Positions 1 through 64,000 of a stretch of 64,000 nucleotides of DNA are shown here, piece by piece (positions within the stretch are counted from its first letter, which is position 1; every line of letters begins with the position of its first letter). The notes beneath the pieces are model-generated. The model saw only the letters and a list, made by a program, of their open reading frames with translations. It did not search any database and had not been told where the DNA came from. This DNA comes from Pedobacter glucosidilyticus DSM 23534. Its GTDB lineage: Bacteria; Bacteroidota; Bacteroidia; Sphingobacteriales; Sphingobacteriaceae. Location: NCBI RefSeq assembly GCF_000425145.1, contig NZ_AULF01000018.1:1-64000 (forward strand). The letters run 5' to 3'. A program made the position numbers and the translations under genes.

Positions 1-381
1 ATCTGTTTTAATAATATTTAAATCACTTCCTAATGCAACTCCCGATTTTAAAACACAAGAAGCTGTAGCAATATCGATTTTAGATTCACCAGATGCAGGA
101 ATTATAACATCATTATCCTCGCTAAGTACTAATAAAGACTTTTGCAAATTCGTCTTCGATTTTATCTCTTTAATAACTTCACCATAATATGTATAAAGCT
201 CACCATATCTTATGCAATCGTTCATTCCATCTTCAGTAATATCACTTTTTGAAATACCTTTCCCTTTTGAAAATTTTGCAACCTCCCCCAACCTCTTAAC
301 CTCCCATGCCCCCTCAAAGCCAGGAAATCTTAAATTGGGAACATTAGCCACACTTTTACCTATTTTTTTTATATTGGTCAT
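1..381 (-). CDS. hsdS: Type I restriction-modification specificity subunit HsdS (N-terminal part, cut by window edge)
   Basis: An open frame runs from ATG at 379-381 to the left edge, giving the first 127 residues. After a short leader it has VPNLRFPGFEGAWEVKRLGEV, the usual opening of an HsdS target-recognition domain, followed by FSKGKGISKSD and a stretch ending in IIPASGESKID. HsdS supplies DNA sequence recognition to the HsdM methylase and HsdR nuclease. The rest of the gene, and probably hsdR, lie to the left. It is transcribed in the same direction as hsdM but separated from it by two unrelated genes and a 138-bp gap. The family is clear; the specificity cannot be read. Confidence 0.88.
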   Translation of the reverse strand, partial: MTNIKKIGKSVANVPNLRFPGFEGAWEVKRLGEVAKFSKGKGISKSDITEDGMNDCIRYGELYTYYGEVIKEIKSKTNLQKSLLVLSEDNDVIIPASGESKIDIATASCVLKSGVALGSDLNIIKTD

Positions 382-419
382 ACTACTATCTTCTTATGTA
401 ACATTAGGGATTGAATCTA

Positions 420-450
420 TTTGCATTTATATTTTTATTTTCTACCTTTG
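420..450 (+). promoter_or_regulatory. Bacteroidota-type promoter facing right, inside the hsd locus
   Basis: TTTG at 420-423 and TACCTTTG at 443-450 are separated by exactly 19 bases, matching the Bacteroidota consensus TTTG-N19-TAnnTTTG. It points opposite to the hsd genes. The predicted start of transcription is near 456. Confidence 0.55.
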
Positions 451-455
451 CACCA

Positions 456-536
456 GCTCAGTAACCATTCCTTCATTGGTTGTAAGTGTTAAAGGAGTAT
501 GAGAAGCCGTTTAGTTCCACTAAGCGGTTTTGGTTT
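456..536 (+). ncRNA. Candidate small RNA, antisense to the hsd transcript
   Basis: A promoter (420-450) and a terminator-like hairpin (504-530, followed by T-rich sequence) bracket about 80 bases on the plus strand. Inside is a second weak hairpin: AACCA at about 468 pairs with TGGTT at about 480. The only ORF in the transcript is 20 codons from ATG 499, one base after an AAAGGAG and so too close for normal initiation; it runs past the terminator. The RNA would lie opposite the 161-residue gene's 3' end and the hsdS leader. This is inference from signals; no known RNA family was recognised. Confidence 0.35.
504..536 (+). terminator. Intrinsic terminator-like hairpin, plus-strand orientation
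   Basis: Bases 504-515 pair with 519-530 in a 12-bp stem, including two G-T pairs, with a three-base loop TCC. TTTTGGTTTTT follows on the plus strand. On the minus strand the hairpin is followed by CTCATACTCC, which is not T-rich, so it should act mainly rightward. It overlaps the stop codon (520-522) of the minus-strand 161-residue gene. Confidence 0.55.
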
Positions 537-1005
537 TTATATACGCTTCATATTCCTTTAATAACTTTTTCTTCCTGTGTTCTTTTTCAATAAAATAAGC
601 GGTGATAAATAGATAGTAATCTTTTCTTTCAGTTAGTATCACGATATAATTTTCGGCTTCATTAAATAAAACAATTCGTTCGTCTTTTCCTCTTCTATTT
701 TTCCAAATGAGTATTTCTTCATGTTTAAAATTTCCGATAACAAACTTTGGAAAACGTATTCTCTCCATTCTTCTAAGATCAGGTTGTCTATTGTTCTCAT
801 CTTCTCCTTCATGTGTAATATGATAAAATGTACGATGCATTCCGTCCACCTCTGGATATTTTCTCACAGATACTTCTAATCCTTCAAAAACAGGTTGGCT
901 AACAATAAAATCCTGATAAAAAACTGAATAAATAGTTTTAAAATAAGATGGAAAATCACCTCCGAAATCATTGAAAGATATTAAATCCGGAAATACTAAA
1001 CTCAT
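520..1005 (-). CDS. Uncharacterised 161-residue protein embedded in the type I RM locus
   Basis: ATG at 1003-1005 overlaps the TGA of the upstream DUF3800 gene (1002-1004) in an ATGA arrangement, which suggests translational coupling, so I prefer it to a start at 1032. The sequence has two conserved-looking blocks: FYHITHEGEDENNRQPDLRR followed by MERIRFPKFVI, and WKNRRGKDERIVLF leading to YIVILTERKDYYLFITAY. The C-terminus is a basic helix (IEKEHRKKKLLKEYEAY). I recall similar unnamed proteins in cyanobacteria and other bacteria. The layout of one His, several Arg and a short beta-rich core would suit a small RelE/barnase-like RNase, but that is a guess. Its position between hsdM and hsdS suggests a defence-related or toxin-like accessory. 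Confidence 0.7.
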   Translation of the reverse strand: MSLVFPDLISFNDFGGDFPSYFKTIYSVFYQDFIVSQPVFEGLEVSVRKYPEVDGMHRTFYHITHEGEDENNRQPDLRRMERIRFPKFVIGNFKHEEILIWKNRRGKDERIVLFNEAENYIVILTERKDYYLFITAYFIEKEHRKKKLLKEYEAYIKTKTA

Positions 1006-1751
1006 ACAAAATATGGTTTCTGGGGTTCCCAAATAAAAATATTGAATTTTCGCTCCTTCAATAAAGTGGATTTTGTTAAAGAATATTTAGAACGGTGCTT
1101 AATAAGATTGACTAATTCGTTTTTAGCTTTACTTTCTGCTAATCCTCTATTCACATAAGCAGTAGCTCCTACTAATAAGTCGGTTAATTGCAAAATTTCC
1201 ACCTCATGAGACCTTACTTGCTGTACTTTTTTAATAATTTCCTTAGAGTAGTCATATTTATCATTCCTTAAAACTTGCTCGAGCTTATGTACTTTTTCTA
1301 TACTTCTGGTATCCTTAATATCTATATAAATGTGATGCGAATTTTCAGGATTTAAAATGGCTTTTAACATCCCAAAATACATTTTATAGTAAAAAGTATC
1401 ATGTGTATGATTGAACCTACCATAATCAATAGCAGATTTATTAGAGACAACTAATACCCGAAACTGCAAATCATCATCATCAAAAAAATAATTAATTACA
1501 TCTTTATAATACTCAATTTTTGATTTAGAAACTTTGTTCCACTTTAATTCATAATAAGTACGATTCTCCCTGTCATTCTTCTTATTTTTAGGGATAAGGT
1601 GGTGTTTAGTCTTGAAGCTATACAAACGTTCAAAAATTTCCTCCTTCTTTTCAATTGGGCAATAGACCGCTCCTATGACCATTACTGGCTCTTCGTCATT
1701 CTTCAGATGGCAGCTTTCATCGCAGTATATGTTAATTGTTGGCTTCTTCAT
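1002..1751 (-). CDS. DUF3800 family protein (putative RNase H-fold nuclease) between hsdM and hsdS
   Basis: The N-terminus INIYCDESCHL with the following VMVIGAVYCP is the DUF3800 signature: an acidic residue pair on the first strand of a predicted RNase H-like fold. A later YIDIKDTRS and the C-terminal EILQLTDLLVGA (about residues 189-200) supply more acidic positions, as expected of this family. ATG at 1749-1751 lies 5 bases after the hsdM stop and gives 249 residues. A TTG at 1758-1760 overlapping the hsdM stop would add three residues. DUF3800 proteins are common in mobile and defence loci, but their activity is mostly undetermined. The tight spacing implies co-transcription with hsdM. 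Confidence 0.8.
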   Translation of the reverse strand: MKKPTINIYCDESCHLKNDEEPVMVIGAVYCPIEKKEEIFERLYSFKTKHHLIPKNKKNDRENRTYYELKWNKVSKSKIEYYKDVINYFFDDDDLQFRVLVVSNKSAIDYGRFNHTHDTFYYKMYFGMLKAILNPENSHHIYIDIKDTRSIEKVHKLEQVLRNDKYDYSKEIIKKVQQVRSHEVEILQLTDLLVGATAYVNRGLAESKAKNELVNLIKHRSKYSLTKSTLLKERKFNIFIWEPQKPYFV

Positions 1752-1756
1752 AAAAA

Positions 1757-3316
1757 TCAAAAAACTAGGCCTAGTTCTTTCAGGTAAATATCAATTTCTT
1801 TATCAAGTTCAGCTCTTTTTGCCTCCAAAACCTTTATTTCTTGCATCACAGCATGAATATCAATTTCTTCTTGCTCCTCAAAAGTATCTACATACCTCGG
1901 GATGTTCAGGTTAAAATCATTTTCAATAACTTCCTTTAAAGTAGCTACATGGCTATATTTTTCAATAACCGTTCTATTACGGTAGGTATCAACAATTTTA
2001 TCGATATGCTCTTCACGTAAAACATTTTGGTTTTTTACCTTTTCAAAGTCTTTACTAGCATCTATAAATAAAATATCATCTGGTGTTTCTCTACACTTTT
2101 TAAATACCAAAATACAGGTTGGTATGCTTGTGCCATAGAAAATATTAGCAGGTAAACCAATAACAGCGTCTAAATAATTCTTTTGTTCTATTAAATACCT
2201 ACGAATATGTTGTTCTGCTGCCCCTCTAAATAAAACGCCATGTGGTAATACAATAGCCATTAAACCGTTCTCTGCCAAATGGTAAACCATGTGCTGCACA
2301 AAAGCAAAATCTGCTTTACTTACAGGCGCCAACTTTCCATATTGGCTAAAGCGGTCATCAGTTAAAAATAAAGGATTAGCGCTCCAATTTGCAGAAAATG
2401 GCGGATTTGCCACAATAGCCTCAAAGGGCATATCATTTAAATGCTGAGGGTGTTCTAAGGTATCTTCCTGCTTAATATCAAACTTCATGTAATGTACCCC
2501 ATGAAGAATCATGTTCATACGAGCAAGGTTATACGTGGTACGGTTCATCTCTTGCCCGTAAAAGTTATTTACATCCTTAACCTCTCTGGCAACACGTAAA
2601 AGTAAAGACCCCGAGCCACAAGTAGGGTCATAAACAGATTTTAATCTGTTTTTACCTGTTGTAACAATTTTGGCTAATATTTTTGATACTTCTTGTGGGG
2701 TATAAAATTCTCCTGCTTTTTTACCTGCCCCACTTGCAAATTGTCCAATCAGATACTCATAAGCATCACCTAATACATCTAATTCTGTATTTTCTAATCT
2801 AAAATCAATTTCATCAAGATGGACCAATACTTTTACGATGATAGCATTTCTAGCTTCGGCTGTTTTGCCCAACTTAGTGCTATTCAAATCCATGTCTTCA
2901 AAAAGATTATCAAAATCTTCCTCACTTTGAGTACCCATTGTACTTAATTGAATATTGATTAGAATTTTCTGTAAATCTTCAAGAATAAACGTATTGGTAT
3001 CGCTATTTCCTCTTTTTGCAATTTCGCTAAAAAGTTCAGATGGTTTTAGAAAATAACCTAAGGTTTCTAAAGCTTCTTCCCGTATAGCTTGTATATATTC
3101 TAAACCAATTTCTGTATTTTCTTTTATATCTCTGAACTGGATATGATCTTGCTTTAATATAGAATTAGCAAACATTTCCATTTTTTCTGCCAAGTACTTA
3201 TAGAAAATAAATCCCAAAATATAATCGCGAAACTCATCGGCATTCATTTTCCCTCTTAGGGTATTGGCTATATTCCAGAGCTGCTGCTCTAGCATCTTTT
3301 TGTGTTCCTCTGACAT
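1757..3316 (-). CDS. hsdM: Type I restriction-modification DNA methyltransferase subunit HsdM
   Basis: The 519-residue protein is full length for HsdM. An N-terminal helical HsdM_N domain (LWNIANTLRGKMNADEFRDY, from about residue 13) precedes the N6-adenine methylase core. That core contains AGEFYTPQEVSKIL (201-214), the SAM-binding DPTCGSGSLL (230-239) and the catalytic NPPF (304-307). The C-terminal segment (about 450-510) is the helical tail that packs on HsdS. It would methylate adenine in the HsdS-defined sequence and form the restriction complex with HsdR. It is the first gene of the locus, with no gene for about 400 bases upstream. Confidence 0.97.
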   Translation of the reverse strand: MSEEHKKMLEQQLWNIANTLRGKMNADEFRDYILGFIFYKYLAEKMEMFANSILKQDHIQFRDIKENTEIGLEYIQAIREEALETLGYFLKPSELFSEIAKRGNSDTNTFILEDLQKILINIQLSTMGTQSEEDFDNLFEDMDLNSTKLGKTAEARNAIIVKVLVHLDEIDFRLENTELDVLGDAYEYLIGQFASGAGKKAGEFYTPQEVSKILAKIVTTGKNRLKSVYDPTCGSGSLLLRVAREVKDVNNFYGQEMNRTTYNLARMNMILHGVHYMKFDIKQEDTLEHPQHLNDMPFEAIVANPPFSANWSANPLFLTDDRFSQYGKLAPVSKADFAFVQHMVYHLAENGLMAIVLPHGVLFRGAAEQHIRRYLIEQKNYLDAVIGLPANIFYGTSIPTCILVFKKCRETPDDILFIDASKDFEKVKNQNVLREEHIDKIVDTYRNRTVIEKYSHVATLKEVIENDFNLNIPRYVDTFEEQEEIDIHAVMQEIKVLEAKRAELDKEIDIYLKELGLVF

Positions 3317-3712
3317 TTGAATTTATTTAAAGAATTAAAGTTTTATAATCCTCAAAGTAGAATTTTCTAAAAATACAAAACTTAGCGAGTCTTAAAATAA
3401 AAACTTACTGATTTTATTTAGAACAAATAATTCTCAAGTATCATAAGAATTAATCTTCAATACCTCTATCCCCAAAATCAAGCAGTCCACTGCCATTCCC
3501 TACCATTAAAAGCTAAAACACTCCATTTTCATCATTATCAAAATCATAATATCGCCTCGACAAGCATTAGCAAAATTTAAAAGCTTGTTTTACTACCATT
3601 ATCATTTTTTTAGAGCGCTTCGAGAGCCAATTCACAGTTTATTAAAAATATTCAAACTATTGTAAATCAAATACTTGAAAAGTATTTTTGAATAATCAAA
3701 TTTTAGAAACTT
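3317..3712. other. Gene-free AT-rich stretch upstream of hsdM
   Basis: No ORF with coding character was found. On the minus strand a TTTTG about 16 bases before TACTTTG (3353-3359) is a weak match to a Bacteroidota promoter and could serve hsdM. The rest shows nothing recognisable. Confidence 0.4.
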
Positions 3713-3943
3713 ATGGAACAAAAATTTACAAGACTATTTATTTACATCGCTGACCTCATGAGAATTAGCGGTAAAAGCGAACGCACCTGTAGCAAAATGA
3801 TGAAAGATATCCGAAAGCAGTTTAAGCTACTCAAACATCAATCTGTAACTGTATTTCATGCCAGCGAGTTTTTTGGAATCCCTTTAGATCTCCTCAGACC
3901 GTACATCCTTTCCCTTACTTTCATCACAATTGCAAAGATGTAA
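3713..3943 (+). CDS. Small HTH-like protein, possibly with a damaged C-terminus
   Basis: The 76-residue ORF starts EQKFTRLFIYIADLMRISGKSERTCSKMMKDIRK and continues to VTVFHASEFFGIPLDLLRPYI. The phrase IADLMRISGKSERTC resembles a family of small Bacteroidota proteins that look like winged-helix or excisionase-type DNA-binding domains; this is from memory, not a search. After residue 61 the sequence (LSLTFITIAKM) no longer looks like the family, so a frameshift may have replaced the true end. It stands alone in a gene-poor stretch downstream of the RM locus, as mobile-element remnants often do. The product is uncertain. Confidence 0.55.
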   Translation: MEQKFTRLFIYIADLMRISGKSERTCSKMMKDIRKQFKLLKHQSVTVFHASEFFGIPLDLLRPYILSLTFITIAKM

Positions 3944-4467
3944 AACCTACGCTCGTCTGGTCTGCTGTTAACTTTAAAAAAAACGATGAGTTAACAGCAG
4001 AAAAAAGACGAAGATTAACTTCCCCAATCATCCCTTAAGAAAACTATCAAAATACACTAAGCCCCCTTACTTACCGCTAGCTTACAGCAACCTTACGGCT
4101 ACCTTACAGCTACAGCCCAGAAACTTTTTCTAAAAAAGTGCCCCTAAAGCCTAGAAACGAAGGCTCATTTTTAAACTTTACAATAAAAAAATACACTAAG
4201 CCTCCCCTAAAACACCTTTATTTTAAAAGCTAAACTTCTGGCAGATTAACGCTTCTCAAAAAAAACCTCATTACAAAAAAGCTGAAAAACCACGGATAAC
4301 TAAAAAATGTCATAACCGCTCAAAAACACCAAAAACCTGCAAATACAAGCCATAAAACGCAATGTATTAGGGATTTACATAATACCTCTTTATGTTTGCA
4401 TCACGCATCGCTTACCGGTAAATAAAGATGTAAAAACAGAGTAATTAATTTTTAAAATTCAACAATT
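3944..4467 (+). other. Non-coding stretch with repeats before the 187-residue gene
   Basis: No credible ORF lies here. It holds the 11-bp-period array at 4071-4114 and a 15-bp direct repeat AAAATACACTAAGCC at 4049-4063 and 4188-4202, which flanks that array. At 4391-4398 TATGTTTG matches the -7 box of a Bacteroidota promoter and could start the downstream gene's transcript, although no good TTTG is present 19 bases upstream. Confidence 0.5.
4071..4114 (+). repeat. 11-bp tandem repeat, 4 degenerate units (consensus TTACAGCAACC)
   Basis: Consecutive 11-mers read TTACCGCTAGC, TTACAGCAACC, TTACGGCTACC and TTACAGCTACA. The period is close to one helical turn, so every unit presents the same face of the DNA. 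It is not a multiple of three and no ORF spans it. The same consensus recurs at 58687-58741. Confidence 0.75.
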
Positions 4468-5031
4468 ATGAAAGTAATAGAAAATGATTTAGTCATGGGC
4501 TCAAGTGGTAAAATTGGTAAGATGCTTGTATTTCGTCAAGTAGCAGGTAAAACAATTATCGCCAAAAGAGGCATAAGAACTGCTCCTTTTACAGAAAACC
4601 AAGAAGCGATAAAAGAGCGCTTTAAAGAAGCTACGCTTTATGCCAAAGCAGTTACAAACGACCCCATACGTAAACAATGGTATGAAGCATTGGTAAAACC
4701 CGGACAAAGTGCCTATAATTTGGCTTTAGCAGATTTCTGTAAATCTCCAACGATAAAGAAAATAACCTTAACAGCCTATAATGGCCAAATCGGTAATGAA
4801 ATCTTAATCAGAGCTGTAGACAATTTTAGCGTAGAAACAGTGCAAATAGAACTGGTGGATACCAACGGAAATAACATAGAGACCGGCGTAGCTTTATTAC
4901 AGGAAAACGGACTTGATTGGATTTATACCGTTACAGCAAATAACCCTACCCTACTAGGTACTACAATAAGAGTAACAGCTACAGACTTACCGGGTAACCA
5001 AACGATAAAAGAAGAAGTAATTCAGGTTTAA
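4468..5031 (+). CDS. Conserved-looking hypothetical protein, 187 residues
   Basis: The product has no signal peptide or membrane segment. Residues 1-40 hold a glycine-rich segment (GSSGKIGKMLVFRQVAGKTI), then a charged helical part rich in Lys and Glu (about 44-72). Residues 95-187 look like a beta-sandwich (ITLTAYNGQIGNEILIRAVDNF ... VTATDLPGNQTIKEEVIQV). The layout recalls the Bacteroidota DUF6266-type proteins, with an SGK(I/V)G motif, a TENQ-like motif, a helix and an Ig-like tail, but I cannot assign the family with confidence. It is monocistronic and ends at a bidirectional terminator (5118-5149). The function is unknown. Confidence 0.7.
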   Translation: MKVIENDLVMGSSGKIGKMLVFRQVAGKTIIAKRGIRTAPFTENQEAIKERFKEATLYAKAVTNDPIRKQWYEALVKPGQSAYNLALADFCKSPTIKKITLTAYNGQIGNEILIRAVDNFSVETVQIELVDTNGNNIETGVALLQENGLDWIYTVTANNPTLLGTTIRVTATDLPGNQTIKEEVIQV

Positions 5032-5117
5032 AGCATTCTTTCAACAAACGACAGTAAAGGACATTGCTAAGCTTTCTATCAGCATTACAATATACTTTAT
5101 CTTTATCGAGCTAAAAT

Positions 5118-5150
5118 AAAAGGGACCGGAATTAACTCCGGCCCCTTTTA
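5118..5150. terminator. Bidirectional terminator between the 187-residue gene and amt
   Basis: AAAAGGGACCGGA (5118-5130) pairs with TCCGGCCCCTTTT (5137-5149) with one mismatch and a six-base loop. Runs of A and T on the two sides suit termination in both directions. It separates two convergent genes. Confidence 0.85.
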
Positions 5151-5160
5151 AAAATATCAA

Positions 5161-6468
5161 TTAAAGCTCCTCAGCATGCTGAGTAATATCCAATCCGGCA
5201 CTTTCCTCTTCAGGTGTAACACGTAAAGGACTAATTAAATCGGTAACTTTTAACAATATAAATGCACCTACAAAAGAAAACACTGATACGGCTACCAATG
5301 CAGCTAAGTGTACCAGAAACAGATGCGTTTCCCCATAAAAAAGACCGTTTCCTGTGGTATTGGCAGTATTTACGGCTTGATTCGCAAAAACCCCTGTTAA
5401 TAACATACCTACCATACCACCAACACCATGGCAAGGAAAAACATCCAAAGTATCATCAATACTTGTTCTAGATCTCCAGATAACAACTAGGTTACTTACT
5501 ACTGCGGCTATAATTCCAATAACCAAAGCATTAGAAACAGTAACAAAACCTGCCGCCGGAGTAATAGCTACCAAACCAACTACAGCCCCAATACAAGTTC
5601 CCACGGCAGAAGGCTTCTTACCCAACATAATATCAAAAAATACCCAAGCTATTGCGGCAGCAGCAGAAGCAGTAGTAGTAGTTGCAAGAGCGGTTGCCGC
5701 TAAGGAACCCGCACCTCCTGCTGAACCTGCATTAAATCCAAACCAGCCAAACCAAAGTAAACCAGTACCCAAAATAACGTAACTGATCCTGGCAGGTGTA
5801 TGATCTGGCGTATTTCTTCTTTTTAAGTATAATGCAGATGCCAAGGCTGCCCAACCTGCAGACATGTGTACAACAGTACCTCCTGCAAAATCTAACACAC
5901 CTTTTTCAAACAAAATCCCCATAGGATGCCAAGTTGCATGCGCTAAAGGAGCATATATAAAAATTATAAATAAACAAATAAAAATAAGATAAGAATTAAA
6001 ACGTATACGCTCTGCGAATGCACCTGTAATTAAAGCAGGAGTAATAACAGCAAACTTAAGTTGAAACATAGCAAAAAGAACCAAAGGAACTGTAGGCATT
6101 AATGACCAGGAAGTGTTACCTAGCATACCCTTCATCATAAAAAATGTTGATGGATTACCAATAACACCACCAATATCTTCCCCAAATGCAAGGCTAAAGC
6201 CAAAAACCACCCAAATTACCGTAATTACACCCATACAAACAAAGCTTTGTAACATGGTTGAAATTACATTCTTCTTTCTTACCATACCCCCATAAAAAAA
6301 AGCAAGGCCAGGCGTCATTAATAAAACCAGAGCTGCAGAAACAAGTAACCATGCGGTATCTCCAGTATCTAATGTAGAATTCTCAACATTGTTAACATCA
6401 ACAGAAGGGAAAATTAAAGCCAGTAAAAGCACAACAACCAATACGGCAAAAGGTAAAATCTTTTTCAT
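5161..6468 (-). CDS. amt: Ammonium transporter (Amt/Mep/Rh family)
   Basis: This 435-residue membrane protein begins with a hydrophobic segment (residues 4-21) that may be a cleaved signal peptide, followed by the usual 11 helices. Diagnostic segments are TPGLAFFYGGMVRKKN (52-67), the twin pore histidines H201 (GGTVVHMSAG) and H347 (FPCHGVGGMVG), and GWFGFNAGSAG (241-251). Amt trimers move ammonium or ammonia across the inner membrane for nitrogen assimilation. No glnK/P-II gene follows it here, although P-II is its usual partner. The C-terminal tail (about 405-435) is short and carries the usual acidic end. Confidence 0.97.
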   Translation of the reverse strand: MKKILPFAVLVVVLLLALIFPSVDVNNVENSTLDTGDTAWLLVSAALVLLMTPGLAFFYGGMVRKKNVISTMLQSFVCMGVITVIWVVFGFSLAFGEDIGGVIGNPSTFFMMKGMLGNTSWSLMPTVPLVLFAMFQLKFAVITPALITGAFAERIRFNSYLIFICLFIIFIYAPLAHATWHPMGILFEKGVLDFAGGTVVHMSAGWAALASALYLKRRNTPDHTPARISYVILGTGLLWFGWFGFNAGSAGGAGSLAATALATTTTASAAAAIAWVFFDIMLGKKPSAVGTCIGAVVGLVAITPAAGFVTVSNALVIGIIAAVVSNLVVIWRSRTSIDDTLDVFPCHGVGGMVGMLLTGVFANQAVNTANTTGNGLFYGETHLFLVHLAALVAVSVFSFVGAFILLKVTDLISPLRVTPEEESAGLDITQHAEEL

Positions 6469-6564
6469 TTTAAAATATTTTAAGTTAAAACCAATGGACA
6501 GATAACTATACCAAATGTTATCATCTGCTAAAAATGTTCATCAGGTAGGTTAATAATAAGTCAA

Positions 6565-6888
6565 CTAAAAAAATACATGAAATGGAAATAGAAATAACTT
6601 TTGAAAAATAGAAAGGACAAATTGCATGGATGCTTGACCAATACAACTAAAACTTAGCGAAGAAATATCAAGCCTGTAACCTTCTTTTTTTAAAACCTGC
6701 GCTTGTAGCCTAAATTCAAAGTTTTTAACAAAAGTAGTTTCAAGAATAGCCTCTTGAATATGTCCAGCTAAAGAAGCTTTTTCATAAAAAGATACTTCAG
6801 AAGGAATTTTCTTATTTGAATTTCCTTCTAAACAAACAAAAAGACATGAAGCAATGCAATAAAATAAAATTAAGGCAAAAAACCTCAT
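6565..6888 (-). CDS. Doubtful small ORF (107 residues) upstream of amt
   Basis: The ORF starts with a hydrophobic segment (FFALILFYCIASCLFVCLEG) that could be a signal or lipoprotein signal. It continues with a mixed region and ends in a second hydrophobic stretch (FVLSIFQKLFLFPFHVFF). I recognise no family. It runs in the same direction as amt, 96 bases upstream. The very AT-rich composition and odd C-terminus make it equally likely to be a chance ORF or a decayed gene. Confidence 0.3.
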   Translation of the reverse strand: MRFFALILFYCIASCLFVCLEGNSNKKIPSEVSFYEKASLAGHIQEAILETTFVKNFEFRLQAQVLKKEGYRLDISSLSFSCIGQASMQFVLSIFQKLFLFPFHVFF

Positions 6889-7223
6889 AACTATGACATA
6901 AATCAGTATATAATCATCAAAAGTATAATAATTATTGAAAATTTATAATAATTATACAAAAAATATGCGTAAAAAAACTAAAAAATTAGTAAAAACAATT
7001 ATTTAATACAATAAAACCATTAAATTGATATAAAAAATTAAGAAGAAATCAAGAAATTAATAAAAACCTGAGGATTTAGTTCAATAAATCATGAATTTAA
7101 CTAGGTAATGAGACTAGTGAGAAGAAAATGATTGCAGAAAAAGGGAATGATTTATAGTAAACCTAGAAACTGCCTTGATAAAAGCAGCATTCTCTTAAAC
7201 ATTATTTTATAAAGAAACGAAAA
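6889..7223. other. AT-rich gene-free stretch
   Basis: About 335 bases dominated by A and T, between two minus-strand units. No ORF, terminator or convincing promoter was seen. Confidence 0.5.
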
Positions 7224-8624
7224 TTAAGTTTTCCAAAAAATACGTTTGACAGTAAAAAATGAGGTTATTAAGGCTACCAACGTTGTAAATATGAATCCTC
7301 TGCTAACGCCACCCCAAGCATTAAAATTTAACGCATTTAAAAGTATTTCTGCATCAGTGATTTTTAATAAAGGAAGTAAAAAAAGAGCTCCACAGGTATA
7401 AGCAATCATAGGATTTTGCCCTACCTTAGCAATAAAATTAAAAACACTTTTAAAATAACCTCCTGATTCTAAAAACATAAAACTTACAAGAGTTAAAAAA
7501 GCTAGTCCACTACAAATAAAATAATAACTATAGGTTGATGGATCTTTTTTTATCCCCCCTTCAAAAGGCTCAAAAACCAAACCCAAAATAAGTAGGAAAA
7601 TACCCCATCTTATAAAATTTTGAAAAAGTAAATGTAACGCTGCTTTTCTACTCAAGAGAATAATAAGTAACGAAAAACCTATAGTTACTAAAACATTTAT
7701 GTTAAGTGCTCTGGAAAACAATAAAGTAACATTTATAACTACCAATAAAATAGATAAAACAGCTATCGCTAAAGTTGTAACTGATGATTTTATAACTACT
7801 TGCTTTTGCTTAGTTTCCAAAAGCCAATCGCCCGCAAAAGTACCCGGTATGATGATGAATAAATATTTGAGATAATAAAAACTATAGGCCCAAGGTATAG
7901 GCGACCACTTAAATACCTGACTTACCCAGCTATCATCAACCTTAGCAGAAAGAAATATACCCATAACAAGCGGAAGTATGGCCAGTCTTAATCCAGGTTT
8001 ATACTGAGTTAAAATCCAGATAGTAGAACCAAACAATGCCATATTTGCCAGTACAATGATAATAATATCACTACGGTAAAAATCAAATCCATTTTCTTTA
8101 AAAGGGTAAAAAACAAGAAAAAGCATGGCGATAAAAAAAGCAAAAATTTGCCTGCCTATGGAAAAAGATTTACTTTCAAAATTGGTTTTAGAAAACAATA
8201 AAAAAAGAAGCATAAAGCAGCCTACAGAAAGTAAGTTTTCAGTCATCCCGGGACGCTCACTCATTACCCAAGCCCTCCCATGAAAGATAAATATTGCAAA
8301 AAAGACAAGTAAAACATAACGTTTAACTACTTGCAATAAAACAATAAAAATACCCGATTTTTCTAGCTTACTGCTTAAAGCAAGTGGAAAAGCTGCCCCC
8401 ATAGAGAATAGAAAGAAAGGAAAAACCAAATCAACCCAGGTAATTCCCGCTATTTCAGGATTAAACACATACTTTGGCGGCGGCACTTGTGCATGGAACA
8501 TCCATGCAGGCATAAAATCTGCAAAAGCGATACTTCCTGATAATACCATCAGTAAAATAGCCAACCCTCTTAAAACATCTAAGGATAAGAAACGACTGGT
8601 CGTATAATGATGAACTACTTTCAT
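7224..8624 (-). CDS. DUF5009 / heparan-alpha-glucosaminide N-acetyltransferase-like membrane protein
   Basis: This polytopic protein of 466 residues has roughly 11-12 hydrophobic segments. Its N-terminal block RFLSLDVLRGLAILLMVLSG (11-30), with ITWVDLVFPFFLFSMGAAFPLAL further on, is typical of the HGSNAT/DUF1624/DUF5009 family of membrane acyltransferases. Lysosomal HGSNAT acetylates terminal glucosamine using acetyl-CoA; bacterial members are common in glycan loci but few have been tested. It is the last gene of the minus-strand glycan cluster, starting 7 bases after the GHL10 stop, so it is probably co-transcribed. It may modify or de-modify amino sugars at the inner membrane; that role is inferred. 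Confidence 0.85.
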   Translation of the reverse strand: MKVVHHYTTSRFLSLDVLRGLAILLMVLSGSIAFADFMPAWMFHAQVPPPKYVFNPEIAGITWVDLVFPFFLFSMGAAFPLALSSKLEKSGIFIVLLQVVKRYVLLVFFAIFIFHGRAWVMSERPGMTENLLSVGCFMLLFLLFSKTNFESKSFSIGRQIFAFFIAMLFLVFYPFKENGFDFYRSDIIIIVLANMALFGSTIWILTQYKPGLRLAILPLVMGIFLSAKVDDSWVSQVFKWSPIPWAYSFYYLKYLFIIIPGTFAGDWLLETKQKQVVIKSSVTTLAIAVLSILLVVINVTLLFSRALNINVLVTIGFSLLIILLSRKAALHLLFQNFIRWGIFLLILGLVFEPFEGGIKKDPSTYSYYFICSGLAFLTLVSFMFLESGGYFKSVFNFIAKVGQNPMIAYTCGALFLLPLLKITDAEILLNALNFNAWGGVSRGFIFTTLVALITSFFTVKRIFWKT

Positions 8625-8631
8625 TTAAAAG

Positions 8632-9840
8632 TTAGCGATGATGATCATCTGGAAATTTAGCTTTATATGGATAAACTTCTTTAAAAACACTTTGTATTTC
8701 TTTGTTATTTAAAGCTTCGTTATAGAAAAATATTTCGCCATTAATATTCAAATCTCTATTAATTTTCAATTGTTGTTTCAATAAATCAGCAGACATTTTA
8801 ATCTGATTACCCTCCATTAAGATGATGCCAGGGGCAAAAAGCTGTTTTGGACGATTGCTATTAACATAAGATAGCGCTTCTGATACTGTATTTTTATAAG
8901 CATCAGCACTATACCTATAACATTGTACTGCCAGCAAATCGCAAATACCCTCTTTTATCCAGTTAGGCCAATCCTGCATTAAATTTTCTTTACTCCAAGG
9001 GTAAGGATTTGGAGCAAAACTTACCATGATATCCTTTTTTAAAGCATGTGCAGCTTTATATAATCTTTTCCCAAACTGGTTCAAAATAGCAATTCGCCAA
9101 TTTACCCAACTCTCTTCATTAAAATCTTGAGGCGGAAGGTTTCCTTGATGTTCAGCTTTATATTTAGATACTGTATAAGCATCGTAACCAGAATTTCTAG
9201 GCATAGCCGGTAAACGATCATCACCTTGTACACCATCTACCTCAGGATATAATTTTATTCCTTCTTCAATTAATTTTATCATATAATCCTGAACCTTTGG
9301 ATGATATGCATTAAAATAAAAATCTTTTTGATGATAGGCTGCAGGCTTACCATCATTACCTATTCCCAGCCAATCAGGATTTTTTGCTAACAAAGGGTTT
9401 TTATCTGTAATAGGTTTGGTATCTCCCATAAATCCGTACTCATACCAAAAAAACACTTTAATATGGCGTTGATGCGCTAGGCGAATTAAATCTGCTACAG
9501 GGTCACCAGTAGGGCTTTTTAAGGGTTGATGATATTGACTCAGATACGGACTTAACATACTGGTTGCAGCTAAATTTTTTGAACCGGTATATTCCTTAAT
9601 TACTTTACTAGGATAAATACTTTGCGTTTGTGCATAAGAAACCAGAAAGACCGCATTAAAATTCAAGCTATCCAGTAATCCTACAAATTTCTGTACATTT
9701 TCATAACTATGTAATACCTTAGTAAAACGTGGTGCAGGTACCCAAACACCTCTTACAGCTTCTATTTGTTTTACTTGGCCGTTAGCATGCAAAGCAATGG
9801 TAATGAGTAATAAAACCCAAATTCTTATTTTTTTATACAT
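8632..9840 (-). CDS. Secreted family 10-like glycosyl hydrolase (GHL10, YngK-type)
   Basis: A signal peptide (about 1-22, ending HANGQ) precedes a TIM-barrel domain that begins RGVWVPAPRF. The tract FVGLLDSLNFNAVFL, the extended first strand and GVQGDDRLPAMP are typical of GHL10 (PF02638). Later segments KKDIMVSFAPNPYPWSKENL and DWPNWIKEGICDLLAVQCYRY also match. Known relatives act on, or are predicted to act on, complex or peptidoglycan-related glycans, and no substrate can be read from the sequence. It lies downstream of the SusC/SusD pair and just ahead of the DUF5009 gene, fitting a periplasmic or surface glycosidase of this locus. Confidence 0.88.
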   Translation of the reverse strand: MYKKIRIWVLLLITIALHANGQVKQIEAVRGVWVPAPRFTKVLHSYENVQKFVGLLDSLNFNAVFLVSYAQTQSIYPSKVIKEYTGSKNLAATSMLSPYLSQYHQPLKSPTGDPVADLIRLAHQRHIKVFFWYEYGFMGDTKPITDKNPLLAKNPDWLGIGNDGKPAAYHQKDFYFNAYHPKVQDYMIKLIEEGIKLYPEVDGVQGDDRLPAMPRNSGYDAYTVSKYKAEHQGNLPPQDFNEESWVNWRIAILNQFGKRLYKAAHALKKDIMVSFAPNPYPWSKENLMQDWPNWIKEGICDLLAVQCYRYSADAYKNTVSEALSYVNSNRPKQLFAPGIILMEGNQIKMSADLLKQQLKINRDLNINGEIFFYNEALNNKEIQSVFKEVYPYKAKFPDDHHR

Positions 9841-9957
9841 TCAATATTAGATTAATCCTGTGTGTTTGAAATACTCAAGAATTGACTGTCATTATAATTT
9901 TTTAATATTACGCGTTAAAACTCTATATCTATTTCTGATAAATAAAGATGTACAATT

Positions 9958-10002
9958 ATGATAAACAGATGCAGTTACTTATAACACGCATCTGCTTATC
10001 AT
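9958..10002 (-). other. Long hairpin in the susD-GHL10 intergenic region
   Basis: Bases 9958-9972 pair with 9988-10002 at 14 of 15 positions, with a 15-base loop. It lies about 10 bases past the susD stop and lacks a clear U-run. It could be a partial terminator or an RNA-stabilising 3' end that raises susCD transcript level over the downstream hydrolase genes. Confidence 0.6.
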
Positions 10003-10011
10003 ATTAAGCAA

Positions 10012-11472
10012 TTATGGTCTATCCCACCAAATACGAGTTGTCATTGTGTTTGGCCCTTGTCTTTCAATAGCAGAATTATAACTCTCAGAGTTTAAATTAG
10101 CTTCTGTTTGTGGATATATGACTCTTCTTGGAACACTGCCAGAGGTTTCACCTTGATTAGGTATCGCCAATAGTTGCGGAAAACCTGTTCTGCGCCATTC
10201 TGCCCATGCCTCCATGCCATCAGGAAATATGGCCAAATACTTTTGCTCTATAATTCTTTGTAACGAATTATCATAAATAACATTCGCCTGTGTTAGATAG
10301 TTATTTATCGTTGTGGTATTATTAATATTTCTTTTTATAAATGAAGCCGTAATACCAGCATTATAAAAATCTTGAGCGTTACCACTTGCCCATCCTCTTT
10401 GTACTGCTTCTGCTTTCAGAAAACATACCTCGGAAAATGTTAATATATCTATAGGTGTACCTTCCGCTCTTATAAGATTTCCCATTTTTGAGTACAAGTT
10501 CTTAGCATTTGCAGGCTGACCCAATTGCTGTGCATTTAGTCCATTAATTAATCCTTCATAAGTTGTAGGAGTCACTCCTTCAACAGGAGAAGCATAAACT
10601 GCCAATCTAGGATCGTTTTTTGCCTTTAGCAAATCAACCATAGTTTTACTCACTCTTAACTCATCAAAATTGAATAAAATAGCTAATGGATAACGATTGA
10701 TAAACTGTCCAGTTGGCTGGGTGTTCATTTGAGCATTACCAGCATTATCTGCAATAAAATTATTTTCTGTCATTAACTCTTCTACAATAGGTCTAGCGGT
10801 TTGAGGTGCTACTTTAGTCAAACGCATTGCTATACGCAGTCTTAAAGAATTAGCAAATCTTCTCCATTTGTTAAGGTCTCCATTATAAATTAAATCATTA
10901 GCAGTGAATCTGATTGGCTTAGTATTGTCAAGTGCTTGCGAAGCTTCCTTTAATTCTTTAAGCATATCATTATAAATAAATTCTTGAGTATCATATTTAG
11001 GAGTTCTTAATCCATCAAATCCTCTTCCTGCCTCACTATAAGGAATATCACCCCAATAATCCGTAGCTCTTTGAAAAAGCCATACTCTCCAAATTCTAGC
11101 CATATTAGTTTTGTTGCTCTGACTTGGGTCTGCCTCTGTTAAGCGGATTACATTCTGAATATTCACTATATAACTTGAATAATAAGTATTCCAGAAAGTA
11201 GCTATCCAGCCTGGATTACTAACATATTGGTCTGTTTGAAAACCCGGATTAACATTGGCAAAGTATTGCACAAATTGATCTGCATGAAGATTTTGACCTA
11301 TTTGGTAAATATCCCAATTTAGAGTACCGTTTCTTAATGCACCAGAAAACAGGAGATCAGGAGAAACTTCAGTTGGATTTACAGGGTCAACATTCATATC
11401 GTCAAATTTCCCACAGCTTTGGAAACCAAGCATTAACGTGGTGAAAAATACGCTATATATTAATTTTTTCAT
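10012..11472 (-). CDS. SusD/RagB-like surface glycan-binding lipoprotein
   Basis: This 486-residue protein starts with a lipoprotein signal with the Cys at residue 20 (LGFQSC), followed by NPTEVSPDLLFSGALRNG, characteristic of the SusD-like group 2 family. The region ATDYWGDIPYSEAGRGFDGL is the helical TPR core. The C-terminal PDGMEAWAEWRRTGFPQLL and IWWDRP are standard SusD-like end motifs. SusD caps the SusC channel and binds oligosaccharide at the cell surface. The gene follows susC by 18 bases, so the pair forms one outer-membrane uptake complex. Confidence 0.96.
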   Translation of the reverse strand: MKKLIYSVFFTTLMLGFQSCGKFDDMNVDPVNPTEVSPDLLFSGALRNGTLNWDIYQIGQNLHADQFVQYFANVNPGFQTDQYVSNPGWIATFWNTYYSSYIVNIQNVIRLTEADPSQSNKTNMARIWRVWLFQRATDYWGDIPYSEAGRGFDGLRTPKYDTQEFIYNDMLKELKEASQALDNTKPIRFTANDLIYNGDLNKWRRFANSLRLRIAMRLTKVAPQTARPIVEELMTENNFIADNAGNAQMNTQPTGQFINRYPLAILFNFDELRVSKTMVDLLKAKNDPRLAVYASPVEGVTPTTYEGLINGLNAQQLGQPANAKNLYSKMGNLIRAEGTPIDILTFSEVCFLKAEAVQRGWASGNAQDFYNAGITASFIKRNINNTTTINNYLTQANVIYDNSLQRIIEQKYLAIFPDGMEAWAEWRRTGFPQLLAIPNQGETSGSVPRRVIYPQTEANLNSESYNSAIERQGPNTMTTRIWWDRP

Positions 11473-11490
11473 GATTTTTTATTTAAACAA

Positions 11491-14400
11491 TTACAACTTA
11501 ATATTGAGATTAAAACCATAGCTTCTAGTACTAGGAAAGGCGGCAGATTCAATTCCTTGAACGTTAGTAATATTATAACTTGAAACATCAGGATCAAAAC
11601 CTGGAGTACTACTTTTTAATAGAAGTAAATTACGCCCAACTAATGAGAAAAACGCATTTTTAAAAGGGGTTTTAGCTATCCATTTTTTAGGAAGATTGAA
11701 ACCTAGTGTAAACTCACGAAACTTTATAAAACTGGCATCATAAACAAATGCTTCTGCAATTGCAGCATCTGGAGCACCAACTAATCTCCAATATGCCTCA
11801 GGATCTACAAATTTAGTATTTGGTGAAAATGTATTATTTCCATTATCTACTACACCATTTACTAGATATCCTCCTGTTCCATTGTACCACGCATCTCTTC
11901 CTTCTGTTGTAAATGATGCATTACCATTTTGAGCAGCATATATATTACTTAAAGAGAGAATATCCCCTCCTTGACGCATATCAATTAAAAAACTTAATTT
12001 CAATCCTTTGTAAGTAAAAGTGTTATTAATACCGCCAATCCAGTCAGGTAAATAATTTCCAATAACCTCATCCACATCGTTACGGAAAGGTAATCCATTA
12101 GCCCCAACTAAAATGTCTCCATTTTGATTACGTTTAAAACGACGACCTCTAAAATCTCCGAATGGGCTCCCGGGAGATGCTGCTACAGTTATATTTCTAT
12201 CATTACCTATAAAAAAATTATCTACACCACCTGCTGTTGCTACAATTTTAGATCGGTTTCTAGACCAATTTACTCCAATATCCCACTTTAAACCATTGTC
12301 TATCCTTACCGGAGCACCTGTAAGGAATATCTCTACTCCACTGTTTTGCACATTTCCTGCATTAATCAAACTAGATGTAAACCCAGAAGTAGCAGATATA
12401 GGAGGTGTAAATATTTGGTTAAATGTATTCTTTTTATAATACGAAAAGTCAATTCCAATTCTGCTATCAAAAAACCTAACATCAGTACCAAATTCTATAG
12501 CTCTGGTAATTTGAGGTTTCAAATCAAGGAATGGCAATTGAGGCCTTAAGGTAGCAGAACCTTGTCCTAAATGTGGCAAACCAAGGTTATAGTTCAAAGA
12601 AAGTTGGTAGGGCTGTGCGGCACCACCTACTTCTGCAACAGAGGCTCTTAATTTCGCGAAACTTAAGATATTACTCTTAATCTTAAATGCATCGGTTAAC
12701 AAGAAACTTAAACTTGCAGAAGGATAGAAGAAAGAACGATTCTCTTTTGAAAGCGTTGAAGACCAATCATTCCGAGCGGTAAGATCTAAGTATAAATAAC
12801 TTTTGTAACCAAATTGCGCAGTACCGTATAAAGAGTTAGTTTGTAGTTCTGCAAAACCATATAAAGGAACTTGCGCTGCTCCATTTCTGATTGTAAATAA
12901 ATTTGGCACCAATAAACCACTGGTTTGAGCACCTATTTCCTCTCTTTTGAAAGATCTAATGTTACCTCCTGCTGTACCAGCAAAGGAAATATTCGTATTT
13001 ATAGCCTTATTAGCAACAAATAAAAAATCTGTATTTGTTTCCTGAACAGTATGTGTAGTGATTACATACTTAGCTCTATCAACAGAACTCTCAAATAATG
13101 TACGTGTAGCTGTACGTTCCTCTATCTTTTGAGTGCTGTAATCTGTTCCTGATCTTAGTTGTAAACTTAACCAGTTATTAAATTGATATTTTAATGATAA
13201 AAACCCAATAAACTTATTTAAGTTATCATTATTGGTATTTTTATATACAGACCAAAAAGGGTTTTGTCTGCGACTCGTAAGAAAACCATTAGCAGGGTCT
13301 ACGCCTGTTTGAGCCCATGTTACTGGATTACCGTTTATATCCTCAAAATCTCTTAAATCATCCAAATTAATACTTCTGGGCATAAATAAAAATCCATAAA
13401 CCGGATTATCAGGATTATCTGTAAGATTTGGTCGGTTAAAAGATTTTTGATTGATATAATTGATTTTTCCATCAACAGATAACTTATCTGTAATCTTTGC
13501 AGTAGTTCTTATGTTAAATGACGCTCTGTCTAATCTATTGTTAGGCAGAATTCCTTCATTATTTAATATCCCAACAGAAAAACGAGTTTGTATCTTATCG
13601 TTTCCAGCATCTAAAGACAATACATTATTATAAGACTGACCTGTCTCATAAAAGTTTTTAATATTGTTGGGTTGCGGAGAATAAGGTCTCAGTTGACCTG
13701 TCCAATCAATAACTTGCTGACCTACCATACGAGGCCCCCAACTTGATTCTATATTACGGGGAATAAAAAGCTGATTTTGTGAATTTACAGGTAGAGCTCC
13801 GCCTACTCCCTGTCCATATTCATTTTGAAAATCAGGTAATACTAAAGGATTTTCAAAAGTAACATTTGAACTAAAACTCACTCCAAATTTTTTAGACCCT
13901 GTTTTTGTAGTAATGATAATAGCACCAGCAGCAGCTCGTTCTCCATAAAGTGCAGCAGCATTTGGACCTTTAAGAACGTTAACAGATTCTATATCCTCAG
14001 GATTTACACCACCTACACCGCTTCCATAATCTATCCCACCAAAACGACCAGGCGTTCTATTATTTGAATTATCTAAAGGTATACCATCTATTACAATCAG
14101 TGCATTATTATCAGTACCCGTTAAAGAGTTAGCCCCTCGGAGTACTACACGAGATGAACCGCCCACGCCTGTTGCAGATTGAGTAATTTGTAAACCAGCA
14201 ACACGACCTTGTAATGAGTTAAGTACATTTACCTCTTTTGCAACAGATAAATCTTCTCCGCTAACCTGTTGGGTAGCATAACCCAGTGATCGTTTTTCTC
14301 GCTGAATTCCTAATGCTGTAACTACAACTTCATTTAAAGAACGTACATCTTCTTCCAAACTTACATTAATATTAGTTTGATTTTGAACTTGTACTTCTTT

Positions 14401-14664
14401 TTCTAAAAAGCCAAGATAAGAAAATACAAGTACATCATTAGCTTTTGCCGTAATGCTGTAAGATCCGTTTACATTTGTTACAGTTCCTGTTTGTGTTCCT
14501 TTAACTTTAATAGCAACACCGGGTAAAACTAATCCCTCGTTGTCTTTCACAATACCATTAATTGTTGTGGTCTGGGCATTTACTGATAAATGATCCGCCA
14601 TAATACAGCAAATCAGAAACAGACACATCATTAATTTACTGTGCTTGGTAAAAAAATGTCTCAT
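11491..14664 (-). CDS. SusC/RagA-like TonB-linked outer-membrane transporter
   Basis: This protein of 1057 residues has a signal peptide (about 1-30). A carboxypeptidase-regulatory-like beta domain follows (TINGIVKDNEGLVLPGVAIK, about 34-108) with the TonB box region NEVVVTALGIQREKRSLGYA. The plug domain contains VLRGANSLTGTDNNALIVIDG and PEDIESVNVLKGPNAAALYG. The remainder is the 22-strand barrel ending in an aromatic-rich terminus. It imports oligosaccharide handed over by SusD, powered by TonB. It starts 102 bases after the GH92 gene and has no STN domain, unlike the second SusC in this window, so regulation likely runs through the ROK repressor rather than an anti-sigma factor. Confidence 0.97.
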   Translation of the reverse strand: MRHFFTKHSKLMMCLFLICCIMADHLSVNAQTTTINGIVKDNEGLVLPGVAIKVKGTQTGTVTNVNGSYSITAKANDVLVFSYLGFLEKEVQVQNQTNINVSLEEDVRSLNEVVVTALGIQREKRSLGYATQQVSGEDLSVAKEVNVLNSLQGRVAGLQITQSATGVGGSSRVVLRGANSLTGTDNNALIVIDGIPLDNSNNRTPGRFGGIDYGSGVGGVNPEDIESVNVLKGPNAAALYGERAAAGAIIITTKTGSKKFGVSFSSNVTFENPLVLPDFQNEYGQGVGGALPVNSQNQLFIPRNIESSWGPRMVGQQVIDWTGQLRPYSPQPNNIKNFYETGQSYNNVLSLDAGNDKIQTRFSVGILNNEGILPNNRLDRASFNIRTTAKITDKLSVDGKINYINQKSFNRPNLTDNPDNPVYGFLFMPRSINLDDLRDFEDINGNPVTWAQTGVDPANGFLTSRRQNPFWSVYKNTNNDNLNKFIGFLSLKYQFNNWLSLQLRSGTDYSTQKIEERTATRTLFESSVDRAKYVITTHTVQETNTDFLFVANKAINTNISFAGTAGGNIRSFKREEIGAQTSGLLVPNLFTIRNGAAQVPLYGFAELQTNSLYGTAQFGYKSYLYLDLTARNDWSSTLSKENRSFFYPSASLSFLLTDAFKIKSNILSFAKLRASVAEVGGAAQPYQLSLNYNLGLPHLGQGSATLRPQLPFLDLKPQITRAIEFGTDVRFFDSRIGIDFSYYKKNTFNQIFTPPISATSGFTSSLINAGNVQNSGVEIFLTGAPVRIDNGLKWDIGVNWSRNRSKIVATAGGVDNFFIGNDRNITVAASPGSPFGDFRGRRFKRNQNGDILVGANGLPFRNDVDEVIGNYLPDWIGGINNTFTYKGLKLSFLIDMRQGGDILSLSNIYAAQNGNASFTTEGRDAWYNGTGGYLVNGVVDNGNNTFSPNTKFVDPEAYWRLVGAPDAAIAEAFVYDASFIKFREFTLGFNLPKKWIAKTPFKNAFFSLVGRNLLLLKSSTPGFDPDVSSYNITNVQGIESAAFPSTRSYGFNLNIKL

Positions 14665-14766
14665 AATTTAATTTTTAAAATAGGTTACTTGTTTATATTG
14701 ATTAAAATTTCAATTCTCTATTTAACTTCCTCCACTGAGATATTTCATAATAATTAGGTTTAATTT

Positions 14767-17040
14767 TTAAGGATTGGATACTGGCCTATCTGTTTTGGTT
14801 AAACCAAAAGCCTTATTTGGCTTACTGCCCATCGTATATTCTAATGTTCCACCGTTCATGATATCATCATACATGATGTAAGATTTTGTATATGCTTTGC
14901 CATTGAGTTTAACTGATTGTATATATTTATGAGTTGCACTATTATGAAGTGCAATAATTTTGAATTTTTTACCATTATTAAGCGTAATATTTATTTTATC
15001 TGCCAATGGAGACCCAAAAACAAACATTCCATTAACCGGATTTACTGGATAAAAACCCATAGATGAGAAAATATACCATGCAGACATCTGTCCACAATCT
15101 TCATTACCTATTAAACCATTTGGTGTGGCTTTATAAAATTTATCAAAAACTTCACAAACCTTTTCTGCTGTTTTCCATTGTTGCCCTACAAAAGGGTATA
15201 GATATAGAATATGATGGCTAGGCTCGTTTCCGTGAGCATATTGCCCTATCATACCTGTAATATCTATAGAAGCTCCTTCATTTAAATCTGATTTAACTGT
15301 AAAAAGGCTATCTAACTTGGTGGTAAATTTATTTTCGCCTCCAAATACGTTTATTAACCCTTCAACATCATGTGGTACCAACCAGGTATACTGCCAGGCA
15401 TTACCTTCAACATAATCATCTTCCATGTGTATGCTGTGATATGGATTAAAATTTGCTCGCCAACTACCATCAGATAATTTTCCACGCATAAAACCTGTAC
15501 TTTTATCAAAGTAATTTTTATAATTCTGAGATGATTTAAAATAAGTTTTGAAAGCCTCCTTTTTACCTGTTTGTGCAGCAAATTTTGCTATAGCATAACT
15601 ATCTATAGCATATTCTAAACCCTTAGCAACAGACCAAGATTCTTGATCAGCAGAAATATAACCTTGCTCGCGTGTATCTTTTAAACCTAATTGATTATAA
15701 TCTTCAAATCCTTTAATCGCGTTCCAAACCCTTTCTTGACTAAGATTAAAACCCTTTAAATAAGCATCTACAACCACCGGGATAGAATGAAAACCTACCA
15801 TAGTACCCGTTTCGTTTCCAACCAGATGCCATACAGGCATAGTACCTTGCTGCTCTTGAATAGCTAATAAACTATTAGCATAGTCAGCAACACGTTCATC
15901 TGTTAAAGTATATAAGGGGTGTACAGCCCGATAGGTATCCCATAAAGAAAAAATGGTATAAGGTGTAAAACCTTTTGCTTGGTATATCTTACCATCTGCA
16001 CCACGGTAGTCTCCATTTACATCACTAAACACAGACGGAGCTATTTGCGAATGATATAATGCAGTATAAAATTGCGTAACAATGGTTGAATCTTGCGCTT
16101 CAAAATCAAATTTAGATAGTGATTTATTCCAGGCTTCCTCTGCCTTAGCTTTAGTTTGTTCAAAATCCCAACCTGGCATCTCAGTTTTTAAATTTAATGC
16201 TGCTCCAGCCTCAGACACATAAGAAATACCTGTTTTTAACAAAAGAGGTTGGTTATCATTTTCAAAATTTAATATGGTGTTAAGCCTAATCCCATTTGCT
16301 TCTTTAGCATATACGGTATCTGCACCTGATAAAATCTGATGTTTTAAAATGGGTTTAGAGAAAACTGTAGTAAAATAAATCTTATGGTCTTTTGCCCATT
16401 CATCAGAAATACGGTAACCGGATATAGTAGTATCATTCAAAATTTTAATACCTGCATCTAAGGTTCCTTTTCTGGAAAGGATAGATTGTACACTTTCCTC
16501 AAGATTCACGATAACGTTGGCTTCACTATTTTTAGGAAAATGATATCGCTGCAAACCAACTCTTTGGCTAGCAGTAAGCTCTGCTTCTATTTGATAACGC
16601 TTAAGTTTAACCTGATAATAATGAGGCTTTGCAATTTCTGTACTTTTATCAAACGTAGAGAAATAAGTCTTTGCAAAACTTGCCGTATCTTTCATAGGCC
16701 GAGAAGGCAGCTTACCCACTGGCATAAAGATTATATCTCCCAAATCTGCTATACCAGTACCACTTAGATGTGTTTGCGCAAAACCTATAATGGTAGAATC
16801 TGAATCATGATAACCAGAACACCAATCCCACCCTTTAGTTAAATTATTAGGTCCTAATTGCACCATACCATGTGGCACAGAAGCTCCTACAAAAACATGT
16901 CCATGCCCGCCAGAACCAATTAGTGGATTAACAAAATTCAAATAATTATTTCCCCTTACTTTAGATGTTTTAGGATGGCAAGCCAAAAACAATAAGATGG
17001 GTGAAATAATTAATAAAATATGTTTTTTTTGTTTAAACAT
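14767..17040 (-). CDS. GH92 family alpha-mannosidase, lipoprotein
   Basis: A lipoprotein signal (LLFLAC, Cys 21) anchors this 757-residue enzyme. The N-terminal beta-sandwich opens with FVNPLIGSGGHGHVFVGAS and PHGMVQLGPNN, diagnostic of GH92. The (alpha/alpha)6 catalytic domain carries SLWDTYRAVHPL, EGNAWQYTWLVPHDVEGL and NEDCGQMSAWYIFSSMGFYP, the last with the catalytic acid and base region. GH92 enzymes are calcium-dependent exo-alpha-mannosidases, mostly alpha-1,2, that trim high-mannose N-glycans or yeast mannan. It sits in the cluster between the AGE epimerase and SusC, which gives the best clue to the substrate of this locus. The linkage specificity is not read from the sequence. Confidence 0.96.
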   Translation of the reverse strand: MFKQKKHILLIISPILLFLACHPKTSKVRGNNYLNFVNPLIGSGGHGHVFVGASVPHGMVQLGPNNLTKGWDWCSGYHDSDSTIIGFAQTHLSGTGIADLGDIIFMPVGKLPSRPMKDTASFAKTYFSTFDKSTEIAKPHYYQVKLKRYQIEAELTASQRVGLQRYHFPKNSEANVIVNLEESVQSILSRKGTLDAGIKILNDTTISGYRISDEWAKDHKIYFTTVFSKPILKHQILSGADTVYAKEANGIRLNTILNFENDNQPLLLKTGISYVSEAGAALNLKTEMPGWDFEQTKAKAEEAWNKSLSKFDFEAQDSTIVTQFYTALYHSQIAPSVFSDVNGDYRGADGKIYQAKGFTPYTIFSLWDTYRAVHPLYTLTDERVADYANSLLAIQEQQGTMPVWHLVGNETGTMVGFHSIPVVVDAYLKGFNLSQERVWNAIKGFEDYNQLGLKDTREQGYISADQESWSVAKGLEYAIDSYAIAKFAAQTGKKEAFKTYFKSSQNYKNYFDKSTGFMRGKLSDGSWRANFNPYHSIHMEDDYVEGNAWQYTWLVPHDVEGLINVFGGENKFTTKLDSLFTVKSDLNEGASIDITGMIGQYAHGNEPSHHILYLYPFVGQQWKTAEKVCEVFDKFYKATPNGLIGNEDCGQMSAWYIFSSMGFYPVNPVNGMFVFGSPLADKINITLNNGKKFKIIALHNSATHKYIQSVKLNGKAYTKSYIMYDDIMNGGTLEYTMGSKPNKAFGLTKTDRPVSNP

Positions 17041-17286
17041 CTATTGTTAGTTAAAAAATTAAAAAAGACAATTCTCTTAATTTATGACCGATATTCTTTT
17101 ATCTCATTCTTTAAAAGATAATTATTGGGCGTATATTGCTAAAACACTAATAATTAAAGGCTACCAATTACAACACAAGATATTATTTTTTTTTAATATA
17201 TAAAATTACTTTAATATTTTATTTTAAAAAGTTATTTAACACAATTATTCCACGAAGCAATCATGTGTATTAAAATTTCTAATGAT

Positions 17287-18459
17287 TTAAACGAGCTGAA
17301 GCGATTGCTTTAGCTCAAAGGTTTTATAAACTTGAAACATCGCTCTAGGGGCATGGAAACAGCCTTTCCATTTACCACCTTTGAGGTTAATCAGAACTTC
17401 TCCACGCCTGTTTAGATAGCCATACCACTCTCCATATTCTTCGTCTCTAAAGTGCTTCCAAGAATATTCATGAAGTTTCTCAAACCAATGCTTAGCTTGT
17501 TCATTACCTGTTAAAGCCCACGCTTTAGCCATACAAACTAAGGCTTCTAGGTGTACCCACCATAATTTTTGATCCCACTCTAGCTGTAATGGCGGATGAC
17601 CTTTAAAATCAAGAAAGTAAAATATACCTCCAAAATCTTTATCCCATCCATATTCTAAAGTTTTTATAGCAATTTCTATAGCCTTATTAACTAGGTCTTT
17701 ATCATTTAAACGAACGCCTAAATCCATCATAAACCACATAGCCTCAATGGTATGCCCTGGGTTTAACAAACGCCCCTCGAAAGTATCTGAGAAAGACCCG
17801 TCTTTATTAACATTCTCGAATATCACTCCGTATTCTGGTTGGTAAAACACATTCATAACTTCATCTATAACATCTGCAATTAAATTGTCTACCAAGCTTT
17901 TATCAAGCAAATGTTCTATCTCTAATGATAAATTACTAAGAATCATCGGTAAAGAAAAATTTCTTAATTCACGTGTTCCCGGATAAATTTTATTGTATTT
18001 ACCTTTTGTATTATCTCTTCTTTTAAGAATGTTTTCAAAGGTATTTTTAGCGATATCTGCATATTCATCTTTACCGGTAGCAGTATAAAGCGCTCCAAAC
18101 CCCATAGTGGCAAAACAATCTGAAAAAATATTATAAGGCTGCACCAAAGGTTTTCCTTCCTGGTTTAAAGAAAAATACCAATCTCCATGAGCATCTCTGC
18201 CATATTTTTGCATAAAGCTGGCGCCATGCTGCGCCATTGCCAAATACGCTGGATTTGCTTCCAGCTTATTATAAAGTGTTGCAAAAGTCCATACTTGCCT
18301 GCCTTGCAACCACATAAATTTATCTGTATCAAAAACATTACCGTACCTGTCTAAACAGGTGAAAAAGCCACCATATTTCTCGTCTTTAGAATGCTTCATC
18401 CAAAACGGTATAATACTTTCTATGAGCTCTTTTTTATAAACTTTACTATAATTATCCAT
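17287..18459 (-). CDS. AGE family epimerase/isomerase (N-acylglucosamine 2-epimerase fold)
   Basis: The 390-residue cytosolic protein has the (alpha/alpha)6 barrel markers of the family: DEKYGGFFTCLDRYGN, KFMWLQGRQVWTFATLYN, NPGHTIEAMWFMMDLG with the first catalytic His, and KLWWVHLEALVCMAKAW with the second. The family includes GlcNAc 2-epimerase, mannose/glucose isomerases and cellobiose 2-epimerase. In a cluster with a GH92 mannosidase, conversion between mannose- and glucose-type (or ManNAc and GlcNAc) units is the likely role. It follows the DUF4434 gene by 14 bases. No sialic acid lyase or sialidase is present, so a sialate pathway is not supported. Confidence 0.92.
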   Translation of the reverse strand: MDNYSKVYKKELIESIIPFWMKHSKDEKYGGFFTCLDRYGNVFDTDKFMWLQGRQVWTFATLYNKLEANPAYLAMAQHGASFMQKYGRDAHGDWYFSLNQEGKPLVQPYNIFSDCFATMGFGALYTATGKDEYADIAKNTFENILKRRDNTKGKYNKIYPGTRELRNFSLPMILSNLSLEIEHLLDKSLVDNLIADVIDEVMNVFYQPEYGVIFENVNKDGSFSDTFEGRLLNPGHTIEAMWFMMDLGVRLNDKDLVNKAIEIAIKTLEYGWDKDFGGIFYFLDFKGHPPLQLEWDQKLWWVHLEALVCMAKAWALTGNEQAKHWFEKLHEYSWKHFRDEEYGEWYGYLNRRGEVLINLKGGKWKGCFHAPRAMFQVYKTFELKQSLQLV

Positions 18460-18473
18460 GTATTTGTGTGTAT

Positions 18474-19412
18474 TTATTTTAATAATGTTTTTCGATATTC
18501 TTGATAGCGGTTATAAAGATGTCCTGCTTGTAAATAAGCGGATTGAGGACTCATAAAATGCGAAAACTCGAAAGTAATGGCTTTATCATATCCTGCGGCT
18601 GCCGCAGCTTCTAGTTTCAAACGCATCTTATCAAACTTGATAGGTAAAAACTTGATAGGCATATCCCTATCAAATGATTCTACATTAGTCCAGCATTGTA
18701 GACCAAACTTATCTGCAAGTTTTTTATTGACTTCAAAAAATGCGGGTAACTCATGATAATCAACATGCCCATCTTGAAAAGCAACAGCGTCTATTGCTCC
18801 AGAAATACCTTCAAAAATTTCACCCCATTCTTCTTCATGCTCTTTTACAGAAATGGCATCGGCTTTACTCAATCCCGAAGTATGAGCCATAACAGCTTTT
18901 CTGCCATCTATATAAGGAGAGATTAATGTAGGTAAACCATTACTTATATCTTTGCACTGCATCCCCAAAGTTTTAAAAGCTTGTATAGAACCTTTGGTTT
19001 TACGACTAATTTCTGTACTCACATACCAACCACTAAAGCTTTTGTGATGCCCATATTTAGTCCAAACTTCATCTACTACATATCGGTTAGCATCTATTTC
19101 TGCTTGTAAATTGCCAGTATCCCAAAAAATACCGCTATCGTATAAACCAAAATAAAATTTCATCTCGTACTTATCAGCAAGGCTCAGAAAAAGCTCTAAC
19201 AGATCTACAGAAGGTTTATAACAACTGTAATTTTTTATCAAATATTCAGAGGGATAAGTAATAAATTTTCGGTAGCCGCTACGGATCATGATGACCGTAT
19301 CAATACCAATAGCTTTCATATAGATAAAATCTTGCTCCCACTCTTTCTCACCCCAGTTTTGATGAGGAATATCATGCGAGATTTCATCTATAAAAGTTCC
19401 GGTTATTTGCAT
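18474..19412 (-). CDS. DUF4434 family protein (predicted TIM-barrel hydrolase-like)
   Basis: This 312-residue protein without a signal peptide begins MQITGTFIDEISHDIPHQNW, with FIYMKAIGIDTVIMIRSGYR, which is the pattern of DUF4434 TIM-barrel proteins. Acidic residues sit at strand ends, such as WYVSTEIS and AVAFQDGHVD. Later it carries CWTNVESFDRDMP and AITFEFSHFMSPQSAY. The family is related to glycosidase barrels but its activity is not established. It lies in a tight run (MFS, SGNH, this gene, AGE), suggesting a cytosolic step on the imported sugar. Confidence 0.8.
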   Translation of the reverse strand: MQITGTFIDEISHDIPHQNWGEKEWEQDFIYMKAIGIDTVIMIRSGYRKFITYPSEYLIKNYSCYKPSVDLLELFLSLADKYEMKFYFGLYDSGIFWDTGNLQAEIDANRYVVDEVWTKYGHHKSFSGWYVSTEISRKTKGSIQAFKTLGMQCKDISNGLPTLISPYIDGRKAVMAHTSGLSKADAISVKEHEEEWGEIFEGISGAIDAVAFQDGHVDYHELPAFFEVNKKLADKFGLQCWTNVESFDRDMPIKFLPIKFDKMRLKLEAAAAAGYDKAITFEFSHFMSPQSAYLQAGHLYNRYQEYRKTLLK

Positions 19413-19433
19413 TCTTAAAATTTTAATCTTGTT

Positions 19434-20117
19434 TTATCTGATGTATTTTAAAGACTTTAAATAATTTGCCCAAATGATGTAAGCATTGGGCTGTAAGTGC
19501 AACCCATCAGTTGATAGCTCTTTTTCTAATTGCCCATCTTTTCCTTTTAGTGCGGATTGATGGAGATTTACATAAGTACAACCATACTTCTTGGTTATCT
19601 TCTGAATTTCTTCATTAGCTTTATGGATACGCTCATTCGTGATTTTAGCATAAATTGCAGCTAACATTCCCTCATTTACAGGCAATATGCTTTGTACATA
19701 TAATTTAGTTTTAGGGGATGTTTGCACTATAAGTTTGACGATTCTTTCGTAACTTATACCAACATCTTCTATACTTGCACCTCTTTTAATATCATTTACG
19801 CCAATGGCTAAAAATATTTTCTTGGGTTTTTGGGCCAAAATAGCAGGCAAACGATGGATAACACCATAGGTAACATCACCACTTACACCACGATTAATGA
19901 TATTTTTAGCATCAAACAGTTCTGTCCATTCACCAACCTCTGTTATACTATTACCTAAAAAAACAATAGCATTCTTTTTCACTGGTAAAGCTTTAAAATA
20001 AGCTTCCCTTTTTAAAAAATAAGGACCGGCAAAGCTAGTATCAACCGTTTGTGCAAAGCTTAAGTGTACCGAAAGGCAAATCAGCAGCAGCATAAAAATT
20101 TTAATTAATCTTTTCAT
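19434..20117 (-). CDS. Secreted SGNH/GDSL hydrolase
   Basis: ATG at 20115-20117 lies one base after the MFS stop and starts a clean signal peptide (KRLIKIFMLLLICLSVHLSF, ending AQ), so I prefer it to an upstream start at 20141 that overlaps the MFS gene. The 227-residue protein has the four SGNH blocks: block I VFLGNSITEVGEW (Ser), block II NRGVSGD (Gly), block III AIGVNDI (Asn) and block V STDGLHL with the Asp/His of the triad. Such enzymes remove acyl groups from sugars. Here an esterase that strips acetyl decorations from glycans before uptake is plausible. Confidence 0.92.
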   Translation of the reverse strand: MKRLIKIFMLLLICLSVHLSFAQTVDTSFAGPYFLKREAYFKALPVKKNAIVFLGNSITEVGEWTELFDAKNIINRGVSGDVTYGVIHRLPAILAQKPKKIFLAIGVNDIKRGASIEDVGISYERIVKLIVQTSPKTKLYVQSILPVNEGMLAAIYAKITNERIHKANEEIQKITKKYGCTYVNLHQSALKGKDGQLEKELSTDGLHLQPNAYIIWANYLKSLKYIR

Positions 20118-20118
20118 C

Positions 20119-21399
20119 TTAATCCTCAACTTCTTCTTCAACTTTTTGTAAAGGCACTAACCAGGTCACTAAAAATGCAGGTATAGTAGCTATCATCACC
20201 CAAATAAAAAATTCTTTATAACCTAGATAATCACTTACAAAGCCACTTACCATAGAAGGAATCATGAATCCTAAATTCATTAATCCACTACCAAAAGCAT
20301 AGTGTGCCATTTTATATTTTCCGGGAGCAATGTTTTGCATCATAAATAAAATCAAACCAACAAAACCAAAACCATAACCAAAATACTCTATGGCTACAGC
20401 AGTACCAATAATCAACTGACTTGTGGGTAAAGTGATGGCTAAAAATGCGTAAGCCGCAAAAGGAAGGTTAAAAAAGCAACATAAAATAAGTAAAGTTTTT
20501 TTTGTCAAACCCTTATTAGAAACAAAATAACCTGCTGCAATAGAACCTAATACAAATGCAATAGCACCAAAAACTCCGTATAACACACCTATTTGAGAGG
20601 TGGTTAGCCCCAAACCTCCTTCTGCTCTGCTAGCTTTAAAAAATAAAGGCGTAATCTTAATAGCTTGCCCTTCGGCAAAACGATAGAAAACAATAAAAGC
20701 CAAACTAAACCAAATATTTTTTTTCTGAAAAAAGGTTATAATAACATCCTTAAGCGTACTTAGGCTTTCTTTTGCTGAATCTACACTTTGCACTTTCTCA
20801 CTATCAGGAAGCATTTTCATATTGTAAAATCCCAATAGCAACATGATAATACCATAAGCAAACATCACAATCATCCAAGCGTTAGCAATTCCTACTTTAT
20901 TTTCAAGCTCGCCAGCTAAATAAACCAATACCCCTCCAGAAAAAACTTTAGCTATATTATAAAAAGCACCTTGCCAGCCTACAAATTTGGCCTGTGACTT
21001 TGCATTTAACTCGTTTAAATAAACGCCGTCTGCCGCAATATCGTGGGTAGATGCACTTAAAGCTATGATTGCCAATACTGCAATAGATACACTAAAAAAA
21101 TGGTCTAACTGTAATGATAATCCTACCAAACCAAATAATAAGCCTGTTAAAATCTGTGTAGCATATACAAAAAACTTTTTGGTTTTATACATCTCCAAAA
21201 ATGGCCCCCATAAAGGTTTCAAAGTCCAAGGAAGCATAATTAATGAAGTCCAGAAGGCTATCTGAGAATCCGAAACTCCTAAGTTTTTGTACATGATAGC
21301 ACTTGCAGCAGCTAGTGCAACAAAAGGCAAGCCCATAGCAAACCATGTTGATGGAATCCAATAAATTGGACTTCTTTGAGTGAGTTTGTTTTGAGCCAT
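20119..21399 (-). CDS. MFS permease, AmpG-like
   Basis: This 426-residue protein has about 12 hydrophobic segments. The N-terminal part YWIPSTWFAMGLPFVALAAA and ASTHDIAADGVYLNELNAKSQAKFVGWQGAFYN match the AmpG branch of the major facilitator superfamily, with its conserved D-x-x-x-D segment on helix 4. AmpG imports GlcNAc-anhydroMurNAc; related permeases in Bacteroidota glycan loci import disaccharides containing GlcNAc or mannose. In this cluster it most likely carries the mono- or disaccharide from periplasm to cytosol. It lies between the FAD oxidoreductase and the SGNH hydrolase in one apparent operon. Confidence 0.9.
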   Translation of the reverse strand: MAQNKLTQRSPIYWIPSTWFAMGLPFVALAAASAIMYKNLGVSDSQIAFWTSLIMLPWTLKPLWGPFLEMYKTKKFFVYATQILTGLLFGLVGLSLQLDHFFSVSIAVLAIIALSASTHDIAADGVYLNELNAKSQAKFVGWQGAFYNIAKVFSGGVLVYLAGELENKVGIANAWMIVMFAYGIIMLLLGFYNMKMLPDSEKVQSVDSAKESLSTLKDVIITFFQKKNIWFSLAFIVFYRFAEGQAIKITPLFFKASRAEGGLGLTTSQIGVLYGVFGAIAFVLGSIAAGYFVSNKGLTKKTLLILCCFFNLPFAAYAFLAITLPTSQLIIGTAVAIEYFGYGFGFVGLILFMMQNIAPGKYKMAHYAFGSGLMNLGFMIPSMVSGFVSDYLGYKEFFIWVMIATIPAFLVTWLVPLQKVEEEVED

Positions 21400-21457
21400 A
21401 TAGTGTTTATCAAAAAAATTATTACCGCTTATATTGATATTTAAAGATTTTTAAAAT

Positions 21458-23305
21458 CTATTTCAGATTTCCAAACCAATCTATTGCTTGGTCAAAAGGA
21501 TTTAATAATGCATCAATTAATACAGCAACTTCGCTTCTTTTCATAACTTCGTTATTAGACAAAAGCGCATATTTTTGTTTTACTGTATCTCTAGAAATTT
21601 TAGGATCAATGGCAATTAATATGTTTATAAATTCAGAAATAGTTAAATCAGCACCACTTGCTTGATAATTTTCTAAAGCCTTATAATAGCTCTTTAAGCC
21701 TTTAACCATTTCAAACTCACTAACAGGATGATTTGGGTAAAACCATGTTTGATTTGCCCATTTATAAGGATTTCCGGTTCCTTTTAAAATTCCTGTTGCA
21801 CCTATCTTTTGTACAGCCTTAAAATATGAATCAGTAGGTTTAACATCTAGATAAGGCATTAAATATACCTGTGCATCCAAAAGTTTAGATTGTACATCTC
21901 TAATATTTAGATCCTTTGGATCTTTACCTTCTTTTACAGATAGAGCAGCTAAGGCACCAGCAGCCTGGCCAATTTCTAAAACTACAGGTTGTAAACGAGT
22001 TGCGCCAGCTACAATATTTGATACACTTATACTCTTTTCTGCAACTATAAAATTTGATACATTTTTAGGAATTAATGCGCCAAGCGGTACATTGTAAGAA
22101 GGGATTTTAATTTTAATAAAATCTATCTGAGGAGCATTTGGGTTCTTAAGGTGGTGATGATCTATAGTATAATCACCAACAATAGCGCCAGTTCTATAAA
22201 GTGGAAACTCTTGGTCAAAAGGCTTCTCTAAATAATGTACAGGTAAACTAACTAATCCTTCTACCCTTCTTGATTCTCTATGATATGGAATTTTAGGAAG
22301 TTGATCTTTAGTACCAAATTCATCAGATAATCCTAAGTTTTTATAACCTAACACTGTTTGTATGTAATAAATAAACCTTAGTGTATGTAGTTTAGCTTTT
22401 TTTAGTTCAATCTCGCGTTCTGCTGGTGTTTTAGCTATAATGTTCAGATAAATATCGTTACCTTCTTTAGGCCAGTTAATCATATATTTACCATTAGGCA
22501 ATTTGCCATAAGTTAACATTTTTTCACAATCTATATTGGCAGAAATATGACCCGAAGAAGGGTCTGATACATCACAAGAGTTTTCAAATTCTTTAGGATC
22601 AAAACCCGAAGGTTTAGGAATAGTTTTATCAACGCCTTTACCGTAATCTTTCAATACGGCTACATAAGTTAAATCTTGTATAATGTTATTAGCTTCCTCT
22701 GGCGCATAAACTTCTCCGGTTCTATTTTTACTATCCATACCAACATAAAATGAAGCTCCGGCCGCTGCCATCACATCGCCCAATTCTGTACAATCAACCA
22801 CAACATCCGCATGAATCAAATAGCTTTTATTTCCTTTGGTAACCTGCACCACCCAGCCTTTATCGTTTTTTTTAATTGTAGAAAATTTGGTTTGATACCA
22901 GATACTTAGCTCAGTAGTTTTAGCAGTCATTTGTTTAAAAATTTGATTGCCAACTATAGGTTCAAACAATGTATTGCTAACCCAGCCAGTTTCTACTTGA
23001 GCTGGCCCACCATAATAATCATATAGCTTCTGCCTAAATTCTCCCCACAAACCAGAGGGTAGTTGATGATTCCCATCTACCGCAGAAACACCAGCAGAAG
23101 TCAACATCCCCCCCAGCCAATCTGTCTCTTCAATAATCAAAGTTTTAGCCCCTAACCTAGATGCTTGTAAACCAGCGGTAACACCACTTGCACCACCACC
23201 AACAATAAGCACCGAGGTTTTATATACTTCTGGCTTTTTAGCCTGAAGAGCAAGACAACTGAATGAAAATAAAATAGCCAGTAAGAGGGATTGTCTATAA
23301 TTCAT
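21458..23305 (-). CDS. FAD-dependent oxidoreductase, exported
   Basis: A signal peptide (about 1-22, ending ALQAK) precedes an FAD_oxidored (PF12831-like) domain. The dinucleotide-binding loop VLIVGGGASGVTAGLQASRLGAK starts near residue 32, followed by IIEETDWLGGMLTSAGVSAV, and VVDCTELGDVMAAAGA lies further on. The C-terminal 120 residues are extra and helical (KWANQTWFYPNHPVSEFEM). These proteins are frequent in Bacteroidota polysaccharide loci; their substrates are unknown, though oxidation of a sugar is often assumed. It is the promoter-proximal gene of the minus-strand cluster, divergent from the ROK regulator at 235 bases. Confidence 0.88.
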   Translation of the reverse strand: MNYRQSLLLAILFSFSCLALQAKKPEVYKTSVLIVGGGASGVTAGLQASRLGAKTLIIEETDWLGGMLTSAGVSAVDGNHQLPSGLWGEFRQKLYDYYGGPAQVETGWVSNTLFEPIVGNQIFKQMTAKTTELSIWYQTKFSTIKKNDKGWVVQVTKGNKSYLIHADVVVDCTELGDVMAAAGASFYVGMDSKNRTGEVYAPEEANNIIQDLTYVAVLKDYGKGVDKTIPKPSGFDPKEFENSCDVSDPSSGHISANIDCEKMLTYGKLPNGKYMINWPKEGNDIYLNIIAKTPAEREIELKKAKLHTLRFIYYIQTVLGYKNLGLSDEFGTKDQLPKIPYHRESRRVEGLVSLPVHYLEKPFDQEFPLYRTGAIVGDYTIDHHHLKNPNAPQIDFIKIKIPSYNVPLGALIPKNVSNFIVAEKSISVSNIVAGATRLQPVVLEIGQAAGALAALSVKEGKDPKDLNIRDVQSKLLDAQVYLMPYLDVKPTDSYFKAVQKIGATGILKGTGNPYKWANQTWFYPNHPVSEFEMVKGLKSYYKALENYQASGADLTISEFINILIAIDPKISRDTVKQKYALLSNNEVMKRSEVAVLIDALLNPFDQAIDWFGNLK

Positions 23306-23498
23306 ACACGAATATAAATTTAATTACAAACAAATCAAAAGTTTTTAATTTTTTTTAATAATAAATTTTAAAATCAGAGATTCAGGCCTTTTAGATGATT
23401 ACTTCTTTATTGGGTTAAGCTGTAACATTACTTTTTAACCATCTGCCTGCTTTTTAAAAAATGCTTTATAAATACTTATTCTTTAGCTTAACTTATTG

Positions 23499-23506
23499 TA
23501 CTTTTG
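23499..23506 (+). promoter_or_regulatory. Promoter -7 box for the ROK regulator gene
   Basis: TACTTTTG at 23499-23506 is a perfect match to TAnnTTTG, 34 bases ahead of the ROK start codon. No clear TTTG lies 19 bases upstream. The 235-base divergent region should also hold the FAD oxidoreductase promoter; only a weak candidate overlapping its start codon was seen. Confidence 0.5.
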
Positions 23507-23540
23507 ATTTTAGTTATTAATAATTTTTATAATTAACCTT

Positions 23541-24770
23541 ATGACATTTTTTGAAGAGCTGAATAATGAAAACACGTACGGCGTAGCTTTAAAAAACATT
23601 CAATTAAAAAAGAATATTATATCTTTTCTATGTAGAAATGGCAGCTATACCATTGCAGATGTTTGCAAAGAAGTAAATTTAAGTGTTCCTAAGGTAACCA
23701 ATTTAATAAGCGAACTTATTCAAGATGGCTTAGTAGAAGATTTAGGTAAGGTTGAGTCTACAGGAGGAAGAAAACCCAATCTTTATGGAATGGTAGGCAA
23801 TTCTGTTTTTTTTCTAGGGGTTGATATTAAGCAAAACCATATCAATATTGGTTTAACAGATTTACAAAAAAATCTTATCGAAATAAAAGAAAACATTCCA
23901 TACAAGCTTACCAATTCACCAGAATCTTTAATTGACCTGATAGATATCATCAAAAATTTCATTAAAAACCTAAGCATTAAAAAAGAAAAAATTTTAGGCT
24001 TAGGTGTAAATTTATCTGGAAGAATTAACCATGATACCGGATACAGTTATAGTTTTTTTAATTTTAATGAAGAGCCTTTATCAAAATCCTTAGAAAAGGA
24101 GCTTAGCATTAAAACTTTTTTAGAAAATGATTCTAGAGCGATGGCTTATGGAGAATTTAATTCGGGCCTTGTGAAAGAAGAAAAAAATGTTCTCTTCTTA
24201 AATCTAGACCATGGAATAGGAATGGGAGTGATGATCAACAGCCAATTATATTATGGAAAATCAGGGTTTGCTGGTGAATTTGGACATATACCTCTTTTTA
24301 ACAATAATATTATTTGCCAGTGTGGTAAAAAAGGCTGTTTAGAAACCGAAGGTTCTGGCTGGGCACTTACCAGAAACTTTAAAGAAAAAGTTGAAGCTGG
24401 TACTTCCAGCATTTTGGTTAAAAAAAATGACCCTTCTTTTTCTTTAAATCAAATTGATATGGATAGCATTATAGAGGCAGCAAATAAAGATGATGTTTTA
24501 GCTATTGATTTAATAGCAGATTTAGGAGATAAATTAGGTAGAGGAATAGCACTCCTTATAAACATATTTAATCCAGAATTAGTTATTGTTGGCGGCAGTT
24601 TAGCCAAAACTGGAGAATACCTTATTTTGCCTATAAAAAGTGCTATTAACAAATATTCTTTAAGCTTGGTAAATAGCGATACTAAGATTAAAATTTCTTT
24701 ACTTGGTGAAAAATCAGGAGTTATTGGAGCTTGTTTATTAGCTAGAAACAGACTCTTGAATTTAGATTGA
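23541..24770 (+). CDS. ROK family transcriptional regulator (NagC/XylR type)
   Basis: The 409-residue protein has an N-terminal winged helix (about residues 25-85: IADVCKEVNLSVPKVTNLISELIQDG) and a ROK sugar-binding domain. The ROK part includes FLGVDIKQNHINIGLTD and LGVNLSGRINHDTG, then DHGIGMGVMI and the zinc and sugar site GEFGHIPLFNN plus CQCGKKGCLETEG. ROK repressors release DNA when bound to a sugar or sugar phosphate such as GlcNAc-6-P. Placed divergently at the head of the glycan cluster, it is the likely regulator of the whole set. It could keep glucokinase activity, as some ROK proteins do, but the HTH points to regulation. Confidence 0.94.
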   Translation: MTFFEELNNENTYGVALKNIQLKKNIISFLCRNGSYTIADVCKEVNLSVPKVTNLISELIQDGLVEDLGKVESTGGRKPNLYGMVGNSVFFLGVDIKQNHINIGLTDLQKNLIEIKENIPYKLTNSPESLIDLIDIIKNFIKNLSIKKEKILGLGVNLSGRINHDTGYSYSFFNFNEEPLSKSLEKELSIKTFLENDSRAMAYGEFNSGLVKEEKNVLFLNLDHGIGMGVMINSQLYYGKSGFAGEFGHIPLFNNNIICQCGKKGCLETEGSGWALTRNFKEKVEAGTSSILVKKNDPSFSLNQIDMDSIIEAANKDDVLAIDLIADLGDKLGRGIALLINIFNPELVIVGGSLAKTGEYLILPIKSAINKYSLSLVNSDTKIKISLLGEKSGVIGACLLARNRLLNLD

Positions 24771-24799
24771 TGGCTATTTATCCTGCTAAATTTTCTTGG

Positions 24800-25570
24800 T
24801 TAATTAATTAGCTTTTTCACCTTTCTATTGCCCTCGCTAGTTAAATTAACAATAATTACTTTTGAGTTTGTATTTAAACTAAAATCAAAATTATTTACTC
24901 CATTTTGCAGTGTTAAATTCTTTGTAAAAAGCTTTCTTCCTCCTAAGTCAAACACTTCAAATAAAGCCATTTTAGCTTTATTACTTAATATATTTAATGA
25001 TAAAATTCCACTTTCAGAATTCATCTGCAAGAAGAAATCTTCTTTTTCAAAATCAAAACTAGATGAAACAATAATTGATTTTTCAAAAGCCCTATCGAAA
25101 TCTACCATTTTTAACTGGTAATAATTATTCCCTTTAACAGGATTTATATCATTAAAACTGTAAGTTAAAATTTGATTTGAGTTTCCAGCCGCTTTTACCA
25201 GCCCCACAACATTGAATTTACTACCATCTACTGATTTTAAGATTTCGAAATAATCTGAATTACTTTCTGAACTGGTTGTCCATATAAGCTTTATTGAATT
25301 GGTTTCTTTAACTGGCTTAAAAGACGATAATGTTATAGGTAAAACGGTATTAGTATAAGCCCTTAAAGATGAGATAAAAGCCATATTATTAACACCAAAG
25401 CCGTTCCCGAAAGATAAAGTTGATACTTCCCCAGATGGCACTGCAGTAAAAACAACACCGCCTCCGTTAACATCTTTTAAAATTTGTAGTGAATCCAACT
25501 TGGCTTGTCCAAAAGATTGGAAAAAAGATAACATCAATGCTATTGCACTTATATATTTTTTGATCATCAT
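24800..25570 (-). CDS. Secreted protein with a type IX secretion-like C-terminal tail
   Basis: This 256-residue protein has a signal peptide (about 1-21, SFFQSFGQ). Around residues 75-165 there is a fibronectin-like segment commonly seen before T9SS tails (LPITLSSFKPVKETNSIKLI, then WTTSSESNSDYFEILKS). The final 75 residues have the T9SS type A pattern: FEVFDLGGRKLF, then a strand pair and the basic end VKKLIN. It starts 4 bases after the phosphodiester glycosidase stop, so the two are probably exported together, with this one displayed at the surface. It lies tail to tail with the ROK gene. The N-terminal 70 residues are not recognised. Confidence 0.75.
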   Translation of the reverse strand: MMIKKYISAIALMLSFFQSFGQAKLDSLQILKDVNGGGVVFTAVPSGEVSTLSFGNGFGVNNMAFISSLRAYTNTVLPITLSSFKPVKETNSIKLIWTTSSESNSDYFEILKSVDGSKFNVVGLVKAAGNSNQILTYSFNDINPVKGNNYYQLKMVDFDRAFEKSIIVSSSFDFEKEDFFLQMNSESGILSLNILSNKAKMALFEVFDLGGRKLFTKNLTLQNGVNNFDFSLNTNSKVIIVNLTSEGNRKVKKLIN

Positions 25571-25574
25571 GATT

Positions 25575-27203
25575 CTAGTTTTTAGCTTTAATTAAAATAA
25601 CCCCTGGCATAGGTTGCTCATTACCTCCGCTAGAAGGTCTAATCATTTGCTGATTGTTAACCCGCAAAGTTGATGAGCTTCCTCCATCTAGATTAATTGC
25701 ACCCACACAGCCTATATCTTTCATGTAGTTTGCTAGTTCTACCAAATTTAATCCATCAGAAATACCAGAATTACCACCCTCAGCAACGAGCATTATAATT
25801 TTACCGTCTGCTGTATAACCAATAGCGGATCTTGCTCTAGCACTTGTATTATCAATAACAATTAGCTCTTCTGCATCTGTAACATTTACATTTCCGTTTT
25901 TAATCAACATAGGCGCACCACCCACTGCAGTAACATTATTCCATATAACTCCACCTGTGGAAGTTGGTTGCGGCTGAGGAGCAGTATTAATAAGATTAGG
26001 ACTAGGAGTTGAATAAGAATATACTACTCCTGATATATTATAAACCCAAGCTACATCCGGCAATAAATTTGGAGCTAAACCAAAAGCAGCCCTAGTTGGA
26101 AAGTAAGATGTATTACTCCCATTAAAACTTCTTGTTAAGCTACCTATATTATGAGCTGGGGTTACACCTTGATACCTCAACATACTAAAAGAATTATTTG
26201 ATTGTGGAGGATTTTGTTGTGCTTGAAAAAAACCAGCGTTCATAACGGCTAAAACAGTGCCTGGCTCATCATTAACAAAAGCACTAGCAGTTTTATTAAT
26301 TACGCTATGTGTAGGTTTAAAATCTACAAATTTAGGATCTACAACTACCATGTAAGCATTCATCTTTCTTGTAGGCCCGCCGTTAAAAGAATAATCACTA
26401 GTAGATCTATAAACTTCTATACCATAAGGCATATTAGCAGTTAAAGCACTTTCCTGTATCCAATAATTGGGTAAGCCAGTAATTAAAGGAGTACTTTTTG
26501 TTAATGGAGTTGTATAATTTGGCTGATTAGGATTTGTTAATGATACCATGCCAATAGTACCATTTCCTACATAATTTGTACTAATTGTGCCATTACTAAA
26601 AATAGCCTTGGGACTTCTGATATTGTTCCAAGAATTTAAAGCAGTAGTCATAAAATCTCCGTAAACTAAAGCATGAACAGCTTTATTTGCACCATTCAGA
26701 ATCGCATTTTTCTCAGTTAATGTCATAGTTGGCGTAATATCTGTAACATCAGCCCTAACCATAACAGCTTCATGGGGGGTTACATTAAACGCATTCCCCA
26801 ACAAATCCGTAAAATAATTAGAATCATTGATAGACAAATCAATAATATAATCACTAGCATCGGCATCTGATACAAAAGTTTGTGCCTGTGTAGCAGTTAG
26901 TCTCCTAAGAACTATTACAGTACCAGATCTTAAATTAGACCACAAGGGAATATCATTGAAGCGAATTTTAGCTCCACCTTCATCCAATCTACCTCCAACT
27001 GCCGCAGTACCATTACCATGGTCTTTTATAAACCATTTCCTAATGTCCAACTTATCAGTAATTACAACAAGCTCTACCACATCACCTGTTCCATCTCCTG
27101 TTCCGCTATTAAAGTATCTATTTACTATTAAGCTCTGCGCAATTAAAATGTCAGAATTTAATAGTAAAAAACAAAACATTAAAAATCCTTTTAAGTAATT
27201 CAT
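25575..27203 (-). CDS. Secreted phosphodiester glycosidase (NAGPA domain) with N-terminal lamin-tail-like domain
   Basis: A signal peptide (about 1-22, ending ILIAQ) is followed by a beta domain resembling a lamin-tail domain (VVELVVITDKLDIRKWFIKD, about residues 42-61). The C-terminal half is NAGPA (PF09992): TVLAVMNAGFF, GAPMLIKNGNV, RARSAIGYTADGKIIMLVAEGG and VGAINLDGGSSSTL. The last of these is the hallmark of the family that includes the mammalian enzyme removing GlcNAc from GlcNAc-1-phospho-6-mannose. Bacterial homologues cleave assorted sugar phosphodiesters. It lies next to a mannosidase-containing locus, which makes a mannose phosphodiester an attractive but unproven substrate. Confidence 0.88.
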   Translation of the reverse strand: MNYLKGFLMFCFLLLNSDILIAQSLIVNRYFNSGTGDGTGDVVELVVITDKLDIRKWFIKDHGNGTAAVGGRLDEGGAKIRFNDIPLWSNLRSGTVIVLRRLTATQAQTFVSDADASDYIIDLSINDSNYFTDLLGNAFNVTPHEAVMVRADVTDITPTMTLTEKNAILNGANKAVHALVYGDFMTTALNSWNNIRSPKAIFSNGTISTNYVGNGTIGMVSLTNPNQPNYTTPLTKSTPLITGLPNYWIQESALTANMPYGIEVYRSTSDYSFNGGPTRKMNAYMVVVDPKFVDFKPTHSVINKTASAFVNDEPGTVLAVMNAGFFQAQQNPPQSNNSFSMLRYQGVTPAHNIGSLTRSFNGSNTSYFPTRAAFGLAPNLLPDVAWVYNISGVVYSYSTPSPNLINTAPQPQPTSTGGVIWNNVTAVGGAPMLIKNGNVNVTDAEELIVIDNTSARARSAIGYTADGKIIMLVAEGGNSGISDGLNLVELANYMKDIGCVGAINLDGGSSSTLRVNNQQMIRPSSGGNEQPMPGVILIKAKN

Positions 27204-27448
27204 AATTATTTATTAATAAATTAAAGTTATTAATTTTATTATATTAACAAAATAAAATTATTAAAAAATATTAATAATGATATTTTTCATAATTATTAAC
27301 CTTCTTTTAAGAAATGTGATTATGATCTAATTGTTGTGATACAGCGAGTAGTTTATGATTAATTAAGTTTAAAAAATCATACTTCTCCCTTGGCTAAATT
27401 TTTGATAGTTAAACCACAAATAGTCAATTAAAATCAAAACATATCATT

Positions 27449-27874
27449 ATGAAATTTACAAGAAAAGCATCAGCAAACTGGAAAGGTACAGGTAAAGAGG
27501 GTAATGGAGCCATTAGTACTGAAAGTACAGTATTAAATAATACCCAATTATCTTATAAAACTCGTTTTGAAGATGGTATTGGTACCAATCCAGAAGAATT
27601 AATTGCAGCAGCTCATGCGGGTTGTTTTACTATGCAACTAAGCTTTTTAATATCAGAAGCAGGTTTTACACCAGAAAATCTAGACACTGTTGCTCATGTG
27701 CAATTTGAAGATGGTAGCGTAAACCTCATTACCTTAGAACTTAGCGGCGCTATACCTGGCATATCTAAAGAAGAGTTTGAACAATTAGCACAAAAAGCAA
27801 AAGAAATATGCCCTATTTCTAAGCTTCTTAATACAGAAATTACGCTAACCACCACTTTGCAAGAATTGTCTTAA
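27449..27874 (+). CDS. osmC: OsmC family peroxidase
   Basis: The 141-residue length is standard. Residues 39-61 include Arg39, Glu49/Glu50 and the peroxidatic Cys59 in GTNPEELIAAAHAGCFTMQ, with the resolving Cys121 in EICPISKLLN. OsmC enzymes reduce organic hydroperoxides through a Cys-Cys mechanism. It is monocistronic, with its own terminator at 27881-27907 and a 245-base AT-rich leader region shared with the divergently oriented phosphodiester glycosidase gene. Confidence 0.95.
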   Translation: MKFTRKASANWKGTGKEGNGAISTESTVLNNTQLSYKTRFEDGIGTNPEELIAAAHAGCFTMQLSFLISEAGFTPENLDTVAHVQFEDGSVNLITLELSGAIPGISKEEFEQLAQKAKEICPISKLLNTEITLTTTLQELS

Positions 27875-27880
27875 AAGCAA

Positions 27881-27909
27881 AAAACGCAGCTTTTAAGGCT
27901 GCGTTTTCT
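27881..27909 (+). terminator. Terminator downstream of osmC
   Basis: AAAACGCAGC (27881-27890) pairs with GCTGCGTTTT (27898-27907) around a seven-base loop, with T-rich sequence following. It sits 7 bases past the osmC stop and may also serve the convergent DUF3347 gene. Confidence 0.9.
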
Positions 27910-27951
27910 TACCCAAATCTAGGCATCTGAATTCACTAATATTTTATCATT

Positions 27952-28428
27952 TCAATTTGAGGTAGCAATAACTGTCCCACAGCCTAACATATTTTTAGGG
28001 TAATATGGGTTTTTGATTTCTTTTGATAGGCTTAACCATTTAACACCTGTCATAGGACATCTCTGTAAATAAAGAGTAGACCCCTTAGTTTTATTTACCA
28101 ATGGCCAAATTTCTGCCGAAATACCTTCAAAATACTGTCTTTGCAGATTAATATTTCCTGTTTTTGATAGCGCAGCAGCATACTTAACTATTTTAGCTTT
28201 CGCCGAGTTTAATTTAGCTAAAGTATCAGGATGATTAGCTTTAAAAGGCATTTCTTTAAGCAATTTACTCAATTGCGCACTTGATAATTTGGCGGCTAAG
28301 GAGTCTGAAACTACCAACTGATCTTTTAATTGTAAATAAGCATTTATAGCCCTAGATTTCACACTTTTATCTTGGGCTATTACCAATTGTGTAGCAAACA
28401 AAAAAGCTACGAACAAGATTTTTTTCAT
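27952..28428 (-). CDS. Secreted DUF3347 domain protein
   Basis: The 158-residue protein has a signal peptide (about 1-18, QLVIAQ), a helical DUF3347 core (AINAYLQLKDQLVVSD, KYAAALS) and the family C-terminus with YLQRCPMTGVKW and NPYYPKNMLGCG. The Cys and Met residues in these motifs resemble a metal site, and the family is often linked to copper handling. It is the last gene of the SusC/SusD/metalloprotease operon, 8 bases after the protease, so it may help metallate or protect that system. Confidence 0.85.
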   Translation of the reverse strand: MKKILFVAFLFATQLVIAQDKSVKSRAINAYLQLKDQLVVSDSLAAKLSSAQLSKLLKEMPFKANHPDTLAKLNSAKAKIVKYAAALSKTGNINLQRQYFEGISAEIWPLVNKTKGSTLYLQRCPMTGVKWLSLSKEIKNPYYPKNMLGCGTVIATSN

Positions 28429-28436
28429 ATCAATAC

Positions 28437-30878
28437 TTATTTATCTTCTTTAGGATTTAAAATTTTATCTATTTCTTTTAAACAAGCCTGATAGTGCAGA
28501 TTATCAAGCTTAACAGTTGTACTGGCGTTTAAAGTTTGAATTTGTGCTTTTAGCTTCAAAGCATGTTCTCTTGCATAAAGCGGTACATCACTTTTAAAAA
28601 CAAAACCAGACTCCTTCATATCTTTTACCTCTGGGTTTAGCAAAACTCTTAGCCTGTCTATATATAATCTCTGGAAAGCCCTTCTATACATAGCAGCTTC
28701 AGCAACAGTTTCCTTTTTCCAAATGATAGGAATTAAATCATTCAAATATTCATCTGCCGGATATTTAGCCTCTGGAGCTGTTGGCTTACTGATGTTAATA
28801 ATCATACCTCCGCTTAAAAGCATATTGATGATTTGTCCTTGTATTTCTGGTATTCTTTTTAATGGATCGGCTTCTATTTTTGAGCTTATAGTTTCTGGAA
28901 ACAACCATAAAGGAGAGTTAAATAATTGCTTATCTAAATAAGTTAGCCCCTCTTTTAACATACTTTTAGGGATAGGCGTATAAACCGGTCCCTCTTGCTC
29001 GTAAGTTTTTAAATTGATGTAGTAATTACCAAAATTCTTCATCACATGATACAGGTATCTAGAATATTGAGTAACCGCCTGCTTATGCATACGTTCTAAG
29101 TTGGTATATAAATTACCATCTTCATAAGTCCACTGTGGTAAGTTTTCAACTACTCTTTTCAAATTTTGAATGCCGTAATTACTTGCTTTTATAGCATTAT
29201 CTCCCAAATCTTCACGTTGCGAACGTGGGTCGGCATCTTTACCTTCACCGCCAAACCATAATTTCGGATTCTTCTTTAACCTATCGATGGTAAGCTTGTT
29301 CAAAATTTTAGTTTCCTCTTCTAAAGGCTTATAAAACATACGGTAACCCCATTCTATAGCCCATTTATCATAAGCACCTATTCTTGGAAAAATACCTTTA
29401 GGCCCTATTTGGTCTTCTGGCTGTGCTACGTAATTGAAACGAGCATAATCCATAATAGAATTGGTATGCCCATTAGCTTCTACCCATTTTTTATCTCTCA
29501 ATAACTCTACTGGAGTTTGGCTGCTAGCACCCATATTATGCCTTAAACCTATGGTATGACCAATTTCGTGGGATGACACAAAACGTATCAGCTCGCCCAT
29601 TAATTTATCATCAAAAACCATTCTTCTGGCTCTGGGGTCTAGCGGACCAGCCTGTATCATATACCAATCATGTAAAAGGCTCATTACGTTATGAAACCAA
29701 CCAACATGACTTTCAATAATTTCTCCACTTCTAGGGTCGCTGATGCGAGGCCCATAAGCATTTGGAGTCTCAGAAGCATAATACCTGATGACAGAAAAAC
29801 GAGCATCTTCTAAACTCATGGTAGGGTCGTTTTCTGGCCATTCTTTAGCAATGATAGCTTTCTTAAAGCCGGCAGCTTCAAAAGCTTCTTGCCAATCCTC
29901 AACACCAGCCATTAAATAAGGTCTCCATTTCTTAGGAGTTGCTGGGTCTATATAAAATACAATAGGATTTTTAGGTTCAACCAATTCGCCTCTCAAATAC
30001 TTTTGTATGTCTTGCTCACGAGGCTCTAACCTATAACGTTGTATAAACTCGGCACTTTTGCTGCCTTGGTCATCATCATTAAAAGTGAGTATTTTGTTAG
30101 CAAAATAGCCTACACGTTCATCAAAAAAACGCTTCATCATAGGTACTTTAGGCAGCAATACCATAGAAGTATTAAGCTCTAAGGTGATATTACCGGTTAA
30201 AGCACCAGCCCCTACAGGTGATGAACTTGCATTATAAGTTTTGGTTGTTCTTACTTCCAGATTAATAGGATAAGCATGAATACTATTGATGAAAGATCTA
30301 TCATCAGCTAAAGCAGATAGCTTTTTATCTGTTTTGATACTTGCAGCAAGCGAAACAACAGGATTATCTTTTTTGAAAAAATCTGTCACCTCTATAACAT
30401 GTCTGTTATTTTTAGGATTCACAGTTTTGATTTCAAAAGCAGCTACAATAGGATTTAACCTTGATGCAGAAACGGCTCTGTAAATAGCTTGTGTGGAGTC
30501 TTTACTTTCTTGCTTATAAACTTCTGATCTGATAAAAATCCTGTTATCTGGAGCTTTTTCAAAATAAATAGTTTGCTCGTTTACTTTCTCTCCGCCAAAT
30601 AAACCAAAACCCTGTGGGGTAGCGGTTAACCTGGTAATGGTTAAGATAAGTCTGTTAAACAAACTATCTGGTATCTCGAAGAAGTACTTACCGTCAAAGT
30701 TTTTAACTGTAAATAATCCTTCTGTTGTAATAGCTTTGTCTGGAATAATGTCTTCGTATTTCTTTTTTCCTTTGGTGCTGGTACTTGTTTTTGTACTATC
30801 GCTTTTTGTCTCTGCACTTTGTGCAAAACCAATTTGGGTTAAAAAAGAAAAGAAAACGATACTGATGATGAATCTCAT
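28437..30878 (-). CDS. Secreted zinc metalloprotease (DUF5117/DUF5118/DUF4953 type)
   Basis: This 813-residue protein has a signal peptide (about 1-19, IGFAQ), a Ser/Thr/Lys-rich linker, then DUF5118/DUF5117 regions (about 45-290). A metzincin-like domain follows with HEIGHTIGLRHN at 437-448: the two His and Glu of HExxH plus the third His, and SIMDYARFNYVA beyond it as a Met-turn. Such proteins accompany SusCD pairs in many Bacteroidota and are thought to degrade surface or periplasmic peptides. It begins 14 bases after the SusD stop, pointing to uptake of peptide or glycopeptide products. Confidence 0.94.
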   Translation of the reverse strand: MRFIISIVFFSFLTQIGFAQSAETKSDSTKTSTSTKGKKKYEDIIPDKAITTEGLFTVKNFDGKYFFEIPDSLFNRLILTITRLTATPQGFGLFGGEKVNEQTIYFEKAPDNRIFIRSEVYKQESKDSTQAIYRAVSASRLNPIVAAFEIKTVNPKNNRHVIEVTDFFKKDNPVVSLAASIKTDKKLSALADDRSFINSIHAYPINLEVRTTKTYNASSSPVGAGALTGNITLELNTSMVLLPKVPMMKRFFDERVGYFANKILTFNDDDQGSKSAEFIQRYRLEPREQDIQKYLRGELVEPKNPIVFYIDPATPKKWRPYLMAGVEDWQEAFEAAGFKKAIIAKEWPENDPTMSLEDARFSVIRYYASETPNAYGPRISDPRSGEIIESHVGWFHNVMSLLHDWYMIQAGPLDPRARRMVFDDKLMGELIRFVSSHEIGHTIGLRHNMGASSQTPVELLRDKKWVEANGHTNSIMDYARFNYVAQPEDQIGPKGIFPRIGAYDKWAIEWGYRMFYKPLEEETKILNKLTIDRLKKNPKLWFGGEGKDADPRSQREDLGDNAIKASNYGIQNLKRVVENLPQWTYEDGNLYTNLERMHKQAVTQYSRYLYHVMKNFGNYYINLKTYEQEGPVYTPIPKSMLKEGLTYLDKQLFNSPLWLFPETISSKIEADPLKRIPEIQGQIINMLLSGGMIINISKPTAPEAKYPADEYLNDLIPIIWKKETVAEAAMYRRAFQRLYIDRLRVLLNPEVKDMKESGFVFKSDVPLYAREHALKLKAQIQTLNASTTVKLDNLHYQACLKEIDKILNPKEDK

Positions 30879-30892
30879 ATAATAATTATAGG

Positions 30893-32317
30893 TTAAAAGG
30901 GTAATTTTTCGTCTGTATTAAGCCTCAAATTAGGATTAAGTTTCATCGCATTTAATGGGAACGGAATGATATATAACCTTGAATTTGGTGCTAAAGTATA
31001 AGTTTGTTTAGGCACATCTGTTCTGATAACCGGATACGTTCTTGTTAAAGTTTTAGCATACTCTGGCTCATTGTTTAAACGCTTTAAATCAAAGAAACGA
31101 TTAAAACCAAAAAGTAGTTCTTTACGTCTTTCGTTTACGATTAATTCCATAGTTGCTTTTCTGGTTGTTGGAACATCTAAATTTACGGTTCCAGTCAGAA
31201 TTCTTTTTGCTCTTAATTTATTAAGGATAGCAACAGCATCAGTAAAGTTATTTTCACGAGCATAACATTCTGCCAACATCAAATGTACTTCGGTTGTTTT
31301 TAAACCCACTGTACCGTAGAAAAACCTATTAGCTCTTATATTGTAATATGCTGACCCTGCTAATACATCAGCAAGGCCTGAACTGTTATTAACAAAGAAT
31401 AAATTAAACCTAGCATCATTGTTTCCAAATAAATTTCTTAATTCGGGGCTTATGCTATTGGTATATGCAAAATTCATTTCTGTATTACCAGTCATATACA
31501 TATAGCTTAAAATCTCAGGGTTATTAGGTGGCACAATAGCAATAGCACTAGGACCTCCCTTTTGAGCATAATCTACCAAATCAAAAATCTCATCTCTATA
31601 ACTTAAAGATTTTAATGCAGCTTCTTTAGCTAGTGTAATTTCTCTTTTAAACAAATGTACTTTAGCTTTTAACGCATATCCAAAAGCAATATTAGGATGA
31701 TAAGGATCAACCGGATTTTCTTCTAATAAAGGTAAAGCTTCATCAATATCTTTTTGAATAAATTGATAAACTTCTTCTACAGTAGATTTTTTAGGTTTTG
31801 CTTCTAAATCGTATTTATCCATAATACATATACCACCATCTGTAGCAGCTGTTGTAGGATCATAAGCTTTGGCATAAACATTAACCAATAAAAAGTGGTC
31901 AAAGGCTCTTAAAATTTTAGCCTCGGCTTTAGCTAAATCTTTGATACGTTGTTCACCAGTTGTAAAAACAATACCAGAAATAATGGTATTCCATCGGTTA
32001 ATATAAAAATATGCTCTATCATAAAATGTTGAAGCTGTAAGCAAAGATACCCTGTCTGCTTGCTCATCAAAAGTAAAATTGATGATATTAATATTTTTAT
32101 TAATTCCTATTACATCAGCTTCTTTCATCCATTGGTCGTCTACCAAATACTGGAAATTAGCATTAAAATAAGCTCTATTAGGAAAAGATACCAATCTGTA
32201 ATAATCTTCAGTTGAATTTAAGATAACCGCACCTGTTGGGGTAATATCTGTATATTTTTCGCATGATGGAAGTAAAGCTATTACAACCAATGCAAACGCT
32301 AATATTTTATTTTTCAT
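30893..32317 (-). CDS. SusD/RagB-like lipoprotein of the second uptake system
   Basis: This 474-residue lipoprotein has its Cys at residue 19 (ALLPSC). SusD-type features are NRWNTIISGIVF, ILRAFDHFLLVNVYAKAYDP (the conserved residues before the helical core), KSTVEEVYQFIQKDIDEALPLL, ALKAKVHLFKRE, ELIVNERRKELLFGFNRFFDLKRL and the final PFPLNAMKLNPNLRLN. It lies 56 bases after its SusC partner and is followed directly by the metalloprotease, so the ligand may be a peptide rather than a sugar. Confidence 0.96.
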   Translation of the reverse strand: MKNKILAFALVVIALLPSCEKYTDITPTGAVILNSTEDYYRLVSFPNRAYFNANFQYLVDDQWMKEADVIGINKNINIINFTFDEQADRVSLLTASTFYDRAYFYINRWNTIISGIVFTTGEQRIKDLAKAEAKILRAFDHFLLVNVYAKAYDPTTAATDGGICIMDKYDLEAKPKKSTVEEVYQFIQKDIDEALPLLEENPVDPYHPNIAFGYALKAKVHLFKREITLAKEAALKSLSYRDEIFDLVDYAQKGGPSAIAIVPPNNPEILSYMYMTGNTEMNFAYTNSISPELRNLFGNNDARFNLFFVNNSSGLADVLAGSAYYNIRANRFFYGTVGLKTTEVHLMLAECYARENNFTDAVAILNKLRAKRILTGTVNLDVPTTRKATMELIVNERRKELLFGFNRFFDLKRLNNEPEYAKTLTRTYPVIRTDVPKQTYTLAPNSRLYIIPFPLNAMKLNPNLRLNTDEKLPF

Positions 32318-32373
32318 TTATTTTATTTTTTATTTTCTAATGATGTTAAAGCAATTATAAAATTGATTTATGA

Positions 32374-35300
32374 TTAGAAAGTTACGTTTACACCTATTAA
32401 AAATGATTTTGGAAGCGGAACGCTATAGTTACCAGAGTTTAACGAATAAGTTTCTGGGTCTATATCATCACCAGCAGCACTAGCGAACCATAAATTATTA
32501 ACCTGTCCGGTTAAACGAGCTGATGCTAAGCCTACTTTTGTAACCACTGCTTTTGGTAAGCTATAAGCCAATGAAATATTTCTTAATTTGATATAATCGG
32601 CCGAGAAAACATTTATATCAGCAGCTCTAAACTGAGAATTAATGGTATTCATGTTACTAAATATGTGAGTAGTAATAGGATAATCTGCCGGTAATCTTGG
32701 CGTAGTACCATCACTCACGGCTATGTTAGCAGCTCTAATACTATTGATATTATCTGGAACTGGGTTTTTACGTAATTTATTACCTCCTGAGTATATAAAT
32801 AACATCCCTAACTCAAATTGCTTATAAGCAACTCTTTGAGAGAAAGAACCATTAAACTTAGGGATTAATGTCCCTAAATTCACCAATGCTTTGTTATCAT
32901 TTATTGATTTGATGGTACCCGCTATAGGTTGTCCGTTTGCATCAAATTGTATACTAGGATTACCATTTTCATCTAAAACATAAGGGTAACCATTAACAAT
33001 ACCACCATAACGGAAACCGTAAAGACTACTAAAAGCATCATTCTCGAAGAAATTAGAAGTTGGAGATTGGATATAAGAAAACGGAGTAGATATGGCTTTA
33101 TTTACATCCTCTATAATGTTTTTATTATAAGCATAAACCAAAGTAGAACTTAATTTCCAATCTTTAGTACGCAACCATTCGGCACCTAAAGTAATCTCTA
33201 TACCTTTATTTCTTAAAGCTCCATTGTTTAAAGTTATTTGATTGCCAATTGCACCAATAGTTGGGTCCAATTCTGTACTTACAATTAAATCAGAGCTATA
33301 TCTGTTGTATAAATCTATAGTTCCAAACAAACGATTTTTAAATAAGGCAAAATCAACTCCAAGATTTGTTGTAGCCGTTTTTTCCCATCTTAACATAGGG
33401 TTTGCCACGCTAAGTAAGTCCAGGTATTGCAACGATGGGAATAATTGATCATTTCTCAACCTAAAAGTTGCATATTTACTGGTATTTCTATCTATTCTAC
33501 CGTTTATACCATAACTTCCTCTAACTTTAAGCATTTCTAACCAACTGATATTACTTAGGAATTCTTCATTGCTGGCATTCCAGCCTAACCCAACCGACCA
33601 TAAAGGTCTGCTTCTATCATTAAACTCTACACCAAAAAGGTTGGTTTGGTCTATACGGAAACTACCTGTTAGGTTATACTTGTTTTTAAAAGTATAACCT
33701 GCATTGGTATAGAAAGAAACGTATCTATTTTTTGATTCTTCTTGAGTTCTTGGTACAACACTTAAAGTTTTCCTGCCTCCGTAAATATAACTTGGTAAAC
33801 CTGTTATACTTAATTCATTTTCATTGATGATGGTGGAAGTCAAGGTTACTGGATCATAACCATAACGAATATCCTGAACAGATCTTGGCGTGAAAGTTTG
33901 TCTCATCTCAAACCCTGCAATAGCATAAATTGCGTGGGTACCTTCATCAAAACTCTTATCTAAATTTAATTGATTTCTAAAAGTATAAGCATTAGATGCT
34001 CGATTAAACTGCTCAAACCTTCCGCCAACAGGTAAGCCATAGGTATAAGTATTATTAGCAAAATTAGTTAAAGCATTTGCAGCACTACGTACTTTGTAAG
34101 AGTTAACGTCTAAATAAGTTTCTCTTCTTGTCTCATTCAGCTCGTACTGAAATTGAGTGCTATAACTGATGGCTTTAGTGATATTAAATTGCAAATTGGT
34201 AAAAGCTCTTAACCCAATCCTTTTACTATGGGTAACACCTTCATCTAAAGCATCTAAAACATTAAAACGGGTAGATTTAAAAGCAGGGTTTGCATTTAAA
34301 ATTCTTGCTACTGCTCCGTTTATTTGACCAGCACCAGCAAAGTTATCAGCAAAATTAACATAGTCTACCTGCTCTCTATTACCATTCTCGCCAATGATTC
34401 GTTCATAACGGTTCTGAAGAAATATATTACTGTAAGAACCATCAGTATCATCAGCCAATTGATATTGACCATTTAAACCAACCGTAATATCTAACCACTT
34501 TTTAGGTTTAAAACTGTTTTTAAAATATAGATTATAGTTCTCGTTGTTATTACCTATAACACGTTCTTTTCCTTTATCGTAATTTAAAGACACAAAAGTG
34601 TTGCTCTTGGCATTTCCGGTACTTAAAGAAACGTTATAACGCTGTCTAAACTCGTTTTGCCAAACTTGATCTCTATATTCTTGCATATAGTCATTTTTAG
34701 CCCAGTTGCTTAAGGTTTGATCTACCGCAGCCTGACTAAATAAACCAGCATCTCTATCTCTATATAATTGATATAAAGGAGAGTAATATTTGATACTTCC
34801 ATTAGCTACCGTACCATAAGATTGAAACATAGCTTCTGTAGTTGCAAACCTAGATCTTTCTTGGTTGTAAAGACGTGTTTCATAATCTATCATTTGAGCT
34901 GTAGACGCTAAACCAAGCAAATCTAAATCTGGTTTCGTGTTGATAAAGAAATCTGAATTAACAGAAATTTTTGTAGCCCCTTGTGCTTTTTTAGTAGTTA
35001 CCACGATAACCCCATTAGCAGAACGAGCACCATAAATAGAGGCTGCTGCACCATCTTTTAGTACCGTTACAGATTCTACATCATAAGGGTTAATTTGGTC
35101 TAGCGTTAGCTCTGTAGGTAAACCATCAACCACTATTAATGGGGCAAAATCACCAGACTGGACAGAGTAAGTACCTCTACCTCTTATTTCTGGTTGGTCG
35201 GCACCTAACCCATTTGGGTTTTTATTATAAACTAAACCTGCTACCCTACCCTCTATAGCACTTAGTAAATCTACGTTGATGTTTTCATTTAACTTTTTCT

Positions 35301-35964
35301 CGGTTAAAATAGTAGCTGCCGCTGTAGAGCGCTCTCTGCTGATGGTTTGATAACCATTTACTACAACAGCACTTAATTCTTCTGCATTAACCTGCATTTG
35401 TAAAGAAACATAAGCCGGATTTTTTGCTACCGAACGCTCTTCCGTAGCGTATCCTAAATAGCTAAATACCAAAACAGATGGATTTTCTGAAAGATTAATA
35501 GAAAAATTCCCATTAGCATCGGTAAGAACAAAATTATTGATGCTCTTATTTTTAACTACTACACCCGATATAGGTTGCTTATTTTCATCTATCACCAATC
35601 CTTTAGCAATAAAATTTTCTTTAGTTGATGCTTTTTTGGGCACCATTACAATAGTATTTTCTGATAGTGTGTAACTAAAAGTCTGGTTCTGAAAAACAGC
35701 ATCTAATATTTGATTTATACTAGCACTGTTCACTGTTATAGTCACTGGTTTGGCTTGTTGCAAATAGCTTGCATCAAAAACAAACTGATAATTTGTTTTT
35801 GATGTGATTTCGGCTATAACCGTTTTAAAAGGAGTATTTTTAAAATCAAAGCTATAAGTTTGAGCGTTTGATTTTAACGTTACTAAAACTAAGAATAGCG
35901 GAACTAGTAAGAACTGCAAATATAGTTTAGTGGTAAGTGAATAGGTTTTGTGGGTTTGTTTCAT
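32374..35964 (-). CDS. SusC/RagA-like TonB-linked transporter with STN signalling domain
   Basis: This protein of 1196 residues has a signal peptide (about 1-35), an STN secretin/TonB short N-terminal domain (about 37-107: TPFKTVIAEITSKTNYQFVF, ENTIVMVPKK), a carboxypeptidase-like domain (GVVVKNKSINNFVLTDANG), the TonB box region (LSAVVVNGYQTISRERSTAA) and plug motifs such as DVESVTVLKDGAAASIYGARS. The barrel follows. The STN domain contacts a FecR anti-sigma factor, and the genes for FecR and an ECF sigma factor lie immediately upstream, so import and gene induction are coupled. Confidence 0.97.
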   Translation of the reverse strand: MKQTHKTYSLTTKLYLQFLLVPLFLVLVTLKSNAQTYSFDFKNTPFKTVIAEITSKTNYQFVFDASYLQQAKPVTITVNSASINQILDAVFQNQTFSYTLSENTIVMVPKKASTKENFIAKGLVIDENKQPISGVVVKNKSINNFVLTDANGNFSINLSENPSVLVFSYLGYATEERSVAKNPAYVSLQMQVNAEELSAVVVNGYQTISRERSTAAATILTEKKLNENINVDLLSAIEGRVAGLVYNKNPNGLGADQPEIRGRGTYSVQSGDFAPLIVVDGLPTELTLDQINPYDVESVTVLKDGAAASIYGARSANGVIVVTTKKAQGATKISVNSDFFINTKPDLDLLGLASTAQMIDYETRLYNQERSRFATTEAMFQSYGTVANGSIKYYSPLYQLYRDRDAGLFSQAAVDQTLSNWAKNDYMQEYRDQVWQNEFRQRYNVSLSTGNAKSNTFVSLNYDKGKERVIGNNNENYNLYFKNSFKPKKWLDITVGLNGQYQLADDTDGSYSNIFLQNRYERIIGENGNREQVDYVNFADNFAGAGQINGAVARILNANPAFKSTRFNVLDALDEGVTHSKRIGLRAFTNLQFNITKAISYSTQFQYELNETRRETYLDVNSYKVRSAANALTNFANNTYTYGLPVGGRFEQFNRASNAYTFRNQLNLDKSFDEGTHAIYAIAGFEMRQTFTPRSVQDIRYGYDPVTLTSTIINENELSITGLPSYIYGGRKTLSVVPRTQEESKNRYVSFYTNAGYTFKNKYNLTGSFRIDQTNLFGVEFNDRSRPLWSVGLGWNASNEEFLSNISWLEMLKVRGSYGINGRIDRNTSKYATFRLRNDQLFPSLQYLDLLSVANPMLRWEKTATTNLGVDFALFKNRLFGTIDLYNRYSSDLIVSTELDPTIGAIGNQITLNNGALRNKGIEITLGAEWLRTKDWKLSSTLVYAYNKNIIEDVNKAISTPFSYIQSPTSNFFENDAFSSLYGFRYGGIVNGYPYVLDENGNPSIQFDANGQPIAGTIKSINDNKALVNLGTLIPKFNGSFSQRVAYKQFELGMLFIYSGGNKLRKNPVPDNINSIRAANIAVSDGTTPRLPADYPITTHIFSNMNTINSQFRAADINVFSADYIKLRNISLAYSLPKAVVTKVGLASARLTGQVNNLWFASAAGDDIDPETYSLNSGNYSVPLPKSFLIGVNVTF

Positions 35965-35993
35965 ATCATACGTTTTGGTTAAATTTTAATTCT

Positions 35994-37136
35994 TCATTGT
36001 GCTATGCTAAGTTTCCTCCCTTCAAACTTGAATTTCACATCGGTAGTGAGTGATATCATTTCTAAAACTTTCTGCATTTCTACATTTCTATTAATTTTCA
36101 CGTATAGATTTCTTTGTGGTAAACTCTCATAGTCTACTTCTATGTTATACCATCTGGCAAGTTTTTGCATCACTACATCAAACGGAACATTGTTAAACAA
36201 GAATAAATTATTTGTCCAGGCGGCAGATTCTTCTGTATTCACATCAGAGATAGTTAAACCACCCTTATTAAATAAAGCTTGCTGATTGGGTTTTAAAAGA
36301 TTGGTTTTATGGTTACCCGGATAATCTATAGCAACGCTCCCCTCGAGTAGCGTAGTTTTTATTCCTTTATCTTCCGGATAATTACTCACATTAAACTTGG
36401 TACCCAAAACTTTTACCTGCATACCATTAATATCTACTATAAAAGGTCTTTTAGGTTGATGTGCCACCTCAAAATAAGCTTCTCCATCTAATTTTATACT
36501 TCTGGTATTGCCTCTAAAACCTGCCGGAAAATATAATCTGGATGCTGAGTTTAACATCACCTTTGTTCCATCGCTTAGCGTAACTTTATATTGGCCACCT
36601 CTTGGGGTTTTAATGGTTTGTAAAGCAACAATCTCTGTACTGTCTGCGCCTTCATTAATATGATAAGTGATAGAGCCATTTTTATGATGGATGATAGAAA
36701 TACCAGCTTGCTTGTACACTTCACTTTCACGCTTATCATCCAGAGGAATTTTTTTACCACTAATTTCTAATAAGGCTACATTTTTCCCAGGCTCAATAGG
36801 ATTTATGTTTTGAGTTTTAGGATAAAACAAATAAGCGGCTAAGCCTACCAAAACTAAAACCGCAGCAACTTTGATATATGCTGGAATAATAAAACGCTTA
36901 CTTTCTACAACAATAGCTTGCTCTTTTTCTATTTTATGGATGATTTGCAAACGTAAGCGCTCCAAATGCTGTTCATTTATAGGCTTAGCTTGATTTTGAT
37001 TTGACTGAAAAACCTCGTTAATCTCATGTTTAAGAGATGCTTCACTTTCATTTTTAAAGTGTTGCATCAATTTTTCAAGCTCAAGCTTGGTGATGGTGTT
37101 ATATAAGAATTTACGGTAAAGTGCTTTAAATTTCAT
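35994..37136 (-). CDS. FecR family anti-sigma factor
   Basis: This 380-residue inner-membrane protein has an N-terminal cytosolic region (1-80), one transmembrane segment (83-105), then the periplasmic FecR domain (TIKTPRGGQYKVTLSDGTKV, FEVAHQPKRPFIVDINGM, VLGTKFNVSNYPED) and a C-terminal DUF4974 secretin-like domain (VPFDVVMQKLARWYNIEVDY). It holds the ECF sigma factor until the STN domain of SusC reports ligand. It lies 29 bases ahead of the susC gene and follows the sigma gene by about 200 bases. Confidence 0.96.
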   Translation of the reverse strand: MKFKALYRKFLYNTITKLELEKLMQHFKNESEASLKHEINEVFQSNQNQAKPINEQHLERLRLQIIHKIEKEQAIVVESKRFIIPAYIKVAAVLVLVGLAAYLFYPKTQNINPIEPGKNVALLEISGKKIPLDDKRESEVYKQAGISIIHHKNGSITYHINEGADSTEIVALQTIKTPRGGQYKVTLSDGTKVMLNSASRLYFPAGFRGNTRSIKLDGEAYFEVAHQPKRPFIVDINGMQVKVLGTKFNVSNYPEDKGIKTTLLEGSVAIDYPGNHKTNLLKPNQQALFNKGGLTISDVNTEESAAWTNNLFLFNNVPFDVVMQKLARWYNIEVDYESLPQRNLYVKINRNVEMQKVLEMISLTTDVKFKFEGRKLSIAQ

Positions 37137-37332
37137 ACTATCTTAACATGATATAAACTAAATACGCTCGAAAAGAAAAAATACACTATTGCTATTGCAT
37201 ATTTTTTTTAAAAAAAGTATTGGTTTGAGAGAAGACGCAGCTTTTTAAAAGACAAAATCAGCTTAAAAAACTAAGAAAGACACATATAATAGCCTAAAAA
37301 TTTATTTCTTGCTTAATAAAATGGCTATTAAA

Positions 37333-37944
37333 TTATTTTTTCAGACATAAACTAATGCAAATCATCAAAAACTCTTGAGCATGTAAAAAAACATACTCTT
37401 TAATGCTCTTTGTTGCTGCTACTAGCTGGTTACTTACTGTAGATGGGCTTATTTGCAATAAATCTGCCACTTCTTTATAACTTTTATCTTCAAATTTGCA
37501 GAGCCTAAAAATTTCTCTTCTTTTAGGGCTAAGTGTTTCTAAAGCAGCATTTAAAATGGCACTACGCTCTTTATTAAGCAAATAATCTTCGGTTTCTGAA
37601 TAAAGATTAGTAAAGCTTTCTATAAAGTAATCCTGCATTTTCTTATCATGCGCAAGTTTACGATAATAATCATACACCACATTTTGGGCTATGGTATATA
37701 ACCAGGCTTTAAAAGATTTATCTGGGTTTATGCTCACCCTGTTTGACCAAACTTTAAGAAATATATCCTGAAGCAATTCATCAGCAATATGCTCATACTT
37801 AGTCATTAAAAAAATCTTTTGATAAATAAGACCACTATACTTCTGATAAAGCTGATTAAAAGCATCTTGGTCTCCGTTAACCAAGTCTTTAACCAGCTCA
37901 CGCTCATCATCTCCAGAAGCTTTAATAATATGAGACATATTCAT
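37333..37944 (-). CDS. RNA polymerase ECF sigma-70 factor
   Basis: ATG at 37942-37944 gives 203 residues, normal for Bacteroidota ECF factors; a further ATG (37938) and an upstream TTG are also possible. Region 2 contains DAFNQLYQKYSGLIYQKIFL, DELLQDIFLKVWSN and FKAWLYTIAQNVVYDYYRK. Region 4 contains LSPKRREIFRLCKFEDKSYKEVADLLQISPSTVSNQLVAA. Together with FecR and the STN-bearing SusC it forms a surface-signalling module driving the operon at 27952-37136. Confidence 0.95.
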   Translation of the reverse strand: MNMSHIIKASGDDERELVKDLVNGDQDAFNQLYQKYSGLIYQKIFLMTKYEHIADELLQDIFLKVWSNRVSINPDKSFKAWLYTIAQNVVYDYYRKLAHDKKMQDYFIESFTNLYSETEDYLLNKERSAILNAALETLSPKRREIFRLCKFEDKSYKEVADLLQISPSTVSNQLVAATKSIKEYVFLHAQEFLMICISLCLKK

Positions 37945-38077
37945 CAATCGAAATATTCTCGCTAATTAAGGAATAAATAACAGAATAAAGGCGATCTTAA
38001 CTTATAAATCCTCAACGCTTTAAATAAAGAATCTAAATTTAATGATAATTTAAAATTGTAAAGAAGAAGGATGTAAA

Positions 38078-38611
38078 TTATGATGCTTGTTTTACATCAT
38101 ACCAAAGTTGTACTAAACCTGTTGGGTAGGTTTCGCTTTTTTTAAATTTTAGCCTCTGTTCTAATCTACCATTTTTAAACAGGCTTTTTCCACTTCCTAA
38201 TAAATGCGGTATGATAGAAACAATAATTCTATCAATCAATTGGTATTTCAATAATTCATCTACAATCTCTGCTCCTCCATCACAGTAAATATCTTTCCCT
38301 TCTTGCTGCTTTAATTCATGTATTAAAGACACAACATCATCTCGGTACCTAATATTTTGTTTATCGCCTTTTCGCTGTCTAGACATCACATATATTTTTT
38401 TATCTGGATACAAGAGGTTATCACCTAAAGTTAAAACCTTATCATATGTTTTTCTTCCCCATATTACCGTATCTACAGTATCCATAAAAGCTTTATGTCC
38501 ATAATCTTCTCCGGCAGACTCTACCATAGTTAGAAAATCAATATTATCGTCTGCTGTAGCTATGTACCCATCTAAACTCATAGCTATATAAAGGTTAACT
38601 TTTCTCATCAT
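38078..38611 (-). CDS. Dihydrofolate reductase / RibD C-terminal-like reductase
   Basis: The 177-residue protein begins KVNLYIAMSLDGYIATADDNIDFL and contains TVIWGRKTYDKVLTLGD, VMSRQ and IYCDGGAEIVDELLKYQLIDRII, the pattern of the DHFR-like RibD_C family. These NADPH-dependent reductases act on pterin, flavin-precursor or unknown substrates; the true folate role is usually held by a separate folA. It is a single gene transcribed away from the sigma-factor region. No partner gene indicates the substrate. Confidence 0.88.
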   Translation of the reverse strand: MMRKVNLYIAMSLDGYIATADDNIDFLTMVESAGEDYGHKAFMDTVDTVIWGRKTYDKVLTLGDNLLYPDKKIYVMSRQRKGDKQNIRYRDDVVSLIHELKQQEGKDIYCDGGAEIVDELLKYQLIDRIIVSIIPHLLGSGKSLFKNGRLEQRLKFKKSETYPTGLVQLWYDVKQAS

Positions 38612-38660
38612 TACAAATAAAAGATTAATTATGCATCCAAATAAAGATATTTCAAATAAA

Positions 38661-38690
38661 AAAACCCAAAAACATACGCCTTTGGGTTTT
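38661..38690 (-). terminator. Terminator of the H1-like gene
   Basis: AAAACCCAAA (38661-38670) pairs with TTTGGGTTTT (38681-38690). In minus-strand orientation it is followed by a T-run. It lies 21 bases past the stop of the H1-like gene. Confidence 0.85.
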
Positions 38691-38711
38691 ATAAATAAAG
38701 TAATTGGTTAA

Positions 38712-38897
38712 TTATTTACCAGCAGCTTTATTTTTAGTTTCTTGAACTTCTAAACGAATAGCTTGAGCTAAGTTTTTTAAGTCTTGCATTCCTTTTCTTA
38801 CTCTTGTACCAGCAGCGCTGTTACCTTTGTTGTAAAATTTGTCTGCATCACCTTCTAGTTCTGCTACTAATCTTTTTACTTCTTCAAATTGTTTCAT
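38712..38897 (-). CDS. Histone H1-like nucleoid protein (Hc1-type), 61 residues
   Basis: The short basic protein MKQFEEVKRLVAELEGDADKF ending in VQETKNKAAGK matches the small H1-like proteins conserved in Bacteroidota, including the core GTRVRKGMQDLKNLAQAIR. It is helical and amphipathic rather than the simple Lys/Ala/Pro repeat of chlamydial Hc1. It is expected to bind DNA non-specifically and compact the nucleoid. It is monocistronic, with its own terminator and a good ribosome-binding site, consistent with high expression. Confidence 0.9.
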   Translation of the reverse strand: MKQFEEVKRLVAELEGDADKFYNKGNSAAGTRVRKGMQDLKNLAQAIRLEVQETKNKAAGK

Positions 38898-38905
38898 TTT
38901 AAAAT

Positions 38906-38913
38906 ACTCCTTT
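38906..38913 (-). promoter_or_regulatory. Strong Shine-Dalgarno sequence of the H1-like gene
   Basis: AAAGGAGT on the minus strand lies 8 bases upstream of the ATG. Such a strong site is unusual here, where most starts have no recognisable Shine-Dalgarno, and it suggests an abundant product. Confidence 0.6.
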
Positions 38914-39115
38914 TTTTATTTATGATGGTTAGTAATATTGTTTACTTATAGCTAATGTATAATGTTTTTTTGTAAAAAAAAATATTATACCAGCTAATTA
39001 TTTCCCTAAAAATGCTTTTTTTTCCACAAACAGCAAGGTTTTAACAATTTACTCTTAGCAAAAACAAATTAAAAACCTCATAATCAATATGATACAGAAA
39101 AAAATTTAAAAAAAA

Positions 39116-39140
39116 CGCCTCTACGTTTATGTAGAGGCAT
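39116..39140 (-). terminator. Terminator of the PLP-dependent enzyme gene
   Basis: GCCTCTAC pairs with GTAGAGGC (39118-39138) around a short loop. On the minus strand the hairpin runs into a T-rich tract, 20 bases past the stop codon. Confidence 0.9.
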
Positions 39141-39159
39141 TTATATATTTTAAACATTT

Positions 39160-40401
39160 TTAAGCTTCAACAGCCTTTTTTTCTTTATATAAACCTTTAT
39201 TAAGCTTATCTCCAACCTCGCTAAAAGCATTTAATGTACGCTCTACATCTTCTAAAGTATGCATAGCTGTTGGAATTAAACGCAACATAATGAGTCCTTT
39301 AGGAATAACAGGATAAACTACAATAGAGCAGAAGATGCCATAGTTTTCTCTTAAATCCATGGTGATAGCTGTAGCGTCTGAAAGTTCGCCTTTTAAAAAT
39401 ACAGGTGTTACTACCGAGTTTGTATTACCTATATCAAAACCTCTCTCTCTTAAGCCTTTTTGTAAGGCAGTTGCAATTGTCCAAAGTTTATCCTTTAACT
39501 CTGGCTTGCTTTTTAACAGCTCTAAACGTTTTAATAAACCCATTACCATTGGCATTGGTAAAGATTTGGCAAAGGTTTGAGAGCGCATGTTATAACGTAG
39601 ATAATTGGTAATTTCTTCTGTAGAAGCTACAAAGGCACCAATACCTGCCATAGATTTTGCAAATGTTCCAAAATAAACATCTACACCTGCTATAGAATTT
39701 TGATGTTCATGAGTACCAGCACCCGTTTTACCCATTGTACCAAAACCATGGGCATCATCAATTAACAAACGGAAATTAAATTCTGATTTAAGAGCTACTA
39801 CTTCACTTATTTTACCTTGTGCACCAGACATCCCAAATACACCCTCTGTAATAACCAGAATACCACCTCCAGATTGCTCAGTAAGTTTTGTAGCTCTTTC
39901 TAATTGCTTGCGTAGGCTATCCATATCATTATGTTGATATACAAAGCGCTTACCCATGTGCAAACGTACACCATCTATGATACAGGCATGAGATTCTGCA
40001 TCATAAACAATAACATCATTTCTATCAACAAGGGTGTCAATAATAGATACCATACCCTGATAGCCGTAGTTTAGCAAGAACGCATCTTGAAAACCTGTAA
40101 ACTCTGCCAACTGTTTTTCTAATTCCTCGTGGTTATTAGAGTTACCAGACATCATTCTGGCGCCCATAGGATAGGCCATACCGTAATCAGCAGCAGCTTT
40201 TGCATCAGCTTCTCTTACTTCAGGATGGTTAGCTAAACCTAAATAATTGTTTAAGCTCCAAACTAAATGCTCCTTGCCTCTAAATTTCATGTGAGGTGCA
40301 ATCTCTCCCTCCAATTTTGGAAAAGAAAAGTAACCATGAGACCATTTTTGGTGTTGACCAAGTGGCCCCATATTCTTAGCTATCTTATCAAAAATATCCA
40401 A
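39160..40401 (-). CDS. PLP-dependent alpha-oxoamine-synthase family enzyme (serine palmitoyltransferase-like)
   Basis: I place the start at the TTG 40399-40401, giving DIFDKIAKNMGPLGQHQKW near the N-terminus and 413 residues. The more upstream TTG (40444-40446) lies inside the promoter -7 box and cannot be translated. Fold-type I features are NNYLGLANHPEV, GARMMSGNSNNHEELE, DDAHGFGTMGKTGAG (Asp and His binding PLP) and FGTFAKSMAGIGAF with the Schiff-base Lys near 249. The family joins an amino acid to an acyl-CoA (KBL, BioF, SPT). Sphingobacteria make sphingolipids, and this could be SPT or a close paralogue; I cannot tell which. Confidence 0.88.
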   Translation of the reverse strand: MDIFDKIAKNMGPLGQHQKWSHGYFSFPKLEGEIAPHMKFRGKEHLVWSLNNYLGLANHPEVREADAKAAADYGMAYPMGARMMSGNSNNHEELEKQLAEFTGFQDAFLLNYGYQGMVSIIDTLVDRNDVIVYDAESHACIIDGVRLHMGKRFVYQHNDMDSLRKQLERATKLTEQSGGGILVITEGVFGMSGAQGKISEVVALKSEFNFRLLIDDAHGFGTMGKTGAGTHEHQNSIAGVDVYFGTFAKSMAGIGAFVASTEEITNYLRYNMRSQTFAKSLPMPMVMGLLKRLELLKSKPELKDKLWTIATALQKGLRERGFDIGNTNSVVTPVFLKGELSDATAITMDLRENYGIFCSIVVYPVIPKGLIMLRLIPTAMHTLEDVERTLNAFSEVGDKLNKGLYKEKKAVEA

Positions 40402-40443
40402 TGTGATGTATTTTTTGTATGTTATTAAAATATTAATTTGCTG

Positions 40444-40475
40444 CAAATTTACTTTAATTCATTGATAAACAAAAC
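40444..40475 (-). promoter_or_regulatory. Promoter of the PLP-dependent enzyme gene
   Basis: On the minus strand GTTTTG (40470-40475) is followed 18 bases later by TAAATTTG (40444-40451), a full match to the Bacteroidota -7 box. The start of transcription would be near 40438, leaving about 37 bases before the chosen TTG start codon. This rules out the longer reading frame. Confidence 0.65.
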
Positions 40476-40513
40476 CTATTGGCACAATGAATAAAATATG
40501 GCATTAAAATTAA

Positions 40514-40541
40514 AAAGCCATTCCTTTAACAGAATGGCTTT
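40514..40541 (-). terminator. Terminator at the end of the dcw cluster (after ftsZ)
   Basis: AAAGCCATTC (40514-40523) pairs with GAATGGCTTT (40532-40541), with T-rich sequence after it on the minus strand. It is 19 bases past the ftsZ stop. Confidence 0.85.
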
Positions 40542-40560
40542 AAATTGGTTAATGCAAAGG

Positions 40561-42207
40561 TTAATCTACATTATCATGAAGGAATGAATTATTTGGTCTT
40601 ATTTCTGTTTGACCATCTTCATTACTTAAAGTAAATCTTGATACTTGAGATTCTGAAGAATGTGGCACATCTTTCAACTGCATTTGCTTTCTTTTATAAG
40701 CTGGCTCATTCTCTAATTCTTGTAATCCACTAGTTGATCTTAGTTTCATACTTAAATCTTTTAATCTTAAGATACGCTCTTTAGATTTCCTCAATTGCTC
40801 TTCAATAGAGTCATCTGTTTTATAATCATCTACCTGCTGCACAGGCTCTGGTATCACTTGTTTAGGCTCTTCCTCCTTGAAAGTATCTTGTACTTTATTG
40901 GTTTGTGGAACAGAAAAATTATACGTTGGTTCTTCTATTTTTAGGTTAAACTCAAAAGCATTTTCCTCCTCTTTAGCTTCTACCTGTTCAGGTTCATCTT
41001 CTATCAATTGATGTCTGATAGTTTCTACTTCCTTGCTTACAGGTATTTGATCTTGCTGAGTAAAAATTCCGCCAAATAAATCTGCCTGAGGCAAAATACT
41101 TTCTTTTGGCTTAGGCACTTCTGGTGCTACCTGATGTATTTCTGCTTGAGGTTTAGCTTGTACAAATTCATTTACCGGTCTAATTAAAGGAGTATCAGAA
41201 GTTAAGAATTGCTTCTTAGGTGCGCTTTGCTGTGTTTGTACTCTTTCCTCCCTGGTTTGGAAACCTGTTGCAATAATAGTTACAGATATTTTATCTCCCA
41301 AAGAAGCATCATTACAATTACCCCAAATTAAATCTGCAGATAAACCAGCTTGGTCCTGAATAAAGTCTGTAATAATACTTACTTCATCCATGGTTACTTC
41401 CTTATCTCCTGAACTGATATTTAAAAGGATATATCTTGCACCTTCTATTTCGTTATCTTTCAATAGTGGAGATAATAAAGCACCTTCAACAGCTTTTAAA
41501 GCTCTGTTCTCGCCTTCTGCTGCATAACTTCCCATGATGGCCACACCGCTTTCTTTCATAACAGTACGCACATCTTTAAAGTCGACGTTTATATAACCCG
41601 GTACAGTAATAATTTCTGCTATGCCTTTGGCTGCTGTAGTTAAAATATCATCAGCTTGGCCAAATGCCGAACCTAAGGTTAGGTTACCAAATATCTCACG
41701 TAACCTATCATTAGAGATTACCAAGTAAGAATCAACATATTTTTTTAATTCTTCTAGTCCTTCTTCTGCTTGCATTCTTCTACGTTTACCTTCAAAGGAG
41801 AAAGGTGTAGTAACAATAGCAACGGTTAAAATATCTAGTTCTTTAGCTGCTTTGGCGATAATAGGACTAGCTCCGGTACCTGTACCACCGCCCATTCCGG
41901 CAGTAATAAAAAGCATACGGGTATTGGCACCAAGCATTTCTTTAACATCGTCTATATTTTCTATAGCCGAGTTTTTCCCAACTTCCGGAATAGAGCCTGC
42001 GCCCATTCCTTCTGTTAAACTTGCGCCCAGTTGTACTTTGTTAGGAATAGGACTGAGTTCTAAAGCCTGGGCATCAGTATTACAAATGATGAAGTCTACA
42101 CCTGTAATTCCTTGCCTGTACATATGGTTAACAGCGTTACCACCGCCACCACCAACACCAATAACTTTGATTATTGATGATTTTTCTTTTAACATTTCAA
42201 ACTGCAT
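40561..42207 (-). CDS. ftsZ: Cell division GTPase FtsZ
   Basis: The GTPase core opens with VIGVGGGGGNAVNHM (15-29) and carries the tubulin signature GGGTGTG (106-112), NTD (43-45) and NVDFKDVRTVM. At 548 residues it is much longer than enterobacterial FtsZ because of an extended acidic, Gln/Glu/Pro-rich linker (about 330-530), normal for Bacteroidota. The C-terminal tail would bind FtsA. It is the last gene of the dcw cluster and forms the cytokinetic ring. Confidence 0.98.
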   Translation of the reverse strand: MQFEMLKEKSSIIKVIGVGGGGGNAVNHMYRQGITGVDFIICNTDAQALELSPIPNKVQLGASLTEGMGAGSIPEVGKNSAIENIDDVKEMLGANTRMLFITAGMGGGTGTGASPIIAKAAKELDILTVAIVTTPFSFEGKRRRMQAEEGLEELKKYVDSYLVISNDRLREIFGNLTLGSAFGQADDILTTAAKGIAEIITVPGYINVDFKDVRTVMKESGVAIMGSYAAEGENRALKAVEGALLSPLLKDNEIEGARYILLNISSGDKEVTMDEVSIITDFIQDQAGLSADLIWGNCNDASLGDKISVTIIATGFQTREERVQTQQSAPKKQFLTSDTPLIRPVNEFVQAKPQAEIHQVAPEVPKPKESILPQADLFGGIFTQQDQIPVSKEVETIRHQLIEDEPEQVEAKEEENAFEFNLKIEEPTYNFSVPQTNKVQDTFKEEEPKQVIPEPVQQVDDYKTDDSIEEQLRKSKERILRLKDLSMKLRSTSGLQELENEPAYKRKQMQLKDVPHSSESQVSRFTLSNEDGQTEIRPNNSFLHDNVD

Positions 42208-42333
42208 ATCCTTTATTATCAGCTTTTAAGCGTTTTGTAAAATTGAATTATTCCTACATGTAATATTAAAAAATATTCCACAACAGTTATCCACAAATGT
42301 TAATAGTGTGGAAAACTTTCTTATTGTTGAAAA

Positions 42334-43689
42334 TTATTTAAGGAAATCCTGATCGCTAATATCATCCTTAATAAATTTCTTAGTTCCTTCAAGCAAAGAA
42401 GCAAATAAGCCTCTGTTTTTCTTAGAACTGCTTTCTGCAACAGAAGAAACAGGTGCAGAAGATGAAACTTTATAATCTTTCTGCAATTCGCTTTCTACTT
42501 TCTCAATACCTTTTATCAATAAACCGATACCTGTTGCATACATTGGGCTTTTTAAATCCTCATAAATATTCTTAGGTAATTCTTCATTTTTTGCCAAATG
42601 CTCATTAGGATAACCAATTCTGCAATCTAAACCGGTTACATATTCTACCAGTTGCGATAAATGCTTTAATTGCGCACCACCACCAGTAATAACAATTCCA
42701 CCTATTAATTTTTTCTCGTAACCAGATGATTTAATCTCATAATAAACATGGTCTATGATTTCTTCCATCCTGGCCTGTATCACATAAGCTAAGTTTTTAA
42801 CCGATATTTCTTTAGGCTCTCTTCCTCTCAATCCTGGAACACAAATAATCTCATTTTCTTTATTTTCTTCTGCTAATGCAGAACCAAATCTGGTTTTTAA
42901 CAATTCAGCCTGATTACGCATGACAGAGCACCCCTCTCTGATATCTTCAGTTACGCTATTACCTCCGAAAGGAATAACCGCAGTATGTCTGATCAAGCCT
43001 TCATGAAAAATAGCCACATCGGTTGTACCACCACCAATATCAACCAAAACAACACCAGCTTCTTTTTCTTCTTCGCTCAATACAGATTCTGCAGAAGCTA
43101 AAGGCTCTAAAATTAAATCCTGAGTTTCTAAACCACCTTGCACCACGCATTTCATGATATTTTTAATGGCCGTTACCTGTCCGGTAATGATATGGAAATT
43201 TGCTTCTAAACGCACTCCTGCCATACCAACAGGGTCTTTTATACCCGGCTCATTATCTACCGTAAATTCTTGCGGTAATACATGTATAATTTCCTCTCCT
43301 GGGTTCATCGCTAGTTTAAACATATCGTCTATTAACCTATCGATATCCCTTTTAGAGATTTCATTACTGAGGTCTTTTCTAGTTAAAATACCACGGTGCT
43401 GCAAGCTTTTGATATGTTGCCCAGCTATACCTACATTAACAATTTTAATGTCAACGTTAGATTGTGAACTCCCTTCTTCTACTGCTTGGGTGATACCTTT
43501 AACGGTTTTTGCAATATTAGAAACCACGCCACGGGTAACTCCGGCAGATTCTGCCTTACCCAAGCCTAAAACTTCTATTTTACCGTGTTCGCTTCTTCTG
43601 CCCACGATAACACAAATTTTAGTGGTACCAATATCAAGACCTACTACAATGGGTGATACTTTGGATTGTTTAGTAATGCCTTTTTCCAT
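42334..43689 (-). CDS. ftsA: Cell division protein FtsA
   Basis: This 451-residue actin-like protein begins VVGLDIGTTKICVIVGRR (phosphate 1 motif), then has the SHS2-type 1C domain and VVLVDIGGGTTDVAIFHEG (phosphate 2), with LIGGIVITGGGAQLKHL as the adenosine motif. The C-terminal helix (NRGLFASLLEGTKKFI) suits membrane attachment. It anchors FtsZ filaments to the inner membrane. It lies between ftsQ and ftsZ, as in most dcw clusters. Confidence 0.97.
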   Translation of the reverse strand: MEKGITKQSKVSPIVVGLDIGTTKICVIVGRRSEHGKIEVLGLGKAESAGVTRGVVSNIAKTVKGITQAVEEGSSQSNVDIKIVNVGIAGQHIKSLQHRGILTRKDLSNEISKRDIDRLIDDMFKLAMNPGEEIIHVLPQEFTVDNEPGIKDPVGMAGVRLEANFHIITGQVTAIKNIMKCVVQGGLETQDLILEPLASAESVLSEEEKEAGVVLVDIGGGTTDVAIFHEGLIRHTAVIPFGGNSVTEDIREGCSVMRNQAELLKTRFGSALAEENKENEIICVPGLRGREPKEISVKNLAYVIQARMEEIIDHVYYEIKSSGYEKKLIGGIVITGGGAQLKHLSQLVEYVTGLDCRIGYPNEHLAKNEELPKNIYEDLKSPMYATGIGLLIKGIEKVESELQKDYKVSSSAPVSSVAESSSKKNRGLFASLLEGTKKFIKDDISDQDFLK

Positions 43690-43691
43690 GT

Positions 43692-44561
43692 CTATAATGT
43701 ATTTTGTATTGAATCTTTTGCTATTTTCTCTTTGCGTAAGCTATCTTTTAATTGCTGCTGCTCAAACTGCTTTCTTAAAATGGTAGAATCGCTTTTTTCG
43801 CAAACAATCTGACCTTTAAATTTCAAGCTTACTGATGAATAAGTATCCCAACCTACGTAAGGTATTGCCTTTTTATAAAAAACCAATAACCTTTTAAATT
43901 TATCTTCAATATCATTCCCATCTCCGAAAATGATTTTTTGCTTACCTACCCGAGGTACTAATTCTATTTCTTTTTTCTCGTTCACATAAAGCTGTACAAA
44001 TTGCTCGTTCCATAAAGAATCTTTGGTAATATGTACTGCTACTTTAAAAAGATCTTTAGCTAGTGCCGTTCTTAGGGTATCTATTTTACCACTAAAGCCT
44101 TCTAAGATCATCCCATTAGCCGCCAATACTCTGGCTGTGAAATGTTCTGATAATGGAATTTTCAACCCGTTTTGATCTATATAATAATCTTGCCCTGCGA
44201 TGTTTAACATCCTTAGAATAGGCACTCGCTGCCTGATATCTGCATGGATTACCCCATTCATATCAGCAAAAACATTTGCATATTCTACAAAAGGATTGGC
44301 TTGCAACCTATCCTCTAAACTTTGCAAATCTATATTACCTAATCTTCTGCCCACTAATAAGCCATTTTTTGAAACCAGTATTTCATCAACCTCGGCCCGC
44401 TCTATAAAATATTGATTTCCGGGTAAGATTACTTTTACCTCTCTACAAACTGTTTCTACCTTTTTAGTTTCGATAAAACTCATCAGCACCACTAAACCGC
44501 TCAGGCTTAACAGCCAGAGGAATATAGCACCTACCAATTTCCATTTTATCTTTTTAAGCAT
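43692..44561 (-). CDS. ftsQ: Cell division protein FtsQ/DivIB
   Basis: A short cytosolic N-terminus and one transmembrane helix (about 9-27) precede a POTRA-like domain (VILPGNQYFIERAEVDEILV, then LQSLEDRLQANPFVEYANVF) and the beta domain (IRQRVPILRMLNIAGQDYYID). At 289 residues it has normal length. FtsQ links the FtsL/FtsB and FtsW/FtsI parts of the divisome. It overlaps the 3' end of murC by 8 bases and ends 2 bases before ftsA. Confidence 0.92.
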   Translation of the reverse strand: MLKKIKWKLVGAIFLWLLSLSGLVVLMSFIETKKVETVCREVKVILPGNQYFIERAEVDEILVSKNGLLVGRRLGNIDLQSLEDRLQANPFVEYANVFADMNGVIHADIRQRVPILRMLNIAGQDYYIDQNGLKIPLSEHFTARVLAANGMILEGFSGKIDTLRTALAKDLFKVAVHITKDSLWNEQFVQLYVNEKKEIELVPRVGKQKIIFGDGNDIEDKFKRLLVFYKKAIPYVGWDTYSSVSLKFKGQIVCEKSDSTILRKQFEQQQLKDSLRKEKIAKDSIQNTL

Positions 44562-45912
44562 TTGTAAATAAAGTATGTAAAGGTTTCACCAATGTATCTA
44601 TATCCCCGGCTCCAACGGTAACCAACAATTCGGGGTTTAAACTCCTCACCAATTGCAAAGCTTGCTCTTTAGAGCATCTGATAACTTTATCAGAATTTAT
44701 TTTTTTTGCTAAGAAATCACTATCCACACCCGGTATAGGCAATTCTCTTGCCGGATAAATATCTAAAAGCAGTAATTCATCGGCAGTAGCCAAAACTTCT
44801 GCAAAACCGTCTGCAAAATCTCTGGTTCTTGTAAACAAGTGTGGCTGAAAAACAACCGTTAACTTTTTATCTGGATATAAGGTTCTTACAGCTTTAAAAC
44901 AAGCTCTTAACTCTTCTGGATGATGCGCATAATCATCTATATAAATTCTTTTTGGTTCTTTGATGATATACTCAAAACGTCTTTTTACACCTCTAAAACT
45001 GGCTAAACCTGCTTTTATATCCTCTTTGGATATTCCCATTAAAAGGGCAACTTGTATAGCTGCCACTGCATTTTCTATATTGTGCTGACCAGCTAAACCT
45101 AAAACAAGATTTGGCATTTCTAGCTCTTGATTTTTAAAATCAAATTTAAATTCGCCAGCTTCTACCCGTATGTTTTGCGCATAAGCATCAGCCTGGGTGG
45201 TTAAACCGTAAGTTGAGGTTCCCGCTAATGGCAAGCCGTTACAAACAAATAATTTACCATCATCTTTTACCTGCCCAGCAAATAGTTTGAAAGATTCTAT
45301 CAGATGACTTTCATCACCATAAATATCTAAATGATCTGCATCCATTGAGGTTACTACGGCAACATCAGGATATAGGGTTAAGAAAGACCTATCATACTCA
45401 TCAGCTTCAACCACCATCACATTATTTTTACCAATGATGATATTGGTATCGTAATTAGAGCTAATGCCTCCTAAAAATGCTGAACAGTCATTCCCACCAT
45501 TTAACAATAAATGCGTGATTAAGGTACTGGTTGTTGTTTTACCATGTGTACCTGCCACCGCAATGGTATACATACCAGCAGACAGGATACCTAACACCTG
45601 CGAACGTTTGTAAAGTGTGAAGCCTTTTCTTTTGAAGAAGTTTAACACCACACTATCCTGCGGAATAGCAGGTGTATAAATGATTAAAGTGGAAGAAGAA
45701 GGTTCATGAAAATTCATTGGAATATTTTCCTCCAAATCTTCATAACGTACTGGGATACCTTCATCTGCCAAGCTTTGTGTAAGCGGGGTAGCAGTTTTAT
45801 CATACCCATATACTACACAACCTCTTTTATGAAAATAACGGGCAAGTCCACTCATGCCAATACCGCCAATTCCGATAAGATAAACCCTTTGTATGTCTTC
45901 CAATTTCATCAT
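44554..45912 (-). CDS. murC: UDP-N-acetylmuramate--L-alanine ligase MurC
   Basis: ATG at 45910-45912 lies one base after the murG stop and is followed directly by another ATG, giving about 452 residues; an upstream ATG at 45924 would overlap murG. Features are the Rossmann-type UDP-binding YLIGIGGIGMSGLARYFHKRG, the ATP-binding VAGTHGKTTTSTL and the central VEADEYDRSFLTLYPDVAV. The enzyme adds L-Ala to UDP-MurNAc in the cytosol, the first step of stem peptide synthesis. Confidence 0.97.
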   Translation of the reverse strand: MMKLEDIQRVYLIGIGGIGMSGLARYFHKRGCVVYGYDKTATPLTQSLADEGIPVRYEDLEENIPMNFHEPSSSTLIIYTPAIPQDSVVLNFFKRKGFTLYKRSQVLGILSAGMYTIAVAGTHGKTTTSTLITHLLLNGGNDCSAFLGGISSNYDTNIIIGKNNVMVVEADEYDRSFLTLYPDVAVVTSMDADHLDIYGDESHLIESFKLFAGQVKDDGKLFVCNGLPLAGTSTYGLTTQADAYAQNIRVEAGEFKFDFKNQELEMPNLVLGLAGQHNIENAVAAIQVALLMGISKEDIKAGLASFRGVKRRFEYIIKEPKRIYIDDYAHHPEELRACFKAVRTLYPDKKLTVVFQPHLFTRTRDFADGFAEVLATADELLLLDIYPARELPIPGVDSDFLAKKINSDKVIRCSKEQALQLVRSLNPELLVTVGAGDIDTLVKPLHTLFTNA

Positions 45913-45913
45913 G

Positions 45914-47014
45914 CTATAAGGCAATTTTTAATACTTCTTTTGCTATAGTTTCATCTGCCGATGGCAAGGCCAATTCAGCAATATTTGAAGATAAGCTCTT
46001 CATCTTAGCTTCATCTTTTAACAATTTTAAAGTTTGCTCTATCAAATCAGATTCGGCATGTTTATCATCAATTAAAACGGCTGCATCTTTATTTACTAAA
46101 GCCATAGCATTTTTAGTTTGATGGTCTTCTGCAACGTTTGGCGATGGCACCAAAATCACCGGTTTTTGCACCAAACATAACTCTGCAATGGTTCCTGCTC
46201 CAGCTCTTGAGATAATCACATCTGCCATTGCGAAAGCTAAATCCATACGGTTTAAAAATTCAAAAATTCTTATTCCATTGTCTTTAGGTTGGTTGCCGTA
46301 ACTATCTATAATGCCTCGATAATAATATTTACCTGTTTGCCAAATCAGTTGTATATCTTGGCTTTGTAATAAAGCCAAACCAGCCATCATACTTTTGTTT
46401 AAAGTACCAGCACCTAAACTTCCACCTACTACTAAAACTGTTTTTTTGGTTTCGTCTAATTCAAAAAATGCTGCCGCCTCTTTTCTTTTGTCTACAATTT
46501 GAACCGATTCTTTTCTTACCGGATTTCCCGTTTTAATAATACGCTCCGCTGGAAAAAATGCATCCATCCCATCAAAAGCGACACATATCTTCTCCGCCTT
46601 TTTTCCTAATAATTTATTGGTAATACCTGCATAAGAGTTTTGCTCTTGAATGAGGTAAGGAATTTTCTTTAATGAAGCTGCATACAATAAAGGCCCAGAT
46701 GCATAACCGCCAACACCAACTACAGCATGGGGTTTAAAGTCTTTAATAATTTGTAGCGACTTTCTAACACTTCCAATAATTTTAAAAGGCAATAATAGGT
46801 TTTTAGCCAAATTACTTCTTTGAAAACCTTGAATATCTAACCCAATAATGCGATAACCAGCAGCCGGAACTTTTTCCATCTCCATTCTACCTGCTGCACC
46901 TACAAAAAGTATTTCTGTGTCTGGCTGCAAAGTCCTCAAAGCATTAGCTATAGCAATAGCAGGGAAGATATGTCCTCCTGTGCCGCCTCCACTGATGATG
47001 ATTCTTTTTGCCAT
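45914..47014 (-). CDS. murG: UDP-GlcNAc--undecaprenyl-pyrophosphoryl-MurNAc-pentapeptide GlcNAc transferase MurG
   Basis: I choose ATG 47012-47014 (366 residues), which puts IIISGGGTGGHIFPAIAIA right at the N-terminus, as in the family. An in-frame ATG at 47056 lies in a GTATTGAG repeat tract and is not credible. Other marks are VGVGGYASGPLLYAA, VVGGSLGAGTLNKSM and the donor-site RAGAGTIAELCLVQKPVILVP. It converts lipid I to lipid II on the inner face of the membrane. Confidence 0.97.
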   Translation of the reverse strand: MAKRIIISGGGTGGHIFPAIAIANALRTLQPDTEILFVGAAGRMEMEKVPAAGYRIIGLDIQGFQRSNLAKNLLLPFKIIGSVRKSLQIIKDFKPHAVVGVGGYASGPLLYAASLKKIPYLIQEQNSYAGITNKLLGKKAEKICVAFDGMDAFFPAERIIKTGNPVRKESVQIVDKRKEAAAFFELDETKKTVLVVGGSLGAGTLNKSMMAGLALLQSQDIQLIWQTGKYYYRGIIDSYGNQPKDNGIRIFEFLNRMDLAFAMADVIISRAGAGTIAELCLVQKPVILVPSPNVAEDHQTKNAMALVNKDAAVLIDDKHAESDLIEQTLKLLKDEAKMKSLSSNIAELALPSADETIAKEVLKIAL

Positions 47015-47020
47015 ATTTTT

Positions 47021-47110
47021 AGTATTGAGTAGATAGTATTGAGTATTGAGACTCATCTGCTATCTGGTCATTCCTTTTTATTTTTGATTGATTGATTTTT
47101 GATTGATTGA
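47021..47110. repeat. Short direct repeats between ftsW and murG
   Basis: GTATTGAG occurs at 47022-47029, 47036-47043 and 47043-47050. Then a 15-bp unit, TTTTTGATTGATTGA, is repeated in tandem at 47081-47095 and 47096-47110. The same GTATTGAG word appears at 59600-59607 downstream of the pseudouridine synthase gene, which suggests a dispersed intergenic filler sequence. Confidence 0.6.
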
Positions 47111-47194
47111 TTCTGTATCGCTCTGCTAAATTTTACTTTATTGATTTAATTAATGTCAATCTCTCATTCAATCCATCTATCATTCACTAAATAT

Positions 47195-48376
47195 TTATCC
47201 TACCGCCGGTATTTCTCCTACAATTACTTTTTCTTCTTTATTTGTTGCTTTTAAATCTGCTTTATATTCTTCTACATCTTTACTAACCGATAAAATAATA
47301 CCGAATGCTACGCTTGTAAACAAAATGGAAGTTCCTCCCATACTTACCAATGGCAAAGGCACACCAGTAACAGGGAATAAATTTACTGCAACAGCCATAT
47401 TTGCTAAAGCTTGTATGGTTAAACTAAAACCTAAACCTGCAGCTAATAAAGCACCAAAAGCTTTAGGAGCTTGCGTTACGATCTTGATAATCCTAAACAT
47501 GAGTAATAGGTAAAGGGCTACTACAATAATACCACCAACCATACCATACTCTTCTATAATTATGGCGAAAATAAAATCTGAATAAGGGTGTGGTAAGAAA
47601 TTTCTTTGCGTACTATTACCCGGACCTTTACCTAAAATACCTCCACTAGCAACTGCTATTTTTGCTTGGTCTTGCTGGAAAGTTTTATCAGCATGTTGCA
47701 TTTCTGGATTAAAATAAGCGTGAATCCTTGATTTATAAGTTTCTCTTCTTGGACCATAAAACACCAATACTGCCAACAAAGCTGCACCACCAACACATAC
47801 AATAGCAATTTGCTTAAAACTAATTCTCCCTATCAATAATAACAATATACTTACCCCAAACAGCATTAATGCTGTTGATAAATTTGCTAAACCAATTAAA
47901 ATAAACACTAAACAAACCGAGCCCATAATCGGAATAAAAGCTTTCTTAACATCCTTAATATTTTCCTGCTTTTTGGTAAGTGTTCTGGCTAAGAAAGTAA
48001 TGAGAGCAAGCTTAGCCAAATCTGATGTTTGAAAAGTTAAACCTGTACCTGGTATTGCTATCCATCTACTTGCATCGTTCATGGTGCTACCAAAAAGTAA
48101 CGTATAAAGTAATAGTGGAATAGTGATAATCATTAAAATTTTTGATATACCACCGTAATACCGGTAATTAAGTAAATGGGCAAAGTATATCAAAACAAAA
48201 CCTATGATGATAAATAACAAATGCTTAAACATTAAAGACTCTGAACCTACACCACGCTTGTATGCCAAGGTACCTGTAGCGCTGTAAACTGCTAACACAG
48301 AAAGTAACGATAGTAGGATGATAATTAACCAAATCCATCTATCGCCACGGGTATGATTTAGAATATCTTTAATCAT
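47195..48376 (-). CDS. ftsW: Lipid II polymerase / cell division protein FtsW
   Basis: This SEDS family protein of 393 residues has about ten hydrophobic helices. Family marks are SLMFKHLLFIIIGFVLIYFA, WIAIPGTGLTFQTSDLAKLALI, YSDFIFAIIIEEYGMVGG and NLFPVTGVPLPLVSMGGTS. It polymerises septal glycan strands with FtsI. It lies 11 bases downstream of murD; the 180-base gap to murG is filled with short repeats. Confidence 0.97.
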   Translation of the reverse strand: MIKDILNHTRGDRWIWLIIILLSLLSVLAVYSATGTLAYKRGVGSESLMFKHLLFIIIGFVLIYFAHLLNYRYYGGISKILMIITIPLLLYTLLFGSTMNDASRWIAIPGTGLTFQTSDLAKLALITFLARTLTKKQENIKDVKKAFIPIMGSVCLVFILIGLANLSTALMLFGVSILLLLIGRISFKQIAIVCVGGAALLAVLVFYGPRRETYKSRIHAYFNPEMQHADKTFQQDQAKIAVASGGILGKGPGNSTQRNFLPHPYSDFIFAIIIEEYGMVGGIIVVALYLLLMFRIIKIVTQAPKAFGALLAAGLGFSLTIQALANMAVAVNLFPVTGVPLPLVSMGGTSILFTSVAFGIILSVSKDVEEYKADLKATNKEEKVIVGEIPAVG

Positions 48377-48387
48377 GTTTGTTGATA

Positions 48388-49794
48388 TTAAAGTTCTCTA
48401 ACAGCTGCTTTAAATTGATTACCTCTGTCTTCGTAATTTTTAAATAAATCAAAACTTGCACAAGCAGGAGACAATAAAACAGTGCTTCCTTTTTTAGCTA
48501 AGTGATAAGATACTTCTACCGCTTCTCTTGCAGAAAATGTATTCACAATAACTTCTACATCATCTTCAAAAGCATCATGTATAGCTTTATTATCTTTACC
48601 TAAGCAAACTATAGCCTTAACTTTTTGCTTTACCAAGTCTTTAATCATGCTATAATCATTTCCTTTATCAACACCACCCATAATTAAAACAACATCAGTA
48701 TTAACACTTTCTAAGGCGTACCAAGTAGAATTTACATTGGTTGCTTTAGAATCATTAATGAAAGTGATATCGGAAATTTTGGCAACATGCTCCAAACGGT
48801 GTTCAATATTTATAAAATCTCCCATGCTTTCTCTGATGGTTGCGTTTCTAAGATCTAATATCTTAGCCGCTATACCAGAAGCCATAGAGTTGTAAACATT
48901 GTGACTACCTTGTAGTGCTAAATCTGAAAATGACATAGTTAATTTATCTGAATGGTTTAGATTAAATGTGATGGTTTGCCCTGATGCAAAAGCGCCATTG
49001 GCAACTTCTTTCTTGATAGAAAATGGATGTGTTTGAGCTTTAATAGTAAAATCTGAAATCACTGCTTCTGTTTCTGGATCATCAGCACAATAGATAAAAT
49101 GATCTTCTTGTGTTTGATTTTGAATAATCCTGAATTTAGAATTCACATAATTACGCATCTCATAATTATATCTATCTAAATGGTCTGGTGTGATGTTTAA
49201 TAGAATAGCAATATCAGCCTTAAACTGATACATATTATCTAGCATGAAACTGCTAATCTCTAGTACGTAATAATCAAAGTTTTCTTGAGCAACCTGCTTT
49301 GCAAAACTTTTCCCAATATTACCGGCTAAACCAACATTTAAACCTGCTTTTTTTAAAATATGATAGGTTAAAAGCGTGGTGGTGGTTTTACCATTTGAAC
49401 CAGTTATACAAATAGTTTTAGCCTGGGTATATCTACCTGCAAACTCTATCTCTGATAAAATTGGAATATCCTTTCCTATTAATTTCTTAATGATTGGAGC
49501 CTTATCAGGGATACCCGGACTTTTAACAACCTCGGTAGCATTTAAGATTAAATCTTCAGTATGCTGATTTTCCTCAAAAGGGATATTAAAATCAGTAAGT
49601 TCTGCTTTATAATGATCTGCAATAGCACCAAAATCAGATACAAAAACATCAAAACCATGCTTCTGGGCTAGAATAGCAGCACCAACGCCACTTTCTCCAG
49701 CACCTAAAACTACGAGCCTCACACCAGCCCTCTCCTTCAGAGAGGAAGCACTATGTTGCTCTGCTTTATTCGTATGATGGCTTTCCTTCTTCAT
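48388..49794 (-). CDS. murD: UDP-N-acetylmuramoylalanine--D-glutamate ligase MurD, with an unusual N-terminal extension
   Basis: The core begins RLVVLGAGESGVGAAILAQK and contains KTICITGSNGKTTTTLLTYH and LEISSFMLDNMYQF, standard for MurD, which adds D-Glu to UDP-MurNAc-L-Ala. From ATG 49794 the protein has 468 residues, but the first 26 (ending SSLKERAGVR) are unlike the family. They are encoded partly by a copy of a dispersed intergenic repeat (CTCTCCTTCAGAGAGG). An in-frame GTG at 49720-49722 with AAGGAGAGG just upstream would give a conventional N-terminus of 444 residues and may be the real start. Confidence 0.95.
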   Translation of the reverse strand: MKKESHHTNKAEQHSASSLKERAGVRLVVLGAGESGVGAAILAQKHGFDVFVSDFGAIADHYKAELTDFNIPFEENQHTEDLILNATEVVKSPGIPDKAPIIKKLIGKDIPILSEIEFAGRYTQAKTICITGSNGKTTTTLLTYHILKKAGLNVGLAGNIGKSFAKQVAQENFDYYVLEISSFMLDNMYQFKADIAILLNITPDHLDRYNYEMRNYVNSKFRIIQNQTQEDHFIYCADDPETEAVISDFTIKAQTHPFSIKKEVANGAFASGQTITFNLNHSDKLTMSFSDLALQGSHNVYNSMASGIAAKILDLRNATIRESMGDFINIEHRLEHVAKISDITFINDSKATNVNSTWYALESVNTDVVLIMGGVDKGNDYSMIKDLVKQKVKAIVCLGKDNKAIHDAFEDDVEVIVNTFSAREAVEVSYHLAKKGSTVLLSPACASFDLFKNYEDRGNQFKAAVREL

Positions 49795-49822
49795 TTAATT
49801 TCTAACTCTCTAAAATTTTAAC

Positions 49823-49939
49823 CCTTATTCTTTGTTCCCTAATCCTTATTCTTTGTTCCTTGATCCTTATTCTTTGTTCCTTGATCCTTATTCTTTGTTC
49901 CTTGATCCTTATTCTTTATTCCCTAATCTTTATTCTCCC
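49823..49939. repeat. 21-bp tandem repeat array between mraY and murD
   Basis: Five full copies of a 21-base unit (CCTTATTCTTTGTTCCTTGAT, with minor variation in the first and last) occupy 49823-49927, then a partial copy to 49939. It fills the 151-base gap between the two genes. The unit is a multiple of three, but on the minus strand it is untranslated in the normal gene order. Copy number is likely to vary between strains. Confidence 0.9.
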
Positions 49940-49945
49940 AAAAAG

Positions 49946-51226
49946 TTATCTCAATTTCAACGTTACTATAGTGATGATGGCTAGTAGTATCCCGATAATC
50001 CAAAAGCGGGTAACAATTTTTGCTTCGTGGTAACCTTTTTTCTGAAAGTGGTGGTGTAAGGGCGACATTAAAAAGATTCTTCTGCCCTCGCCATATTTCT
50101 TTTTAGTGTATTTAAACCAGGAAACCTGCATAATCACCGATAGATTTTCTATCAAGAAAACACCACAAAGTATTGGGATAAGTAACTCCTTTCGTATCAT
50201 AATAGCTAAAACCGCTATGATACCTCCAATAGTTAAGCTTCCTGTATCGCCCATAAAAACCTGAGCAGGAAAAGTATTATACCAAAGAAAACCCACACAA
50301 GCCCCTACAAAAGCAGCTGCAAAAATCACCAGCTCTCCTGAATTTGGGATATACAGAATCTTTAGATAATCGGCAATAATCATATTACCAGAAACATAGG
50401 CCAGCAAAGCCAAAGTAATACCTATAATAGCTGATGTTCCCGTAGCTAAACCATCTATACCATCAGTGATATTTGCACCATTAGAAACTGCGGTTATAAT
50501 GACGATAACAAATATCAGAAATACAGCAAAAGCATATTTCTCATAGCCATCGCCCATAAATTTTAAGACTTTGGCGTAATCAAATTCATTATTTTTATAG
50601 AAAGGAATATTAGTAATGGTAGATTTTACATCATTTGCATAATGTACACCAGTTGATTTTTCTACTCTAATAAGTTTTTGACCATCCTTATTATAAACTT
50701 CTTCTGTTTGTACCGAACTTCCTGCCGGCAAAGCACCTGTAACGGTTTGTCTAACTAAAATTCCGGGATGGAAATACATCGTACAGCCTACAATGATGGA
50801 TAAACCTACTTGTCCAACTATTTTAAACCTTCCCGCTAAACCTTCCTTATTTTTCTTAAATACCTTAATATAGTCATCTAAAAAACCTATTGCTCCCATC
50901 CAAATGGTAGTCACAATCATTAAAATGATGTATATATTCTCTAGCTTGGCAAACAATAAAGTTGGGATTAATACCCCAGCAATAATGATTAAGCCTCCCA
51001 TAGTTGGGGTACCTTGCTTTTGTATTTGGCCATCTAAACCTAAATTTCTTACAGTTTCGCCAACTTGCTTATATCTTAAATACTTAATTAGCCTACTGCC
51101 GTAAACAGTGGTAATAATTAAGGATAAGATGATGGCCATACTTGCCCTAAAAGAGATAAACTGAAATACACCCGCCCCAGGGAAATCAAATTGTTTATCT
51201 AAAAAGTTAAAAAGGTAGTATAACAT
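49946..51226 (-). CDS. mraY: Phospho-N-acetylmuramoyl-pentapeptide transferase MraY
   Basis: At 426 residues it is longer than E. coli MraY (360), as in many Bacteroidota, because of a loop around 170-215 ([20 protein letters not shown]). Motifs are [16 protein letters not shown], the catalytic Asp pair in GFLDDYIKV and [15 protein letters not shown]. It moves phospho-MurNAc-pentapeptide to undecaprenyl phosphate, making lipid I. Its ATG overlaps the murE stop by one base (TAATG). Confidence 0.97.
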
Positions 51227-52686
51227 TAAGCAAGTAGGTTAAATTGGTCCAACAATATTTTTTTATCATCAAAATCTGTCCTTACGCCCTTTATCTCTTG
51301 ATATTTCTCATGGCCTTTGCCTGCTAATAAAATAATATCACCAGGCTGAGCTAAATGACAAGCTGTTTTTATTGCCTCTCTTCTATCAATAATGGTAAGC
51401 ACTTTACGTTGATTTACAGGGGTTACACCAGCTTGCATATCTTTGATGATATCTTCCGGATTTTCTGATCGAGGATTATCTGAAGTAAGAATTACTTTAT
51501 GACTCCAATCACAAGCTGTTTGTGCCATTACTGGGCGTTTAGTTTTATCCCTATCTCCTCCACAGCCAATAATGGTAATAATTGATTCATTTCCATTTCT
51601 GATATTATCTATGGTGGATAGCACATTTCTTAAAGCATCAGGTGTATGTGCATAATCAACAATACCTACTACTTTATTTGGTGCCACGATGTAATCAAAC
51701 CTACCCTCTGCCCCACTTAGTCTGCTTAAAATGGTTAAGACTTTTATTTTATCTTGCTCTAACAACATAGCTGTTGCGTAAACAGCTAATAAATTATAGG
51801 CATTAAAAGAGCCTACCATTTTCATGTAAATCTCTTGGCCATCAATATCCAGATGCAAACCAGAGAATTGATTTTCTATCACTTTAGCTTTAAAATCAGC
51901 CAAGGTTTTTAAAGCATAACTTTTTTTATACGCCTTGGTATTTTGAAGCATTACCTCCCCATTTTTATCATCAATATTAGTAAGGGCAAAAGCAGGTTTA
52001 TTTAACCCATCAAAAAATGCTTTTTTTGCTTTTAGATAATTATCAAAAGTTAGATGAAAATCTAAGTGGTCATGAGTGATATTTGTGAAAACAGCTCCAG
52101 CAAAGTTTAATCCTTCTATACGATGCTGTGCCACCGCATGAGAGCTTACTTCCATAAAACAGTAATCACAACCAGCATCAATCATTCTATTGATTAATGA
52201 TTGTAGTGATACTTGGTCTGGCGTAGTATGGGTTGATGGAATTATAGCATCATTTATCTTATTCTCTACCGTAGATATTAACCCTACTTTATAACCTAAA
52301 TCTCTAAATAACTGATAAAGCAAAGTACAAACTGTTGTTTTACCATTAGTACCTGTTACGCCAATTAGTTTTAGTTTTGATGATGGATGATCGTAAAAAT
52401 TAGCTGCCATAGTGCCTAAAGCCTTAGCAGAATTTGATACAACTAAATAGGTGATACCATCTACTATATTTTCTGGTAAGGTTTCTAAAACGATAGCATC
52501 AGCACCCTTTTCTATAGCTAAGCTGATATATGCATGTCCGTCTGTTTGAGTTCCTTTAATGGCAACAAAAAGTGTTTGAGACGTTACTTTCCTAGAATCG
52601 AAAGCAATTTGAGCTATTTCAACCTCGGTTGAGCCAATTACTTGCTCTAAAGCAACACCATACAATATGTCTTTTAAAACTGCCAT
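51226..52686 (-). CDS. murE: UDP-N-acetylmuramoyl-tripeptide synthetase MurE
   Basis: This Mur ligase of 486 residues has an N-terminal uridine-binding domain ([25 protein letters not shown]), the P-loop [33 protein letters not shown] and, in the C-terminal domain, [17 protein letters not shown]. The DNPR motif is the signature of enzymes that add meso-diaminopimelate. It is sandwiched between ftsI and mraY with single-base overlaps, indicating tight co-translation. Confidence 0.97.
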
Positions 52687-54791
52687 TATTGCAACTCGAT
52701 TAAAATTTTAGTTCCTTTTATGATAGGTGTTCCTACTGCTAAAGACTGCGTAACTACTTCTCCACTTCCTTTAACTATTGGCTTTAAGCCAGAATTTCCT
52801 AAAACAAATAATGCATCTCTTAAACCCATACCCACTACATCTGGCACAACGCCACGATTCATTTTCACTTCTTTATAAGTAATACCATTATTAGTATCAA
52901 TATCATTTTCTGAAGCCGAAGCGAAATAAGGTTTAATACCAAAAGCGCTGTACACCTTCTGTGCAGATTTTTTATGCCCTTCTTTTACTTTTGGTAATCT
53001 TGTATTACCAACCAATTTAGGTGCTTTAATATCAGAGTACATCTGGATATCGCCAGCATAAACCATATCAGCAACTTCTCTAAAAACTGGTCCTGCAACA
53101 TCTGCAGCATAGTAAGAACCTTTGGTTGGGTTTTGAACAACAACAATCATAGAATACTTAGGCTTTTCTGCCGGGAAATACCCACAAAAAGATGCTTGAT
53201 ATTGCCTTTTACCCTTATAACCTTTAGACCCATCTGCCACCTGTGCCGTTCCGGTTTTACCGGCAATCTTATAAAGTGGGTTGTTTAAAGCTTTTCCGGT
53301 ACCATCAATCACTACGCCTTCTAACATGAGTTTAAGTTTCTCTAAAGTGGCATCAGAACATATTTTATTATTGATAACCCTAGGTTTAAATTGCTCAACA
53401 GTAGAACCTAATCTTCTAATTTCTTGCACAAACATTGGGCTTATCATTTTACCGTTATTAGCTACTGCATTATAAAGTGCTAATATTTCTACTGGAGTCA
53501 TTTTAAGCTCGTAACCATAAGCCATCTGCGGTAAGGTTAAACCACTCCATGATTTACTTTCTGGTGTCTTAATTAATGGCTTACCTTCTCCAGGAATTTG
53601 TAAACCCATTTTCTCTCCAAGTTTTAAATCATGAAGCTTACTGGTAAACTCTTCAGGCTCATCTTTATAGTGGTTATAAATTTGCTTTACAATAGCTACG
53701 TTAGATGAAACTTCAAAAGCTTGTTTCATAGTAATTACACCATAACCACCTTCATGAGAATCTTTAATCGTATGACGATAAATTTTGTATTTTCCTCCCT
53801 CTGTATCTACACGGTCGTTTAAATCAAACTTGCCGTCTTCCATAGCAATCATGTACGAGGCTAATTTGAAAGTTGAACCAGGCTCGGCACTTTGCGCAAT
53901 GGCATAATTAAACTTCTCTTTATACTCTAGCTCCTCACCGTCTCTGGTATAATTTGCTATAGCTTTAATTTTGCCGGTTTCTACCTCCATCACCACTACA
54001 CAACCAAAATCTGCTTCGCTTTTTATCAACTGTTTTTTTAGAGCACTTTGTGCAAGATCTTGCATATTGATATCAATGGTAGATATAATATCTGCGCCAT
54101 CTTTAGGAGCAATTTCAGCATCCTCATTAATTGGCATCCAAACGCCACCTGCAATTCTTTGGACTAGTCTTTTCCCAGTTTCTCCATTGATATAATCGCC
54201 ATACGCACCTTCTAAACCTACGGCTGCACCTGCATTTGCATTATAGTAGCCTATGGTTCTGGCAGCTAAATCTCTGAAAGGGAAAATTCTTTTGTTTTGC
54301 TGTACAGCAATCATCCCGCCTTTATACCTACCCAAATTAAATATTGGAAACTTCTTCAAAGCTTTTAAATCCTGATAGCTTACATTTCTTTTAATCAAAA
54401 AATAACGTTCACCTTCTTCTCTGGCATCACGCAAAAGACGAGCATATTTAAAACCTGGTTTATCCTTAAAATGTGCCGCAAGGCGATAAGCCAAAGAATC
54501 TACTTTCTCATAAAAAATCTTATCCTCTTTTATGCCGCCAGCCAGTAAATCCATCCTTATTTCATATTCAGGAACCGATGTTGCCAATAAACTACCATCC
54601 GCAGAATAAATATTACCCCTAGCCGCCTCAACCTCTACATACTTAGTACTTAAACTATCAGCCATAGCCCTATACTTATCGCCTTGTACCACTTGCACAT
54701 GAACCATTTTAGCGATTACAGCAAATGCAAACAAGACAATAACCCCGAAAGCTGCATAAACACGCAGAAGAATGTTAGTTCTTATATTCAT
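52686..54791 (-). CDS. ftsI: Septal transpeptidase FtsI/PBP3 with C-terminal PASTA domain
   Basis: The 701-residue class B penicillin-binding protein has one N-terminal membrane helix (10-30) and a dimerisation/pedestal region. The transpeptidase domain holds the SxxK site S306-K309 (EPGSTFK), SSN at 362-364 and KTGT at 512-515. The last 60 residues form a PASTA domain (VVPDVVGMGLRDALFVLGNS). It cross-links septal peptidoglycan with FtsW. The gene starts inside the end of ftsL (17-base overlap). Confidence 0.96.
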   Translation of the reverse strand: MNIRTNILLRVYAAFGVIVLFAFAVIAKMVHVQVVQGDKYRAMADSLSTKYVEVEAARGNIYSADGSLLATSVPEYEIRMDLLAGGIKEDKIFYEKVDSLAYRLAAHFKDKPGFKYARLLRDAREEGERYFLIKRNVSYQDLKALKKFPIFNLGRYKGGMIAVQQNKRIFPFRDLAARTIGYYNANAGAAVGLEGAYGDYINGETGKRLVQRIAGGVWMPINEDAEIAPKDGADIISTIDINMQDLAQSALKKQLIKSEADFGCVVVMEVETGKIKAIANYTRDGEELEYKEKFNYAIAQSAEPGSTFKLASYMIAMEDGKFDLNDRVDTEGGKYKIYRHTIKDSHEGGYGVITMKQAFEVSSNVAIVKQIYNHYKDEPEEFTSKLHDLKLGEKMGLQIPGEGKPLIKTPESKSWSGLTLPQMAYGYELKMTPVEILALYNAVANNGKMISPMFVQEIRRLGSTVEQFKPRVINNKICSDATLEKLKLMLEGVVIDGTGKALNNPLYKIAGKTGTAQVADGSKGYKGKRQYQASFCGYFPAEKPKYSMIVVVQNPTKGSYYAADVAGPVFREVADMVYAGDIQMYSDIKAPKLVGNTRLPKVKEGHKKSAQKVYSAFGIKPYFASASENDIDTNNGITYKEVKMNRGVVPDVVGMGLRDALFVLGNSGLKPIVKGSGEVVTQSLAVGTPIIKGTKILIELQ

Positions 54792-55188
54792 CAGGACTAA
54801 TTTTTATTTTTATGGGTGGCTCTAAAGAAACTTTAAGACCCAAAACTGAATCTACCCTACTTGCCACCTCTGTTTGTTTACTTTTAAACATGAGGTCAGC
54901 TTTAAGCGTCTTAAAATCCCAACTTAACTCTTTCACTTCTTTACCAACCTTATCTATTTTTCTAATATTATTTTCCGCAGTATGCCTATTTCCGATATAA
55001 ATCATCCCTAGAAAAGCCAAAAACACAATAAACGGAAGAGCTTCTGTAGCACCTTCTTTAGAAACTACACCTTTTGTAAAAAGAGAGCTTATAAAGCTTG
55101 GAGTAACCTCTTTTGGCTCCTCTTTCTGTTTTGAAAGAATTTCTTCCTCTACAGGTTCTACTTTAGTTTCTCTAATTTTATTGATCAT
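54775..55188 (-). CDS. ftsL: FtsL-like cell division protein
   Basis: This 137-residue bitopic protein has an acidic/basic cytosolic N-terminus (1-50), one membrane helix (about 51-66, ALPFIVFLAFLGMIYIG) and a periplasmic coiled-coil-like region (NIRKIDKVGKEVKELSWDFKTL). Size, topology and position between rsmH and ftsI identify it as FtsL, although sequence conservation is low, as usual. It recruits FtsW/FtsI to the divisome. Confidence 0.85.
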   Translation of the reverse strand: MINKIRETKVEPVEEEILSKQKEEPKEVTPSFISSLFTKGVVSKEGATEALPFIVFLAFLGMIYIGNRHTAENNIRKIDKVGKEVKELSWDFKTLKADLMFKSKQTEVASRVDSVLGLKVSLEPPIKIKISPDEYKN

Positions 55189-56090
55189 TGTTTTATTGCA
55201 ATTCTTAATCTTGCACTTCTTGCTCTATTATTTAATTTGATTTCCTCATCACTTGCTGTAACCGACTTTTTTGTTAAAACCTTAAAAGGCTTGATTTCAT
55301 TACCAAAAAAATCCTTTTCAACCTCGCCACTAAACTTACCTTTAGCCATAAAATTCTTTACCAACCTATCTTCTAAAGAATGGTAAGACATTACTACCAG
55401 CCTTCCTCCCGGCTTTAAAACTTCTGCTGTTTGCTCTAAAAAATCTTTAAGGGCTTCCATTTCTTGGTTAACCTCGATTCTTAGCGCCTGAAAAACCTGA
55501 GCTAGATATTTATTCTCCTTTCCTCTTGGAATTAATTTTTCAATCACACTTTTCAACTGTGCGATAGTTTCGATAGGATGATTCAATCTGGATGTAACAA
55601 TAGTTTTAGCTAAAGATTTTGCATTTTGTATCTCACCATAAATCCCAAAGATTTTATGCAAATCCTCCTCTTCATAAGTATTTACAACTTCTTTGGCGGT
55701 TAAACCGGATGATTGATCCATACGCATATCCAAATCACCATCAAAACGGATGGAGAACCCACGCTCAGGAACATCAAATTGATGAGAAGAAACACCTAAA
55801 TCAGCCAAAATTCCGTTAACAGGAATTAAATCGTGTGCTCTTAAATTATTTTTTAGAAATCTAAAGTTCTGGTCAACAAAAACAAATCTTTCGTCATCAA
55901 TGATATTCTGCTTCGCATCTTCATCCTGATCAAAAGCTACCAAAACCCCACCATCACCTAAATGCTTCATAATTTCCCTTGAATGGCCACCACCACCAAA
56001 AGTTACATCCACATAAACACCTTCATGCTCAATAGCTAAACCATCAATACATTCTCTCAACATTACCGGAACATGATAAACGTTATCCAT
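55185..56090 (-). CDS. rsmH: 16S rRNA (cytosine-1402-N4)-methyltransferase RsmH
   Basis: The 301-residue protein begins VYHVPVMLRECIDGLAIEHE and has the SAM site YVDVTFGGGGHSREIMKHLG, GILADLGVSSHQFDVPERGFS and the terminal MSYHSLEDRLVKNFM, all typical of RsmH (MraW). It methylates C1402 in the ribosomal P site. It overlaps mraZ at its start by 8 bases and ftsL at its end by 4 bases. Confidence 0.97.
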   Translation of the reverse strand: MDNVYHVPVMLRECIDGLAIEHEGVYVDVTFGGGGHSREIMKHLGDGGVLVAFDQDEDAKQNIIDDERFVFVDQNFRFLKNNLRAHDLIPVNGILADLGVSSHQFDVPERGFSIRFDGDLDMRMDQSSGLTAKEVVNTYEEEDLHKIFGIYGEIQNAKSLAKTIVTSRLNHPIETIAQLKSVIEKLIPRGKENKYLAQVFQALRIEVNQEMEALKDFLEQTAEVLKPGGRLVVMSYHSLEDRLVKNFMAKGKFSGEVEKDFFGNEIKPFKVLTKKSVTASDEEIKLNNRARSARLRIAIKQ

Positions 56091-56544
56091 CTATCCTCCT
56101 TCCTTTACCCATAACCTCTTCGGCAAGGCTTGAGAAATTTTCTGGCTCATCATCCAATTGCGCATCGTAAGCATCTTTAGCCCAAACTTCTATTTTATTA
56201 AACTGACAAGACAAAACCACCTCAGCACCTATATCAGCATATTCTAATAAAGATTTTGGAAGCAGAACTCGCCCAGAAGCATCCAAAGAAAGCTCGGTAG
56301 CCCCCCTAGTGAAATAGCGAATAAATTTTCTGTTCTTTTCTTCGTACTGATTTAACTGCGCTAACTCAGCAGTTACCTTATCCCACTCGGCCTTTGAATA
56401 AATAACCAAATGTTTTTCAAAACCACGATTTATCACCAAGCCCTCCGCATCTGCCGCAGGCAATTGCTTCTTCAAACCAGAAGGCACCATCAGGCGTCCT
56501 TTGGCATCAAGCTTACAATCAAATTCTCCAATCAGATGAGACAT
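56083..56544 (-). CDS. mraZ: Transcriptional regulator MraZ
   Basis: The 153-residue protein has two SpoVT-AbrB/MraZ repeats: GEFDCKLDAKGRLMVPSGLKK (6-26) and ATELSLDASGRVLLPKSLLEY (about 77-97), each with the DxxGR motif. MraZ forms a ring and binds repeated boxes upstream of its own gene, controlling the dcw cluster. Matching repeats are present at 56590-56613. It is the first gene of the cluster. Confidence 0.97.
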   Translation of the reverse strand: MSHLIGEFDCKLDAKGRLMVPSGLKKQLPAADAEGLVINRGFEKHLVIYSKAEWDKVTAELAQLNQYEEKNRKFIRYFTRGATELSLDASGRVLLPKSLLEYADIGAEVVLSCQFNKIEVWAKDAYDAQLDDEPENFSSLAEEVMGKGRRIDG

Positions 56545-56589
56545 GCTAAGTGTATATAGTTTTTCTTAATGTAAAAATAAACATAAGTT

Positions 56590-56613
56590 CCACTTCTTAC
56601 CACTTTTTACCAC
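56590..56613 (-). promoter_or_regulatory. MraZ-box-like array upstream of mraZ
   Basis: On the minus strand three GTGG words are spaced at exactly 10 bases (GTGGTAAAAA, GTGGTAAGAA, GTGGA), about 46-70 bases before the mraZ ATG. Known MraZ operators are direct TGGGN repeats separated by five bases, i.e. the same 10-base period. This is the probable autoregulatory operator. Confidence 0.7.
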
Positions 56614-56764
56614 AAAAAGTTTTCAACACCTTAGAAAAGGCTTATAAAATGATTTTTCAAGCATTTTACAGTCTTATTTATCTTATAAAGCCTCAGTAAA
56701 GCATTAACTTCTTACCTAAAAACATACTGATTATCAGTTATTTAAATAACCATAAAATTATCAG

Positions 56765-56811
56765 GTGGGAGATTTTTCCAATTTTTATCTAAAAAGTAGG
56801 ATAAAGTGGGA
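56765..56811 (+). promoter_or_regulatory. Second, opposite-strand MraZ-box-like motifs
   Basis: GTGGGA at 56765-56770, and GTAGGATAAAGTGGGA at 56796-56811, lie on the plus strand. The last two G-rich words keep the 10-base MraZ period. They lie 88 bases ahead of the CAP-domain gene and in opposite orientation to the array at 56590-56613. Confidence 0.5.
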
Positions 56812-56898
56812 GAGCTTTACAAATGAAACCTAAATTAAAGCCGAGTTTTGAACGAAATAAATGATATAAGTTAAACGTTATCAGGAAAAATTCCCTGT

Positions 56899-57393
56899 AT
56901 GTTATCTCAAATTTTTAAAATAGCATTCATCATTCCAGTTGTTTTATCTTGTAGCTTTTCAAAAAACACACTTCCAGCTAAAGCAAATACAAGCATCACC
57001 AAGCCTGCTGATATAGAAAGTTTAGAACAAGAATTACATCAACTGGTGAACAGAGAAAGAAAAAAAGCCGGATTAGCACCTTTAGTTTACGATGAACAAG
57101 TTCAATTAGTTGCCAGAGCACATAGCCTAGATATGGCTAAAAGAGATTTCTTCTCTCATATAAATCCTGATAAAGAAAACCCTTTTGACAGGATGAAAAA
57201 AGCGGGTATTGTATTTAGGGCGGCAGCAGAAAATATCGCTTATGCATCAACCATTAAAGAAATTCATGAAGGCTTAATGAACTCGCCTAAACACAAAGCC
57301 AATATCTTAAACCCTAAATTAGGAAGAATGGGTGTTGGCATTGTAGCCTCCAAATATGGCTTAATGACTACACAATTATTCAAAAATCCATAG
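56899..57393 (+). CDS. CAP-domain (SCP/PR1-like) lipoprotein
   Basis: A lipoprotein signal with Cys 18 (IPVVLSC) precedes a CAP domain: LHQLVNRERKKAGLAPLVYD, LVARAHSLDMAKRDFFSHIN, AAENIAY and MNSPKHKANILNPKLGRMGVG. These carry the conserved His and Glu positions of bacterial CAP proteins such as YkwD. The function in bacteria is unsettled; an extracytoplasmic role, perhaps at the cell wall, is often proposed. It stands divergent from the dcw cluster and 61 bases ahead of the patatin gene. Confidence 0.92.
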   Translation: MLSQIFKIAFIIPVVLSCSFSKNTLPAKANTSITKPADIESLEQELHQLVNRERKKAGLAPLVYDEQVQLVARAHSLDMAKRDFFSHINPDKENPFDRMKKAGIVFRAAAENIAYASTIKEIHEGLMNSPKHKANILNPKLGRMGVGIVASKYGLMTTQLFKNP

Positions 57394-57454
57394 CAACACA
57401 ATTGATTATTAATTGTTGTTTATTACATTTAGCCTATTAGCTTAAATTGAATTT

Positions 57455-58474
57455 ATGAAAGTAATTTTATCTATTGATGGTGGAGGCATTAAAGGCATTA
57501 TACCGGGAATGATTTTAGTGAGCCTAGAAGAAAGATTAAAAAAAAAGACCCATAACCCTGAAGCATCTATAGTAGAATATTTTGATTTCTTTGCAGGCAC
57601 CAGTACCGGCGGAATATTAACCGGCTTATTGCTTTGCCCTTCTGAAGCAGACCCAACAAAACCTAAATTTAGCGCCAAAGAAGCTTTAGATCTTTATATC
57701 AAACATGGCGCAGAGATTTTCCAAAACAAAGGCTTTAAAAAAATATTAGCACAAATTGGCTGGGTAACCGAAAAATATAATAATATAGCTTGGGAGAAAA
57801 TTTTAAAAGATTACTTTGGTAATGTTAAGCTAAGTCAGCTGATAAAACCTTGTATCATTACAGCTTATAATATAGAACTTAGAAAAGCACATTTTTTCAG
57901 GCAAAAAACAGCTATAGAAAGAGGTGATAGCAGAGATTTTTATTTAAGAGATGTTTGTAGAGCTACATCAGCAGCTCCAACCTTTTTTAGCGTTGCCGAA
58001 ATTTATTCATTAGCAGGCGTAAGATATCCATTATTGGATGGTGGTGTTTTTGCAACCAACCCAACCATGAGTGCCTTTGTTGAAATACAAAAAACACCTG
58101 AGAAAGAGATTCCAAAAAACATCCATATTTTATCTTTAGGAACTGGGGTTTCTAAAAAATCTTATGATAGCGATGAGCTAAGTCAGACAAAAGCTCTATT
58201 TGTAGTGCCAGCATTATTAGATATGATGATGAGCGGTGCTAGCGAAACCAGCCATTTTTATATGATGCAGATTTTTTCTTTTTTAGGTATCTCCAATCAA
58301 TACATCAGGCTAGAGCCTAAAGACTTGCAAAGTGTTGATGAAAGAATGGATGCCGCCACACCTAAAAACATTAAAAAGCTAATGGCTTTGGGCGACAGAT
58401 TAATTAGCGAGCGAAATTTATTGTTAGACCGTATTGCAGATACTTTAATAAAACTTAAAGAAGAAGCTAATTAA
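57455..58474 (+). CDS. Patatin-like phospholipase
   Basis: The 339-residue cytosolic protein begins ILSIDGGGIKGIIPGMIL with the oxyanion motif GGGIKG (9-14). The nucleophile elbow GTSTGG follows with Ser50, and the catalytic Asp is at about 195 in LLDGGVFATNP: the Ser-Asp dyad of patatins. It should hydrolyse acyl chains from membrane lipids. The overall form resembles CapV-type phospholipases, but no cyclic-nucleotide synthase or other CBASS gene is nearby, so a metabolic role is the default reading. Confidence 0.93.
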   Translation: MKVILSIDGGGIKGIIPGMILVSLEERLKKKTHNPEASIVEYFDFFAGTSTGGILTGLLLCPSEADPTKPKFSAKEALDLYIKHGAEIFQNKGFKKILAQIGWVTEKYNNIAWEKILKDYFGNVKLSQLIKPCIITAYNIELRKAHFFRQKTAIERGDSRDFYLRDVCRATSAAPTFFSVAEIYSLAGVRYPLLDGGVFATNPTMSAFVEIQKTPEKEIPKNIHILSLGTGVSKKSYDSDELSQTKALFVVPALLDMMMSGASETSHFYMMQIFSFLGISNQYIRLEPKDLQSVDERMDAATPKNIKKLMALGDRLISERNLLLDRIADTLIKLKEEAN

Positions 58475-58855
58475 AGCCATTTCATATAAATTTCGTCTTT
58501 AAAATAGATATTTTTTTATTAGATGTCTAGTCGAATTTCAACCCTATCTATGAGTTTTGTCTAGCAGTATTTTTATGATTTTTTGCTAAAAAATTATCGA
58601 ATAACATATTATTTTTATAGCTTTAGCATTGTAAATGTTTTTAACAATTTACCATCACCAACTTCTTCAACCAAATCTAGGTTTATATACAGCAAGGTTA
58701 TAGCAACCTTACAGCAACTTTATAGCAACCTTATAGCAAGTTTTAAATATAAGTAGACTATAGCTTAAGTATAAGATAATTATACTTCTTTATAAAATCA
58801 AGGTGCTTTTAATAAACCAGACAGTATTTAAAACTCGGTTATAACAAACTAAAAG
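58475..58855. other. Gene-free stretch between two convergent genes
   Basis: About 380 AT-rich bases between the patatin and pseudouridine synthase genes. It holds the 11-bp array at 58687-58741. No ORF or clear terminator was seen. Confidence 0.5.
58687..58741 (+). repeat. 11-bp tandem repeat, 5 units (consensus TTATAGCAACC)
   Basis: Consecutive 11-mers are ATACAGCAAGG, TTATAGCAACC, TTACAGCAACT, TTATAGCAACC and TTATAGCAAGT. The period and consensus match the array at 4071-4114. It lies in a convergent intergenic region. Confidence 0.85.
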
Positions 58856-59572
58856 TTATTTATTAAAACTTTCAAACTTATCCCAAAAACCATCTTTGGG
58901 TAAAGGAGCAAAAATATCTACGGGTTCATTTTTTACCGGATGTATAAATTGCAACCTTCTGGCATGTAAACAAATGCTCTTTTTACGACTGCCACGTGGG
59001 TAGCCATATTTGTTATCGCCTACAATGGGGCTACCTAGCGTAGCTAATTGCACCCTTATTTGATGAGGCCTGCCAGTAATAGGATCCACTTCAATTAAAT
59101 AGTAACCATCCAGAAAACCTAATACCTTAAAGTTCAATTCGGCTCTTTGGCTACCTTTAACTTCGTGGTCATAAGCTGTAGTAATATTTTTTTTAGGATT
59201 TTTTACTAGCCAATGAACCAAAGTACCTTCCATTTTACTAGGTTTTTGCCTAACCACAGCCCAATAAGTTTTATGCATTTGCCGCTCCTTAAACATTTTA
59301 TTGATACGATCTAATGCTTTAGAAGTCTTTGCGAACAGTATGACTCCACTTACCGGCCTATCTAAACGATGCACAACGCCTAAAAAAGCCCCATTAGGTT
59401 TCTGATATTTTTCGGCAATATATTTCTTTACCATATCATCTAAAGACAAATCTCCGGTATCATCAACCTGAACAATCCATCCAGCTTTTTTATAAATAGC
59501 AATAAGATGATTATCCTCGTAAAGAACATCCTTATCTGTAACTGTATAATTTAAATCCGGGTATTCAGACAT
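58856..59572 (-). CDS. RluA family RNA pseudouridine synthase
   Basis: The 238-residue protein has the catalytic block GVVHRLDRPVSGVILFAKTS (Asp71) and later PITGRPHQIRVQLATLGSP and GDNKYGYP, typical of the RluA/RluC/RluD group. It has no N-terminal S4 domain, so it resembles single-domain members such as RluA or TruC that act on tRNA or 23S rRNA. The exact target uridine cannot be told. It is transcribed alone; the short repeats upstream of its start separate it from panB. Confidence 0.93.
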   Translation of the reverse strand: MSEYPDLNYTVTDKDVLYEDNHLIAIYKKAGWIVQVDDTGDLSLDDMVKKYIAEKYQKPNGAFLGVVHRLDRPVSGVILFAKTSKALDRINKMFKERQMHKTYWAVVRQKPSKMEGTLVHWLVKNPKKNITTAYDHEVKGSQRAELNFKVLGFLDGYYLIEVDPITGRPHQIRVQLATLGSPIVGDNKYGYPRGSRKKSICLHARRLQFIHPVKNEPVDIFAPLPKDGFWDKFESFNK

Positions 59573-59599
59573 TTTGTTTTAGATATGTTTTAGATATGA

Positions 59600-59677
59600 G
59601 TATTGAGATATGCGTATAGAGACCAGGCTAATTTCATAAATATAAGACGTGAGATTTAATATATGCGTATGGAGACC
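59600..59677. repeat. Imperfect 17-bp direct repeat upstream of the pseudouridine synthase gene
   Basis: ATATGCGTATAGAGACC (59608-59624) recurs as ATATGCGTATGGAGACC (59661-59677), 16 of 17 identical. GTATTGAG at 59600-59607 is the same word found three times near murG. No function is evident. Confidence 0.6.
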
Positions 59678-59720
59678 TTGGCAATTCCATTTAATATCTC
59701 TAACTTGTATGTCTTTCTTT

Positions 59721-59822
<102 letters not shown>

Positions 59823-59823
59823 A

Positions 59824-60639
59824 TTAATACTGTTCTTTATCGTTAGGGAAATCTCCACTTTTAACATCAGACACGTAGGACTTTACAGCGCCATTAATCT
59901 CTGTAAATAAATCCAAATATTGTCTTAAAAATCTAGGGGTAAAACCTTTGGTTAAACCAATCATATCATTAATAACAAGAACCTGTCCATCGCAGCTACC
60001 ACCTGCACCAATACCAATAGTAGGAATCAACACACTTTCTGTTACCTCTTTAGCTAATGCAGCAGGTATTTTTTCTAAAACCACAGAAAAACAACCAGCA
60101 TTTTGTAAGGCCAGGATATCTTCTTTAAGTTTTTGTGCTTCGGCTTCTTCTTTTGCTCTTACAGTATAAGTACCAAATTTGTAAATAGATTGAGGCGTTA
60201 AACCTAAATGCCCCATTACAGGTATGCCGGCAGCTATAATTCTCTGGATTGATTCTACAATTTCTGTCCCGCCTTCTAATTTTACAGCATGCGCACCAGA
60301 TTCTTTCATAATCCGGATAGCTGAGTTTAAAGCTTCTTTTGAGTTACCTTGGTAAGAACCAAAAGGTAAATCAACTACTACTAAAGCTCTTTTAGTTGCT
60401 CTTATAACCGATGCAGCATGATAAATCATTTGGTCTAAAGTAATAGGCAAAGTAGTTTCATGTCCGGCCATCACCATAGAAGCAGAGTCTCCAACTAAAA
60501 TAACGTCTACCCCACCCTCATCCACAACTCTTGCCATAGAGAAATCATAAGAAGTAAGCATCGCTATCTTCTCACCTCTATTTTTCATTTCTTGTAAAAT
60601 ATGAGTTGTTATCCTTTTAATTTCTTTATGTACAGACAT
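59824..60639 (-). CDS. panB: 3-methyl-2-oxobutanoate hydroxymethyltransferase PanB
   Basis: This 271-residue TIM barrel begins with a segment leading to [20 protein letters not shown], then [20 protein letters not shown] with metal-binding Asp51, [29 protein letters not shown] and [20 protein letters not shown], all diagnostic. It makes ketopantoate from alpha-ketoisovalerate and methylene-tetrahydrofolate, the first step to pantothenate and CoA. No other pan gene is adjacent. Confidence 0.98.
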
Positions 60640-60773
60640 TTTTTAAAATTATATAATGTTAATTTCACGAAGCTAACGGGCATCAAAGTTAGAAAAAGGA
60701 AAATGGAATGTTTAATATTTAGTTATGAATATTTGATTAACTGATTTTTGATAATAATTATTTAAGCAATTGC

Positions 60774-60804
60774 TTTGTCTATTATGCTATTTTTATTACT
60801 TTTG
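60774..60804 (+). promoter_or_regulatory. Promoter of carA
   Basis: TTTG (60774-60777) and TACTTTTG (60797-60804) are separated by 19 bases, a complete consensus match. Transcription should begin near 60810, leaving a leader of about 108 bases before the carA ATG. No attenuator hairpin was evident in the leader. Confidence 0.7.
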
Positions 60805-60917
60805 CACCCCGAGATGAAAAATAAGCAAGCTCTTATTTATTACACTAACATCAAGGAATTTATTCCATCCCATAGCTTTTTTCAATTAAATTTTCATTTA
60901 GAGTTTATCAATCACAA

Positions 60918-62021
60918 ATGAACGCATACTACACAAAATTACCCGCTGTACTTCTTCTAGCTGATGGAACCATTTTTCATGGTAAAGCTGCCGGAAAAAT
61001 TGGTACTACAACAGGCGAAATCTGTTTCAATACTGGGATGACTGGTTACCAAGAGATTTTTACAGACCCTTCTTATTTTGGACAAATTATGGTAACCACC
61101 AATGCACATATTGGTAATTATGGTATACATGCCGATGAGATTGAATCTGGAAGCATTAAAATTGCTGGTTTGGTGTGCAAAAACTTCAACATCAATTACA
61201 GCAGAAAAGAAGCAGAAAAATCTATTCAAGATTATTTTCAAGATGAACATATTGTAGGTATTTCTGATATTGATACCCGTGAATTGGTAAGACATATTAG
61301 AGATAAAGGTGCTATGAATGCCATTATCTCTTCAGAAATATTAGATATTGATGAGCTTAAAGCTAAACTTGCCGAAGTTCCTTCTATGGATGGTTTAGAG
61401 CTTTCATCGCAAGTAAGTACAAAAGAGCCTTATTTTATTGGTGATGAAAATGCCCCAGTAAAAGTTGCTGTTTTAGATTTAGGCGTTAAGAAAAATATCT
61501 TAAGAAATTTTGCTGAAAGAGGTGTTTATGCTAAGGTTTTCCCAGCTAAAACTTCTTACGATGAAATGAAAAAATGGAACCCTGATGGTTACTTCATTAG
61601 TAATGGCCCCGGAGACCCTGCTGCAATGCCTTATGCCATAGAAACGGTTAAAGAAATTCTTAAAGAAGACAAGCCTTTGTTTGGTATTTGCCTTGGTCAC
61701 CAATTATTAGCACAAGCTAATGGTATTGGCACCATGAAAATGTTTAACGGCCACCGTGGTTTAAACCATCCTGTAAAGAACATCATTAAAGACCATTGCG
61801 AGGTTACTTCACAAAACCACGGTTTTGGTGTAATTGCAGAAGAAGTTAGAAAATCTGATAAAGTGGAAATTACTCACTTAAACTTAAACGACCAATCTAT
61901 TGAAGGTATAAGAGTTAAAGGTAAAAAAGCGTTTTCTGTACAATACCATCCAGAGTCTTCACCAGGTCCGCATGATTCAAGATATTTATTTGATGATTTT
62001 GTGGAAATGATGAAAGGATAA
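60918..62021 (+). CDS. carA: Carbamoyl-phosphate synthase small subunit
   Basis: The N-terminal CPSase domain starts AVLLLADGTIFHGKAAG and has TGMTGYQEIFTDPSYFGQ and GISDIDTRELVRHIRDKGAMN. The class I glutaminase domain carries the Cys258 nucleophile in FGICLGHQLLAQANG and the His344/Glu346 pair in QYHPES. At 367 residues the length is normal. It releases ammonia from glutamine and channels it to CarB for pyrimidine and arginine synthesis. carB is not adjacent; the next gene runs the other way. Confidence 0.98.
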   Translation: MNAYYTKLPAVLLLADGTIFHGKAAGKIGTTTGEICFNTGMTGYQEIFTDPSYFGQIMVTTNAHIGNYGIHADEIESGSIKIAGLVCKNFNINYSRKEAEKSIQDYFQDEHIVGISDIDTRELVRHIRDKGAMNAIISSEILDIDELKAKLAEVPSMDGLELSSQVSTKEPYFIGDENAPVKVAVLDLGVKKNILRNFAERGVYAKVFPAKTSYDEMKKWNPDGYFISNGPGDPAAMPYAIETVKEILKEDKPLFGICLGHQLLAQANGIGTMKMFNGHRGLNHPVKNIIKDHCEVTSQNHGFGVIAEEVRKSDKVEITHLNLNDQSIEGIRVKGKKAFSVQYHPESSPGPHDSRYLFDDFVEMMKG

Positions 62022-62023
62022 AA

Positions 62024-62092
62024 AAGAAGCCTCACCCTAAATCCCTCTCTTCCAAAGGAATCCCTATGGGACAAAAGAGAGGGATTTTTTAT
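62024..62092. terminator. Terminator-like copy of a dispersed GC-richer repeat after carA
   Basis: AAATCCCTCTCTT pairs with AAGAGAGGGATTT (about 62038-62088), with an inner TCCC/GGGA stem, and TTTTTTATTTT follows. The preceding GCCTCACCCTAAATCCCTCTC is the same type of sequence as the CTCTCCTTCAGAGAGG copy at the 5' end of murD. It is both a probable carA terminator and a repeat-family member. Confidence 0.75.
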
Positions 62093-62102
62093 TTTAATAG
62101 TA

Positions 62103-64000
62103 TTACGAGTTATTAAGCTCCATAAATTTCATTACGGCTCTTATCTCACCATAAGAAATTTCTTCGCCTAAAGCTGCTTTAGTATCATTTAAAGAAGAAG
62201 GCTTATTTCTCCAGATATAGTCTTGAATTTGGCTCACCTTGCTCTTATTTACAATGCTATAAATATCTAAATCTCCAGTACCAACATAATGTGCCAAATG
62301 AGTTTCTATAGTGGTTGGCGCTAAATTTCTCTCCAAAGCAATTTCTTGAATAGTTTTTCCTGCTTTAAAGAAATCATAGCTTAACTTTTTGGTATCTATT
62401 TTCTCTGCGGTTGTTTTTACAAACAATTGAAAAGGTGTTTGTGAGATTTCCCTTTTATCACAAAAATCATTAATCATCGTCAACAACTCGTTTCCAAATT
62501 GTTTCACTTTGGTTTTACCCATTCCTTTGATACTTTCTAATTCTTGAAAGTTTGAAGGCAATTTATTCACCAACTCTACTAGAACTTTTTGCGGTAAAAT
62601 ATGATAAACAGGAACATTATTTTCTGAAGCTAGTTGGTCTCGCCAAGTTTTAATGGTTTTGTACAATTCCGGATGCTGAACACCACTAACCGTAGCAGAA
62701 GCTTTTTCTACAGGAGCTGCTTTTTTAAGATTCAGAAAATCTATCTCTGCATTGGCTTTAGTTTTTAAATAGCTTAGGGTTTGAAAACCATTGCAACAAA
62801 GTTTAAGTGCCGATTGCTTAATGAAAACTTCTTTTTCTACCTGCTCTAAAGCCTCTAAAAATTGCTTCTTAATGGTTTTATTATCCGCATCAAAACTTAC
62901 TTTATCTAAGTTTTGGTGAAGTATTGTTAACTTATCAACAAAATATGTACATGCCTTTTTAACGCGTTCTTGCAACTCTTCATTTTCTTCTGGTAGCTTA
63001 CCTTGCTGCAAGTATTGTGCTATTTGCCTGTTAAATTTCTCGGCTACTGCATAAATATCAATTTCTGCTACCTCTCTAACTGCATTAATATTCTCTAAAA
63101 ATCCTAAACTTATAATTTGATGATATTCTTCTGCTAATTTTTTACATAGATAAAGTGCTGATTTTAATCGTTTAAAATCGAAAAGTTCTAGTAATAAATT
63201 TCTCTGAAAAACAACTTTGGCTTCTACTAGATGCTGCTCTCCCGGACTGTTTTGCTCGGCATTTTTGGTATAAGTAGCAACCGTACCATCCGTTTTAATA
63301 CTTTGATAAGAAATAGGTGTACGTAAGACCATCCCTTCAAAGCTTTTACATCGGCTTAAAGCCACATAAACTTGCCCGTGGGCAAAGGCAGCATTGGCAT
63401 CAATAATGGCTTTTTCAAAAGTTAAACCTTGACTTTTATGTATAGTAATTGCCCATGCCAATTTAATTGGATACTGAACAAAACTACCTATCACCTTTTC
63501 TTCAATATCTTTCGTTTCCGGATTTAACTCGTATTTGGTATTCTCCCACTCTACCCTACCCACTACAATTTCTTGTAAATCCGAAGGGCATTTAACATGG
63601 ATATAGTCATCTTTTATTTTGATGATTTTACCAATTTTACCATTAAAATAGAGCTTATCTCTGGAAGCGTCGTTTTTAACAAACATCACTTGTGCACCTT
63701 CTTTCAGCTCCAACTCTAATGCGTTGGGATAAGAAAACTCAGGAAACTCGCCTTTCACATCAGCTTTATAATAATGGCTTTTTGCTTTTAAACTTTTTAG
63801 CTTTTCATCGTTAATGATATTGGCAGATTGGTTATGAGATGTTAACGTAATATAACCCTCTTCTTCATCGGGATTGAAATTAGGGATATAACGTTGGTTA
63901 AGCTGCGCTAAAATTGGCTCATCAATACGGTTTTCTCTAACAGCATTTAAAATATCTATAAAAAAAGTATCAGACTGACGATAAATATGTTTAAGCTCTA
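62103..64000 (-). CDS. PIF1/RecD-like helicase with HRDC and C-terminal HTH domains (cut by window edge)
   Basis: The frame stays open to the right edge, beyond an apparent GTG start at 63758, so about 632 C-terminal residues are visible. The upstream part has ELKHIYRQSDTFFIDIL, the superfamily I motif IV of PIF1/RecD2 helicases. Then come LAWAITIHKSQGLTFEKAII (motif V) and QVYVALSRCKSFEGMVL (motif VI), an HRDC domain (about 130 residues from the end: VYHILPQKVLVELVNKLPSN, IKGMGKTKVKQFG) and a helix-turn-helix tail (TIQEIALERNLAPTTIETHL). The Walker A segment lies outside the window. It probably acts in replication or repair. Confidence 0.93.
   Translation of the reverse strand, partial: ELKHIYRQSDTFFIDILNAVRENRIDEPILAQLNQRYIPNFNPDEEEGYITLTSHNQSANIINDEKLKSLKAKSHYYKADVKGEFPEFSYPNALELELKEGAQVMFVKNDASRDKLYFNGKIGKIIKIKDDYIHVKCPSDLQEIVVGRVEWENTKYELNPETKDIEEKVIGSFVQYPIKLAWAITIHKSQGLTFEKAIIDANAAFAHGQVYVALSRCKSFEGMVLRTPISYQSIKTDGTVATYTKNAEQNSPGEQHLVEAKVVFQRNLLLELFDFKRLKSALYLCKKLAEEYHQIISLGFLENINAVREVAEIDIYAVAEKFNRQIAQYLQQGKLPEENEELQERVKKACTYFVDKLTILHQNLDKVSFDADNKTIKKQFLEALEQVEKEVFIKQSALKLCCNGFQTLSYLKTKANAEIDFLNLKKAAPVEKASATVSGVQHPELYKTIKTWRDQLASENNVPVYHILPQKVLVELVNKLPSNFQELESIKGMGKTKVKQFGNELLTMINDFCDKREISQTPFQLFVKTTAEKIDTKKLSYDFFKAGKTIQEIALERNLAPTTIETHLAHYVGTGDLDIYSIVNKSKVSQIQDYIWRNKPSSLNDTKAALGEEISYGEIRAVMKFMELNNS

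Follow-up and report, generated by a model that had tools for sequence, protein, structure and literature searches.

Phased 11-bp repeat arrays in two sister species of Pedobacter: possible recombinase arm-type sites on small modules with paired cores

A small family of arrays, built from 11-bp units in exact helical phase, is present in the genome of Pedobacter glucosidilyticus DSM 23534 and is recorded so far from two sister species. One of its two branches lies within a gene-less module of about 150 bp that has the same core, in direct orientation, at both ends. From the phase, copies, anatomy, restricted distribution and low substitution of the arrays we infer protein binding, a recombinase as the binder and mobility by an att-like route. 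Our preferred reading, to which we give a probability of roughly 0.38, is that the arrays are arm-type sites of a recombinase on small non-autonomous att-like modules. Each unit would then be one putative binding site for a DNA-binding protein, and four or five units in register would allow protomers to stack along one face of the DNA. Within the lineage of the two species the modules would have spread by way of inserted DNA, and the recombinase would act in trans or have since been lost.

The window, a stretch of 64,000 nucleotides, belongs to C15, one of the 62 contigs that make up a 4.02-Mb draft genome, and holds two of the arrays (Table 1). On the forward strand the first consists of the units TTACCGCTAGC, TTACAGCAACC, TTACGGCTACC and TTACAGCTACA, and the second of ATACAGCAAGG, TTATAGCAACC, TTACAGCAACT, TTATAGCAACC and TTATAGCAAGT. 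Tandem Repeats Finder returned both at period 11 without indels, and no ORF of at least 80 aa overlaps either of them; a 76-aa ORF, under that limit, lies near the array at 4071. Each array matches in 27 of 33 columns at lag 11, as compared with a best score of 23 in 100 dinucleotide shuffles, and the first-pass annotation was thus right to describe four and five intergenic units in an exact 11-bp register that chance does not reproduce. At lags 9, 10, 12 and 13 the best scores of the real window were 23, 21, 27 and 23, so that another repeat in the window, at lag 12, equals the arrays. Single units are barely enriched in the window, with 32 matches at up to two mismatches against 20.1 expected, a number that one shuffle in 100 also reaches.

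Table 1. Positions in the window of the two arrays and of the features associated with them
Feature	Position	Strand	Basis or remark
Whole module of family A, 150 bp (core, spacer of 87 bp, array, core)	4051..4200	-	BLAST and length comparison
Core copy CTTAGTGTATT adjoining the array	4051..4061	-	copies compared
Further copy of the core CTTAGTGTATT, oriented alike and 139 bp from the first	4190..4200	-	copies compared
Array of four 11-bp units, family A	4071..4114	+	Tandem Repeats Finder, unit counts, pair search
Array of five 11-bp units, family B	58687..58741	+	Tandem Repeats Finder, pair search
TATA-rich tail after the B array	58742..58770	+	partly common to other B copies, aligned by eye
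Spacer holding the B array	58483..58856	not applicable	0-10 bp in two relatives

Allowing at most two mismatches, a genome-wide search for pairs of adjacent units gave 25 matches at eight places, as opposed to none for a reversed-pattern control. Seven of the places are arrays of four to five units, and the eighth (C6:39394) is a single pair of poor units, in coding DNA as judged by eye. The scan proposed in the first-pass annotation therefore found more than the original two copies; the single consensus that it had assigned to both window arrays resolves into two related families, A with consensus TTACRGCWACC and B with consensus TTATAGCAACC. Family A has four copies (on C3, C4 and C13 and at window position 4071), and family B has three (on C13 and C24 and at window position 58687), with five units apiece and a TATA-rich tail. 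In a 587-kb sample, picked to take in all known array sites and including 400 kb of background, eight arrays of period 11 with at least 2.8 copies were found, all eight outside ORFs of at least 80 aa: the seven A and B arrays and a related array on C10. The 400-kb background held none of them. Periods 7 and 8 are commoner in the same 587 kb (24 and 18 arrays), so that arrays of period 11 are not the genome's leading class of repeat. The C10 array, CTAACAGGGTA (L210:12667-12704), has three units, and its counterpart in the sister species (G010:C34, L211 near 8240) has five; its layout is similar to that of family B, and the tail in the sister species has CTACCCTATA in common with the B copy on C24.

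Several other repeats were seen alongside the arrays. About five further 11-bp units (CCACSTNTANN by eye) lie outside ORFs on C4 (L227:16250-16301), followed by a CTTCGG-rich stretch, and a profile scan gave no match to the integrase profile PF00589 on that contig. Two copies of another element (L224:6454 and L230:8213) combine ACACATAGATC at an 11-bp period with 8-bp arrays of the CTAACAAA type, and resemble in style the (CCAACTAA)12.6 array at window positions 59721-59821. A 21-bp tandem array of TTAATCCTTATTCTTTGTTCC in 5.7 copies lies between two ORFs at window positions 49818-49936. Adjoining the C3 copy of family A (L074:4783-5021) is a highly repeated sequence, GGCTTCGACTCCGCTCAGCCTGACA, to which several genomes of the genus have partial matches by the tens.

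The anatomy of family A is strikingly regular. BLAST with the C3 copy recovered four near-full-length copies (itself, then 82, 81 and 77% identity), and detectable homology among them stops within 14 bp of two direct CTTAGTGTATT cores, which stand at both ends in all four. The modules are 150, 149, 150 and 150 bp long, with cores 138-139 bp apart in every case and the array 7-9 bp from one of them. The array and its adjacent core are 90-98% identical, whereas the part of about 87 bp between the first core and the array has drifted to 63-76% pairwise identity; because the cores stay constant while this part has diverged, the ends are fixed in sequence and distance around a drifting middle. Two identical direct cores with an array near one of them would most resemble the core-plus-arm attachment region of a tyrosine recombinase. 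No comparable core pair was recognised by eye for family B. The four modules occupy unrelated sites, and on C4 the preceding gene shares its final bases, stop codon among them, with the first core, so that the module is not strictly intergenic at every site even though the array itself is. Module boundaries are putative; inspection by eye of the 12-14 bp that flank the cores on the outside showed no short target duplication.

Two other identities for the module were considered and set aside. A structured RNA seems less likely, given that the window has no Rfam match and that the four A copies fold weakly: read with the core first, their z-scores against base-pair shuffles were -1.5, -2.1, -0.3 and -2.2, and the opposite strand gave -0.6 to +1.1. 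The module also does not form the end of a restriction-modification island, which starts near window position 3471, about 580 bp from it. This island, at approximately 1-3471, carries type I restriction-modification genes (hsdM at 1757-3316), and the sister species has other genes there.

Among 200 genomes, arrays were found with up to one mismatch in two, the present genome and its sister species of the same genus (G010); the scan overlooked a B array in G010, and absence elsewhere holds at that stringency. The first-pass annotation would have been refuted by two copies only and none in relatives; more copies exist, and arrays were found in a single relative. Aligned loci of the sister species are about 95-99% identical to ours over most of their length. 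It carries family A at the C4, C13 and C15 sites and a further B copy with four units, and lacks A at the C3 site, where its spacer is about 57 bp as compared with 838 bp in our genome, a rough comparison since the transporter gene flanking the spacer is strongly diverged there. Two further relatives (G012 and G013) lack A on C4 (19 bp versus about 286 bp) and B on C24 (74-80 bp versus about 380 bp). They also lack the approximately 370 bp in which the B array of the window sits, their matches abutting at that site (query 3-883 and 1258-1801 in one, 3-867 and 1252-1801 in the other). At E 1e-5, window positions 3300-5040 find no match in 16 of 18 genomes of the genus. Because relatives have short spacers at several sites, the arrays ride on DNA that was gained in, or kept only by, this lineage, and they seem to be carried on inserted DNA. 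At the empty C3 and C4 sites no single clean core was found, which speaks somewhat against the att-like reading, although the missing DNA there exceeds the module; the boundaries of any movement would be putative.

Beyond the genus, genomes from 84,980 species were scanned for a pair of adjacent units, which gave nine stretches, three of which are A modules of P. glucosidilyticus UBA7667. Neither a 181-bp A element nor a 44-bp B array had any match among plasmids or phages, and an origin from either was set aside on that basis. For a 33-bp A consensus, plasmids gave nothing and phages 21 records, with E values of 0.3-4 among those listed; of three Streptococcus satellite-phage records examined, one has its match about 450 bp from an integrase start. 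Among viral contigs, one GC-rich contig and one phage with a different 11-bp array were matched, and both are presumed unrelated. A full-text search on the unit strings, on arm sites and on Bacteroidetes repeats returned no description of these arrays among the matches listed.

The same distribution bears on the chromosome-organisation site that the first-pass annotation had offered as one option. Taken more widely, such a family of sites would serve to organise or segregate the chromosome and would be bound by a nucleoid protein or one that resembles ParR. The helical phase and the spread over several contigs would suit such a role, as would the orientation of the units, whose TTAYAG strand is the one with negative local GC skew in six of the seven A and B arrays. 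Arrays of 11-bp direct repeats are also known from parC of plasmid R1, of which ParR is described as needing at least two (PMC9426499). The R1 repeats, however, differ from ours, which occupy several chromosomal sites and have no parMR-type gene among the scanned neighbours. The orientation bias is only a hint, being weak and read from positions on draft contigs, with the seventh array near zero and the C10 array opposite. Moreover, only seven copies were found in 4 Mb, 198 of the 200 genomes have no match at one mismatch, and arrays are present or absent between close relatives, apparently on inserted DNA. The proposal is not borne out by these observations, and we regard it as very unlikely.

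Constraint on the arrays is most visible between the two sister species. In six orthologous spacers, which hold five A and B arrays and the C10 array (the sister species lacks counterparts of A on C3 and of B on C13), the arrays differ at one of 271 positions and the remainder at 127 of 2651 (Fisher p 7e-5), a comparison to be read with the facts that the arrays are richer in G+C than the spacers, that spacer rates vary widely and that the arrays were selected as intact in one genome. Summed by hand per spacer, about 12 array substitutions would be expected, as opposed to the one observed. Both window arrays are unchanged in the sister species, the A array with no substitutions and the B array over all 55 bp; the TATA-rich tail of the latter has diverged more than the array itself. 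Within the A modules, the cores have 0 substitutions in 77 positions and the other parts 8 in 241. Where array length differs between the species it does so by whole units, 11 bp in B on C24 and 22 bp on C10. Degeneracy between units had been taken as an argument against slippage, which is partly right, but one unit has been gained or lost at C24 and two at C10. The proposal of a cooperative protein-binding array fares better, as the 11-bp phase, the low substitution and the constant core spacing of family A are all consistent with it; binding itself would be a prediction from sequence.

The low array substitution speaks for present use by the host or by a recombinase. It also suggests a point against the att-like reading, because constraint on each single copy is not expected of mobile-element relics. 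In a quite unlikely variant, the A modules would be gene-less paired-core elements of a new kind, former recombination sites that selection holds as nucleoprotein loops of fixed spacing (139 bp), with the array specificity diversified among A, B and C10. Arrays better conserved than their flanks also count against a non-autonomous repeat that is neutral and has no present function, akin to a MITE or REP element that contains a minisatellite, although the copies are dispersed between genes, are present or absent between relatives, and gain and lose whole units. The nearest element that we found described in the phylum is BrickBuilt of Porphyromonas gingivalis, reported as a dispersed intergenic MITE with an internal minisatellite of varying unit number (PMC4596501). 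BrickBuilt is, however, described with a 23-nt unit and terminal inverted repeats, in contrast to the 11-bp unit and terminal direct cores seen here; family A lacks terminal inverted repeats, its two ends agreeing at 8-10 of 30 positions, and its core spacing is constant despite the diverged spacer. A neutral repeat is therefore a rather unlikely explanation.

Present use by the host could mean operator arrays of a host regulator, either of the OmpR/PhoB kind with head-to-tail 11-bp boxes or of another type. We consider this unlikely, and nonetheless a serious rival to the att-like reading. The constraint just described counts in its favour, as does the likeness of the unit start TTAYA to the Bacillus PhoP box. 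The PHO boxes of Streptomyces coelicolor are described as 11-bp direct repeats (PMC9019756), head-to-tail like the units here. Unlike those boxes, the A arrays lie within a 150-bp module, and no phosphate gene or shared function is present among the neighbours scanned, which are MFS/LacI, AAA_28/CMD, Rrf2/TonB receptor, peptidase S46/unknown, Mg chelatase/DUF4175, patatin/pseudouridine synthase and hsdM/unknown. (The patatin-like protein, at window positions 57455-58474, matches a CBASS phospholipase model below cut-off, with 154.9 versus 200 bits.) BLASTP likewise found no gene common to two array neighbourhoods. The eight arrays lie between genes of mixed orientation (three convergent, three divergent and two co-directional pairs of ORFs of at least 80 aa), so that a promoter function is not favoured. 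The occurrence in two species only, at up to one mismatch in 200 genomes, also counts against a host regulator.

The att-like reading draws on what is known of tyrosine recombinases. Arm sites are not expected for recombinases of the XerA or integron-integrase type. 
This weighs against the att-like reading at C10, whose recombinase gene resembles that type, below the cut-offs of the respective models. The gene lies 366 bp downstream of the C10 array and is apparently truncated in the sister species; as the array was found by a search near integrase genes, its location beside a recombinase is not independent evidence. Six PF00589 matches (five over the cut-off) are present in the genome, on C1, C6 (two), C10, C13 and C25. 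The profile scan found none on C3, C4, C15 or C24, the one on C13 is below the cut-off and at least 29 kb from the arrays, and no integrase is among the immediate neighbours scanned of the A and B arrays. A tRNA-borne att site in the window was set aside, as there is no tRNA gene in the window, nor any in six 10-kb stretches around other arrays and C2. The missing tRNA genes and the absence of integrases near the arrays both count against the att-like reading.

Arm-binding domains are described as frequent in tyrosine recombinases of mobile elements, including the CTnDOT group of Bacteroidetes (PMC8138268). In oenophages, four to six direct repeats, each about 10 bp long, are reported on the attP arms and regarded as putative sites of arm binding (PMC8074189). 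In our modules, as in such attP regions, a core is accompanied by several direct repeats about 10-12 bp long, at what would be the end of an integrative element. Unlike the attP regions, the modules have neither an integrase gene nor a tRNA target; their four to five units adjoin one another, and two full cores stand 138-139 bp apart in a gene-less module.

Integrase genes elsewhere offer a parallel. Around the integrase stop, direct repeats at lag 11, 12 or 13 were found in 12 of 17 homologous loci, among which Streptomyces, Deinococcus and Arthrobacter each contribute two near relatives. The 17 are what is left of 19 loci, taken out of 50 listed, once L202 and L241, whose records stop at the integrase, were excluded. 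By lag the counts are 6, 6 and 2, with two loci counted twice, versus 0.12, 0.13 and 0.22 (about 0.5 in total) expected from 60 shuffles per locus. The letters of these repeats differ from the A and B units. Nothing like a pair of GGTWGCYRTAA units was found in the 11 of 19 integrase loci scored or in ten loci of our genome and the sister species (best 14-16 of 22 in both). Lag-11 repeats of at least 15/18 occur at two of the six PF00589 loci of our genome and one of four in the sister species, and five such segments occur in the 400-kb background. In our genome the start of a phage-type integrase gene (C6:105042) carries AAATGGTGTGC, repeated 2.4 times. With tblastn, this integrase matched 39 phage records and the C10 recombinase at least 5000 plasmid records; among viral contigs, neither the repeats of these two integrases nor relatives of the enzymes were found.

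Two of the six unit-pair stretches outside Pedobacter, both from Anaerolineales (L080 and L083), lie between the 3' end of a PF00589 integrase gene and the 3' end of a tRNA gene, and the L080 integrase has two distant relatives among viral contigs. In a third (L084, Gallionella) a tRNA-Glu gene lies at 93 bp from the unit pair, and neither of the two ORFs scanned was recognised as an integrase; no tRNA was found near the pair in L082, L085 or L087. Since by our own estimate about two chance matches are expected in the whole scan, and the two Anaerolineales matches are probably one family, their support is one of analogy and not of descent. As nothing like the unit pair was found at the integrase loci scored above, the match may be a coincidence spread within one integrase family.

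If the arrays are arm sites on gene-less 150-bp modules, these would be very small integrative elements, att sites that spread without an enzyme of their own. If they are host sites, a few phased arrays would give an easy handle on a DNA-binding protein of the Bacteroidota. Either way the array would serve as a clean bait, for which the sister species supply natural variants in unit number.
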